Origin: Bacteroidales bacterium
GTDB lineage: Bacteria > Bacteroidota > Bacteroidia > Bacteroidales > UBA932
Assembly (NCBI GenBank): GCA_017529425.1
Contig: JAFXNQ010000024.1
Location: 1 to 43,735 of the forward strand
Direction: 5' to 3'
Length of the DNA stretch: 43,735 bases
The notes under the pieces were generated by a model, which did not search any database, had not been told where the DNA came from, and saw only the letters and a list, made by a program, of their open reading frames with translations. Each line of letters starts with the position of its first letter. The stretch's first letter is position 1. The position numbers and the translations under genes are program-made. This document shows positions 1 to 43,735 of this stretch, in pieces.

Positions 1-2571
1 TCATTGGCCCGCAGCCAGGACTACACGCTGGAGTTCTACAATCTCTGCGGTGGAGTCAAGTTTTCAGTGGCCGAGGCCGGAATAAAGTACGTAACCTTCA
101 GCGGTAATAATAATGAGCCTTTGGCTGGAAAGGTAGATGTAATCTTTAATGAAGATGGTAAACCAGTTGTGCAGACCGTGGTGGACGGGAAAACAGAACT
201 CCGTCTGGACGCTCCCGATGGAGGGACGTTCGAACCAGGCGAGTGGTATTACATAGTATCGCTACCCGCGACCCTCTCTGCAGGTTATACCATGACCTTC
301 TATAAAGACGAGAAGTATGCCGAGCGCGTCACTGACTCCTCCATATCCATTAAACGTGCCGTATGGGGATGCCTGGCCGATGCTGACGACGTCCCTGTCA
401 CTATTCCTTCTGCGGTTGACCTCGGTCTCCCGTCCGGCCTCAAGTGGGCATCATACAATGTTGGAGCATCCGCCCCCGAGGAGTACGGTGATTACTTCGC
501 CTGGGGCGAGACAGAGCCGAATTATACAAGTCAGAACCCAGTAACATGGAAAGACGGCACGACAGGATTCGACTGGGTGTCTTATAAGTTCCGCACCAGC
601 GGCAATTCATGGGATACTGTAAGATTCTCCAAGTACAATACATCCAGTTCTTGTGGACCAATTGACAATAAAACCATCCTCGACCTGGAAGATGACGCTG
701 CGTATATCAATTGGGGAGACAGCTGGAGAATACCAACTGACGATGAGTGGATAGAGTTAAGAACAGAATGTACCCGGACTTGGACTACTCAGAACGGAGT
801 CAGTGGATATCTTTTCACTGGTCCTAACAATAATAGTATATTCCTGCCCGCTACAGGTTCATGGGAAGGTGACAGCATATACGGTAATGGCTCTGACGGT
901 TACTATTGGTCTTCTTCCCTCGTTGTAAAAGGTCCGTACTCCGCATGGCGCTTCAATTTCAACGATGTCGACTTTGTTCGCGTGTGCACCCATGAACGAT
1001 TCTATGGGTCCGCTGTCCGTCCTGTCTCAGATGAGGGAGTCTGTGTCTCAGTGACAGGAGTTTCTATTAATGAGGGTAATATAGACCTTTTTGAGGGTGC
1101 AACAGCATCTTTGATTGCTACTGTAACACCTACAAATGCAACACAGCGCAATGTGATTTGGTCGTCCAGCAATACATCTGTCGCAACCGTTGATTATACA
1201 GGTAAGGTTACTGCCGTAGCTGTAGGAACAGCTGTCATCACGGCAACTACTTATGATGGCGGATATACGGCAGTAAGCATGGTTTCGGTCAAAGAACCTA
1301 CTGGTGGCACCATTGACCTAAGTGTAAACGGTACTGCAAACTGCTATGTTGTACCCAATTCTGGCGAATTCAGTTTTGACGCATCTGTTATGGGTAATGG
1401 TTCCGAAGGATATATCTGGGATGGCACCCAAGGGCAGGATATGAACCTGTGGCCGTACCAACAGGAGGATGTCTATTTCGAGACAGGTGATGTACTGCCG
1501 AGTAAGGCATTCGTCATCTGGGACGACAACGGCGTAATTACCGACGTTGTGTACAATGCCACGACAAAGAGAATTTCATTTACCGCTACGGGCAACAAGG
1601 GTAACGCCCTGATTGGTCTGTTTGATGAGAATTCTACAGAAACCGGCGCCAAGGCCAGCACAGATGACGCTTTATGGAGCTGGCATATCTGGTGCACCGA
1701 CACCCCTCAGATATTTATAATGTACGATGACAATGAATATGGATATGAAATAGTCGACCGTAACCTTGGTGCAATAAGCGCTGACTCAAACGCTGCTAAT
1801 ATAGAAGATACCTATGGCTTCTTCTATCAGTTTGGCCGTAAGGATCCCATCAGGGGATATGACGGAATAGCTGGAGACCAGAAACCGGCGATGACCGACC
1901 TTAAATATTCTGTGAATCATCCGACTTATTTCTTCAAGCTCAATACAACGACTGCAGAATGGTTCAACGAAGGAAGTTCGTCGCTACAAACCGTGTGTGC
2001 AGACCTTTGGGGCAATCCTGCTTGGAAGAATGCTACCACTACGAATCCCCATCCTTACCAGGCGCAGCCTGAAGAACTCAAGAAGACTATCTACGACCCA
2101 TGCCCTCCCGGATATATGGTTCCGCCCGAGACAATATGGACAGGTGTGGATCCTGAAACTGTAACCCTTGTAGAAAACGGTGTGATTGTGCCTACCTACA
2201 TTGAGATTAATGGTATGAGTAAGCCTAACCCATCCGGTAGCTTCTATCCGTTCGCAGGCTATATATCTGATGTGAACTCTTGGGAAGATAACACGGGTTA
2301 TTTCGGGTACAATGGATGCACAATTACCGGACGTGAATCCAGGGCCGCGAGGGTGTACAGTTCTTATACAGGTCTCCAATCCCCGTGGGCTCAGGAACAA
2401 GCACAAAACCATTACGGCGGATGCAGCCTCAGTGTACATTTTAATGATGGAGACACTGAGTACCTCAAAGTTGAGCCTATGTACCAGAGTAATCGCCAGA
2501 ATGGATATAATGTCCGTTGTATGAGGGGGTTAATCGTGCCCGTTATACCAGACTTTGATGTTCAACTGTAG
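1..2571 (+). CDS. Modular surface protein (fimbrillin-like, FISUMP, BIG2), 5'-truncated by the window edge
   Basis: The reading frame is open at base 1, so the true start lies outside the window. The first residues match residues ~143 onward of the lipoprotein at 20007-22613, so a lipoprotein signal and about 140 residues are probably missing. Blocks in order: the end of a fimbrillin-like domain (nt 4-400); a FISUMP domain (nt 400-1040) with YWSSS and a closing VRPV; a bacterial Ig-like BIG2 domain (nt 1050-1300, ending in an Ala/Val/Thr-rich strand); and a long C-terminal domain (nt 1315-2550) with WSWHIWCTD, DRNLGA and FGRKDP, typical of Bacteroidales surface proteins. Over nt 5-400 the DNA is closely similar (I estimate about 85%) to 20434-20830. 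Likely outer-membrane anchored and surface exposed; the ligand is unknown. Confidence 0.85.
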   Translation, partial: SLARSQDYTLEFYNLCGGVKFSVAEAGIKYVTFSGNNNEPLAGKVDVIFNEDGKPVVQTVVDGKTELRLDAPDGGTFEPGEWYYIVSLPATLSAGYTMTFYKDEKYAERVTDSSISIKRAVWGCLADADDVPVTIPSAVDLGLPSGLKWASYNVGASAPEEYGDYFAWGETEPNYTSQNPVTWKDGTTGFDWVSYKFRTSGNSWDTVRFSKYNTSSSCGPIDNKTILDLEDDAAYINWGDSWRIPTDDEWIELRTECTRTWTTQNGVSGYLFTGPNNNSIFLPATGSWEGDSIYGNGSDGYYWSSSLVVKGPYSAWRFNFNDVDFVRVCTHERFYGSAVRPVSDEGVCVSVTGVSINEGNIDLFEGATASLIATVTPTNATQRNVIWSSSNTSVATVDYTGKVTAVAVGTAVITATTYDGGYTAVSMVSVKEPTGGTIDLSVNGTANCYVVPNSGEFSFDASVMGNGSEGYIWDGTQGQDMNLWPYQQEDVYFETGDVLPSKAFVIWDDNGVITDVVYNATTKRISFTATGNKGNALIGLFDENSTETGAKASTDDALWSWHIWCTDTPQIFIMYDDNEYGYEIVDRNLGAISADSNAANIEDTYGFFYQFGRKDPIRGYDGIAGDQKPAMTDLKYSVNHPTYFFKLNTTTAEWFNEGSSSLQTVCADLWGNPAWKNATTTNPHPYQAQPEELKKTIYDPCPPGYMVPPETIWTGVDPETVTLVENGVIVPTYIEINGMSKPNPSGSFYPFAGYISDVNSWEDNTGYFGYNGCTITGRESRAARVYSSYTGLQSPWAQEQAQNHYGGCSLSVHFNDGDTEYLKVEPMYQSNRQNGYNVRCMRGLIVPVIPDFDVQL

Positions 2572-2641
2572 CTACTCATCAACGCGATTAACAACGTTTG
2601 CTACGTTAAGAAGTTCAATAACGATTGACAAAATGAATATT

Positions 2642-2669
2642 GTAGCGGGGAGAGATCCCCGCTACTTTT
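2642..2669 (+). terminator. Intrinsic terminator of the surface-protein gene
   Basis: A perfect 10-bp inverted repeat (GTAGCGGGGA / TCCCCGCTAC) encloses a GAGA tetraloop and is followed directly by TTTT. It lies 70 bp after the stop codon at 2571. Confidence 0.85.
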
Positions 2670-2941
2670 GATAAAAGCCTTACTCCGGGAATCAAGTGTT
2701 GACAGGATGTTTACTTGCCAAAGAAAGGCAAAGTGTTTTTGCACTCCCTTTTGGTTGGCGTGAGCGCGGGAATGCCTTTTGTAAAGAGTTTTGTTACAGT
2801 GGTATACGCAAGTGGCATCTGCTTTAACCCCGCCCGCAGACGGGTTAGAGCGAGCTGTGTTTGCACAGATGCCTCTGTCTCAGCCAGTTGATAAATTTCC
2901 ACTCGCTCTCAGGTTGCGCGGGTGTTCTTTTGGCGTTTTAT

Positions 2942-2949
2942 TATATTTG
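2942..2949 (+). promoter_or_regulatory. Candidate Bacteroidota -7 element upstream of the RhuM-Fic gene
   Basis: TATATTTG matches TAnnTTTG exactly. The nearest upstream TTG (2914-2916) is 25 bp away, longer than the usual 19-21 bp, so the call is tentative. Confidence 0.35.
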
Positions 2950-3028
2950 CATATCTCTTGAACGGGATATACGGCGAATGCTGGAGACGCATTAACTACC
3001 CTGCACCAGGGGGCCCAAAAATTTAGAT

Positions 3029-3046
3029 AGTGTCATCCATGACACT
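3029..3046. repeat. Perfect palindrome, possible operator upstream of the RhuM-Fic gene
   Basis: AGTGTCAT-CC-ATGACACT is a perfect dyad with 8-bp arms, about 105 bp before the ATG at 3152. It could bind a dimeric regulator, or form a hairpin in the leader RNA. No T-run follows, so it does not look like a terminator. Confidence 0.45.
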
Positions 3047-3151
3047 GCCGCAACAGCCGATCCCGACTCTTGTAATGGGAAAATATGGTTGCAACAATCC
3101 GTGCAAGTGCTGCGCGGAGCGGTTGAACACACCTTTTAATCATTACAAGAT

Positions 3152-4171
3152 ATGGAAAACACTATTTCACAAAACCGCCCCGGAGGAGAGATCATCCTCT
3201 ATCAGACTGCCGACGGCAAGTCAAAGATCGATGTCAAACTTGAGAATGAGACTGTGTGGCTCACGCAGGATCAACTTGTGCAGTTATTTGACAGAGATAA
3301 ATCCGTTATTTCAAGACACATCAAGAACATCTTCGAAGAAGGTGAACTCGACCCAGAAGTGGTTGTTGCAAAAAATGCAACCACCACTCCCCATGGCGCT
3401 CTAGCTGGTAAATGGCAAACTCACAATGTCGTTTATTACAACCTTGACGTCATCATCTCCGTAGGTTACCGCGTCAAATCCCAGCGGGGCACCCAGTTCC
3501 GCATCTGGGCTAATTCTGTCCTCAAGGAGTATCTGATCAAAGGGTACGCCGTCAAGAATGATTTGGCCCAACAGAAATACGAAGACCTCAAATCTTTGGT
3601 GGATGTTATGGGTCGCACTATGGGGTATCTGGATACACCTGCTGACGACCAGATCAAATCCATCTTCGATGTTGTCAAGGACTACACCTATGCGCTGGAT
3701 ACTCTCGATAATTATGATTACCAGCGACTACCCGTCAAGGCCACCACAAAAGAAACATTCCACGCAACCTACGATAATGCAATGGATGTAATACGCAGTC
3801 TTAAGGATAAGTTTGGATGCAGTGATTTGTTCGGCCACGAAAAGGATGAATCCTTTAAAAGCTCCATTGGTCAGATATACCAGACTTGGGACGGTAATGA
3901 CCTATATCCATCAGTAGAAGAAAAAGCCGCAATGCTACTATATCTGGTGGTCAAGAACCACTCCTTCTCAGATGGTAACAAGCGCATCGCCGCAACTCTA
4001 TTCTTGTGGTTTATGGATAATAACAACATACTTTATTCATCTGACGGTCATAAGCGTATTGCAGATAACGCTTTGGTGGCATTGACGCTGATGATTGCAG
4101 AGAGCAAGATGGAAGAGATGGATGTGATGGTCAAAGTCGTAGTGAACCTTATAAATGGAGATAACAAGTAG
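3152..4171 (+). CDS. RhuM-family / Fic (Doc-type) fusion protein
   Basis: A 339-residue protein. Residues ~10-130 match the RhuM/virulence-protein family found in genomic islands (VWLTQDQLVQLF, then NVVYYNLDVIISVGYRVKS and GTQFRIWA). Residues ~190-325 form a Fic/Doc domain with the active-site loop HSFSDGNKRIAA near residue 270. Fic enzymes usually transfer AMP to a protein hydroxyl group, and Doc uses ATP to phosphorylate EF-Tu. The GNKR ending is closer to Doc than to the classical GNGR of AMP transferases. The invariant His, Asp/Glu-type position, Gly, Asn and Arg are all present, so the enzyme should be active. No separate Phd-like antitoxin gene lies beside it. The ATG at 3152 follows an in-frame AT-rich region. 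Substrate unknown; a toxin or phage-defence role is inference. Confidence 0.85.
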   Translation: MENTISQNRPGGEIILYQTADGKSKIDVKLENETVWLTQDQLVQLFDRDKSVISRHIKNIFEEGELDPEVVVAKNATTTPHGALAGKWQTHNVVYYNLDVIISVGYRVKSQRGTQFRIWANSVLKEYLIKGYAVKNDLAQQKYEDLKSLVDVMGRTMGYLDTPADDQIKSIFDVVKDYTYALDTLDNYDYQRLPVKATTKETFHATYDNAMDVIRSLKDKFGCSDLFGHEKDESFKSSIGQIYQTWDGNDLYPSVEEKAAMLLYLVVKNHSFSDGNKRIAATLFLWFMDNNNILYSSDGHKRIADNALVALTLMIAESKMEEMDVMVKVVVNLINGDNK

Positions 4172-4212
4172 AGAAAGAAGAAGATGACACGTATAGAAAA
4201 CGAGCATTATCC

Positions 4213-4250
4213 GATAAGCAAGCCTACATGACAGAGGTGCATTGCTTATC
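4213..4250. terminator. Inverted repeat between convergent genes, possible bidirectional terminator
   Basis: GATAAGCAA and TTGCTTATC form 9-bp arms around a 20-nt loop, between the 3' ends of the Fic gene and tonB. The right arm overlaps the tonB stop codon. There is no T-run, so terminator function is uncertain. Confidence 0.35.
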
Positions 4251-5016
4251 TCACCTTGAAGATGTACGTGATGGTACCTTCCTGGGCCTCCGGGGCGGTG
4301 CGGGATACATTGAAAAGGGCGCCGAGGGCGGCCTTGCGGGCGCTTTCGCGTAAGTGTTTGTCGGAGATTGTTGTGCCGGGGGCGCCGGCCACGGCAGAAA
4401 TGACCTTGCCCTCCTGGTTAACCAGGATCTTTACGACGATTCTGCCGCCGTCACCAGATTCAAATACCGGCAAGGGGAGTGATCCCACAACGGAGCGTCC
4501 TTCCAGTTTGGCGGAGGGTTCGCTTTCCGGATTGCCGACTTTGGTGTTGCCCTGGGAGTGGCCAGCAGTGAGCTTTTCTGAAATCTTCTCTGCCACCTGC
4601 TGTGCCAGGGTGTCTTTGTCTGTGTTCTGGGCAGAACTGAACAGGGCCCGCCTGTTGATCTCTTTCTCGCGCGGCGGCTCCGGAACCTCTACGTCGCCTT
4701 TATCTCCAACGGTACTCTCCTGACTCAGGTTTGGACGTTTGGCAACTGTCCGGGCCTCTGACTTCTGTACGAGTTTTACGGGCTGCTTTGGCTGGGGTAC
4801 CTCGGTGCGGGGCTCTTTGCCGGCCTTCACCTCTATCTTCTGTGGCTCCAGCTTTGGCAGCTCTTCCGGCTCCATGTCTATCAGGATCTCAGTGTCGCGG
4901 GGTTTGACCGTCGGGGAGATGGTCATGAATGAGCAGAATATGAACAGGAACAAGGAGAAGCCTATCGCAGACATTGTCCCGATAAACTTTGCTCTTGATT
5001 CATATCCGTAGTACAT
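4246..5016 (-). CDS. TonB-family energy transducer
   Basis: A 256-residue protein with one N-terminal membrane anchor (residues ~12-33), a Pro/Glu/Lys-rich periplasmic spacer (~45-130) and a C-terminal TonB domain (~185-256) beginning near GGRIVVKILVNQEGK and ending ITYIFKVR. TonB proteins carry energy from the inner-membrane proton channel to outer-membrane transporters such as SusC-type receptors. The gene is last in the exbB-exbD-tonB set, 20 bp after exbD, so the three are probably co-transcribed and form one complex. The C-terminal domain lacks the classical E. coli YP motif, as is common in Bacteroidota TonB paralogs. Which receptors it serves cannot be told from sequence. Confidence 0.88.
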   Translation of the reverse strand: MYYGYESRAKFIGTMSAIGFSLFLFIFCSFMTISPTVKPRDTEILIDMEPEELPKLEPQKIEVKAGKEPRTEVPQPKQPVKLVQKSEARTVAKRPNLSQESTVGDKGDVEVPEPPREKEINRRALFSSAQNTDKDTLAQQVAEKISEKLTAGHSQGNTKVGNPESEPSAKLEGRSVVGSLPLPVFESGDGGRIVVKILVNQEGKVISAVAGAPGTTISDKHLRESARKAALGALFNVSRTAPEAQEGTITYIFKVR

Positions 5017-5036
5017 TGCTCACTAAGTATATGGCG

Positions 5037-5450
5037 TTATTCTGGCGATGTGGCCATAATCACCTTATAGTGATTGTGCTTGGCGATGTTCATTACGGCA
5101 ACTACCTCTTTGATGGGGACGGTCTCGTCGGCATAAATGCTGAAGGTCGGGTCGTCCTCACCGTCGAGCACCTCACGCAATTCACCCTCAATCTCTTCAA
5201 ATTTGACGGGGGTAGCGTCACCGTTGATATGATAGGTGCAACGGTTCTGCTGGGGGTAGTGCTTGATGGATACGGTAGCCATCGGCTTTGCCGACACCTG
5301 CCCGGTGCTCTTGGGGAGCAGGAGCTTGAGGGCGTTGGGGTTGATGAGGGTGGATGTCACCAGAAAGAATATCAGCAGCAGGAACACGATGTCTGTCATT
5401 GAGGACATCGAGAAGCTGGAATCTATCTTGCAGGATCTCTTGAGTGCCAT
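5037..5450 (-). CDS. exbD: ExbD/TolR-family biopolymer transport protein
   Basis: A 137-residue protein with a short cytoplasmic N-terminus, one transmembrane helix (residues ~17-38) and a periplasmic domain. Asp20 sits at the start of the helix in MSSMTDIVFLLLIFFLV; the equivalent Asp in ExbD is the proton-translocating residue. It pairs with the ExbB-like channel encoded 12 bp upstream and works with the TonB protein encoded downstream. Length and topology fit the family. A TolR role cannot be excluded, but the neighbouring TonB-domain gene favours ExbD. Confidence 0.9.
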   Translation of the reverse strand: MALKRSCKIDSSFSMSSMTDIVFLLLIFFLVTSTLINPNALKLLLPKSTGQVSAKPMATVSIKHYPQQNRCTYHINGDATPVKFEEIEGELREVLDGEDDPTFSIYADETVPIKEVVAVMNIAKHNHYKVIMATSPE

Positions 5451-5462
5451 TGCCGTGCGGTA

Positions 5463-6200
5463 TTATTCAACGTCGAGATCCATGGAACCCGAGGTGTGGG
5501 AAGAAGAGATGCTGCCGCTCTCGAGGGCATCCATGAACTCTATGGTACTGTTCTCCATCTTGTATACTACGTCCGATACGCGGCTGGTGAGGTAGTTATA
5601 GCAGAAGTATGCTATGATACCCACAATAAGACCGCCCACAGTGGTAATCATCGCGGTATAAATACCGCCTGAAAGGAGGGTGATATCGATATTGTTCCCC
5701 GCCCTGGACATATTGAAGAAGGCTTGCACCATACCCATTACGGTACCGAGGAAACCGATCATCGGGGCGCCGCCGGCGATGGAGGCCAGTACAGGGAGTC
5801 CTTTCTCCAGGCGTGCGACCTCAAGGTTGCCGACATTCTCTACTGCTGCCTGTATGTCGTGCAAAGGGCGTCCCATACGTTCGATACCCTTCTCAAGCAT
5901 TCGTGCGATAGGGGTGTCACTCTTTTTACAGAGGGCCAGGGCGCTCTTCTTCTTGCCGTCCTGCAGGTAGTCAGTGATGTCTTTTGTAAAGTTCTTGTCC
6001 ACTTTAGAGGCGTGGTTGATAGCATAGAGTCTCTCTGCAAACACGTATATCGCAACTATAGAGAGGATTGCAAGTACAATCATCAGCCAGCCGCCTTTGC
6101 TGGCCATGCCAAGGAGAGAGAACGATGCATCCTCTGCAACTTCGTTTACGGTTGTCGCAATTTCATCTGCAGAGGTTTGAAGGAATGTGGTCAGTAACAT
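5463..6200 (-). CDS. exbB: ExbB/TolQ/MotA proton-channel family protein
   Basis: A 245-residue inner-membrane protein with three transmembrane segments at about 32-54, 138-160 and 175-200 and a cytoplasmic loop between the first and second. The segment GFLGTVMGMVQAF is the conserved pore-lining core of MotA/TolQ/ExbB proteins. ExbB pentamers around ExbD harvest the proton gradient to drive TonB. It is the first gene of the minus-strand exbB-exbD-tonB cluster. The ATG at 6200 is followed by a first hydrophobic stretch that may be an extra anchor. The 73-bp gap to truA upstream probably holds the promoter; I see no clean TAnnTTTG match there. Confidence 0.9.
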   Translation of the reverse strand: MLLTTFLQTSADEIATTVNEVAEDASFSLLGMASKGGWLMIVLAILSIVAIYVFAERLYAINHASKVDKNFTKDITDYLQDGKKKSALALCKKSDTPIARMLEKGIERMGRPLHDIQAAVENVGNLEVARLEKGLPVLASIAGGAPMIGFLGTVMGMVQAFFNMSRAGNNIDITLLSGGIYTAMITTVGGLIVGIIAYFCYNYLTSRVSDVVYKMENSTIEFMDALESGSISSSHTSGSMDLDVE

Positions 6201-6273
6201 TGTTTTGATATTTAATATTTTTATTCGTTTTCGAAATTAGTGCCAAAAGCGGTCGCAAAATAACACAAAAAGG

Positions 6274-7023
6274 TCATAATGGCAAAAGCGGGTAGGGATA
6301 AGTTACCTCCCGCAGCATCAGCGGTTCTCCCGGAACCGACTGTCCGGCGGCGCTGCGGTCCCCCTTTTCCAGCAGTGCAGGGATATCTTCTGGCGGCAGT
6401 TTTCCCCGTCCTACATCCAGCAGCGTGCCCACTATGGCCCGCACCATGTTGCGCAGGAAACGGTCGGCAGTAATGTCAAACTGCAGGTGGGTGGCGTCTA
6501 TGGCAGTCCATTGAGCATGGGTTACATTGCAGATGGAGGTTTTGTTGTCGGCTCCGGTCTTTTCAAAGCTGGAAAAGTCGCGCTGGCCGGTAAGAAGGGC
6601 CGCCGCCCGGTTCATGGCGCCGAGGTCCAGGTTAAACCTGCAGTAGAAGGAGTGCCATGCGAAGGGGTCCCTGCAGGTGTGTACTTTGTACCGGTAACTG
6701 CGGCTGGTGGCGTCAAAGCGGGCATGTGCCTCGGGGGCAACGCCGGCTATGAAGTTTGCCACTATGTCAGAAGGGAGGATGGCATTTATTTTGTACAATA
6801 GGTGCGCTGGTTCTTTGATTTCTTCGGGATGGTCAAAATGGGCAAAATAGCCGCTGGCACTTACTCCCGCATCGGTACGCCCCGCGCCTGTGAGGGCGGT
6901 GGGATGGCCCAGTGCCTTGGACATGGCGTCCTCCAGTATCTCCTGCACTGTGGTAGCGTTTAGCTGCCGCTGCCATCCGCTGTAGCGTTCCCCGTTGTAT
7001 GACACCGAGACAAAGAATCGCAT
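6274..7023 (-). CDS. truA: tRNA pseudouridine synthase A
   Basis: A 249-residue enzyme that isomerises uridines 38-40 in the tRNA anticodon stem to pseudouridine. The catalytic Asp is residue 51 in GRTDAGVSA. RFNLDLGAMN, the FLRNMVR motif near the C-terminus (RNA binding) and a family-typical length confirm the call. The frame is open far upstream, but that part is antisense to moxR and unrelated to TruA. The ATG at 7023 gives the canonical beginning MRFFVSVSYNG. The gene diverges from moxR across a 60-bp gap. A -7 element on the minus strand lies 39 bp before the start. Confidence 0.95.
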   Translation of the reverse strand: MRFFVSVSYNGERYSGWQRQLNATTVQEILEDAMSKALGHPTALTGAGRTDAGVSASGYFAHFDHPEEIKEPAHLLYKINAILPSDIVANFIAGVAPEAHARFDATSRSYRYKVHTCRDPFAWHSFYCRFNLDLGAMNRAAALLTGQRDFSSFEKTGADNKTSICNVTHAQWTAIDATHLQFDITADRFLRNMVRAIVGTLLDVGRGKLPPEDIPALLEKGDRSAAGQSVPGEPLMLREVTYPYPLLPL

Positions 7024-7037
7024 TGGGAAAATATTGC

Positions 7038-7045
7038 TATTTTTG
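7038..7045 (+). promoter_or_regulatory. Candidate -7 element for the bat operon
   Basis: TATTTTTG matches TAnnTTTG and lies 38 bp before the moxR ATG in the divergent truA-moxR gap. No good -33 TTTG is visible at the expected spacing. Confidence 0.5.
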
Positions 7046-7061
7046 TGAGATAGATAACAAG

Positions 7062-7069
7062 CAAATTTA
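7062..7069 (-). promoter_or_regulatory. Candidate -7 element for truA
   Basis: Read on the minus strand this is TAAATTTG, a match to TAnnTTTG, 39 bp before the truA ATG. It sits back to back with the moxR element. Confidence 0.45.
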
Positions 7070-7083
7070 CAAAACATTTTGAT

Positions 7084-8079
7084 ATGGACAGTGAAAACAT
7101 CAAAGAACTGAATGAACGTCTGCAGCGTGAAAGTGCGTTCGTAGATCTGGTGCAGATGGAGATGGGCAAGGTCATCGTGGGGCAGAAACCTCTTATAGAG
7201 AATCTGCTCATCGGTTTGCTGGCAAACGGACACATCCTTCTGGAGGGTGTTCCCGGTTTGGCAAAGACGTTGGCCATCAATACGTTGGCTTCTACTATGG
7301 ATGCCAGGTTCAGCCGTATCCAGTTCACCCCAGACCTGCTCCCCGCCGATGTTACCGGCACCCTGATTTACAGCCAGAAGAGCGAGCAGTTCCAGATTAA
7401 GAAAGGTCCCATCTTTGCCAACTTCATCCTGGCGGATGAGATAAACCGTTCTCCGGCAAAGGTGCAGAGTGCGCTGCTGGAGGCGATGCAGGAGCGCCAG
7501 GTCACAATCGGTGACGAGAGTTTCCGCCTCCCTGAACCTTTCCTGGTAATGGCAACCCAGAACCCTATTGAGCAGGAGGGTACCTATCCGCTGCCCGAGG
7601 CTCAGGTGGACCGTTTCATGCTGAAGGTTGTGGTCAAGTATCCTAAGAAAGAGGAGGAGAAGCAGATCATCCGCATGAATAACACCGGCGAAGGCCTGCC
7701 TAAACCCAACGTTGTAATAAAGCCCGAGGATATCGTGCGTGCCCGCAAGGTGGTCCGTGAAGTCTATATGGACGAGAAGATAGAGAAGTACATCGTGGAT
7801 ATAGTGTTCGCAACCCGTGACCCTGAGGAATACGGTCTGGGCAAGTTCAAGAATATGATTGCATTCGGCGGCAGTCCGCGTGCCAGCATCTCGCTCTCCG
7901 CAGCGGCCAAAGCATACGCATTCATACGCCGTCGCGGATATGTGATTCCGGAGGACGTCCGTGCCGTCTGCTACGAGGTACTCCGCCACCGTATCGGCCT
8001 GACATACGAGGCCGAAGCTGATAACATCACATCAGAGAACATTATTGCAGATATATTGAATACTATAGAGGTACCATAG
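7084..8079 (+). CDS. MoxR-family AAA+ ATPase of the Bat operon
   Basis: A 331-residue AAA+ ATPase of the AAA_3 (MoxR) type. The Walker A motif is GVPGLAKT (residues ~55-62, Lys61). Walker B is in FILADEINRSPAK, sensor 1 in MATQNP, and EQEGTYPLPEAQVDRF is the MoxR signature. MoxR ATPases act as chaperones that load or remodel von Willebrand factor A (VWA) proteins, here presumably the BatA/BatB/DUF58 proteins encoded downstream. It is the first gene of a nine-kilobase operon. A 172-bp gap follows, with a strong inverted repeat, which is the only sizeable gap in the operon. The client proteins are inferred from gene order. Confidence 0.95.
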   Translation: MDSENIKELNERLQRESAFVDLVQMEMGKVIVGQKPLIENLLIGLLANGHILLEGVPGLAKTLAINTLASTMDARFSRIQFTPDLLPADVTGTLIYSQKSEQFQIKKGPIFANFILADEINRSPAKVQSALLEAMQERQVTIGDESFRLPEPFLVMATQNPIEQEGTYPLPEAQVDRFMLKVVVKYPKKEEEKQIIRMNNTGEGLPKPNVVIKPEDIVRARKVVREVYMDEKIEKYIVDIVFATRDPEEYGLGKFKNMIAFGGSPRASISLSAAAKAYAFIRRRGYVIPEDVRAVCYEVLRHRIGLTYEAEADNITSENIIADILNTIEVP

Positions 8080-8153
8080 TAAACAAGAATCGTAACTGTG
8101 TTTGTGGAAGGTCCCTTACATGAATTGTTAGAGCCCGAAGGGCGTAGGGTAAG

Positions 8154-8174
8154 TCCCTTCCCCGAGGGAAGGGA
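8154..8174. repeat. Short intergenic hairpin between moxR and the DUF58 gene
   Basis: TCCCTTCCC and GGGAAGGGA form a perfect 9-bp stem with a CGA loop. No T-run follows. It may modulate transcription or mRNA stability inside the bat operon, or be a dispersed intergenic repeat unit. Confidence 0.55.
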
Positions 8175-8251
8175 TTTAGGGATGGGGTTACGTTATATTG
8201 TGCGGTGGGCATTGTATTAAAGTGATGCTTCCCGCCAAAGAATGAGGTTAG

Positions 8252-9142
8252 ATGGATAGTAACGAACTATTAAGCAAAGTAAGGAAGATAGAGATACGTA
8301 CTAGATCGCTCTCGCATCAGATGTTTGCGGGAGAGTATCACAGTGCGTTCAAGGGGCGCGGCATGACCTTCTCAGAGGTGCGCGAATACCAGTATGGCGA
8401 CGACGTCCGCAATATGGACTGGAACGTCACCGCCCGCCTTCGTGCACCCTACGTTAAGGTGTTTGAAGAGGAGCGCGAACTCACTCTGATGCTGCTGGTT
8501 GATGTAAGCGGATCGCGAGCTTTCGGCACCACCGTCCGCAGCAAGCAGGACCTTGCCACCGAAATAGCCGCCGTGCTGTCGTTCTCCGCATCCATCAACA
8601 ACGATAAGGTGGGGGCGATTCTTTTCAGTGACAAGGTTGAAAAGTTCATCCCGCCCAAGAAAGGGCGCAGCCACCTGCTGCACATCATCCGCGAACTGGT
8701 GGAGTTCACCCCGGAAGATCAGGGAACCGATATCAGCGAGGCACTTCGCTACCTGACCAACGCCCTCAAGAAGCGTTGTACGGCTTTTCTCCTCTCCGAC
8801 ATGATGGATACCGACGCCCAGGGGCATCCCCGGTACGAGGATGCGCTCAAGATTGCTGCAAACCGGCACGACCTCTCCGTGATAAATGTCTACGACAAAC
8901 GTGAGAAGGAGATCCCTAACCTCGGCCTTGTGCTGGTGAGGGATTCTGAAACCGGAGCTACTGAATGGGTCGATACCTCTTCAAGGGCGATGCGGAAGGC
9001 CTATGAGAGGCGTTCGCACCAGGCCGACGAAGAGTACCGTCAGCTCCTGAACAAATATCGTATTGACAATGTGAGCATAGCCACCGACCAGGATTATGTC
9101 CGGGGCTTGATAGGCTTTTTCAAAAACAGGGGGTTGAAATGA
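8252..9142 (+). CDS. DUF58-domain protein of the Bat operon
   Basis: A 296-residue cytoplasmic protein with the DUF58 signature REYQYGDDVRNMDWNVTARL (residues ~46-66). A VWA-like core follows, with LMLLVDVSGS (~81-90) as the metal-ion (MIDAS) loop and LLSDMMD as a later strand. DUF58 proteins almost always sit directly after moxR, and the pair is thought to act in cell-envelope maturation. The biochemical role is not established. The stop codon overlaps the next start by four bases, which suggests translational coupling. Confidence 0.92.
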   Translation: MDSNELLSKVRKIEIRTRSLSHQMFAGEYHSAFKGRGMTFSEVREYQYGDDVRNMDWNVTARLRAPYVKVFEEERELTLMLLVDVSGSRAFGTTVRSKQDLATEIAAVLSFSASINNDKVGAILFSDKVEKFIPPKKGRSHLLHIIRELVEFTPEDQGTDISEALRYLTNALKKRCTAFLLSDMMDTDAQGHPRYEDALKIAANRHDLSVINVYDKREKEIPNLGLVLVRDSETGATEWVDTSSRAMRKAYERRSHQADEEYRQLLNKYRIDNVSIATDQDYVRGLIGFFKNRGLK

Positions 9143-10089
9143 GAAGATTATTGTCTTGCTTAGCTGTGCTGCTGGCTTCTGCCGTGCTCATGAGCGGACA
9201 GGAGAATGCTCCTGCCACCCGCCTCTCCCGCGATACCATCCTTATAGGTGACCAGTTGGAGTGGATTATTCCGCTGCAGATGGAACCCGGAGAGAAGTAT
9301 TTCCTGGAGGATATCGCAGATCCGCCGGCACCGGGCGTGGAGATTATCAAGCCGCTGGCCATAGATACCGTAGCTTCCAGCCGCAAGAAGATCGAGATAG
9401 AGGGGAAGGTGATTCTCACCAGCTTTGATTCTGGCAGTTATTATCTCCCGCCGCTGATTGCAATGATTGAGCGCAAGAGCGGCAAGGTGGATACTCTTTA
9501 CATGGAGGGACCGACGCTGGAGGTTACCACAGTCCCGATTGATACGGCAACCTATGTCATCAAGGATATCAAAGGCCAGATCAAATATCCGCTCAAGTTC
9601 AAGGAGGTGATTCCCTGGGTGTTGCTGGCGTTGCTGGTTGCGGCTATGATTTATGCCATAGTCCGCTGGATAAGTATGCGCCGTGCCAACCGGACTTTCA
9701 TGGGTAAGCCCATAGTAAAGGATCCGCCCCACATCGTGGCGCTGCGCACCCTGGATAAGATCCGCAAACGGAAGTTATGGCAGAACGACAAGCAGAAGCA
9801 GTTTTACACCGAGGTTACCGATGCGCTGCGCGTTTATATCGCAGACCGCTACGATATCGTGGCCATGGAACGCCCTTCGCGCGAGATGCTTGCCGATTTG
9901 AAGCAGCAGGATATGGATCCGAAGCTGTACGAGAATATGGAGGAGCTCTTCACACGGGCCGATCTGGTGAAATTTGCCAAGTATCAGGCTTCTGCAGAGG
10001 AGAACGAGGAGGTCATTCCCGATGCCGTACGCTTTGTGAATGCAACTTATATGACCCAGTTGGACGAAGAGAAGAAAGAGGAGGACTGA
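9139..10089 (+). CDS. Bat-operon membrane protein of unknown function
   Basis: A 316-residue protein with an N-terminal signal peptide (residues 1-20, cleavage near LMSGQ). An extracytoplasmic beta-rich domain follows (~25-145), then one transmembrane helix (~153-175, IPWVLLALLVAAMIYAIVRW) and a charged cytoplasmic C-terminal region (~185-316). The cytoplasmic part (KQKQFYTEVTDALRVYIADRYDI...PSREML) resembles the tail of BatD and DUF4381-type proteins in such operons. The start overlaps the DUF58 stop and batA begins one base after its stop. It probably couples the periplasmic and cytoplasmic sides of the Bat complex; this is inference. Confidence 0.85.
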   Translation: MRRLLSCLAVLLASAVLMSGQENAPATRLSRDTILIGDQLEWIIPLQMEPGEKYFLEDIADPPAPGVEIIKPLAIDTVASSRKKIEIEGKVILTSFDSGSYYLPPLIAMIERKSGKVDTLYMEGPTLEVTTVPIDTATYVIKDIKGQIKYPLKFKEVIPWVLLALLVAAMIYAIVRWISMRRANRTFMGKPIVKDPPHIVALRTLDKIRKRKLWQNDKQKQFYTEVTDALRVYIADRYDIVAMERPSREMLADLKQQDMDPKLYENMEELFTRADLVKFAKYQASAEENEEVIPDAVRFVNATYMTQLDEEKKEED

Positions 10090-10090
10090 T

Positions 10091-11077
10091 ATGTTTTTTG
10101 AATATCCCAAACTGCTTTGGCTGGAGCTGCTGCTGATACCTTTGGCTGCCCTGTACGTTTACAGGGAACTCAAGGGACGTGCTCCTGCACTGCAGGTAAG
10201 CAATCTGAAGCGATGGAGCTATAAGCCCTCCTGGCTGATGCGCGCGCTGCGCCATTTGCCGTTTGTGCTTCGTATGGGGGCGCTTGCACTGCTGATAGTG
10301 GCTATCGCCCGCCCGCGCGACTCAAAGAACTTTGAGAAGGTTGATACAGAGGGTATCGACATCGTGCTCGATATGGACGTCTCCACCTCTATGCTGGCGC
10401 GCGATTTCAAGCCCGACCGCATAGGTGCCGCCAAGGATATCGCCATAGAGTTTATCGCATCCCGCCCCACCGACCGTATCGGTATTGTCGTGTTTGCGGG
10501 TGAAAGCTATACCCAGTGCCCCGTCACCACCGACCGCATCACCCTCATCAATATGATGAAGGAGGTGCAGACCGGCCTGATTGAAGACGGAACAGCCATC
10601 GGCAACGGCCTTGCCACCGCTGTGGCCAGGCTGAAGGATTCCGACGCCAAGAGCCGGGTGATAATACTGCTTACCGACGGTGTGAACAACCGCGGCGAGA
10701 TTGCCCCGGAGACAGCGGCCGAGATTGCCAAGACATACGGCATCCGCGTCTATACCATCGGCGTGGGCGCCAAAGGTGAGGCACCTTATCCCGTCCAGAC
10801 CCCGTGGGGCATACAGGTGCAGAATATGAAGGTGGAGATAGACGAGTCCCTGCTGGAAAAGATTGCAGAGACCACCGGCGGCAAGTATTTCCGCGCTACG
10901 GACAATACCAAGCTGATGGAGATCTACGGCGAGATAAACAAGATGGAGAAGAACCGTACCACCGTGGACAGTTTCCCCGTCTATTCAGAGCGGTTTATGA
11001 CCTTCGCCTTGTGGGCGCTGTTTCTGCTGCTTTTGGAATTGCTGTTTAAGTTTGTGATTATTAAGAAGTTGCCATAA
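10091..11077 (+). CDS. batA: BatA: membrane-anchored von Willebrand factor A protein
   Basis: A 328-residue protein with two hydrophobic segments near the N-terminus (~8-25 and ~55-75), a VWA domain (~88-290) and a C-terminal transmembrane helix (~303-322). The MIDAS motif is DMDVSTSM (~94-101); TDGVNNRGE is the later metal-loop strand. Bat (Bacteroides aerotolerance) proteins were defined in B. fragilis, where the locus affects oxygen tolerance. The molecular task is still unclear. The gene is one base from its upstream neighbour and one base from batB, its paralog. Confidence 0.93.
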   Translation: MFFEYPKLLWLELLLIPLAALYVYRELKGRAPALQVSNLKRWSYKPSWLMRALRHLPFVLRMGALALLIVAIARPRDSKNFEKVDTEGIDIVLDMDVSTSMLARDFKPDRIGAAKDIAIEFIASRPTDRIGIVVFAGESYTQCPVTTDRITLINMMKEVQTGLIEDGTAIGNGLATAVARLKDSDAKSRVIILLTDGVNNRGEIAPETAAEIAKTYGIRVYTIGVGAKGEAPYPVQTPWGIQVQNMKVEIDESLLEKIAETTGGKYFRATDNTKLMEIYGEINKMEKNRTTVDSFPVYSERFMTFALWALFLLLLELLFKFVIIKKLP

Positions 11078-11078
11078 G

Positions 11079-12095
11079 ATGTTGCACATTGCTCAAGCTG
11101 AATATCTGTTGCTTTTGCTGCTGATACCCCTCTTTTTCCTGGGGTACTGGTGGTATCGCAAGGGTCAGAAGGCCCGCGCTGCAAGGCTGGGCGATCCTGA
11201 ACTGGTGTCAAAACTGATGCCCGGGGTATCTACTGCCAAAGGGTGGCTGAAGGTGACTTTCTTCTCGCTGGCCTTCCTCTTCTTTGTGCTGGGTCTGGCA
11301 CGGCCGCAGCTGGGGGCCCGCCTGCAGGAGCGCGAGACCAACGGTGTGGAGATAATGATTGCGCTGGACGTATCCAACTCGATGCTGGCGCAGGACTATT
11401 CGCCCAACCGTCTGGAAAGAGCCAAGCTGGCAATCTCCCGCCTGGTGGACAAACTGGCCGGTGACCGTATCGGTCTGGTAATCTTTGCGGGTGAGAGTTT
11501 TGTCCAGCTCCCGATAACTACCGATTATGTCTCTGCGAAGGCCTTTCTGAACAGTATTGAACCGGGCTCCATACCTATTCAGGGTACCGCTACTGCCGAC
11601 GCCCTTATGACCGCCGCCCGCAGTTTCAGCACCCAGAGCGAGAAGAGCCGTGCAATAATCCTTATCTCCGATGGTGAAGACCATGAGGGTAATGTGCTTG
11701 AAACGGCGGAGACCATCGCGGAGGAGGGTATCCGTATCTATTGCGTGGGCGTGGGCAGCGCCAAGGGAGAACCTATCCCGATGGGAAGTGATATGCTCCG
11801 CGACAAGGAGGGCAACATAGTTGTGACCCGCCTTGACGAAAAGACGCTGCGGGAGATTGCCTCCGCCGGCAACGGTGAATATGTCCGGGCGGCTGCGGGT
11901 GAGTTTGGTCTGAATCCTATCATAGACAATATCCGCAGTATTGAGGCCTCAAAGTTCAAATCGGTTGTGTTTGAGGATTTTGACGAGCAGTATATGTATT
12001 TCTTCGGCATCGCGCTGCTGTTTTTTATCCTGGAAATGCTGGTAGGGACACGCCGCAACCGCCGCCAGCTGTTCAAAGAGGAGGAATCAGAATGA
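11079..12095 (+). CDS. batB: BatB: membrane-anchored von Willebrand factor A protein
   Basis: A 338-residue VWA protein paralogous to BatA. It has N-terminal membrane segments (~8-25, ~58-78), the MIDAS motif DVSNSM (~95-100), the strand ILISDGEDHEG, and a C-terminal membrane helix (~308-325) ahead of a basic tail. It probably forms a hetero-assembly with BatA and is remodelled by the MoxR ATPase; partner assignments come from operon logic. Its stop codon overlaps the batC start by four bases. Confidence 0.93.
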   Translation: MLHIAQAEYLLLLLLIPLFFLGYWWYRKGQKARAARLGDPELVSKLMPGVSTAKGWLKVTFFSLAFLFFVLGLARPQLGARLQERETNGVEIMIALDVSNSMLAQDYSPNRLERAKLAISRLVDKLAGDRIGLVIFAGESFVQLPITTDYVSAKAFLNSIEPGSIPIQGTATADALMTAARSFSTQSEKSRAIILISDGEDHEGNVLETAETIAEEGIRIYCVGVGSAKGEPIPMGSDMLRDKEGNIVVTRLDEKTLREIASAGNGEYVRAAAGEFGLNPIIDNIRSIEASKFKSVVFEDFDEQYMYFFGIALLFFILEMLVGTRRNRRQLFKEEESE

Positions 12096-12910
12096 AAAGG
12101 TTCATTATAACTATATTACTGTTGGTTTTCTGTGGTATGCAGGCCTTTGCACAGACCGACCGCCGGGAAGTGCGCAGCGGCAACCGCAGTTTCCGCAAGG
12201 GGGATTTTGCCAAGGCGGAGATCGACTACAAGAAGGCGCTCCTGAAGGACTCCACAAGTGCGGCGGCCCAGTATAACCTTGCCAACGACCTGTATCGGCA
12301 GGAGAACTATCAGGAGGCGGAAAAATTTGCCGCAAAGGCTCTGGACAGCCTTGCCCGCAGCTCCCGAGCGGCCGATGCATATTTCAACAAGGGTGATATT
12401 TATCTGCAGCAGCGCCGCTGGGGCGAGGCTATAGAGGCATTCAAGAGTTCTTTGCGCCTGAATCCGGGCGATTTGGATGCAAAGAGCAACCTCGCCTATG
12501 CCCAGAAGATGCTGGAGAAAGAGCAGCAGGATCAGCAGAACCAGGACCAGAATCAGAACCAGGATAACGACCAGAATAAGGACAATCAGGACCAGAATAA
12601 GGATCAGCAGGACAAGCAGGACGATCAGAACAAGGACCAGGATAAAGACCAGAACGACAATCAGCAAAACCAGGACCAGAACCAGGATCAGAACCAGGAC
12701 CAAGACCAAGACCAGAATAAAGACCAGAACCAGGACAACAATGACGACCGGCAGCCGCAGGGGCAGAACCAGCCTCAGCCCAAGATAAGTCCGGAAGCTG
12801 CCGAGCAGATGCTCCAGGCCATCCAGGCCAAGGAGAACGAGACTCAGGACAAGGTCAACAAAGAGAAGGCGGCGTCTGTAAAGTCCCGTCAGAAAGAGAA
12901 GAACTGGTAG
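12092..12910 (+). CDS. batC: BatC: TPR protein with an acidic Gln/Asn/Asp-rich tail
   Basis: A 272-residue exported protein with a signal peptide (residues 1-20, ending FAQ). TPR repeats run from ~25 to ~145 (AQYNLANDLYRQENYQEAEKF; AYFNKGDIYLQQRRWGEAIEAF). A low-complexity stretch (~147-228) follows, made almost entirely of Gln, Asn, Asp and Lys. A short charged tail ends in KSRQKEKNW. TPRs mediate protein contacts, presumably with BatA, BatB or BatE. The low-complexity part is encoded by degenerate GACCAG/AAC repeats, so its length probably varies between strains. The gene starts inside the batB stop. Confidence 0.92.
   Translation: MKRFIITILLLVFCGMQAFAQTDRREVRSGNRSFRKGDFAKAEIDYKKALLKDSTSAAAQYNLANDLYRQENYQEAEKFAAKALDSLARSSRAADAYFNKGDIYLQQRRWGEAIEAFKSSLRLNPGDLDAKSNLAYAQKMLEKEQQDQQNQDQNQNQDNDQNKDNQDQNKDQQDKQDDQNKDQDKDQNDNQQNQDQNQDQNQDQDQDQNKDQNQDNNDDRQPQGQNQPQPKISPEAAEQMLQAIQAKENETQDKVNKEKAASVKSRQKEKNW
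12527..12765 (+). repeat. Degenerate hexamer repeat tract inside batC
   Basis: Repeated units built from GACCAG, AACCAG and GATCAG encode an Asp/Gln/Asn/Lys-only stretch. Such short in-frame repeats expand and contract by slippage in multiples of three. Confidence 0.75.
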
Positions 12911-12925
12911 GGTCTTATAAGACAA

Positions 12926-15595
12926 ATGCTCAAGATGAAAAGATATCTCACGCTATTGCTTTTGTTTGCTGCGGCAGCTCTCAATGCCCAGACTCTCACC
13001 CTCGAGGCGCCCAATGTGGTGGCGGCGGGAGAGCCGTTCAGGGTTGTATTCACTGCCGACGGCAGTGTTTCTGACTTTGACTGGACGCCTCCGGCAGGGC
13101 TCACCCTGATGTGGGGTCCGCAGAAGGGTTCATCCAGTTCGATTACGATAATAAACGGCAAGCGCGAGTCCAGCCATACCACAAGCTATACGTACCTGTT
13201 TACTGCCGAGGCAAAGGGTACATACACTATCCCCGCGGCGACGTGTAAAGTGGGCGGCAAGCAGTGCACCAGCAATTCTGCAACCGTCGAGGTGGTGGAA
13301 GCAGAGACTGATCCCGCCATAGGGCAGGGTGGCGGACAGAATACCCGGAATCAGAGTTCCCAAAGCCAGAATACCCAGGGTCAGAATTCCCAGAATCAGG
13401 GCGGCGCATCCCAGGGCGGCCAGAGTTCCGATCCCGCCATCACCGGCACGGTATCCAACGAAGATATCTTTATGCGGCTCAATCTTAGCAAGACATCTGC
13501 GGTGAAGGGCGAACCGATAACAGCGGTGCTCAAGCTCTACACCCGTGCCGACATCACAGGGTTCGAAGACTTCAAGCTTCCCACTTTCAACGGTTTCTGG
13601 AGCAAAGAGACATACGCACCCACTAATCTTGAACTGAATCGCGAGAACATAAACGGCAAGATTTACAACACCACTGTCATCCGCCGTTATATGCTGATCC
13701 CCCAGCAGGAGGGGACTATCGTAATTGAGCCGGCAGAGGCGGTGTGCCAGATCCGCGTCCGCGCCAGTGCCGGCCGTTCCCGCTCAATCTTTGACGACTT
13801 CTTTGACAGTTATCAGACTGTACGGAAGCGGGTGACGACCCCGTCCATCAACTTCCAGGTGAAGCCGCTTCCCGCCGGTGCACCATCTTCCTTTGGCGGC
13901 GGAGTGGGGCAGTTCAACATTACCGCCAGGTTTGCAAACGATTCCATAGCGGCAAATCAGGCCTCTTCGCTTATTGTTACCGTGAGCGGAAAAGGGAACG
14001 TCACTATGCTCTCGGCTCCCAAGATAGAGTTCCCCACCGACTTTGACGTCTATGACGTGAAAACTACCGACCGCAGCGAGTCAAACGGCTCCGGCGGCAG
14101 CAAGGTATTCGAGTATCCCTTCATTGCCCGCAGTTACGGGGATTTCACCGTCGGGCCCGTCAAATACAGTTATTACGACATCTCAAAAGGGTCTTACATC
14201 ACAACCGAGGCTCCGGCTGTGACCATCAGGGTATCTTCAGACGGGGTGGATGTCGTGGATAACGGGGGTGTGGCCGGTGGAGTGCGCCAGAGTGTACGCA
14301 ATATCGGCAGTGACATCCGGTTTATTGCAACCGGGGCGCCCGCCCTCTCCCGTAAAGGGGAGTTTTTTGTCACTTCCTGGCCTTTCTACGCCATCCTGGC
14401 TGCGATTGTGGCGCTGTTCTTTATCCTGTGCGCAATACTTGACAAGCGACGCAAGATGATGGCCGACGTGGCCGGCACCCGTAACCGCCGCGCCAACAAG
14501 ATGGCCACCGGGCGTCTGCGCCGCAGCAAGAGTTATCTCGACCAGGGCCTTGTGGGTGCATATTACGAGGAGTTGCACAAGGCCGTGATGGGTTATGTGA
14601 GCGATAAGCTCACGATGCCCGTCTCAGATTTGAGCAAGGATAATATCTGCGAGTCACTTGCCTCGCGCGGTGTCGGACAGAGTACAATCGATTGTCTGAT
14701 GAACATTATAAATACTTGCGAACAGGCGCGTTATGCACCTGACTACACTCCACAGCAGATGGAGGAACAATACCGCGACGCGCTCAGGACCATCACTGAG
14801 ATAGAATCGGGCGTGAAGAGGGGTGCTAAAAACGCCAGAAAGGCGTTCGCCGTCTTGGCTGTTATCCTTGCCGCGGGTTGGAGTCTCACGGCCTCAGCCG
14901 CAGATAACGAGCTATGGCAGAGTGCTGCCCAGGCATATTCGGAAGGTGACTGGCAGAGCGCATTGGAACAGTATCGGCAGATTGAGCAGCAGGGGCTTGT
15001 TTCAGATAAGCTGTATTACAACATCGCCAACGCATATTACAAAAACGGGGAATTGGGCGAGTCTATCCTCTACTGGGAAAAGGCGCTCAAGTTGAACCCC
15101 TCCAATGCTGACGCAAAGTTCAACCTGGGCGTGGCCCGCGAATCAGTGCTGGACCGCATAGAGTTGGTGCCGGAGTTCATACTTGTCAAATGGGTGCGGG
15201 ATGTCAAATATCTGCTCTCCAGCAATGCCTGGGCGTGGGTCGCACTTTCGTTGATGGTACTCGTCGCCCTGTCTCTGCTCGGATTCAGGTATTTCAACGC
15301 TCTTGGGCTGCGTCGCTTTGCCTTCATAATGGCTTGCGTTTTTTTCATCCTTGCGGTATCGTCGTTCATATTCTCCTTGAGCGAGCGGCACGATGTGGTC
15401 AGTGAGGCAGAGGGCATCGTGATGATTCCGGTATCCTCTGTCAAGAGTTCTCCCGGCGAGGAGGGCAAGTCACTTTTCATTCTCCACGAAGGTACCAGGG
15501 TCGAGATTCTTGACGAACTCGGCTCCTGGCTCAAAATCCAGATCTCAGACGGCCGCCAGGGCTGGATGCCCGCCGGCGACGTGCAGGCGATCTAG
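12926..15595 (+). CDS. BatD-BatE fusion protein
   Basis: An 889-residue protein. It starts with a signal peptide (~1-24, LNAQ; the ATG at 12935 is an equally good start). BatD-type extracytoplasmic beta domains follow (~25-460), with a Gln/Ser/Asn-rich linker at ~140-175. Next come a transmembrane helix (~487-508) and a cytoplasmic region (~510-635). Around residues 642-660 there is a second signal-peptide-like segment (FAVLAVILAAGWSLTASA). A complete BatE follows: TPRs (~665-745), two membrane helices (~765-815) and a C-terminal SH3-like domain (~835-889, ending GWMPAGDVQAI). In most Bacteroidota batD and batE are separate genes. Here one uninterrupted frame joins them. It is the last gene of the operon. 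Confidence 0.9.
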   Translation: MLKMKRYLTLLLLFAAAALNAQTLTLEAPNVVAAGEPFRVVFTADGSVSDFDWTPPAGLTLMWGPQKGSSSSITIINGKRESSHTTSYTYLFTAEAKGTYTIPAATCKVGGKQCTSNSATVEVVEAETDPAIGQGGGQNTRNQSSQSQNTQGQNSQNQGGASQGGQSSDPAITGTVSNEDIFMRLNLSKTSAVKGEPITAVLKLYTRADITGFEDFKLPTFNGFWSKETYAPTNLELNRENINGKIYNTTVIRRYMLIPQQEGTIVIEPAEAVCQIRVRASAGRSRSIFDDFFDSYQTVRKRVTTPSINFQVKPLPAGAPSSFGGGVGQFNITARFANDSIAANQASSLIVTVSGKGNVTMLSAPKIEFPTDFDVYDVKTTDRSESNGSGGSKVFEYPFIARSYGDFTVGPVKYSYYDISKGSYITTEAPAVTIRVSSDGVDVVDNGGVAGGVRQSVRNIGSDIRFIATGAPALSRKGEFFVTSWPFYAILAAIVALFFILCAILDKRRKMMADVAGTRNRRANKMATGRLRRSKSYLDQGLVGAYYEELHKAVMGYVSDKLTMPVSDLSKDNICESLASRGVGQSTIDCLMNIINTCEQARYAPDYTPQQMEEQYRDALRTITEIESGVKRGAKNARKAFAVLAVILAAGWSLTASAADNELWQSAAQAYSEGDWQSALEQYRQIEQQGLVSDKLYYNIANAYYKNGELGESILYWEKALKLNPSNADAKFNLGVARESVLDRIELVPEFILVKWVRDVKYLLSSNAWAWVALSLMVLVALSLLGFRYFNALGLRRFAFIMACVFFILAVSSFIFSLSERHDVVSEAEGIVMIPVSSVKSSPGEEGKSLFILHEGTRVEILDELGSWLKIQISDGRQGWMPAGDVQAI

Positions 15596-15635
15596 CTGCT
15601 GGTATAGTAAACAGTTGACTTAATGATCGCCTGCA
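15582..15635. terminator. Inverted repeat spanning the convergent ends of batDE and the ORF6N gene
   Basis: TGCAGGCGATC and GATCGCCTGCA form perfect 11-bp arms around a 32-nt loop. Each arm lies inside the last codons of one of the two convergent genes. It may serve as a shared structure that limits read-through in both directions. No T-run follows. Confidence 0.45.
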
Positions 15636-16225
15636 GGCGGTATCGGAGGCTCGTCCTGGCGAATTACTTTGTGCTTAATCTTGACAACAGCAAAATTGAG
15701 TTCTATATCCGTCTCGGTACTACGAGTGCGCAAGTTGTGTCCGACGACATCGGCCAGTATTGTACCTATGCGTTGAAGCATAGTGCGTTGTTGGGTTCCT
15801 CCATCTTCCACATCCTGAAGAGCTTCCATTGTTCGAGCGAGTTCTCTTACTCTGACGAAAGTGTCAACAATAGCCAGAGTGGTGCTAATAGCCTGGTCTC
15901 CTTTTAGAATAGTAGCAAGCATATAAAGTCCGCGTTCTGTAAATGCTGTGGGAGCAACACTACTGAACTTCAGCTTTTTAAGGTGGTCAAAATTTTTGAC
16001 CACCTCTTCCTTTTCGTACTTGTCAAGCTCAAACAAGTAACCTGATGGGAACTTATTCGGGTTGTTTCGAACGGCTTGATTCACCTCTTTGGTCTCAACA
16101 CCATACAGTTCTGCGACATCAGCATCAATCAACACGGGCTGGCCACGCAACACAATCATTCGATCCTCTACATCTTTTGTCGTCACAGACATCCTTGCTT
16201 CATCCTTTTTCGTTAAGCTGTTCAT
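15620..16225 (-). CDS. ORF6N-domain protein
   Basis: A 201-residue protein. The N-terminal ORF6N domain (residues ~15-100) shows the family pattern MIVLRGQPVLIDADVAELYG, VNQAVRNNPNKFP and FTERGLYMLATILKG. ORF6N domains come from phage antirepressor and KilA-N-type proteins and probably bind DNA. In Bacteroidales they occur as single genes scattered among accessory regions. The C-terminal half (~105-201) is helical and less conserved. I chose the ATG at 16225; the frame is open to a TTG 12 bases earlier, and MSVTTKD at 16192 is another option. Acquisition by transfer is likely given the family; its target is unknown. Confidence 0.88.
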   Translation of the reverse strand: MNSLTKKDEARMSVTTKDVEDRMIVLRGQPVLIDADVAELYGVETKEVNQAVRNNPNKFPSGYLFELDKYEKEEVVKNFDHLKKLKFSSVAPTAFTERGLYMLATILKGDQAISTTLAIVDTFVRVRELARTMEALQDVEDGGTQQRTMLQRIGTILADVVGHNLRTRSTETDIELNFAVVKIKHKVIRQDEPPIPPAGDH

Positions 16226-16262
16226 ACAACAATACAATGATTAATAATATGACTATCGTTAG

Positions 16263-16270
16263 CAAATATA
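16263..16270 (-). promoter_or_regulatory. Candidate -7 element for the ORF6N gene
   Basis: Minus-strand TATATTTG is an exact TAnnTTTG match, 37 bp before the ATG at 16225. No -33 partner is visible. Confidence 0.5.
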
Positions 16271-16394
16271 ACTACTAAACAATAGCTTTGCGTTGGCTGT
16301 AATAAAATAATAATCAAATATTTATGTTTCTGAAAACGTAATGACTGATTTTAAAAAGTGAAGGAGCGCTTTGGCAGAGCAGGAGGACAGAGTG

Positions 16395-16426
16395 TTTGCC
16401 TTTTCCGTAAAATATGCGTACCTTGC
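16395..16426 (+). promoter_or_regulatory. Candidate promoter for the surface-lipoprotein operon
   Basis: TTTG (16395-16398), a 20-bp spacer and TACCTTGC (16419-16426) fit the Bacteroidota -33/-7 layout, with one deviation from TAnnTTTG. Transcription would begin near 16432. Confidence 0.45.
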
Positions 16427-16492
16427 ACCGAATAGTTACGATTCTATGACTTTAGTGCCCGTAATATCTTCTCTCACCGCCCCGAAATACGT

Positions 16493-16502
16493 GGGGGGGG
16501 GG
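16493..16502 (+). repeat. G10 homopolymer tract upstream of surface-protein genes
   Basis: Ten consecutive G lie about 61 bp after the predicted start point and 165 bp before the first small gene. Runs this long slip during replication. It is the only such run I noticed in the window. Confidence 0.85.
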
Positions 16503-16539
16503 TACTAATCATCTAATATTCAGCAAATTAAGCTTGCGT

Positions 16540-16594
16540 AACACACCGCTGCGCTGCAAATCTGCTTCCGGCAGGTCTGCGGCGGCGGTGTGTT
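16540..16594 (+). promoter_or_regulatory. Long imperfect hairpin in the leader of the lipoprotein operon
   Basis: The outer arms AACACACCGC / GCGGTGTGTT pair perfectly. After a 2-nt bulge, a further 14-position stem has 11 Watson-Crick pairs, two GU pairs and one mismatch, and closes with a TTCCG loop. A U-rich but interrupted stretch (TTGTTTC) follows. It may be an attenuator, an mRNA-stabilising element or a relic of a mobile element. Confidence 0.6.
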
Positions 16595-16666
16595 GTTTCG
16601 GCGTGTATAGGAATCGACAATAACAGATATTGTAAATAAATAACCACAACTTTAAAAATTACTTGT

Positions 16667-16789
16667 ATGAAAAAGTACTATCAAACTCCCATTGTGGAGG
16701 TAATGCATTTTGATGCAGAGAGTGTAATAATGAACGGCTCTGAGGTGACAGGCACTGTAGAGGGACCTGGCACAGAGTATCCGGACTAA
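16667..16789 (+). CDS. 40-residue peptide upstream of the surface lipoproteins
   Basis: A complete small frame from ATG at 16667 to TAA at 16789, beginning MKKYYQTPIVEVMHFD and ending EGPGTEYPD. It has no hydrophobic signal peptide. The pattern M-K-K-Y-x-x-P-x-V/I-E-V followed by a short acidic stretch and a Gly-rich tail is one I recognise from many unnamed Bacteroidales small proteins. I know of no assigned function. It ends 19 bp before the large lipoprotein gene and appears to be the first gene of that operon. A regulatory leader peptide, a secreted peptide precursor and a structural partner of the surface protein are all possible. Confidence 0.65.
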   Translation: MKKYYQTPIVEVMHFDAESVIMNGSEVTGTVEGPGTEYPD

Positions 16790-16808
16790 CCGTAAACTGG
16801 ACTGAGTT

Positions 16809-19800
16809 ATGAGATACATCAATCTACTTGCAGCATCAGTAATATCAGTAATGCTGGTGTCAATGTCTGCTTGCGTTGCAGACAAGACTGAATTGGAGAT
16901 GCAGGGCTACATCAAGACCATCAACGTCATTGGCCCTGATGACATAGCGTTCAAGCAGACAAAGGCGACAGCCGTGGACGCTGGCAGCGCACTGGTGTTC
17001 AAGTGGGCAGCAGGTGACACCCTTGGTATCTTCCCTAACAAAGGCAATCAGGTAGAGTTCCCGATCACGACACAAGAGAGTTCCACCAGCGCATCGTTCG
17101 ACGGAGGTGGCTGGGCACTGAGAAACAATGCATCTTATGCGGCATACTATCCGTTCAGTGTATGGAACTATTTTCGGAACAATCAAGCAGTCATTCTGGA
17201 TTATTCGGGACAGGTGCAGGACGGCAACGGCAGTTTTGACCACCTCTCGGAATACGATTACCTGGCATCGGCCAAGACCACTCCCAAGAACAGTACTGTC
17301 ACCTTCCAGATGGACAGGCAGGGTTCCATTCTCTACATAGACATCGTAGTGCCTGAACCCGCAACCATCACATCGTTGACAATATCGTGCGACGAGGCCA
17401 TCTTCGCGGAGAAGGCGGCGTTGGATATTTCCGGGAATAATCCCGTGGTTACACCGATAGAAACCAAGGAATCCCTCACACTTACGTTTGAAAACACCAC
17501 CACGACAGAACAGAATGAGACGGTCCGTGCCTATATGGCCGTCCATCCGGTTGACTTCAGCAGCAAGACAGTGACCGCCACATTGGTGACCGACGCAAGC
17601 ACATACACCGCTCCGGTAGTCTCCCGCGTGGTGAACAAGGGCAAGGCAGCTTTCCTGCGCTTCTCCGACAGTTTCACCGACGGCTCCACCGAAACCACAA
17701 CCCCTCCCAATAACGAAATCTGGTATACTTCCACCGATGGGAATATCGTGGAGCCGTACAAACCCGAATCTATCAATGTAGGCATAATATCGAACACGTA
17801 TGAGGGTGGAAAAGGAAGAATCGTCTTCGATGGAGCAGTGACCTCCATTGGAAACAATGCGTTCTCTGCCTTCAACGCCAAAAATCTAAAATCTATTGTA
17901 TTTCCAGCGACTCTCACTTCCATCGGCGACGGCGCATTCTCTTATAACAGCAATCTTGAAAACATCCAACTGAATGAAGGATTGTTGACAATTGGCTCTT
18001 CCGCTTTTGAATGTAACAGGGCCTTGGATTCTATCTATATCCCTTCCTCTGTCACTTTTGTTAACGGCAGTGCCTTTATGGAATGCACAAACCTTCAGAA
18101 GTTTTCAGGTAATTATGCCACAATGGAGGGTCGCTTACTTGTGATTAACGGTAGCGCTTGCGGCGTTGCGCAAAAGGACCTGACACAAATAGAGCTCCCA
18201 CAGGGAATAACGGAGATTTCTACTTCTTTATTCCAGTGGTGCTACAACCTGGCAAGCGTAACGCTGCCATCGACACTGCAGAGAATAGGAAGCCATGCGT
18301 TCTATGATTGCTATAGACTCAAGAGCATTTCCCCCCTCCCTGAGTCATTACAAGAAGTTGAAGGCGGAGCTTTTGCAGGATGCTCTAAACTTGAAGGTTT
18401 CACCGGAAAATTCGCAACTCAAGATGGTCATTTTTTGATAGTAGAGAATCGCTTGGTTGCATTCGCTCCTAATGGACTGAAAGCAGCTGACATTCCGGAT
18501 GGGGTCGAAACAATTGACAGACAATCTATGTCAGACTTTTCATCGTTGGAGACTGTGCATATCCCATCCAGTGTTAAGAGAATCGCCTTCTATGCTTTTA
18601 GTGGTTGTAATAACCTTAATTCAATAACTGTAGATGCAAGTAGCGTTCCGTCTGGCGATTCCGGGATGTTCAATCAAACGAACGATTGCCCCATCTATGT
18701 GCCTTTTAGTAGCGTTGATGCGTACAAGTCTGCACGCTATTGGAGCTCATACGCCGACAGGATTCAGGCCATTCCCAACGCTCAGCCAAATAATGAGATT
18801 TGGTATACTTCCACAGATGAGAATATTGTGGTTCCGAATAATTCCAATATGTTTGGAGCAACGCTACTTTCCAACACCTATAAGGATGGCAAAGGCGTCA
18901 TGAGTTTTGATGGTCCAGTAACTATGGTGGGTGACAAAAGTTATTCAGGCAGTGCAGACGCTCCGTTCAATCATTGTAGGAATCTTTACTCTATCTCATT
19001 GCCGGAATCTGTAGAAATGATAGGTTATGGCGCATTCTCGTATTGCTATTCTTTACAAACAGTAAAGATGCCTTCTCACTTAGTCTATCTGGGTATTGAC
19101 CCATTTCATGGTACCGATATCCGTACAATCAATATTCCCGAAACAGATGATATTTCTTGGGCTAATCCTGTAGGTTCTTATTGCTATAATTTGGAAGAAA
19201 TAACAGGTCCATACGCAAGCATCGATCATCGATGCTTGATAATAGAAAACAGAATCCTTGCCTTCGCTTCCGCTGGCGTGGATTCGTATACCATCGAAGA
19301 AGGCATAACCGAAATCTGCCATTTAGCATTCCATGGATGTCGGAGGGGACCAAAGTTGATAGTTTTTCCTTCAACACTTAAAATAATCAGAGGTCAGAGC
19401 TTCAATGCATGTCCTCTGGAGACACTTGTATTTCCAGAAGGACTAGAGCGCATCGGATATGCCGCCTTTTCTGGTTGTACTTCACTGATATCCGTTACTC
19501 TGCCTTCGACCTTGTCTTATTTGGATGATGAAATCTTTAATAATTGTACATCTCTCCGGTCCTTCTCAGGGAAATATGCTTCTGTTGACGGTCGCTTATT
19601 GGTTGATAACGGTTCAGTCAAAGCATTTGCCCAAGGTGGCCTTACAGAGTACACAATACCAGAAGGTATTACATATGCAACACACGGATTCTACGGTGAC
19701 GAAAATCTTCCTTCACTGGAGTCTCTTACCCTCCCTTCAACCTTGTGCACTCTGGTATTGAGGGGGCAGGCAATTACAACTCTGACTAGTCTAGCAACAG

Positions 19801-19988
19801 CCCCGCCGTCAGTGTCATCAAGTGACTACTTATACCTTCCTAAGGTGGAGGCTATTTATGTGCCAGCAGGTAGCATAGATGCGTATAAAACAGCAAGTTG
19901 TTGGAGCTCATACGCCGATCGTATTCAAGCGATCCCATCCAGTGCAGGCGGCGGCAACGAAGGAACATCTGAAGAAGCTTGGAATTAA
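16809..19988 (+). CDS. Surface lipoprotein: fimbrillin-like domain plus two BspA-type leucine-rich repeat blocks
   Basis: A 1059-residue lipoprotein. The signal peptide ends in a lipobox with Cys22 (SMSAC). Residues ~30-290 form a fimbrillin-like (Mfa/FimA-related) domain containing the typical segment SAYYPFS-like YAAYYPFSV. Two blocks of BspA-type LRR_5 repeats follow (~298-655 and ~659-1045), with units such as IGDGAFSYNSNLENIQL and LPSTLQRIGSHAFYDC. Each block opens with NNEIWYTSTD and closes with SYADRIQAIP. BspA-type repeats mediate adhesion to host proteins or to other bacteria. The gene is 19 bp after the small peptide gene and 18 bp before the next lipoprotein gene. Surface location is inferred; the ligand is unknown. 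Confidence 0.9.
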   Translation: MRYINLLAASVISVMLVSMSACVADKTELEMQGYIKTINVIGPDDIAFKQTKATAVDAGSALVFKWAAGDTLGIFPNKGNQVEFPITTQESSTSASFDGGGWALRNNASYAAYYPFSVWNYFRNNQAVILDYSGQVQDGNGSFDHLSEYDYLASAKTTPKNSTVTFQMDRQGSILYIDIVVPEPATITSLTISCDEAIFAEKAALDISGNNPVVTPIETKESLTLTFENTTTTEQNETVRAYMAVHPVDFSSKTVTATLVTDASTYTAPVVSRVVNKGKAAFLRFSDSFTDGSTETTTPPNNEIWYTSTDGNIVEPYKPESINVGIISNTYEGGKGRIVFDGAVTSIGNNAFSAFNAKNLKSIVFPATLTSIGDGAFSYNSNLENIQLNEGLLTIGSSAFECNRALDSIYIPSSVTFVNGSAFMECTNLQKFSGNYATMEGRLLVINGSACGVAQKDLTQIELPQGITEISTSLFQWCYNLASVTLPSTLQRIGSHAFYDCYRLKSISPLPESLQEVEGGAFAGCSKLEGFTGKFATQDGHFLIVENRLVAFAPNGLKAADIPDGVETIDRQSMSDFSSLETVHIPSSVKRIAFYAFSGCNNLNSITVDASSVPSGDSGMFNQTNDCPIYVPFSSVDAYKSARYWSSYADRIQAIPNAQPNNEIWYTSTDENIVVPNNSNMFGATLLSNTYKDGKGVMSFDGPVTMVGDKSYSGSADAPFNHCRNLYSISLPESVEMIGYGAFSYCYSLQTVKMPSHLVYLGIDPFHGTDIRTINIPETDDISWANPVGSYCYNLEEITGPYASIDHRCLIIENRILAFASAGVDSYTIEEGITEICHLAFHGCRRGPKLIVFPSTLKIIRGQSFNACPLETLVFPEGLERIGYAAFSGCTSLISVTLPSTLSYLDDEIFNNCTSLRSFSGKYASVDGRLLVDNGSVKAFAQGGLTEYTIPEGITYATHGFYGDENLPSLESLTLPSTLCTLVLRGQAITTLTSLATAPPSVSSSDYLYLPKVEAIYVPAGSIDAYKTASCWSSYADRIQAIPSSAGGGNEGTSEEAWN

Positions 19989-20006
19989 CCCGTAAAGGAA
20001 GAGACT

Positions 20007-22613
20007 ATGAAGAAAATCTATATAGCGTTTATGACTGTCGCAGCCCTGGCTGCCATATCGTGTAACACTAAAGAAGAGTACGGAAGCCTTCCTGCAGGGA
20101 AGGTGATGTTCACAGCTGTCCAGGCAGATAATCCAGAATCGAAAACGATACTCCAGAGCGATGGCTCTGTATTCTGGAGTGCCGACGACTCCATTAATCT
20201 GTTCTATGGAACAGCCGGTTCCGCAAAGTTAATTTCCAACAATTCTGAACCGGCACAACAGACTACATTCTCCGGCTCGCTGGGAGGATACAACCACAAT
20301 GGCAGTGATTATTTCCACGCGGTGTATCCATACAGCGCAGAAAACACATTCGACGGTACAGCTTTCACTGTTACCCTCCCTGAAGTTCAGAGTTCGGTGG
20401 CAGGCAGCTTCGCAGATGACCTGTTTATCTCAATGGCCCGCAGCCAAGACTACACGTTGCAGTTTTACAACCTCTGCGGCGGAGTTAAGTTTTCAGTTTC
20501 AGAAGCCGGGATAAAGTATGTCACCTTCAGAGGTAATAACAATGAACCGCTGGCCGGCAAGGTCAATGTAAGCTTTAATGATGATGGCAAACCAGTGGTT
20601 CAGACTGTGGTTGATGGGAAAACAGAGCTACGTCTGGATGCCCCCAATGGCGGAACCTTCGAGCCCGGTGAGTGGTACTATATGGTATCGCTACCCGCGA
20701 CCCTCTCTGCAGGCTATACCATGGCTTTCTATAAAGACGAGAAGTTTGCTGAGCGCGTCACCGATTCCTCCATATCCATCAAACGTGCCGTCTGGGGCCG
20801 CCTTACAAATGCCGATGGCATCCCGGACATTACTCCGCCCAACAACGAAATTTGGTATACTTCCACTGATGGGAACATAGTGACACCGACTGATGATTCG
20901 GGTTTCGGTGCAAACATTGTTTCCAACACGTATTCAAATGGAAAAGGTATCATCAAGTTTGATGGAGATGTTACGGAGGTGGGTAATGAAACTTCAAAGA
21001 TAAGTGGCAGCCCCAACCCATTCTATAATTGCAGGACACTGAAAACGATGAGTCTTCCTTCAAGTGTACGAAAGATAGGCTATGCAGCTTTCGGGTATTG
21101 TATCCACCTTACTTCCCTGACCCTTCCGGATGCTTTGGATTATCTGGGTCCAGGCATTGTGTCCAAAGCCCTAATTACCAGCATTCATATTCCTACATCA
21201 ACTATCATTGACGGTAATCCAATTTACTGGTGTGAAGATTTGGAAGAGTTTACCGGTCCCTATTCGGCATTAGATGGCCACATTCTCATAAAGGATAACG
21301 TATTGATATCGTGTACTCCTAAAGGAATCACTTCGGTGACTGTCCCGAATACCGTGACATTTATTGGAAAGTCGGCTTTTATTGACTGCAGTAATCTTAC
21401 TAGCGTTTCTATACCAAGCGGTGTTACAACTATAGGTAACGGTGCTTTTATGCGCTGTACTGGGCTTCAGACACTGATGCTTCCTGAATCGGTGACCTAT
21501 GCGGAGTTTAATGCTTTTACCGGATGCTCTTCCCTGACCAGTTTCCACGTTCCTTCGGAGATGGAGTTTCAGGGTGTCCCTTTTGATGACTGCACGTCAC
21601 TTGCCGAGTTTACTGGTCGCTATGCCAGCGATGATCATCGCTGCCTTGTAGAAGGTAGCAAACTCATTGCGTTTGCTCCTGCCGGATTGACAAGCTATAC
21701 AGTTCCGGATGGTATAACATACATGGCTGGCGGTTTTTCTAATGTGAATAATTTGGTTTCATTGGAAATACCCAGTACTGTCACACAGATAACGAGAATT
21801 GTAAGTTCATCCCTGACCACACTTACTTGCAGGAGCGTCTCGCCACCCAAAGTTTCTTATGCGGGTAACACCGGACTTGCTTACCTACGGGCACTGGAGA
21901 CAATATATGTTCCCGCAGGTAGTGTAGATGCCTACAAGGTAGCCGCCTGTTGGAACGCATATGCGGACCGGATTCAGGCAATTCCGGATAACACTATACC
22001 TGAGGCAGTGGATTTGGGGCTGACTTCCGGCCTGAAGTGGGCGACCTGCAATGTCGGTGCGAACGCTCCCGAGGAGTACGGAGATTACTTCGCTTGGGGT
22101 GAAACAGAGCCGTATTACAGCAGCCAGGACCCGTTGACTTGGAAAAACGGCAAGACAGGCTATAACTGGGCATCATACAAATGGTGCAACGGATCTTACT
22201 CGACTCTCACAAAATACAATTATAGCAGCTCCTACGGCACCGTTGATAACGAGTACATACTTGTTCCGGAGGACGACGCGGCTGCAGCAAATTGGGGAGG
22301 CTCTTGGCGTATGCCGACTGACGCAGAATGGACAGAGTTGAGGACAGAATGCACCTGGACCTGGACAACACAGAACGGAGTGAACGGCAGGCTCGTGACC
22401 GGGCCTAACGGCAACAGCATATTCCTGCCCGCTGCCGGCAGCCGGGGCGGTACCGGCCTCAGCTATGCGGGGTCCTGCGGCTTCTACTGGTCCTCTTCCC
22501 TCGATACGGACTACCCGGACTTCGCGTTCGACGTGTTCTTCGATTCGGTCAATGTCTACAGGTACGACGGCTACCGCTTCGGCGGGCAATCGGTTCGTCC
22601 TGTCACAGAATAA
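20007..22613 (+). CDS. Surface lipoprotein: fimbrillin-like, BspA LRR block, FISUMP domain with DGR-like variable end
   Basis: An 868-residue lipoprotein. The signal peptide ends in lipobox Cys19 (AAISC). A fimbrillin-like domain (~30-270) is shared with the truncated gene at 1-2571. One BspA-type LRR block (~277-657) is bracketed by NNEIWYTSTD and YADRIQAIP. A C-terminal FISUMP domain (~662-868) begins AVDLGLTSGLKWA and includes GDYFAWGE, SWRMPTDAEW and YWSSS. FISUMP domains resemble C-type-lectin-like and sulfatase-modifying folds and occur as targets of diversity-generating retroelements in Bacteroidetes. The last ~50 codons are rich in NNC codons at positions where relatives carry Asn, as expected of a variable region. 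It shares an operon with the lipoprotein upstream. Confidence 0.9.
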   Translation: MKKIYIAFMTVAALAAISCNTKEEYGSLPAGKVMFTAVQADNPESKTILQSDGSVFWSADDSINLFYGTAGSAKLISNNSEPAQQTTFSGSLGGYNHNGSDYFHAVYPYSAENTFDGTAFTVTLPEVQSSVAGSFADDLFISMARSQDYTLQFYNLCGGVKFSVSEAGIKYVTFRGNNNEPLAGKVNVSFNDDGKPVVQTVVDGKTELRLDAPNGGTFEPGEWYYMVSLPATLSAGYTMAFYKDEKFAERVTDSSISIKRAVWGRLTNADGIPDITPPNNEIWYTSTDGNIVTPTDDSGFGANIVSNTYSNGKGIIKFDGDVTEVGNETSKISGSPNPFYNCRTLKTMSLPSSVRKIGYAAFGYCIHLTSLTLPDALDYLGPGIVSKALITSIHIPTSTIIDGNPIYWCEDLEEFTGPYSALDGHILIKDNVLISCTPKGITSVTVPNTVTFIGKSAFIDCSNLTSVSIPSGVTTIGNGAFMRCTGLQTLMLPESVTYAEFNAFTGCSSLTSFHVPSEMEFQGVPFDDCTSLAEFTGRYASDDHRCLVEGSKLIAFAPAGLTSYTVPDGITYMAGGFSNVNNLVSLEIPSTVTQITRIVSSSLTTLTCRSVSPPKVSYAGNTGLAYLRALETIYVPAGSVDAYKVAACWNAYADRIQAIPDNTIPEAVDLGLTSGLKWATCNVGANAPEEYGDYFAWGETEPYYSSQDPLTWKNGKTGYNWASYKWCNGSYSTLTKYNYSSSYGTVDNEYILVPEDDAAAANWGGSWRMPTDAEWTELRTECTWTWTTQNGVNGRLVTGPNGNSIFLPAAGSRGGTGLSYAGSCGFYWSSSLDTDYPDFAFDVFFDSVNVYRYDGYRFGGQSVRPVTE
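22440..22607 (+). other. Candidate DGR variable region at the 3' end of the FISUMP gene
   Basis: Within codons 22440-22586 about 20 codons have the form NNC (GGC, AGC, TGC, TTC, TAC, GAC, GTC). They alternate with invariant codons (TGG, TCC, CTC, CCG, GCG, AGG, CGC). This is what adenine-directed mutagenesis of AAC codons yields. A conserved, adenine-poor end follows (GGGCAATCGGTTCGTCCTG), as expected of an initiation-of-mutagenic-homing type sequence. No template copy lies in the window. Confidence 0.55.
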
Positions 22614-22615
22614 AG

Positions 22616-22643
22616 GGCAGTCTTGGGCGTAGCCCGGACTGCC
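22616..22643 (+). repeat. Hairpin directly after the candidate variable region
   Basis: GGCAGTC / GACTGCC form the outer stem. TT opposite G is an internal bulge. GGGC / GCCC form the inner stem around a GTA loop. It begins three bases after the stop codon. DGR targets often carry a short hairpin or cruciform just past the variable region that assists retrohoming; a transcription terminator is less likely because no T-run follows. Confidence 0.6.
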
Positions 22644-22644
22644 A

Positions 22645-22723
22645 GCTGCCGGCGGATGCGGGCAGCATCAAAACCTCCCGTCTTGGGGGCGACAGCCCCC
22701 CGAAAAATACGGCCTGTGGCCGT
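22645..22723 (+). repeat. Three further hairpins in tandem
   Basis: GCTGCC / GGCAGC (22645-22666, 10-nt loop), GGGGGC / GCCCCC (22685-22700, GACA loop) and ACGGCC / GGCCGT (22709-22723, TGT loop) follow one another. Each GC-rich stem is six base pairs. The last two are each followed by an A-rich run, not by T. Together with 22616-22643 they form a structured strip of about 110 bp between the variable gene and the MutS-like gene. Confidence 0.6.
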
Positions 22724-22739
22724 CAAAAAATATTGGACG

Positions 22740-23003
22740 ATGACGAAACTTGAAATATGCAGGATGGAAGACGCCAATCCGGGCATGATTTACCTCTACC
22801 CGGAAGGCGCCTTTTACAAGGCATACCAGAAGAGCGCCTGGCTCCTGTGTACAAGGGTGCATCCGTTCAAGGTGAGCGCCCGGCCTCTCAAGGGTCTTGA
22901 CGGCCCGTTGCTGAGCGTCGGGTTCCCCCAGTCATCGCTGGACAAGTTTTCCGCCGCCAGCGCGAGAACACGTTTTGTAAAGCGCTCTTTTACAGGCTTA
23001 TAA
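22740..23003 (+). CDS. Short MutS-domain-I-like protein (DGR accessory 'MSL' type)
   Basis: An 87-residue protein from the ATG at 22740. Residues ~12-72 align by eye with the mismatch-recognition domain I of MutS. NPGMIYLYPEGAFYKAYQKSAW corresponds to the [21 protein letters not shown] region, and LLSVGFPQSSLDKF to the PMAGIPYHAVENYL region. Stand-alone MutS-like (MSL) genes are reported as accessory genes of Bacteroidetes diversity-generating retroelements; Avd and HRDC are the other accessory classes. The product stops soon after the second motif and may be truncated. The next genes expected in a complete cassette, a template repeat and a reverse transcriptase, are absent. The frame is open 39 codons further upstream through the hairpins, but similarity begins at this ATG. 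Confidence 0.6.
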   Translation: MTKLEICRMEDANPGMIYLYPEGAFYKAYQKSAWLLCTRVHPFKVSARPLKGLDGPLLSVGFPQSSLDKFSAASARTRFVKRSFTGL

Positions 23004-23565
23004 CAATTCCGGATATGCTTTATCTCCGCCACAGGACTGGTTAAAGCGTGTCCTGCTCACGCATATATCTGTATTTCAAGAGGTTACCAAAATCGCAGAT
23101 GCTCTTGTGCTTGGATTGACCGCATTTGACAGTGCGTTTCGGGCTTTCATTATTGCCGCCTTATCCTGTCCTGCCAGAGCGCCGGGAGATCCGCGGCGGT
23201 CACACCCATCCCGTGCGGCAGTGCTCGTCACTAGGACTTTAGGAAGGAAAAAGGTTGCGCTCCCGCCAAAGTTTCTTGGAGCCCATAACAAACCGTAGGG
23301 GCGCTTTGGCTGGCCCTGCCCGTGTTTTTTGTCCAAAAGACAGTCGCCATCGTAACGCTCGCGCGTCGGATTGCAGAACAGCCGGCGCGGAGCGGCGGAG
23401 TTACAGCATTTCCAAAAAAGCAGAACTGTTTCTGAAAAAACTTTTTCTGTTTCGCGCCTCTCAATACTTCAGATTTTGAGAATTTGTCGCACGCGATGGC
23501 GGGGCCTCGTGCTATCTTGCGAGCCTGTTATTAAACCTAAGATGATTCGCATAAAGAAGCAAAAG
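23004..23565. other. Intergenic stretch without a convincing gene, after the MutS-like gene
   Basis: Only short frames without recognisable motifs occur on either strand. The stretch occupies the place where a template repeat and reverse transcriptase would be expected. I looked on both strands for a copy of the variable-region core around TGGTCCTCTTCC and saw none. It may be a deletion scar or ordinary spacer. Confidence 0.5.
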
Positions 23566-23596
23566 TTGTAATATGTTACAAATCTATTTATATTTG
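23566..23596 (+). promoter_or_regulatory. Promoter of the toxin-antitoxin pair
   Basis: TTG (23566-23568), a 20-bp spacer and TATATTTG (23589-23596) match the Bacteroidota consensus. The expected start point is about 23600-23603, only a few bases before the toxin ATG at 23605, so the mRNA would be nearly leaderless. Confidence 0.7.
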
Positions 23597-23604
23597 TACG
23601 GGAG

Positions 23605-23934
23605 ATGAGGAAGATCTTGACTTACGGTGGGTTCTTTGAATCGTTCATTAAATATTTGCCTCAAGATGTCGTCAAGAAAATTGACTACGGACTTGTTTTG
23701 TTGAAAACTCAAGACAGAGTGCCGAGAAAATATGTAAAACACATAAAAGAAGGGCTTTATGAGTTGCGTACCGAATGGGAGGGAAATATTTATCGAGTTT
23801 TCTTCGTGTTTGATAAAGGCAATATTGTAGTGCTCTTCAATGGCTTCCATAAAAAGGGCCAAAAGACGCCAAAGAAAGAGATAGAAAAAGCAATAAGAAT
23901 AATGAAAGATTATTATGAAACATGTAAACGATAA
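23605..23934 (+). CDS. HigB/RelE-superfamily toxin (phage Gp49-like)
   Basis: A 109-residue basic protein of the phage-derived Gp49-like/HigB family within the RelE/ParE superfamily. The core pattern LPQDVVKKIDYGLVLLKT...VPRKYVKHIKEGLYELRTEWEGNIYRVFFVFDKGNIVVLFNGFHKKGQKTPKKEIEKA is present across residues ~18-98. Its elements are GLYELR, the YRVFF strand, LFNGFHKK and a final TPKKEI helix. Members cleave mRNA at the ribosome. The toxin gene precedes its antitoxin, as in higBA, and the two overlap by 20 bp. A good promoter lies directly upstream. Confidence 0.9.
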   Translation: MRKILTYGGFFESFIKYLPQDVVKKIDYGLVLLKTQDRVPRKYVKHIKEGLYELRTEWEGNIYRVFFVFDKGNIVVLFNGFHKKGQKTPKKEIEKAIRIMKDYYETCKR

Positions 23935-24217
23935 ACAGATCAGAGACTACGATGCAGTGCTGGATGCTAAATATGGTGCGCCAGGAACACCAGAACGCAC
24001 CCAGTTTGAAGAAGAAGCATACTCTTTTTACTCAGGACAAATTATACGGGATATTAGAAAGGAGGCTGGTGTTACACAGTCTGAACTCGCAGATAAAATT
24101 GGCGCAGACAAGAGTTATGTGTCCCGGGTGGAGAGGGGAGAAATCATGCCCAGTGTAGGAACCTTTTACCGCATTATCGCAGCACTCGGCTTCAGAGTGC
24201 AACTGACAAACCAATAG
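23915..24217 (+). CDS. HigA-type antitoxin with XRE helix-turn-helix
   Basis: A 100-residue protein. The N-terminal part (~1-40) is helical and probably neutralises the toxin. The C-terminal XRE helix-turn-helix (~43-97) reads IRKEAGVTQSELADKIGADKSYVSRVERGEIMP. It would bind its own promoter near 23566-23596 and repress the pair. The ATG lies inside the last 20 bp of the toxin gene, in a different frame. An intrinsic terminator follows within 10 bp of the stop codon. Confidence 0.92.
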   Translation: MKHVNDKQIRDYDAVLDAKYGAPGTPERTQFEEEAYSFYSGQIIRDIRKEAGVTQSELADKIGADKSYVSRVERGEIMPSVGTFYRIIAALGFRVQLTNQ

Positions 24218-24221
24218 AATT

Positions 24222-24257
24222 CAACAAAAAAACTCCGCAGCGCGGAGTTTTTTGTTG
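24222..24257. terminator. Bidirectional intrinsic terminator between the antitoxin and tRNA-Gln genes
   Basis: ACTCCGC / GCGGAGT with a 3-nt loop is flanked by an A-run on the left and a T-run on the right, and the outer bases CAAC / GTTG pair as well. It can stop transcripts from both convergent units. Its right edge touches the 3' end of the tRNA. Confidence 0.9.
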
Positions 24258-24325
24258 AGATATCAGGACTCGAACCCGAACCGAGAGAGCCAGAATCTCT
24301 AGTGCTACCATTACACCATATCTCA
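24255..24325 (-). tRNA. tRNA-Gln (anticodon CUG)
   Basis: The minus strand gives a 71-nt cloverleaf. The acceptor stem TGAGATA/TATCTCA and discriminator A are clear. The D arm contains GGTAG. The anticodon stem AGAGA/TCTCT encloses TTCTGGC, giving CUG, and the T arm contains GGTTCGAGTCC. CCA is not encoded. A well-spaced promoter lies directly upstream. Confidence 0.95.
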
Positions 24326-24339
24326 GTTGAATTGGAGTG

Positions 24340-24370
24340 CAAATATAGGAGTATTCTCCTTTATTACAAA
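24340..24370 (-). promoter_or_regulatory. Promoter of tRNA-Gln
   Basis: On the minus strand, TTTG (24370-24367), a 19-bp spacer and TATATTTG (24347-24340) match the Bacteroidota consensus exactly. It ends 15 bp before the tRNA 5' end. Confidence 0.85.
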
Positions 24371-24436
24371 AAAATATTAAGAACACACAGATTGCTCGTG
24401 GCAGGAACATCCTTGATACACAGAGTTTTGTAAACA

Positions 24437-24511
24437 CCCGCTTGTGTAAAAATGCGCAAGCGAGAATTCATAAAGGGCTGATAGACAGCGCAGTTTGTGC
24501 CACGCGCTAAT
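24437..24511 (-). repeat. Intergenic repeat, copy A
   Basis: On the minus strand this begins TTAGCGCGTGGCAC just after the Mrp gene stop, continues through CTATCAGC and ends in a hairpin at 24439-24462 (CGCTTG...CAAGCG). It matches 29568-29641 in its flank. The stem bases differ between copies but still pair. Here the loop reads CATTTTTA in repeat orientation. Confidence 0.65.
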
Positions 24512-24513
24512 CT

Positions 24514-25539
24514 CTAAAAGATTCCAGAAAGGGCCTCGAACACAGGGCCGTCGTGCAAAGCTGCGGGGGTTCCGGCGTCGCCGTCGCTGCTGATGGAGGC
24601 TACCAGTGGAATCTGCGCCAGCAGCGGCAGGTTGTACTTTGCTGCAAGTTTCTGCGCCCCGCCCCGGCCAAAGATGAAGTACTTATGGTCCGGGAACTCT
24701 TCAGGGGTGAACCAGGCCATATTCTCTATGATGCCGAAGATATGTTTGTCCACCTTGGGATTGCGGAACATATCGATGCTCTTCTCCACGTCGGCCAGCG
24801 CCACGCTCTGCGGGGTCGTGACCACGAAAACCCCGTCCAGTGGCACGTCGTTCACCAGCGAGATCTGTATGTCGCCCGTTCCGGGAGGGAGGTCTATCAG
24901 CAGATAGTCCAGTTCTCCCCAGGCAACCTGCAATATCATCTGTTTGAGCGCATTGCTGGCCATGGGGCCGCGCCAGATGAGCGCCTGTTCCGGGCGCGCG
25001 AAATAGCCGATTGACATCCACTTGACGCCGTATTTCTCCACCGGAATCAAGGTCTGCTTTTCGCCCTCTATCTCGGCCTCCGGCTGCACATCTTCCGTGT
25101 CGGTCATCATAGGGATGGAGGGGCCGTAGATGTCGGCATCTGCAACGCCTACTTTATACCCTTTGCGTGCGAGGGTGATGGCCAGATTCACCGCTACCAT
25201 AGACTTTCCGACCCCGCCTTTGCCGCTGGCCACCGCGATTACACTGCCGACCTTTGCCAGATTCTCCAAATCGGGATCGACCATAGCCGCCTTGGGAGCA
25301 GGTGTTGAGCGCACCAGCTCCAGGATAGATATCTTATAACCGGGAAAAGCTGCCTCCAAAACCTCGCGGCAGGCACTTTTAATGCTTCCCGCCAGCGGAT
25401 CCTTCCGTTTGAAAACCAGGTTGAACTTTATCTCGGACTGCGAGGCATGCAGGTTTTCCACCATCCCCAAAGAGACGATATCGCGCCCCTCGGCCGGGTG
25501 CATTACCCCGGAGAGGGCTTCCATTATGCGGTCGGTCAT
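24514..25539 (-). CDS. apbC: Mrp/NBP35-family iron-sulfur carrier ATPase
   Basis: A 341-residue P-loop ATPase that helps deliver iron-sulfur clusters. Residues ~1-90 form a MIP18/DUF59 domain. The deviant Walker A motif is SGKGGVGKSM (residues ~107-116), with DADIYGPSIP and LIDLPPGTGD following. The usual C-terminal CxxC cluster-binding motif is missing: ENMAWFTPEEFPDHKYFIFG stands where many homologs have ENMSYF-CPxC. I believe this is the normal form in Bacteroidales. The gene is 18 bp downstream of aspS on the same strand. Confidence 0.9.
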   Translation of the reverse strand: MTDRIMEALSGVMHPAEGRDIVSLGMVENLHASQSEIKFNLVFKRKDPLAGSIKSACREVLEAAFPGYKISILELVRSTPAPKAAMVDPDLENLAKVGSVIAVASGKGGVGKSMVAVNLAITLARKGYKVGVADADIYGPSIPMMTDTEDVQPEAEIEGEKQTLIPVEKYGVKWMSIGYFARPEQALIWRGPMASNALKQMILQVAWGELDYLLIDLPPGTGDIQISLVNDVPLDGVFVVTTPQSVALADVEKSIDMFRNPKVDKHIFGIIENMAWFTPEEFPDHKYFIFGRGGAQKLAAKYNLPLLAQIPLVASISSDGDAGTPAALHDGPVFEALSGIF

Positions 25540-25557
25540 ATGCTGAAATTCTGAATA

Positions 25558-27330
25558 TTATTCCTTTGCAGGAGCCGTGCTGGCCAGGAACAGTTCGTCC
25601 ATCTGCACCTGGTCGATGCGGCTGGGAGCATCTATCATCACGTCGCGACCCACGTTGTTCTTGGGGAATGCGATGAAGTCGCGGATGGTCTCCTGCCCGC
25701 CGAAGAGGGCGCAGACGCGGTCGAAGCCGAACGCCAGGCCTCCGTGAGGCGGTGCGCCGAACTTAAATGCGTTGATGATGAAGCCGAACTTGTATTCAGC
25801 GTCCTCCTTACTGATGCCAAGCACCTCGAACATACGCTGCTGCACGTCGGCCTGATGGATACGGATGCTGCCGCCGCCAAGTTCGCAGCCGTTGAGCACA
25901 AAGTCGTAGGCATTTGCGCAGACGCGTTCCAGATCTTCTTTCTTGTTGCTATAGAACCACTCGATATGTTCCGGCTTGGGGGCGGTGAAGGGGTGATGCA
26001 TCGCATAGAAGCGGCCGTCCTCCTCGCTCCATTCCAGCAGCGGGAAATCCACCACCCAGAGCGGTGCGAACTCGGTGGGCTTGCGCAGGCCCAGCCGGTT
26101 ACCCATCTCAAGCCTCAGCACGCCCAGCATAGTCTGGGTCTTGCGTTTTGCCCCGCAAAGCACAAGCACCAGGTCGCCGGCCGCGGCACCGGCCTTCTCT
26201 GCAACAGCCTTGAGCTGTTCGGGCGTATAGAATTTATCTACTGAGCTCTTGACGCTTCCGTCTGGATTCAACTTGATGTAAACCAGCCCTTTGGCACCCA
26301 CCTGAGGGCGTTTTACCCACTCGGTGAGTTCGTCCAGCTGCTTGCGGGTGTATTCTGCCGCGCCCGGAACGGCTATCGCTCCGATATACTCGCTGCCGTC
26401 AAACACGCTGAATCCGCACCCCTTGACAAGGTCGGAAATCTCGCTGATCTCCATACCGAAACGGATGTCGGGCTTGTCGCTTCCGAAACGGTCCATTGCA
26501 TCGTACCAGCTGATGCGGGGGATGGGGTTGGCGATTTCCACACCGATTACGTTCTTGAACAGCGTGCGCATCATCCCTTCGAACAGGTCAAGAACATCCT
26601 CCTGCTCCACAAAGCTCATCTCGCAGTCGATCTGGGTGAACTCGGGCTGCCGGTCGGCGCGCAGGTCCTCGTCGCGGAAGCAGCGGACAATCTGGAAGTA
26701 GCGGTCGTAGCCGGCCACCATCAGCAGCTGCTTGAAGGTCTGGGGGCTCTGCGGCAGGGCATAGAACTCGCCGGGATTCATTCTGCTGGGCACCACAAAG
26801 TCGCGTGCTCCCTCCGGGGTGGACTTTATGAGATAGGGGGTTTCAATCTCCATAAATCCCTTTGCGTCAAGATAATTACGCACTTCGTGCGCCATCTTGT
26901 GCCGCAGCATCAGGGCGTTCTTGAGGGGGTTGCGCCTCAAATCGAGGTAGCGGTATTTTGCCCGGAGTTCTTCGCCGCCGTCGCTGTTGTCCTCAATTGT
27001 GAAGGGCGGGGTGGCGGAAAGGTTCAGTATATTGATGTCAGAGAGGATAATCTCGATGTCACCGGTATCTATCCTGGCGTTTTTGCTTTGGCGTTCTGCA
27101 ACCTTGCCGACAGCCTGGATCACCGCCTCGCGGCCCAGTTTTGCAAGCGCCTCTTTAACTGTCTCGCTGGAGGCGTCGTCCACAACAAGCTGAGTGATGC
27201 CGTAGCGGTCGCGCAGGTCAATGAAGCTCATTCCTCCCATTTTGCGGATGCGCTGCACCCATCCGGCCAGGGTAACGACCTTGCCGGCATCTGCCAGACG
27301 CAATTCCCCACAAGTGTGTGTTCTATACAT
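25558..27330 (-). CDS. aspS: Aspartate-tRNA ligase
   Basis: A 590-residue class II synthetase of the bacterial type, which charges tRNA-Asp with aspartate. It has an N-terminal OB-fold anticodon domain (~1-105), class II motif 1 ([16 protein letters not shown]), motif 2 ([21 protein letters not shown]) and a GAD insertion domain (~290-420). Motif 3 is [15 protein letters not shown] near the C-terminus. Length and domains are those of the full bacterial enzyme. The gene lies between ychF and the Mrp ATPase on the same strand with short gaps (18 bp each), so the three may be co-transcribed. Confidence 0.97.
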
Positions 27331-27348
27331 AGTATGCTGATTATTGAA

Positions 27349-28452
27349 TTATACGTTGAATAAAAAGTGCATTATATCGCCATCCTGTACAATATACTCT
27401 TTCCCTTCGCTGCCCAGTTTGCCGGCGGCGCGGCAGGCCGATTCGCTCCCCAGGGCAATGAAGTCGTTGTATTTTATGACCTCCGCGCGGATGAAACCCT
27501 TCTCAAAGTCGGTATGTATCACGCCGGCGGCGCGGGGAGCCTTGTCCCCCTTGCGGATGGTCCAGGCACGCACCTCGGGCTCGCCCACGGTGAAATATGT
27601 CTGCAGGCCCAGCAGGTCGTATGCAGCCTGAATCAGGCGCTCTACACCACTTCGCTCCAGTCCGATTTCCCCCAGGAACATCTGCCTCTCGTCGTAGGTC
27701 TCGAGTTCTGCAATCTCGCTCTCTATTTTGGCGGCGATTACCATCATCCCGGCGTCTTCGTTCTTGATGGCCTCGGCCACGGCCGCCGTGTAAGCGTTGC
27801 CGGTGGCGGCGGAATTTTCATCTACGTTGCACACATAGAGCACCGGCTTGCAGGTGAGCAGGCAGAACTCCTTTGCCAGGCGCTCTTCGTCCGGGTTTTC
27901 CGGAATCACCTCGCGGGCGTTGCGTCCCTGCCCAAGCACCGCTTTGTAGCGCTCCAGCATCTCCACAGCCTTCATAGCGGTTTTGTCGCCGCCGACCTTG
28001 GCCTGCTTGCGGACCTTTTCTAGGCGGTTGTTTACCGTTTCCAGGTCTTTGATCTGCAACTCCAGGTCCACCACATCCTTGTCGCGCACCGGGTCCACGG
28101 AGCCATCGACGTGGGTGATGTTGTCGTCGTCAAAGCAGCGGAGCACGTGCAGAATGGCGTCGGTCTCGCGGATGTTGGCCAGGAACTGGTTGCCGAGGCC
28201 CTCGCCGCGGCTGGCGCCTTTCACCAGGCCGGCGATGTCCACAATCTCCACTGTGGCAGGCACTACCCGGCGCGGATGCACCAGGTTTTCAAGCACCCCG
28301 AGGCGCTCGTCCGGCACGTTGCAGCTGCCTATATTGGGCTCTATGGTGCAGAACGGGAAATTTGCGCTCTGTGCCTTGGAAGAGCTGATACAGTTGAAAA
28401 GGGTTGACTTGCCTACATTGGGCAGTCCTACGATTCCGCATTTGAGTGACAT
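27349..28452 (-). CDS. ychF: Redox-regulated ATPase YchF
   Basis: A 367-residue Obg-family P-loop protein of the YchF/OLA1 type, which prefers ATP over GTP and binds ribosomes. It has the P-loop GLPNVGKST (residues ~8-16), the G3 motif DIAGLVKGASRGEGLGN, a coiled-coil insertion (~125-200) and a C-terminal TGS domain (~280-365) with YFTVGEPEVRAWTI. The frame continues 12 codons upstream, but MSLKCGIVG at 28452 is the conserved family start. It lies upstream of aspS and transcribes toward it. Confidence 0.96.
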   Translation of the reverse strand: MSLKCGIVGLPNVGKSTLFNCISSSKAQSANFPFCTIEPNIGSCNVPDERLGVLENLVHPRRVVPATVEIVDIAGLVKGASRGEGLGNQFLANIRETDAILHVLRCFDDDNITHVDGSVDPVRDKDVVDLELQIKDLETVNNRLEKVRKQAKVGGDKTAMKAVEMLERYKAVLGQGRNAREVIPENPDEERLAKEFCLLTCKPVLYVCNVDENSAATGNAYTAAVAEAIKNEDAGMMVIAAKIESEIAELETYDERQMFLGEIGLERSGVERLIQAAYDLLGLQTYFTVGEPEVRAWTIRKGDKAPRAAGVIHTDFEKGFIRAEVIKYNDFIALGSESACRAAGKLGSEGKEYIVQDGDIMHFLFNV

Positions 28453-28566
28453 ACGTTTTTGCGCGATCAATAATCTGCGAATATACAACTTTTTTCAGTA
28501 ACTTGGCCACAGCTGGGAGTGGGGGCCCTCGTGACGCGGGCGTTCCCACCGTGATGTAGAGGACTT

Positions 28567-29553
28567 ATGAGAAGGATTTGTGTTGTTGTGATGGCCGCTT
28601 TATTTGCGGCAACCGGGCTGAGGGCCCAGATTTTCTGTTGGAATCTCGAGAACTATTTTGACACCAGGGATGACCCGGCTACGGCCGACGATGGCTTCAC
28701 TCCGGGAGGTGAATACCGCTGGACGCGGCGCAAGTTCATAGCCAAACGCAACCTTATTGCAAAGACCATTATCGCCTCTGGGGAGTGTTTTGGCGGCGAA
28801 ATGCCCGCCCTGGTGGGGTTGTGTGAGGTGGAGAACCGCTATGTGCTGGAGTCGCTGGTAAATGACACGCCGCTGGCCAGGCTCCGCTACCGCATACTGC
28901 ACCGCGACAGTCCCGACCCCCGCGGAATCGATGTGGTGCTGCTCTACGATCCGGCGCGGGTGAAGCAGCTTTCGCACGGGTGGATTGTCGTCAGGGATTT
29001 TGCCACGAGGGAGATTCTCTACGCCAAGGTGGTTTTTGGCGGAGAGGCTGCTTCCCGGGCATCGGCGCTTGACAGCGACAGTGAGACCCCTCTGCCCGAC
29101 ACACTGCACGTCTATGTGAACCATTGGCCCAGCAAGTATGGCGGTGCAAAGGCCTCGAAACACAAGCGCGAGGCGGTGTGCGATGCCTTACTGGCGCACC
29201 TGGACTCGTTACAAAAGGCAGAACCTGCGGCCAGGATACTGCTGATGGGCGATTTCAACGATACGCCCGATGCCGACGTCATAATCAAACTCTGCCGTGC
29301 GGCGCAGCTGCAGAATATCTCCCCAAAAGAGGGTGGTACCATCAAATACAAAGGGCAGTGGGAGATGATAGACCAGATGCTGGCATCGCCCTCCGCAGTG
29401 GGGAAAATAGGTCCGGCAGAGGTGTTCCGGCCAGATTTCCTGATGGAAGAGGACAAATCCTTCCTGGGGGTCAAACCCCGCCGCACCAACATCGGCCCGC
29501 GCTATAACGGCGGCGCCAGCGACCATCTTCCCGTCATTGCCAACATTTTATGA
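28567..29553 (+). CDS. Secreted endonuclease/exonuclease/phosphatase-family protein
   Basis: A 328-residue protein with a signal peptide (residues 1-20, LRAQ) and the EEP metal-dependent hydrolase fold. Family motifs occur in order: WNLENYFD, LCEVENRYV (metal-binding Glu), DSPDPRGIDVVLLYD, VNHWPSKYGG (His), LMGDFNDTPD (Asp/Asn) and the final SDHLPVI (Asp-His pair). All catalytic residues are present. Such exported Bacteroidales proteins may degrade nucleic acids or phosphoesters in the periplasm; the true substrate is not predictable. It appears monocistronic and is followed by copy B of the intergenic repeat. Confidence 0.9.
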   Translation: MRRICVVVMAALFAATGLRAQIFCWNLENYFDTRDDPATADDGFTPGGEYRWTRRKFIAKRNLIAKTIIASGECFGGEMPALVGLCEVENRYVLESLVNDTPLARLRYRILHRDSPDPRGIDVVLLYDPARVKQLSHGWIVVRDFATREILYAKVVFGGEAASRASALDSDSETPLPDTLHVYVNHWPSKYGGAKASKHKREAVCDALLAHLDSLQKAEPAARILLMGDFNDTPDADVIIKLCRAAQLQNISPKEGGTIKYKGQWEMIDQMLASPSAVGKIGPAEVFRPDFLMEEDKSFLGVKPRRTNIGPRYNGGASDHLPVIANIL

Positions 29554-29567
29554 CAACCCGTCCGCAG

Positions 29568-29641
29568 TTTTAGCGTGGCACCTACAGCGCTAACTATCAG
29601 CATATTGAGCAATGTTCCTTGCGTAAAAATGCGCAAGGGAA
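29568..29641 (+). repeat. Intergenic repeat, copy B
   Basis: Begins TTTTAGCGTGGCAC 15 bp after the nuclease-family gene, passes through CTATCAGC and ends in a hairpin at 29617-29638 (CCTTGCG / CGCAAGG). The flank matches copy A on the minus strand. The loop TAAAAATG is the reverse complement of the copy A loop in the same orientation. No T-run follows. Confidence 0.65.
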
Positions 29642-29718
29642 AGTATGTAAATGATTGAGAGACAGAGGGAAAGCTGCCACGGGCAATAATAGGGACAGAC
29701 AATGATGCAATAAATCAT

Positions 29719-29726
29719 TATATTTG
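29719..29726 (+). promoter_or_regulatory. -7 element of the thyA-folA operon
   Basis: TATATTTG is an exact TAnnTTTG match, 20 bp before the thyA ATG. There is no clear -33 TTTG at 19-21 bp upstream. Confidence 0.6.
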
Positions 29727-29745
29727 TAGCTACAACACAACAATA

Positions 29746-30540
29746 ATGAAACAATACCTCGATTTGCTCCGTCATATCCGCGCCAATGGCACTTTGAAGG
29801 GGGACCGCACGGGCGTCGGCACGCAGAGCGTGTTCGGCTACCAGATGCGTTTCAACCTGGAAGACGGTTTCCCGCTGCTCACCACCAAGAAGGTGCACTT
29901 GCGCTCCATCATTTACGAATTGCTGTGGTTCATTGCCGGCGATACCAACATCAAGTACCTGCACGACAACAAGGTGTCCATCTGGGATGAGTGGGCGGAT
30001 GAAAACGGAGACCTGGGGCCGGTGTATGGCCACCAGTGGCGCAGCTGGCCGACCCCCGACGGAGGACATATCGACCAGTTGAAGAATGTCGTGGAGTCGC
30101 TCAGGAACAACCCCGACAGCCGCCGGCACATAGTATCTGCCTGGAATGTGGCAGAAGTGGACAAGATGGCGCTGCCGCCCTGCCACAGCCTGTTCCAGTT
30201 TTATGTGGCAAACGGCAGGTTGAGCTGCCAGCTTTATCAGCGCAGTGCCGACGTCTTTCTGGGCGTGCCTTTCAACATAGCCTCTTATGCGCTTCTGACA
30301 ATGATGATGGCGCAGGTCTGCGGCTACACGCCGGGCGATTTTGTCCATACATTCGGGGATGTGCACATTTACAGGAACCATTTTGAGCAGGTTGCAACGC
30401 AGTTGGAGCGGGAACCCCGTCCGCTGCCGCAGATGAAGATTAACCCCGACGTAAAGGACATCTTCGCTTTCAAATATGAAGATTTCACCCTCGAAGGCTA
30501 CGACCCGTGGCCCGCAATCAAGGCCCCTGTAGCAGTATAA
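29746..30540 (+). CDS. thyA: Thymidylate synthase
   Basis: A 264-residue enzyme that methylates dUMP to dTMP using methylenetetrahydrofolate, leaving dihydrofolate. The catalytic Cys lies in [12 protein letters not shown] (near residue 146). The opening [18 protein letters not shown], the RRHIVSAWN arginine pair, the [10 protein letters not shown] dUMP/folate contact and the C-terminal KAPVAV are all canonical, and the length equals that of the E. coli enzyme. folA follows after 7 bp, so product dihydrofolate is recycled by the next gene's product. Confidence 0.98.
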
Positions 30541-30547
30541 AAGCCCT

Positions 30548-31030
30548 ATGTTAAGCATCATAGTTGCCATCAGCGACAATTACGCCATCGGTCGTGCCGG
30601 GGACATGCCCTGGCACATCAGCGCAGACTTGAAATACTTCAAGCGGGTAACTGCGGGACACGCGATTATCATGGGTCGCCGGACGTGGGAGTCAATCGGC
30701 TGCCGCCCGCTCAAGAACCGTCAGAACATTGTGGTGAGTCGTACGCTGGGGTGTGGAAAGGGCTTTGAGGTGGCATCTTCTCTTAAACAGGCGCTGAATA
30801 TAGCCTCAGGAGAGGAGGTTTTCGTGATAGGCGGCGGGAAGCTCTATGCAGAAACGTTGCCGCTGGCCGACAGGCTTTATGTTACCCATGTGCACACAAC
30901 TATAGAGGACGCAGATACTTTTTTCCCGCAGATAGATCCTCAAGAGTGGACCTTGATCTCAAAGGGCATTCTACAGATGGACGAGGCTTCAGGATTTGAG
31001 TTTGAATTTGCAGTATATGACAGAAAATAG
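30548..31030 (+). CDS. folA: Dihydrofolate reductase
   Basis: A 160-residue enzyme that reduces dihydrofolate to tetrahydrofolate with NADPH. Recognisable elements are IVAISDNYAIGRAGDMPWHISADLKYFK (active-site Met20-type loop and the acidic residue after the Trp region), GRRTWESIG and the late FVIGGGKLYAE nucleotide loop. It pairs with thyA in a common thymidylate cycle. Its last 14 bases overlap the start of the symporter gene. Confidence 0.97.
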   Translation: MLSIIVAISDNYAIGRAGDMPWHISADLKYFKRVTAGHAIIMGRRTWESIGCRPLKNRQNIVVSRTLGCGKGFEVASSLKQALNIASGEEVFVIGGGKLYAETLPLADRLYVTHVHTTIEDADTFFPQIDPQEWTLISKGILQMDEASGFEFEFAVYDRK

Positions 31031-32369
31031 GCATAACGACGCGTTCTCAAGCAATTTCGGGATGATAGCCGCCGCCATTGGCAGTGCCATTGGATTAGGT
31101 AACCTATGGCGCTTCCCTTATCTGGTGGGGCAGTACGGCGGAGCCGCATTCATTATCGTGTATCTGGTCATTACCCTGATAATCAGTACGCCGATTCTTT
31201 TGGCCGAGAGTGTTATCGGGCGTCGCGGAGGCGGGTCGCCGGCCGAGGCGTACAGCAGAGTCTCAGGCAGGAAAGCCTGGGGCGGAGCAGGCATTATGGG
31301 TATGATAACCTGCTTTATGATAATGTCTTTCTACGTGGTAGTGGGCGGCTGGACCATCAAATATATGATCCTGTCCGTAGCCGGGCAGTTCCACCGAGGC
31401 GCCGTGATAGACAGCCCGACGATGTTCGAAGGTTTTATGACCAGCACCACTGCCCCGATAATCTACAGCTGGCTGTTCATTGCCCTGACCATTGTCATCA
31501 TCATTCTCGGCGTGCAGAAGGGGATAGAAAAGACCAGCAAGCTGATGATGCCGATGCTGTTTGTGCTGATAATCCTGATTGGGATCCGCAGCGTCACGCT
31601 TCCCGGGGCAAAGGCGGGGATAGACTACCTTTTCAGGCCAGACTTCTCTTCTCTGAACTTTGGTTCGCTTCTGGCGGCATTGGGACAGTCGTTCTTCTCG
31701 CTGAGCCTGGGAGCCTGTATGCTGATAACCTATGGTGCATATACACCCAGGACCAGCAACCTGGTTAAAAACGCCGCCATTATCTCTGTAAGCGACACAT
31801 TCTTTGCCGTGATGGCGGGCTGCGCCATTATGCCGGCGGTGTTCGCTTTCGGGGTCAATCCGACCCAGGGGGCCGGCCTGGTGTTTGTCACGCTGCCGCA
31901 GATTTTTACCCAGATGCCGCTGGGCGGCCTCTGCTCAATATTGTTCTTCTTTGCGCTGTTCCTGGCAGCGGTGTCGTCGGCGGTGTCGTTGTTCGAGGTC
32001 ATCACGTCGTCCATCATGAGCCTGGGCAAGAAGAGTCGCTCCAACGCAGCTCTTATTGTGGCGCTGGTGCTGGTAATGACTGGCAGCTTGTGTTCCCTTT
32101 CGCAGGGTGTGCTGCGAGGGGTCACCATTCACGGAATGAACATTTTTGACCAGTTCGACTATGTCTCGGCCAATTTTCTGATGACCACTGGCGGCTTGCT
32201 CACCGTGCTGTGCGTGGGCTGGAGTATGGGCAAAGAGCAGTTTGTGGATGAAATCACCTCAGGCGGAACCATTAGCATTTCACCCGCGCTGGCATCTCTC
32301 CTTTTCTTTGTAATAAAGTATGTGGCGCCGATAGTGATTGTCGCTACTGCGATTTCAATAATACTCTAG
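31017..32369 (+). CDS. Neurotransmitter:sodium symporter (SNF) family transporter
   Basis: A 450-residue inner-membrane protein with about 11-12 transmembrane helices and a LeuT-type fold. The N-terminal signature FGMIAAAIGSAIGLGNLWRFPYL (helix 1, with the sodium and substrate site) is intact. Bacterial members import amino acids with sodium. I chose the ATG at 31017 (MTENRHNDAFSSNFG), which lies inside the end of folA; a start 21 bases earlier is possible but adds no conserved residues. The stop is one base from the S46 peptidase start. Importing amino acids beside a dipeptidyl peptidase gene is a plausible peptide-use pairing. The substrate is unknown. Confidence 0.92.
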   Translation: MTENRHNDAFSSNFGMIAAAIGSAIGLGNLWRFPYLVGQYGGAAFIIVYLVITLIISTPILLAESVIGRRGGGSPAEAYSRVSGRKAWGGAGIMGMITCFMIMSFYVVVGGWTIKYMILSVAGQFHRGAVIDSPTMFEGFMTSTTAPIIYSWLFIALTIVIIILGVQKGIEKTSKLMMPMLFVLIILIGIRSVTLPGAKAGIDYLFRPDFSSLNFGSLLAALGQSFFSLSLGACMLITYGAYTPRTSNLVKNAAIISVSDTFFAVMAGCAIMPAVFAFGVNPTQGAGLVFVTLPQIFTQMPLGGLCSILFFFALFLAAVSSAVSLFEVITSSIMSLGKKSRSNAALIVALVLVMTGSLCSLSQGVLRGVTIHGMNIFDQFDYVSANFLMTTGGLLTVLCVGWSMGKEQFVDEITSGGTISISPALASLLFFVIKYVAPIVIVATAISIIL

Positions 32370-32370
32370 T

Positions 32371-34479
32371 ATGAAAAAGTTGTTTACGATAATTATGGCG
32401 GCGGCAGTGTCGTTTGGTGCCGTTGCCGACGAGGGTATGTGGCTGCTGCCGCTGCTTGAAAAGATGAACATCAAAACAATGCAGCAGATGGGCTGCAAAT
32501 TATCTGCCGATGAGATTTACAGCATCAACCACACATCCCTTAAGGATGCGGTGGTGATATTTGGCGGGGGTTGCACTGGCGAAGTTGTTTCTAACCAAGG
32601 TCTGCTGCTCACCAATCACCATTGCGGCTACAGCTCCATCCAGAGCCTGAGCAGTGTGGAGCACGACTATCTGGCCAATGGTTACTGGGCATTGACGCTT
32701 GGGGATGAGTTGCCGGTGGAAGGGCTCACGGTGACCTTCCTGCAGAGTTTTACAGATGTCACCAGGCAGGTTGAAAAGGCAACGAAGGGGCTGGAGGGGG
32801 AAGAGTTTGATAAAGCCTTTTCTGATATTACCGCCCAGCTCACCGCACCCTTGACCAAGGCAGATAAATACGTGAGTGCCAGCGTGGTCTCTTTCTTTGG
32901 CGGCAACACATATTATCTTATTGGTTACAAGAAGTTTAAAGATATCCGTTTCGTGGGGGCGCCCCCATCCTCCATCGGTAAGTTCGGTGCCGACACCGAC
33001 AACTGGATGTGGCCCCGCCATACTTGCGATTTCTCTGTGTTCCGTATTTATGCCGATAAGGACGGCAACCCGGCCGATTACTCTGCCGACAACGTCCCCT
33101 ATACCCCCAGGAAGGCCTTGAACATATCTCTCAAAGGGGTGGAAGAGGGTGATTTTACCATGATTATGGGATACCCGGGCCGCACCAACCGCTTCATGAC
33201 CAGCAGTGAGGTGGCGCAGCAGAGAGATGTTTCTAACGCAATCGGCATCTATTGCCGCGGGGAACGGCAGAGAATCCTCCTGGAAGATATGCTGGCCGAC
33301 CCGGCAATCAAGATAAAGTATGCCAGCAAGTACAGCGGTTCTACCAATGCCTGGAAAAAGTGGCAGGGGATGAACGAGGCGTTTGCAAAACTTGACGTAG
33401 AGCAGCGCAGGGCTCAGGAAGAGAGGGATTTCACCAACTGGGTCAACGCCCGCTCCGGCCGTCAGAAAAAATATGGCGCAGCCCTGGGAGAGATAAACGG
33501 TGCGGTGGCGGAGCGCGCCCCGCTGCTCAGCGTTGCTACATATCTCCGCGAGACCCTGGGCAACATCGAGCTTATGGGCATTGCGGGCAAAGTGGCTTCT
33601 CTCGGCACTGAGACGGCAGAGGCTATGCCGCTGATAGAGCGTTTCTACAGAAATTATTCCGAACCTACCGACCGCAAGGTTACCGCAAGGATGATTGAAA
33701 TATATCGCGACAGTGTCCCGGTTGAATTCCACCCGGAGTTGTACAAGACAATTGACAGCGTTTTTGGTGGGGATGTACAGGCATATGTTGACGACCTGTT
33801 TGAAAAATCGGTATTCTCTTCCCGGGAAAAGCTGGACGCAGTTTTGGCCCGGGACAACGCGGCAGAGGTTCTTGCCGGTGACCCGGCTGCCAGGTTGTAT
33901 GATTCTGTCACCGGGATCTATATGGGGCTTGGCAGCGCCATGAAGCCCGTTTCCACCCAGTTACAAAAGGGACACAAAGACTATATTGCGGGCCAGTTGG
34001 AGATGAAAAAGAGGCAGGCGATGTATCCCGACGCCAATTTCACCATGCGCCTGACCTACGGCCAGGTGAAGGCTTATTCCCCCCAGGACGGTGTGCGTTA
34101 CGATTATTATACAACGCTGAAAGGCGTCATGGAAAAAGAGGATCCCGACAATTGGGAGTTTGTGGTTCCGGCTAAGCTTAAAGAACTCTACAAAGCGCGT
34201 GACTTTGGCCGTTATGCACGGGCGGATGGCAGCCTGCCGGCTTGTTTCATTATGACGGGCGACATCACCGGCGGCAACAGCGGCAGTCCGGTAATGGACG
34301 GCAGCGGCAACCTGGTGGGGCTGGCGTTTGACGGCAACTGGGAGTCTATGTCCGGCGACATCATTTTCGAGCCCGCCCTGCAGCGCTGTATCTGCGTGGA
34401 TATCCGCTATGTACTGTTCATCATTGATAAGTTTGGCGGCTGCAGCCGGCTTATTGATGAAATGAATATTATTTACTAA
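32371..34479 (+). CDS. S46 dipeptidyl peptidase, DPP7-type
   Basis: A 702-residue exported serine peptidase of family S46. The signal peptide is residues ~1-20 (GAVADEG). The catalytic triad is visible: His in LLLTNHHCGYSSIQ (near residue 85), Asp in HTCDFSVFR (near 222), and Ser in TGGNSGSPV (near 645). Family S46 removes dipeptides from peptide N-termini. The substrate-binding stretch reads GLAFDGNWES, with Gly where DPP11 enzymes have Arg (FDR). This favours hydrophobic P1 residues as in DPP7, not Asp/Glu as in DPP11. It probably acts in the periplasm to produce dipeptides as nutrients. Confidence 0.95.
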   Translation: MKKLFTIIMAAAVSFGAVADEGMWLLPLLEKMNIKTMQQMGCKLSADEIYSINHTSLKDAVVIFGGGCTGEVVSNQGLLLTNHHCGYSSIQSLSSVEHDYLANGYWALTLGDELPVEGLTVTFLQSFTDVTRQVEKATKGLEGEEFDKAFSDITAQLTAPLTKADKYVSASVVSFFGGNTYYLIGYKKFKDIRFVGAPPSSIGKFGADTDNWMWPRHTCDFSVFRIYADKDGNPADYSADNVPYTPRKALNISLKGVEEGDFTMIMGYPGRTNRFMTSSEVAQQRDVSNAIGIYCRGERQRILLEDMLADPAIKIKYASKYSGSTNAWKKWQGMNEAFAKLDVEQRRAQEERDFTNWVNARSGRQKKYGAALGEINGAVAERAPLLSVATYLRETLGNIELMGIAGKVASLGTETAEAMPLIERFYRNYSEPTDRKVTARMIEIYRDSVPVEFHPELYKTIDSVFGGDVQAYVDDLFEKSVFSSREKLDAVLARDNAAEVLAGDPAARLYDSVTGIYMGLGSAMKPVSTQLQKGHKDYIAGQLEMKKRQAMYPDANFTMRLTYGQVKAYSPQDGVRYDYYTTLKGVMEKEDPDNWEFVVPAKLKELYKARDFGRYARADGSLPACFIMTGDITGGNSGSPVMDGSGNLVGLAFDGNWESMSGDIIFEPALQRCICVDIRYVLFIIDKFGGCSRLIDEMNIIY

Positions 34480-34484
34480 TTTTG
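34454..34484 (+). promoter_or_regulatory. Promoter of the EF-G2 gene
   Basis: TTG (34454-34456), a 20-bp spacer and TAATTTTG (34477-34484) fit the Bacteroidota consensus. The -7 element begins with the stop codon of the S46 gene. Predicted leader of about 50 nt. Confidence 0.65.
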
Positions 34485-34539
34485 CGCACTTATACCGCGA
34501 AAACTCGAAGGGAATAAACAAAAAATCATATAAATCAAA

Positions 34540-36657
34540 ATGAAAAATTACTCCACAGACAAAATTCGCAACGTCGTACTCCTTGGTGGTACCCGCTGCG
34601 GTAAAACCACACTTGCCGAGACCATCATGTTCGAAGGCAAAGTCATTGACCGTCGCGGGACAGTTGAGGGCAAGAACACAGTATCCGACAACACCGAGGT
34701 AGAGCAGCTGTTCCAGCGCTCCATCTATTCCACTCCGTTCTATGCAGAGTTTGCAGACCACAAGCTCAACTTTATCGATGCTGCCGGTGCCGACGATTTC
34801 ATCGAGGGTGCAATCCTTGGCCTGAACGTGTGCGATTCCGCAATCATGGTTGTGAACGCAGGTGCAGGCGTTGAGGTTGGTACCGAGATACACGGCCGCT
34901 ACGTAGAGCAGTACAAGAAACCGATGCTCATCGCTGTGAACCAGATCGAAACAGAGAAGGCAAACTGGGAGAACACCCTGGACAGCCTGCATCAGGCATT
35001 CGGTTCCAAGGCTGTTCCCGTACAGTTCCCCGTTAACCCCGGTATGGAGTTCAATGCAGTGGTGGACGCTCTCAAGATGAAGATGTACAAGTTTTCCGGT
35101 GAAGACGGCAAGACAGAAGAGTGTGACATCCCCGCTGACCTGACCGATCGCGCAGAGGAGATGCATTCCGCTATCGTAGAGATGGCTGCAGAGAGCGACG
35201 AAGCCCTGATGGAGAAATTCTTTGAAGCAGGCGAGCTCACAGAAGAAGAGCTTCACGCCGGCCTCAACGCAGGTTTTGTAAAGGGCGAGTTCTATCCCGT
35301 CTTCTGCATCTCCGGCAAGAAGGACATGGGTGTAAAACGCATGCTCGAATTCCTCACTGAAGTTGCTCCCGCCCCCAAGGAGGATGCAGCAGGCAGGACC
35401 TCCCTGTTCGTTTACAAGACCGCTCTGGAGCAGCACCTTGGCGACGTTACCTATTTCAAGGTAGTGTCGGGCAAGATTGCAGAAGGTCAGGATTTCGTGA
35501 ATATGGACAATGGCGGCAAAGAGCGCATCACCACTCTGTATGCAGTTGCCGGCAAGAAGAAAGAGAAAGTTACCGAGCTGGTGGCAGGCGATATGGGTTG
35601 TACCGTTAAGCTTAAAGCAGTCAAGACCAACCAGACCCTTAATACTCCCGGTTACGACACCGCGTTCCCTCCCATCGAGTTCCCGCCGGCAAAATACCGT
35701 GCAGCTATCAAGGCTCTGGACGAGAAGGACGACGAGAAGCTGGGCGAGGCCCTCAACCGTGCCGCTGCAGAGGATCCTACAATGCGCGTAGAATACAGCA
35801 AGGAGCTCCGCCAGACCATTATCAACGGTATGGGCGAGCAGCACATCAATATCCTCAAATGGCACCTGAACAACGACTATAAGATTGACGTCGAGTTCTT
35901 CGCTCCCAAGATTCCGTACCGCGAGACCATCACCAAGGTCGCTACTGCAGAGTACACACATAAGAAACAGTCCGGCGGTACAGGCCAGTACGGCCGCGTC
36001 GTAATGCTCATCGAACCCATCGTGGAGGGTGTTGAGCCTACCGGCCGCTTCAAAATTGACGGTAAGGACACCCAGCTCACCATCAAGGGCAAGGAAGAGG
36101 CTACTCTGGATTGGGGCGGCAAGTTTGAATTTGTAAACTGCGTTGTGGGTGGTGCCATCGACGCCGGCTTCATGCCCGCTATTAAGAAGGGTATCATGCA
36201 AAAGATGGAGGAGGGCCCTCTGACAGGTTCTTACGCCCGCGACATCCGCGTTTACATCTACGACGGTAAGATGCACCCGGTAGATTCCAAGGAAATCGCC
36301 TTCATCATCGCCGGCCGCAACGCCTTCAAGGATGCCTTCAAGAAGGCTGGTCCCAAGCTTCTGGAGCCCATCTACATGGTTGAGATCATGGTTCCCGGCG
36401 ACTGCACCGGTGACGTAATGAGCGATATCCAGAACCGCCGTGGTATTATCGAGGGTATGGGTGCCGAGAAGGGCTTCCAGGTACTCCGCGCACGCGTGCC
36501 TCTGGCAGAACTCTACCGCTATTCCACAACCTTGAGCTCTATAACTTCCGGCCGTGGAACCTTCACAATGACCTTTATCGAGTACCAGCAGGTACCTATG
36601 GATGTTCAGGAGAAGCTCCTCAAGGAATACGAGGAGTCCCAGAAGGAAGAGGAATAA
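34540..36657 (+). CDS. Elongation factor G paralog with degraded GTPase motifs (EF-G2 type)
   Basis: A 705-residue protein with the complete five-domain EF-G layout. The nucleotide-binding domain has a recognisable P-loop (GGTRCGKTT). But switch I RGIT is replaced (QRSIYST), DTPGH reads DAAGA so the catalytic His is Ala, and NKxD reads NQIE. Domains II-V are well preserved (GGTGQYGRV; MVPGDCTGDVMSDIQNRRG; TSGRGTFTMTF). The canonical fusA normally sits in the str operon, elsewhere. B. thetaiotaomicron has such a paralog (EF-G2) that lacks GTPase activity, supports translation under carbon limitation and is needed for gut colonisation. This is the likely counterpart. A promoter lies directly upstream. 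Confidence 0.93.
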   Translation: MKNYSTDKIRNVVLLGGTRCGKTTLAETIMFEGKVIDRRGTVEGKNTVSDNTEVEQLFQRSIYSTPFYAEFADHKLNFIDAAGADDFIEGAILGLNVCDSAIMVVNAGAGVEVGTEIHGRYVEQYKKPMLIAVNQIETEKANWENTLDSLHQAFGSKAVPVQFPVNPGMEFNAVVDALKMKMYKFSGEDGKTEECDIPADLTDRAEEMHSAIVEMAAESDEALMEKFFEAGELTEEELHAGLNAGFVKGEFYPVFCISGKKDMGVKRMLEFLTEVAPAPKEDAAGRTSLFVYKTALEQHLGDVTYFKVVSGKIAEGQDFVNMDNGGKERITTLYAVAGKKKEKVTELVAGDMGCTVKLKAVKTNQTLNTPGYDTAFPPIEFPPAKYRAAIKALDEKDDEKLGEALNRAAAEDPTMRVEYSKELRQTIINGMGEQHINILKWHLNNDYKIDVEFFAPKIPYRETITKVATAEYTHKKQSGGTGQYGRVVMLIEPIVEGVEPTGRFKIDGKDTQLTIKGKEEATLDWGGKFEFVNCVVGGAIDAGFMPAIKKGIMQKMEEGPLTGSYARDIRVYIYDGKMHPVDSKEIAFIIAGRNAFKDAFKKAGPKLLEPIYMVEIMVPGDCTGDVMSDIQNRRGIIEGMGAEKGFQVLRARVPLAELYRYSTTLSSITSGRGTFTMTFIEYQQVPMDVQEKLLKEYEESQKEEE

Positions 36658-36682
36658 TACTTCTTTTGACTTTAGTACAGCT

Positions 36683-37333
36683 TTGATACAAGCTACAGGC
36701 ATAGAAAAATCGTTCGGTACCCTTAAGGTTCTTAAGGGTATCGATTTTTCTGCCTCAGACCGCGAAGTGGTGAGCATCGTGGGTGCCAGCGGAGCCGGCA
36801 AATCCACGCTGCTCTCTATTCTCGGTTCTCTTTCACGTCCCGATGCCGGTCAGGTCTTGATTGGCGGCACGGACATTTTCTCTTTGGGAGAGAAGCAGCT
36901 GGCGGCATTCAGAAACCGCCAGATAGGCTTTGTATTCCAGTTCCATCATCTCCTGCCGGAGTTTACCGCTATGGAGAACGTGCTGCTTCCTGCAATGATA
37001 GGTGGCAAGTGCGACGCGGCGGTAAAAGAGCGGGCCCGTACACTCTTTGAAGACCTCGGAGTGTCTGCCCGCATGACTCATAAGCCCGCTGAGATGAGTG
37101 GAGGCGAGCAGCAGCGTGTGGCTGTTGCCCGCGCCCTTATTAATTCCCCGGCTGTGCTGCTGGCCGACGAACCCAGTGGCAATCTGGACAGCGTTACCCG
37201 CGCAGAATTGCATAAGATGTTCTTCACCCTGCGCGACAAATACGGCATCACCATAGTGATAGTGACCCACGACAAGGAGCTGGCCGCGATGAGTGACCGG
37301 ACTCTGGAGATGCGGGACGGCCTTTTTATATAG
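36683..37333 (+). CDS. LolD-like ABC transporter ATP-binding protein
   Basis: A 216-residue ABC ATPase of the MacB/LolD/FtsE group. It has Walker A GASGAGKST (residues ~37-45), a Q-loop in FVFQFHHLLPEFTAMEN, signature MSGGEQQRVAVARAL (~136-150), Walker B VLLADEPSGNLDS and an H-loop in VTHDKEL. It probably powers lipoprotein release from the inner membrane, but the partner permease is not adjacent, so the assignment is by type only. I take the TTG at 36683 (product MIQATGIEKSFG) as start, because the upstream ATG at 36602 lies inside the EF-G2 gene and the extra residues look non-coding. Confidence 0.88.
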   Translation: MIQATGIEKSFGTLKVLKGIDFSASDREVVSIVGASGAGKSTLLSILGSLSRPDAGQVLIGGTDIFSLGEKQLAAFRNRQIGFVFQFHHLLPEFTAMENVLLPAMIGGKCDAAVKERARTLFEDLGVSARMTHKPAEMSGGEQQRVAVARALINSPAVLLADEPSGNLDSVTRAELHKMFFTLRDKYGITIVIVTHDKELAAMSDRTLEMRDGLFI

Positions 37334-38031
37334 TGTTCGCATTTAAACGCTTTGCTGTAAAGGACGACCGCTGCGCAATGAAGGTAGGGGTCGACTCGGT
37401 TTTGTTCGGTTCCTGGATGGATGTTAACGGGGCAAGGCGGCTGCTGGACGCCGGTTGCGGCAGCGGCCTGTTGGCTTTGATGGCGGCGCAGAGGCTTTCT
37501 GAGGCAGGAGCTTCTGGTTTTTATATCGATGCGATAGATATCGAATCGGGTGCGGTTGCAGACTCGGCCGATAACTTTGTGGCATCTCCGTGGGTGGCGC
37601 ATTTGTCTGCCCGGCAGGTTTCGCTCCAGGACTTTGCAGATGAGGCTGATCCAGCCAGTTACGATTTAATCTTCTGCAATCCCCCTTATTACGACGACAG
37701 TCCAACTTCTGGCAGCGTCTCGCGTGATACTGCCCGCAGTACAGATACTCTCAGTCGCAGAGATCTGTTGTTTGCCGCCTCAAAACTACTCACAGACCGG
37801 GGCCGGCTGTCGCTTATACTTCCGTTTGACCAGGGGAAAAAGATGATTCTTGAGGCAACCCTTTTTGGCTGGTTCATGACGCGCCAGTGTTTTATCAAAA
37901 CCAAATCCACCAATCTGCCGAAGCGTCTGATGCTGGAATTCTCCCCATCGCCCGGGACACGTATGGAGACAGAAACGCTCGTCCTCGGGAACGAGCGTTA
38001 TCGTGAGCTTACTTCTGGGTTTTATCTTTAA
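37333..38031 (+). CDS. tRNA1(Val) adenine-37 N6-methyltransferase-like protein
   Basis: A 232-residue SAM-dependent methyltransferase of the TrmN6/YfiC type. It has the SAM-binding motif LLDAGCGSGLLALMAA (residues ~36-51), acidic motif DAIDIES, and the N6-adenine signature NPPYY (~116-120) within LIFCNPPYYDDS. The opening FAFKRFAVKDDRCAMKVGVDSVLFGSW is typical of the family. The start is a GTG that overlaps the TAG stop of the ABC gene (TAGTG), so translation is probably coupled. The end overlaps the convergent gene at 38009 by 23 bp. Confidence 0.9.
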   Translation: MFAFKRFAVKDDRCAMKVGVDSVLFGSWMDVNGARRLLDAGCGSGLLALMAAQRLSEAGASGFYIDAIDIESGAVADSADNFVASPWVAHLSARQVSLQDFADEADPASYDLIFCNPPYYDDSPTSGSVSRDTARSTDTLSRRDLLFAASKLLTDRGRLSLILPFDQGKKMILEATLFGWFMTRQCFIKTKSTNLPKRLMLEFSPSPGTRMETETLVLGNERYRELTSGFYL

Positions 38032-38566
38032 CCTCTTTTGAGTCCTTTGGTCCTTTTGGCCCCTTAGGTCCTTTGGGTCCTTTTGGCCCTTGGGGGTCAT
38101 TGGGAACAGGCCCATTATGTCCGTTGCCAGCTTTGAATCTACTGAAGAGATGCTGGCGGAAACCTTCTTCTGCAGCGAACAGGGCAGCGACTTTCTTCAT
38201 GGGCAGGACCTTTTTAAATTTCTCTGTGTATTCTGCCATCAATGCTGTCTCCTGCTGGCGAGCAGCCACCAGGCTGGCAATAGCCGCGGAGGCCTCGTCG
38301 TCGCTCAATTCTTTGTTCTTACGAATCTTGTCAAGTGCTGTCATCGCTGCACGGTGAGCCTCATCGGCGGCTTTGCTGTATTCGTTGTACACGGGCCAGA
38401 AAACCTGTGCCTCTTCTACGGTGAGGTCCATCTCATTAGTGAGGAATGCAACTTTTTCTGCCTGGAATTTTTCCTGCATTTTCTCATGCTTGGGGCACTC
38501 TTTCTCCTGGGCAAATGCTCCCAGGCTTATTGCTGCCAAAAGGCAGATTGTCATAAGTTTTTTCAT
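38009..38566 (-). CDS. Spy/CpxP-like periplasmic protein with a collagen-like tail
   Basis: A 185-residue exported protein with a signal peptide (residues 1-19, GAFAQ). A helical Spy/CpxP-like region (~25-140) contains LTVEEAQVFWPVYNEYSKAADE, seen in Bacteroidota proteins encoded beside sigma factors. The last ~35 residues hold five GPK triplets in a row, a collagen-like tail ending KEVKDKTQK. In E. coli, Spy and CpxP are envelope chaperones or stress sensors. The gene is third in a set with an ECF sigma factor and a probable anti-sigma factor, so it may be part of, or a target of, that stress circuit; this is inference. Confidence 0.85.
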   Translation of the reverse strand: MKKLMTICLLAAISLGAFAQEKECPKHEKMQEKFQAEKVAFLTNEMDLTVEEAQVFWPVYNEYSKAADEAHRAAMTALDKIRKNKELSDDEASAAIASLVAARQQETALMAEYTEKFKKVLPMKKVAALFAAEEGFRQHLFSRFKAGNGHNGPVPNDPQGPKGPKGPKGPKGPKDSKEVKDKTQK

Positions 38567-38585
38567 ATCGCTTGTTGATTATTAA

Positions 38586-39017
38586 TTATTCGGCTTCCGC
38601 CAGCTGCTCGTAGAGATAGGCTCCGAAGACGCCGTTGTAGGCCAGGTATTCTATGATTGCTTCTTGGGAGATGTCTTCTGCCTCCTCTTTTGAGGCATAC
38701 TCTGCTATGCTCTCTGCGCTGAGGTCGAGATATTCCGGAATGGCATTCAGAATCTCGTCATCTGCGTCTGCGGTAGCATCCGGCTGCAGGGGTGTCCAGA
38801 GCAGCAGGCTTGCGGCAACTATTGCGGCCAGGCAGGCAGCGGCTATGGCGGGCCACCACTTACCCGGTGTGAACCGGACGGTGCTGTGCTGCTGCTTGCC
38901 GCTGGTGGCTACACGCTGCATCACCCTCTCGCCAAGGGTATCGAAATAACCCTCGGGGACGGTCATCGGAGCTTTCCTGAGCTCTTCGTTCTGCAAGATG
39001 TCGTCTCTTTTTAACAT
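38586..39017 (-). CDS. Probable anti-sigma factor (small membrane protein)
   Basis: A 143-residue protein with a cytoplasmic N-terminal part (1-50), one membrane helix (~53-74, WWPAIAAACLAAIVAASLLLW) and an acidic periplasmic part (~75-143). The N-terminal pattern KAPMTVPEGYFDTLGERVMQRV is common in unnamed Bacteroidota proteins encoded directly after ECF sigma factors. It lacks a zinc-binding HxxxCxxC motif. Position 50 bp after the sigma gene and topology support an anti-sigma role. Function is inferred from context. Confidence 0.75.
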   Translation of the reverse strand: MLKRDDILQNEELRKAPMTVPEGYFDTLGERVMQRVATSGKQQHSTVRFTPGKWWPAIAAACLAAIVAASLLLWTPLQPDATADADDEILNAIPEYLDLSAESIAEYASKEEAEDISQEAIIEYLAYNGVFGAYLYEQLAEAE

Positions 39018-39067
39018 ACCGTTTTTAAAAATCTCCGTCTTATTAGACTCGCGTTATACAGAAAGGT

Positions 39068-39622
39068 TTAATAATCAATATCAATTCGTGTCTTGACGTA
39101 TTCCAGCACCTTGTTGTAGGCGTGGTGGTAGGAGGCCTTGAGGGCTCCGGTGGAAGTGCCCATCGCCTTTGAAATATCTTCGTAAGGGGTCTCGTTGTAA
39201 TACCGCTCGCAGAATACCACCCTCTGCTTTGGCGGCAGGGAGGCGATGGCCTGAAGCAGCAGCCGCTGCAGCCTGTCGCCGTCAAAGTTGCGGTCGGCCT
39301 TTAGCCGTGCCGCCATCGCCTCCGGCTCGGTGGACATAGTAGCCGTGGTATCAATCTTCTTGCGGTTCAGGAAGGTGATGACTTCGTTGGTGGCGATGCG
39401 GTAGAGCCAGGTATAGAGGCCGCTGTCACCGCGGAAGCGGTCCATTGCGCCCCATGCCTTCACAAAGGTCTCCTGCAGCAGGTCGTCGGCATCCTCGTGT
39501 ACAATCACGATTCGGCGTATATGCCAGTAGAGGCGTTCACCGTAGATTTTAACTACCTGGTTGAACGCCTCTTCCTTAGCTCCGGACCTGTACAGCCGGA
39601 TTATGTCAGAATCTTCGATCAA
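39068..39622 (-). CDS. ECF-type RNA polymerase sigma factor
   Basis: A 184-residue sigma-70-family factor with two domains. Region 2 (~25-95) includes DADDLLQETFVKAWGAMDRFRGDSGLYTWLYRIATNEVI. Region 4 (~120-175) includes LPPKQRVVFCERYYNETPYEDISKAMGTSTGALKASYHHA. It redirects RNA polymerase to stress promoters. The start is a TTG (product MIEDSDIIRLYRSG) immediately after the TAA of transketolase, with no gap, so it depends on tkt transcription and possibly on coupled translation. A probable anti-sigma gene and a Spy-like gene follow. What it responds to is unknown. Confidence 0.93.
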   Translation of the reverse strand: MIEDSDIIRLYRSGAKEEAFNQVVKIYGERLYWHIRRIVIVHEDADDLLQETFVKAWGAMDRFRGDSGLYTWLYRIATNEVITFLNRKKIDTTATMSTEPEAMAARLKADRNFDGDRLQRLLLQAIASLPPKQRVVFCERYYNETPYEDISKAMGTSTGALKASYHHAYNKVLEYVKTRIDIDY

Positions 39623-41638
39623 TTATTTCAACATCGCCTTGACCTGATTATAAACGTTTTCTGCGGTGAAGCCCAGCTTCTGGTCAAGGACTTTGTAGGG
39701 AGCTGAGAAACCGAAGCTCTCAAGTCCAAATACCTTGCCATTTGCACCCACAAGACCTTCGAGGTTCACGGGAAGGCCGGCGGTGAGGCCGAATACCTTC
39801 TTGCCTGCGGGGATAACGCTCTGCTGGTATGCCTTTGTCTGGCTGCGGAACAGCCCCTCGGAAGGGGCCGAAACGATGCGAACCTTCACGCCGTCCTTGC
39901 GGAGCAGTTCTGCACCTGCTACCAAGGTAGAAACTTCGCTGCCGGATGCGACCATAATCACATCGTAACGGTCGTCGCTGCCTGCAACCACGTATGCACC
40001 CTTGGCAACCTGGCTGTAATCGTTGCCCTCCGGCAGGTTGGTGATGTTCTGGCGGGAAAGGATGAGGCAGGTAGGGGTTGATGTATTCTCCATAGCGAGC
40101 TTCCAGGCCACGGTGGTCTCCTCAACATCTGCAGGACGCAGTACCAGAGTGGAGTTCTTGCCGTGATGGTTTTTGAGTTTCTCCATCAGGCGGATCTGTG
40201 CCTCCTGCTCTACAGGTTCGTGGGTCGGACCGTCTTCACCTACGCGGAATGCGTCGTGGGTCCAGATGAATTTCACGGGAGTCTCCATCAGCGCTGCCAT
40301 ACGGATAGCGGGTTTCATGTAGTCTGAGAATACGAAGAATGTTCCGCAAGCGGGGATAACGCCGCCGTGCAGTGCCATACCCAGGCAGCAGCAAGCCATT
40401 GTGAGCTCTGCCACACCGGCCTGAAGGAATGCACCGGAGAAGTCACCGGCTTTGAGGGCGTGGGTCTTCTTGAGGAAGCCGTCGGTCTTGTCGGAGTTGG
40501 AGAGGTCTGCGGAGGATACTATCATGTTCTCTACCTGCTCTGCGAGAGCACCCAGCACTGTGCTGCTGGCTGCGCGGGTTGCTGCACCTGCTTTCTGCTG
40601 GATAGCAGCCCAGTTGACCTCAGGAGCGGCTCCGCTGAACCATTTCTCAAGTTTAGCGGCCTTGTCGGGATTAGCCTTTGCCCAAGCGGCCTTGACAGCT
40701 TTGCGCTCTGCCACGATTGCGAGCAGCTCTTTGCGGCGGCGGTTGTAGAGCCTCTTCACGTTGGGGAATACCTTGAAGGGGTTCTCAGGGTCACCGCCAA
40801 GGTTCTTGATGGTATTGACGTATGCGTCGCCACCAAGGGGTGCGCCATGGGTTGCACAGCAATTCTCGTAGCTGCTGCCGTCTGCTTTGCGTGCTCCCTT
40901 GCCCATTACGGTGTGGCCTATAATCAGGGTCGGAGCGTCCTTAACGGCCTGAGCCTTCTTGAGGGCGCGACGGATCTGCTGAACATCGTTGCCGTTGATC
41001 TCGAAGACCTTCCAGCCCCATGCCTGATATTTCTTGGCGACATCTTCGCTGGTAACATCCTTAACCTCCGTAGAGAGCTGGATATCGTTGCTATCGTAGA
41101 ACATGATCAGGTTATCCAGCTTCAGGTGACCTGCAAGGCGTCCTGCGCCCTGGGAAATCTCCTCCTGGATACCGCCGTCGGAAATGTATGCATAGATGGT
41201 CTGGTTCATCACCTCTTCGCCCAGGCGTGCTGCCAGGAACTTGGCTGCGATAGCGGCGCCCACTGCAAAGGTATGACCCTGACCCAGAGGACCGGAGGTA
41301 TTCTCAATACCGCGCTCCACGCAAACTTCCGGGTGACCGGGTGTCGGGCTGCCCCACTGGCGGAACGCCTCAAGTTCACGCAGTTTGAACTTGCCGGTCA
41401 GGGCAAGGGTGGAATAGAGCATCGGGGACATGTGTCCGGGATCGAGGAAAAAGCGGTCACGGCTCTCCCAACGGGGATTTTCGGGGTCATAAACCAAAAA
41501 TTCGGAGAAGAGTACGTTAATAAAATCTGCACCGCCCATGGCGCCGCCCGGGTGGCCAGAATTTGCTTTTTCAACCATAGATGCCGCGAGAATACGGATA
41601 TTGTCCGCAGCGAGATTCATTGTAGAGATTCTGTTCAT
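39623..41638 (-). CDS. tkt: Transketolase
   Basis: A 671-residue thiamine-diphosphate enzyme of the non-oxidative pentose phosphate pathway, which transfers two-carbon units between sugar phosphates. The N-terminal domain has SGHPGGAMG and the diphosphate-binding motif YISDGGIQEEISQGAG. The pyrimidine domain has TIAWTHD-like FIWTHDAFRVGEDGPTHEPVEQ (residues ~425-446). The C-terminal domain completes the fold. Length matches full-size transketolases. The ATG at 41638 gives MNRISTMNLAADNIR; the second Met is also possible. A -7 element lies 46 bp upstream. The sigma factor gene begins at the next base. Confidence 0.97.
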   Translation of the reverse strand: MNRISTMNLAADNIRILAASMVEKANSGHPGGAMGGADFINVLFSEFLVYDPENPRWESRDRFFLDPGHMSPMLYSTLALTGKFKLRELEAFRQWGSPTPGHPEVCVERGIENTSGPLGQGHTFAVGAAIAAKFLAARLGEEVMNQTIYAYISDGGIQEEISQGAGRLAGHLKLDNLIMFYDSNDIQLSTEVKDVTSEDVAKKYQAWGWKVFEINGNDVQQIRRALKKAQAVKDAPTLIIGHTVMGKGARKADGSSYENCCATHGAPLGGDAYVNTIKNLGGDPENPFKVFPNVKRLYNRRRKELLAIVAERKAVKAAWAKANPDKAAKLEKWFSGAAPEVNWAAIQQKAGAATRAASSTVLGALAEQVENMIVSSADLSNSDKTDGFLKKTHALKAGDFSGAFLQAGVAELTMACCCLGMALHGGVIPACGTFFVFSDYMKPAIRMAALMETPVKFIWTHDAFRVGEDGPTHEPVEQEAQIRLMEKLKNHHGKNSTLVLRPADVEETTVAWKLAMENTSTPTCLILSRQNITNLPEGNDYSQVAKGAYVVAGSDDRYDVIMVASGSEVSTLVAGAELLRKDGVKVRIVSAPSEGLFRSQTKAYQQSVIPAGKKVFGLTAGLPVNLEGLVGANGKVFGLESFGFSAPYKVLDQKLGFTAENVYNQVKAMLK

Positions 41639-41683
41639 ATCTGGGTTGTTTTGTGTATTTGTCTATGTGTAGTTTACGAACCA

Positions 41684-41691
41684 CAAAAGTA
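41684..41691 (-). promoter_or_regulatory. -7 element of tkt
   Basis: Minus-strand TACTTTTG matches TAnnTTTG and lies 46 bp before the tkt ATG. No clear -33 partner is visible. Confidence 0.55.
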
Positions 41692-42073
41692 ATGAAAAAA
41701 GCAGTTATCTTCTAAGAAACCGAACCTATTCTTGTGGTGGCAGGCTCCGCATTGGACATTAAAGAGCATTAATATCAAATAGCTGGTTTTTCTTTGTTAT
41801 AATAAAACTGTTGAGACAAGTGTTGTTATAAGGATAGCGACTTGCTGGAAATTCCGACGCAAAGTGACCCCATGGTCGTGAAAGAGAAATCATAAGCAGA
41901 ATGCAAATTGGAGCTGTTTTCGTCCCTACAGCCTGCATTTCTGGTTCTGATGAAAAGGCAAGTTAACGGGGGTCAATTACATATAGCGAAATCCCTTGAT
42001 TGTCCCACAAAACTCCACTCCATGCCCAAGACTGTAAGCACGTATTCCAAACATTGTGCGAAAGCAAAGCAAA
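41692..42073. other. Intergenic stretch without a convincing gene, upstream of tkt
   Basis: No frame with recognisable motifs. A segment near 41844-41876 (TTCCGACGCAAAGTGACCCC) and GGGGGTCAATTA near 41969 resemble the GTGACCCC-type terminal repeats of IS21-family insertion sequences, so this may be an insertion scar. No transposase sequence is visible. Confidence 0.35.
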
Positions 42074-42172
42074 TTATTCCCGATAGTTATAAAAGCTTAT
42101 GTCGATGCCGTAGCGTTCGCGGTAGAAAACCAGCGCATGGCTGTCAGTTAGATTAACCGCATAGTGATGCAA
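42074..42172 (-). pseudogene. Possible C-terminal gene fragment downstream of the Rhs immunity gene
   Basis: A 32-codon minus-strand frame from a TTG, preceded by two stops, reads HHYAVNLTDSHALVFYRER and then YGIDISFYNYRE before TAA. The composition looks like real protein, unlike the other frames here. Rhs loci often keep fragments of displaced toxin or immunity genes. I do not recognise the family. Confidence 0.3.
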
Positions 42173-42210
42173 TTATTAACAATCCGTCAGATGATAGAAC
42201 GGGAAGCCGT

Positions 42211-42603
42211 TCATTCAATTTGACAAAGCAGATTTGTTATTTGTTCTACAATACTATTGATAAAACTCTGATCGAATTCAAAGGAGTACCGGAGAGATCC
42301 GCGACTTCCTGCATAAACCCTAACATTCGCGTTTATATGTCCCGTTGTCTCTAGACTTAAAGAGATGATGACTTCTCGCTCAATAGACGTAAATGTATAG
42401 TCATATAATTGAAAGGAGGACATTGATTTAAGAGCTTCAGCAAAACGGTTTAGCTCAGCAATAGAATACCAAACATTCAAGTTAGCCATAAACGGATGAT
42501 GCCAAATCTCTATCGTGAATAAAATCTCTTTAATCAAATCCGTTTTACATTGTTGGAAACGTATCTCGACGTCACCGTCGGAATTATATAGGAGGAGAAA
42601 CAT
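42211..42603 (-). CDS. Probable immunity protein of the Rhs toxin
   Basis: A 130-residue protein of mixed alpha/beta character without signal peptide or membrane helix. It starts MFLLLYNSDGDVEIRF and ends ITNLLCQIE. I do not recognise the family. It follows the Rhs gene by 7 bp on the same strand, in the standard toxin-immunity order. The frame is open further upstream to 42651, which would overlap the toxin end by 41 bp; I prefer the ATG at 42603 because it lies just after the toxin stop. Small acidic cytosolic proteins in this position normally bind and block the toxin domain of their own Rhs protein. The AT-rich composition contrasts with most of the window and suggests recent exchange. 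Confidence 0.6.
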   Translation of the reverse strand: MFLLLYNSDGDVEIRFQQCKTDLIKEILFTIEIWHHPFMANLNVWYSIAELNRFAEALKSMSSFQLYDYTFTSIEREVIISLSLETTGHINANVRVYAGSRGSLRYSFEFDQSFINSIVEQITNLLCQIE

Positions 42604-42610
42604 ATTAGAG

Positions 42611-43735
42611 TTATTTAGCGTAGAAACATCTATGGAATACAAAACCATCACTATTAATACCTATGGTGTAAATACCAGAATTGCCATTGATTGTCCCTGG
42701 ATAGTAATAAAACATTGCCCCATCACTAAGTCTAAAGTCGGCAGCACCATATTGAATAATAATATCATCAAAAGAAATAGGATAGTTATGATAAAGGTCA
42801 GTTTGGGTATATACTCGAGGACGGTATCCCTTTATCAGTGGTCTTTTTATATTTAATTGTGGTTGTAGATCAGATGGGTCAAAATCTGAGACTTGACTTG
42901 CTTCATAGCGGATTCTAATATCATCTGGGAAGTCGCCTAACTCAGAAGCTTTGGGGATGGTCGGCTCTTTGATTTTGACGGGACTATCATTTCTCACAGT
43001 TTGCTGCGATAAATCTATTGTAGTGCGAGGTTCCTTTCCTGTCCAAAAATTCTTACCGTCAAGTTTTGCAGATATGCCTTGCATGATTCCCCCCATTGCC
43101 GCCCCGGATAGCATACCGAGCGCCATGCCCTGAGCACCGGCATTAAAGGCTCCGTCGAGAGTTCCGGTAGATAACGCACCAAACCCCAATCCGTTGATGG
43201 CACCTGCGGCAGCTCCGGAGAACGCCCCGGTTATTGCGCCGCCGACGAACCCTCCATATCCTGCTGCAGCCACAACTGGCGCAAGGGCGGTGGCAACATA
43301 GCCGCCCGCAAACGCAGCAGCACCTCCTATTGCAGATCCAGCAGCAATGCAACCGAACATATCCCAACCCGACAACCCTTTGGCCTGACCAATCTTATAT
43401 CCTTGTATACCACCGAAAGTGGCCCCGATAATAGCTCCTGTAACAAGAATCATCGTGGTTGTTATCACGAACTCCCCGTCCGGATCATTATACTTCAGTG
43501 GATTGTTGAGGCAATACGCATATCGGTTGAAGTTTATAGGGAGGTCGGGAGCCTGGATGAACGGATCCGGGGAAAGGAACCGCCCGAGGATAGGATCGTA
43601 GAGACGGGCGTTCATGTTGACTAGACTGAAGCTGTCAAGGTACTCATGACCGCACCATCCACGCCACAGATAGGAGGACGGCGTGCCGCTGCCCCAGGCT
43701 CCGTATGTTTTCTTCTCTAATGATGTCCCGCTGGA
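42611..43735 (-). CDS. Rhs-family polymorphic toxin, C-terminal part
   Basis: The frame is open to the window edge, so the N-terminal and main repeat region lie outside. The visible ~374 residues start with the Rhs core GHEYLDSFSLVNMNARLYDPILGRFLSPDP, here split as GHEYL..LVNMNARLYDP and GRFLSPDP. A Gly/Ala-rich hydrophobic stretch (about nt 43090-43460) follows, then a variable C-terminal domain of ~130 residues ending YTIGINSDGFVFHRCFYAK. In Rhs proteins the C-terminal tip is the delivered toxin and is cut off after the core. The tip family is not known to me; its YHNYPISFDD segment may mark a conserved group. The immunity candidate follows. Confidence 0.85.
   Translation of the reverse strand, partial: SSGTSLEKKTYGAWGSGTPSSYLWRGWCGHEYLDSFSLVNMNARLYDPILGRFLSPDPFIQAPDLPINFNRYAYCLNNPLKYNDPDGEFVITTTMILVTGAIIGATFGGIQGYKIGQAKGLSGWDMFGCIAAGSAIGGAAAFAGGYVATALAPVVAAAGYGGFVGGAITGAFSGAAAGAINGLGFGALSTGTLDGAFNAGAQGMALGMLSGAAMGGIMQGISAKLDGKNFWTGKEPRTTIDLSQQTVRNDSPVKIKEPTIPKASELGDFPDDIRIRYEASQVSDFDPSDLQPQLNIKRPLIKGYRPRVYTQTDLYHNYPISFDDIIIQYGAADFRLSDGAMFYYYPGTINGNSGIYTIGINSDGFVFHRCFYAK

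What the first reader, a model, noticed from the sequence alone, without database searches (positions are those of the whole stretch)
22440..22607. DGR-like variable region at the end of a surface lipoprotein
The last ~50 codons of the FISUMP domain contain about 20 NNC codons (GGC, AGC, TGC, TTC, TAC, GAC, GTC), interspersed with fixed codons. AAC or AAT remains only once. Diversity-generating retroelements mutate adenines of a template, so AAC codons spread into exactly this set. FISUMP domains are among known Bacteroidetes DGR target types. The homologous domain at nt 400-1040 uses mixed third bases and lacks this pattern.
Basis: partly seen in the sequence, partly recalled or inferred. Interest (0 to 1): 0.85.

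Follow-up and report, generated by a model that had tools for sequence, protein, structure and literature searches.

The report
Remote retroelement-diversified end of surface lipoprotein
The end of this surface-protein gene in an uncultured Bacteroidales bacterium has been rewritten at the adenines of a template by a known kind of mutation machine, a diversity-generating retroelement, whose template and enzyme lie on another contig of the same draft genome.

Summary
The window's own draft genome has a complete diversity-generating retroelement (DGR) on contig C55: target, MutS-I-like gene, Avd-like gene, template repeat (TR), reverse transcriptase. The TR is a second copy of window 22421-22611: 34 of 57 template adenines differ, against 15 of 134 other positions (p=1.4e-11). 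All 17 in-frame AAC codons of the TR read as other NNC codons in the window. Two covarying hairpins, a known feature of DGR targets, follow the window VR and are not seen after three TRs. The syntenic VR of a sister species differs at 36 of 57 adenine columns but 5 of 134 others. So this is a remote (trans) DGR variable region. Qualification: it differs from today's TR at 14 of 132 non-adenine sites, against 1 and 0 for two other VRs of the genome; it was probably last rewritten from an older or sister template, which I did not find. Present activity is untested. A new member of a known kind. Side finding: the DGR reverse transcriptases of this genus carry degenerate tandem copies of their catalytic YxDD region.

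The parts
20007..22613 (+). Target gene: 868-aa lipoprotein-like surface protein, BspA-type LRRs, Lcl_C/FISUMP-like C-terminal domain
   Evidence: lipoprotein signal judged by eye
22002..22610 (+). Lcl_C (formerly DUF1566, recalled)/FISUMP-like domain that carries the variable region
   Evidence: Lcl_C E=1.4e-4, below Pfam cut-off; 45-74% identical to 10 other copies, 8 of them from 8 other records
22421..22611 (+). Variable region (VR)
   Evidence: gapless match to TR C55:44269-44079; A 34/57 and non-A 15/134 differ
22616..22643 (+). Hairpin 1 right after the stop codon (possible homing-site cruciform)
22645..22666 (+). Hairpin 2
22685..22700 (+). Third short hairpin, not part of the covariation count
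22740..23003 (+). ORF of 87 aa with MutS_I-like (MSL) start, residues 1-73 like the cassette's MSL, then diverging; no Avd after it
   Evidence: MutS_I E=0.0079, below cut-off; 92% identity over residues 1-73
412..1032 (+). Second domain of the same family in the window (ORF 4-2571), without clear recent TR match
   Evidence: 61% identical; Lcl_C E=7.9e-5 in that ORF, below cut-off

Best explanation
Window 22421-22611 is a remote (trans) variable region of a diversity-generating retroelement. By the established mechanism, the RT with Avd (and an MSL protein) copies RNA of a non-coding template repeat and puts random bases opposite template adenines; the mutated cDNA then replaces the VR at the 3' end of a surface lipoprotein gene, at a site marked by the VR 3' end and the hairpins behind it. 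AAC-rich template codons become NNC codons, so no stop can arise there and many residues can. Shown here: the cassette on C55, the adenine-specific TR/VR relation, the hairpins, other targets in the genome. Inferred: mutagenic homing itself, surface display, ligand binding. The window VR was most likely last fully rewritten from an older or sister form of the template (about 0.7), and whether it is still a substrate is open.
For: TR beside the only RVT_1 ORF of the own genome; RT has the DGR motif IGNLTSQ and an intact YVDD (motif rule from PMC3521204); Avd-like ORF and MSL. TR vs window VR: A 34/57, non-A 15/134, p=1.4e-11; hypergeometric 1.4e-11. All 17 TR AAC codons changed, each still NNC. 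In the same genome C55 differs at 29/56 A and 1/132 other, remote C17 at 28/56 and 0/132: action in trans on C17 is well supported. Window vs syntenic G006 VR: 36/57 A columns, 5/134 other, scaffold 51/407. Hairpins: z=-4.49, 28 doubly changed cells against 10.5 in shuffles, 0 of 500.
Against: The window VR differs from today's TR at 14 of 132 non-A core sites, six differences in the last 26 bases against 1 and 0 for C55 and C17. No template of its own type was found. The low non-A divergence from G006 could be constraint. C55 is one contig of a draft genome: in G000 the cassette is followed by ribosomal-protein ORFs (by eye), in G006 and G014 by other genes, so a chimeric or misbinned contig is not excluded. 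No population data, no activity data. The structure model gave no C-type-lectin match.
Confidence: 0.92

Rival explanations
1. Fossil target: the VR was diversified by a DGR in the past, but its template type was lost or drifted, so the sequence is now fixed and evolves as an ordinary gene. This is a rival on present activity only, not on origin.
For: 14 of 132 non-A core differences from today's TR, against 1 and 0 for C55 and C17; six in the last 26 bases; no template of its type found. T. denticola SP32 has a remote target that fits another TR type and is read as a leftover (PMC4891356, passages seen).
Against: Reading frame and both hairpins are intact; the syntenic VR of G006 differs at 36/57 adenine columns, so diversification of this type went on around or after the split of the two species; short TR/VR identity (8 bp or more) can suffice for the upstream step in BPP-1 (PMC3240598, passage seen).
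Confidence: 0.45
2. A second cassette with a template of the window's type exists in this genome but is missing from the draft assembly, and serves the window and C68 targets now.
For: Window, C68a, C68b and G006_C46 share many non-A bases that differ from today's TR; the genome is 92% complete in 68 contigs.
Against: Not seen in G006 (85% complete) or G014 (92%) either, nor by pattern in 398 family genomes, where the exact matches were the three known TRs. The pattern would miss a template that differs more in that stretch.
Confidence: 0.2
3. No DGR: codon bias or ordinary diversifying selection within a paralogous family.
For: The gene is part of a paralogous family, and NNC codons are common in it (230 of 809 outside the stretch).
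Against: It explains neither a non-coding copy beside an RT nor mismatches concentrated on one template base, nor C55 and C17 with 29 and 28 A mismatches but 1 and 0 others.
Confidence: 0.02

Closest known systems
Remote DGR targets of Treponema denticola (PMC4891356; passages seen)
   Same: One core cassette, several remote targets, many of them lipoproteins; one remote VR fits another TR type than the resident one.
   Different: HRDC accessory there; here MSL and Avd. Other phylum and other target proteins.
Remote variable proteins of cyanobacteria (PMC7517822; passages seen)
   Same: Dispersed domain copies with the VR at the gene's 3' end, grafted to differing N-termini.
   Different: CLec domains, mostly predicted cytosolic there; here a lipoprotein-like LRR protein.
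BPP-1 phage DGR target site (PMC3240598; abstract and passages seen; PMC12875486; passages seen)
   Same: GC-rich inverted repeat just after the VR in which pairing rather than sequence matters; Avd, TR and RT together.
   Different: Two consecutive hairpins here; bacterial genes instead of a phage tail gene; the window target is remote; a (GC)14-type IMH was not identified.
DUF1566-type DGR targets (PMC6642488; passages seen)
   Same: DUF1566 (old name of Lcl_C, recalled) is described there as the commonest Pfam domain in DGR targets; multiple VRs per TR are described.
   Different: Lcl_C similarity here is below Pfam's cut-off.

Membership tests
Diversity-generating retroelement (DGR) | RT of the DGR clade: (I/V/L)GxxxSQ in motif 4 and YxDD | tested here: met
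   IGNLTSQ and YVDD in the C55 RT; motif rule in PMC3521204. An insert precedes YVDD.
Diversity-generating retroelement (DGR) | TR near the RT, matching a VR with adenine-specific mismatches | tested here: met
   Cassette VR C55: A 29/56, non-A 1/132; remote C17: 28/56, 0/132; window: 34/56, 14/132.
Diversity-generating retroelement (DGR) | VR at the 3' end of a protein-coding target gene | tested here: met
   VR 22421-22611 ends at the stop codon 22611-22613.
Diversity-generating retroelement (DGR) | Accessory gene (Avd, HRDC or MSL) | tested here: met
   Avd-like: DivGenRetAVD E=4.1e-5 and bAvd E=0.0041, both below curated cut-off; PHROG Avd E=3.5e-6. MSL-like: MutS_I, below cut-off.
Diversity-generating retroelement (DGR) | Hairpin/cruciform just downstream of the VR | tested here: met
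   Window z=-4.49; hairpin 1 after 13 of 21 VRs compared and 0 of 3 TRs; covariation in 11 distinct rows.
Diversity-generating retroelement (DGR) | IMH/IMH* pair at the VR and TR 3' ends | tested here: inconclusive
   Last 26 bases: C55 1, C17 0, window 6 differences from the TR; no (GC)14-type element was looked for by a tool.
Diversity-generating retroelement (DGR) | C-type-lectin fold of the VR domain (usual, not defining) | tested here: inconclusive
   Model mean pLDDT 69, Foldseek best E=0.23.
Diversity-generating retroelement (DGR) | Target in cis, next to TR and RT (usual; remote targets are known) | tested here: not met
   The only TR match in the window is the VR itself; TR and RT are on C55.
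Diversity-generating retroelement (DGR) | Mutagenic retrohoming into this VR | not testable with these tools
   Needs reads of the species or an assay.

The most novel reading that the evidence does not exclude
One chromosomal DGR lineage of rumen-type Bacteroidales keeps a dispersed family of surface proteins diversified in trans while its template itself evolves, so that remote VRs such as this one preserve a record of earlier template types; and its RT has tandemly amplified the YxDD catalytic-motif region (about 3 to 5 degenerate units with one or two intact YVDD), possibly changing how the enzyme works.
Probability: 0.3. Interest if true: 0.55.

Novelty: new member of a known kind. Interest (0 to 1): 0.42.

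Why it matters
A prediction made from codon pattern alone was verified by finding the template on another contig. Contig-based surveys miss such targets: Roux et al. [quoted passage not shown] Codon pattern plus the covarying hairpins could flag remote targets without their template. The two classes of VR in one genome make template turnover, and what happens to remote targets when the template changes, directly testable.

Tried and rejected
Phage origin: no relative of the RT in viral contigs with a single-protein query that reaches close relatives only; the target domain has 4 relatives there, 35-54% identical. I scanned only 9 of the 118 listed window ORFs in Pfam; none is a phage structural family, one (23605-23934) hits Gp49, a family named as phage-derived.

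A second template of the window's type: the own-genome search found no better template than C55; a 33-base pattern with up to 2 mismatches in 398 family genomes gave 7 places in 4 genomes, the three exact ones being the known TRs; the G312 place (2 mismatches) was not followed up.

Structure: domain model mean pLDDT 69, Foldseek against PDB best E=0.23; sequence search of PDB gave 2 hits with E 0.19 and 0.5. No evidence either way.

Rows left out: one search listed 38 places; I compared 21 VR-like ones and 3 TRs for hairpins. The ungapped table has 17 VRs; C57, G014_C15, G014_C46 and G014_C45b are not in it (C57 is). Of 13 VRs with hairpin 1, C21 was dropped from the alignment because its second hairpin differs, and the identical C55 and G006_C25 were merged, leaving 11 rows. 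The structure counted was read from these same sequences, and its shuffles ignore relatedness.

Full report
The observation. ORF 20007-22613 encodes an 868-residue protein with a lipoprotein-like start (by eye) and BspA-type leucine-rich repeats. Its end is skewed as described: 33 of 55 codons in 22440-22607 end in C, against 230 of 809 in the rest of the gene (p=2.9e-6) and 48 of 139 in the upstream part of the domain (p=0.002); one AAC/AAT remains. The domain is better called Lcl_C-like: Lcl_C is hit at E=1.4e-4, below Pfam's cut-off; FISUMP models are hit only by related targets, also below cut-off.

The template. The window is G000:C6:1-43735 of a draft genome of 2.17 Mb in 68 contigs, 92% complete. 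RVT_1 matches lie in one ORF only, on C55. On the minus strand of C55 follow a target with VR, an MSL-like ORF, an Avd-like ORF, a non-coding TR and the RT. TR and window VR align without gaps over 191 bases: 34 of 57 template adenines differ and 15 of 134 other bases (p=1.4e-11); on the 188-base core 34 of 56 and 14 of 132. The 17 in-frame AAC codons of the TR are AGC, GGC, TGC, TTC, TAC or GAC in the window, none AAC. For comparison 15, 16 and 14 of the 17 are changed in C55, C17 and the G006 VR, and all 17 keep the final C in each. Window adenines became G (19) or T (15), never C; over ten VRs of three genomes the totals are G 127, T 126, C 33. PMC3521204 argues for essentially random exchange (passages seen), so this low C is at odds with it or reflects selection.

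Other targets. In the same genome the cassette VR (C55) differs at 29 of 56 A and 1 of 132 other positions; a remote one on C17, at the end of a 1264-residue ORF, at 28 of 56 and 0 of 132. Other-base differences of C68a, C68b and C21 are 19, 13 and 28 of 132, of C57 34 of 128. Action in trans is thus best supported by C17. The window VR belongs to another type that shares most of its non-A bases with C68a, C68b and a sister-species VR. Of 26 genomes in the genus, 8 have matches to the window VR at E<=1e-10, while the MSL/Avd query hits 3, so several genomes have VR-like domains without a detected cassette.

The sister species. In G006 the same chromosomal place (92.4% identity over 5475 aligned bases from about window 24530 on) has a different, 504-residue protein that shares the domain, the VR and about 100 following bases. 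The two VRs differ at 36 of 57 adenine columns and 5 of 134 others; the domain scaffold at 51 of 407. Low non-A divergence relative to the scaffold (p=0.003) fits rewriting from one template type but could be constraint.

The homing site. Right after the stop codon come hairpins at 22616-22643 and 22645-22666 (z=-4.49; 0 of 200 shuffles fold as well). Hairpin 1 was seen after 13 of 21 VRs compared and 0 of 3 TRs. In 11 distinct sequences 97.1% of cells pair and 28 cells are changed on both sides, against 10.5 in shuffles (0 of 500), and at most 1 when partners are slid. In BPP-1 a hairpin or cruciform in this place, by its pairing rather than its sequence, is needed for efficient homing (PMC3240598, abstract and passages seen).

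Accessory gene. Window 22740-23003 begins as a copy of the cassette's MSL gene: 92% identical over residues 1-73, then diverging; no Avd hit follows it. The C68 copy also matches over residues 1-73. This suggests that domain, VR, hairpins and part of MSL were copied together from a cassette. PMC10053308 names HRDC and MSL (PF01624) as known DGR accessories (passage seen).

How it works. By the established DGR mechanism: TR RNA, adenine-mutagenic reverse transcription, replacement of the VR. The relation to a template is shown; homing is inferred. I put about 0.7 on the last full rewrite being older than today's TR and roughly even odds on the locus still being a substrate.

Comparison. RT motifs, TR/VR relation, 3' position, accessory genes and hairpin were tested and met (accessory hits below curated cut-offs); IMH and fold are inconclusive; homing is untestable here; cis position is not met. 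Remote targets, and one fitting another TR type, are described for T. denticola, remote ones for cyanobacteria, multiple VRs in surveys. A full-text search for DGR with 'FISUMP' found 0 papers; DGR with 'DUF1566' found 4. Hence a new member of a known kind.

Side finding. The RTs of G000 and G006 carry, before the catalytic YVDD, an insert of degenerate copies of that same region (best self-match score 88; 500 shuffles at most 50), G014 a shorter one with two YVDD. The other 9 RTs in that alignment of 12 lack it. Tandem Repeats Finder reported nothing there. Between G000 and G006 the insert region (113 codons) has 3 changed-residue and 7 silent codon differences. In a model of the G006 RT, residues 257-333 have low confidence (pLDDT under 50) and no secondary structure, while the flanking palm with the last YVDD is confident. 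A search for DGR, reverse transcriptase, insertion and YxDD listed 4 papers; I saw passages of one, PMC3521204, and no such array in them.

Noticed in passing
L011:2446-3915 (-), L043:3698-5182, L044:2502-3824: DGR reverse transcriptases of this genus carry an in-frame insert of degenerate tandem copies of the YxDD region; 3 of 12 aligned RTs have it, and it is predicted as disordered.
   Followed up: partly
L011 about 4900-4925 (-), L043 about 2690-2710, L044 about 1565-1585: A G run between MSL and Avd is 7, 9 and 10 long in G000, G006 and G014; in G006 MSL and Avd are one ORF of 240 aa, in the others they are out of frame. Slippage, phase variation or assembly error.
   Followed up: no
VRs of G000, G006, G014: Exchanges at template adenines: G 127, T 126, C 33 over ten VRs; none to C in the window VR.
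   Followed up: no
window 20007-24325 and L042:7100-9900: Same chromosomal place in the sister species holds a different N-terminal part on the same VR domain and a different small two-gene pair: Gp49-like and HTH ORFs in the window, AbrB-like and PIN-like ORFs by eye in G006; tRNA-Gln at 24254-24325 in the window.
   Followed up: partly
L085, L086, L088, L089, L090, L091: In these more distant relatives an Asn-rich TR-like stretch reads in frame into the RT ORF (by eye).
   Followed up: no
L011 and flanks of L043, L044: The G000 cassette is followed by ribosomal-protein ORFs (L16, L29; by eye), those of G006 and G014 by other shared genes: cassette relocation or a chimeric contig.
   Followed up: no
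G000:C19:104-138 and 240-437: A contig start with only the VR 3' end (35 bases identical to the window) and an MSL fragment, without Avd, TR or RT in the first 4 kb.
   Followed up: partly
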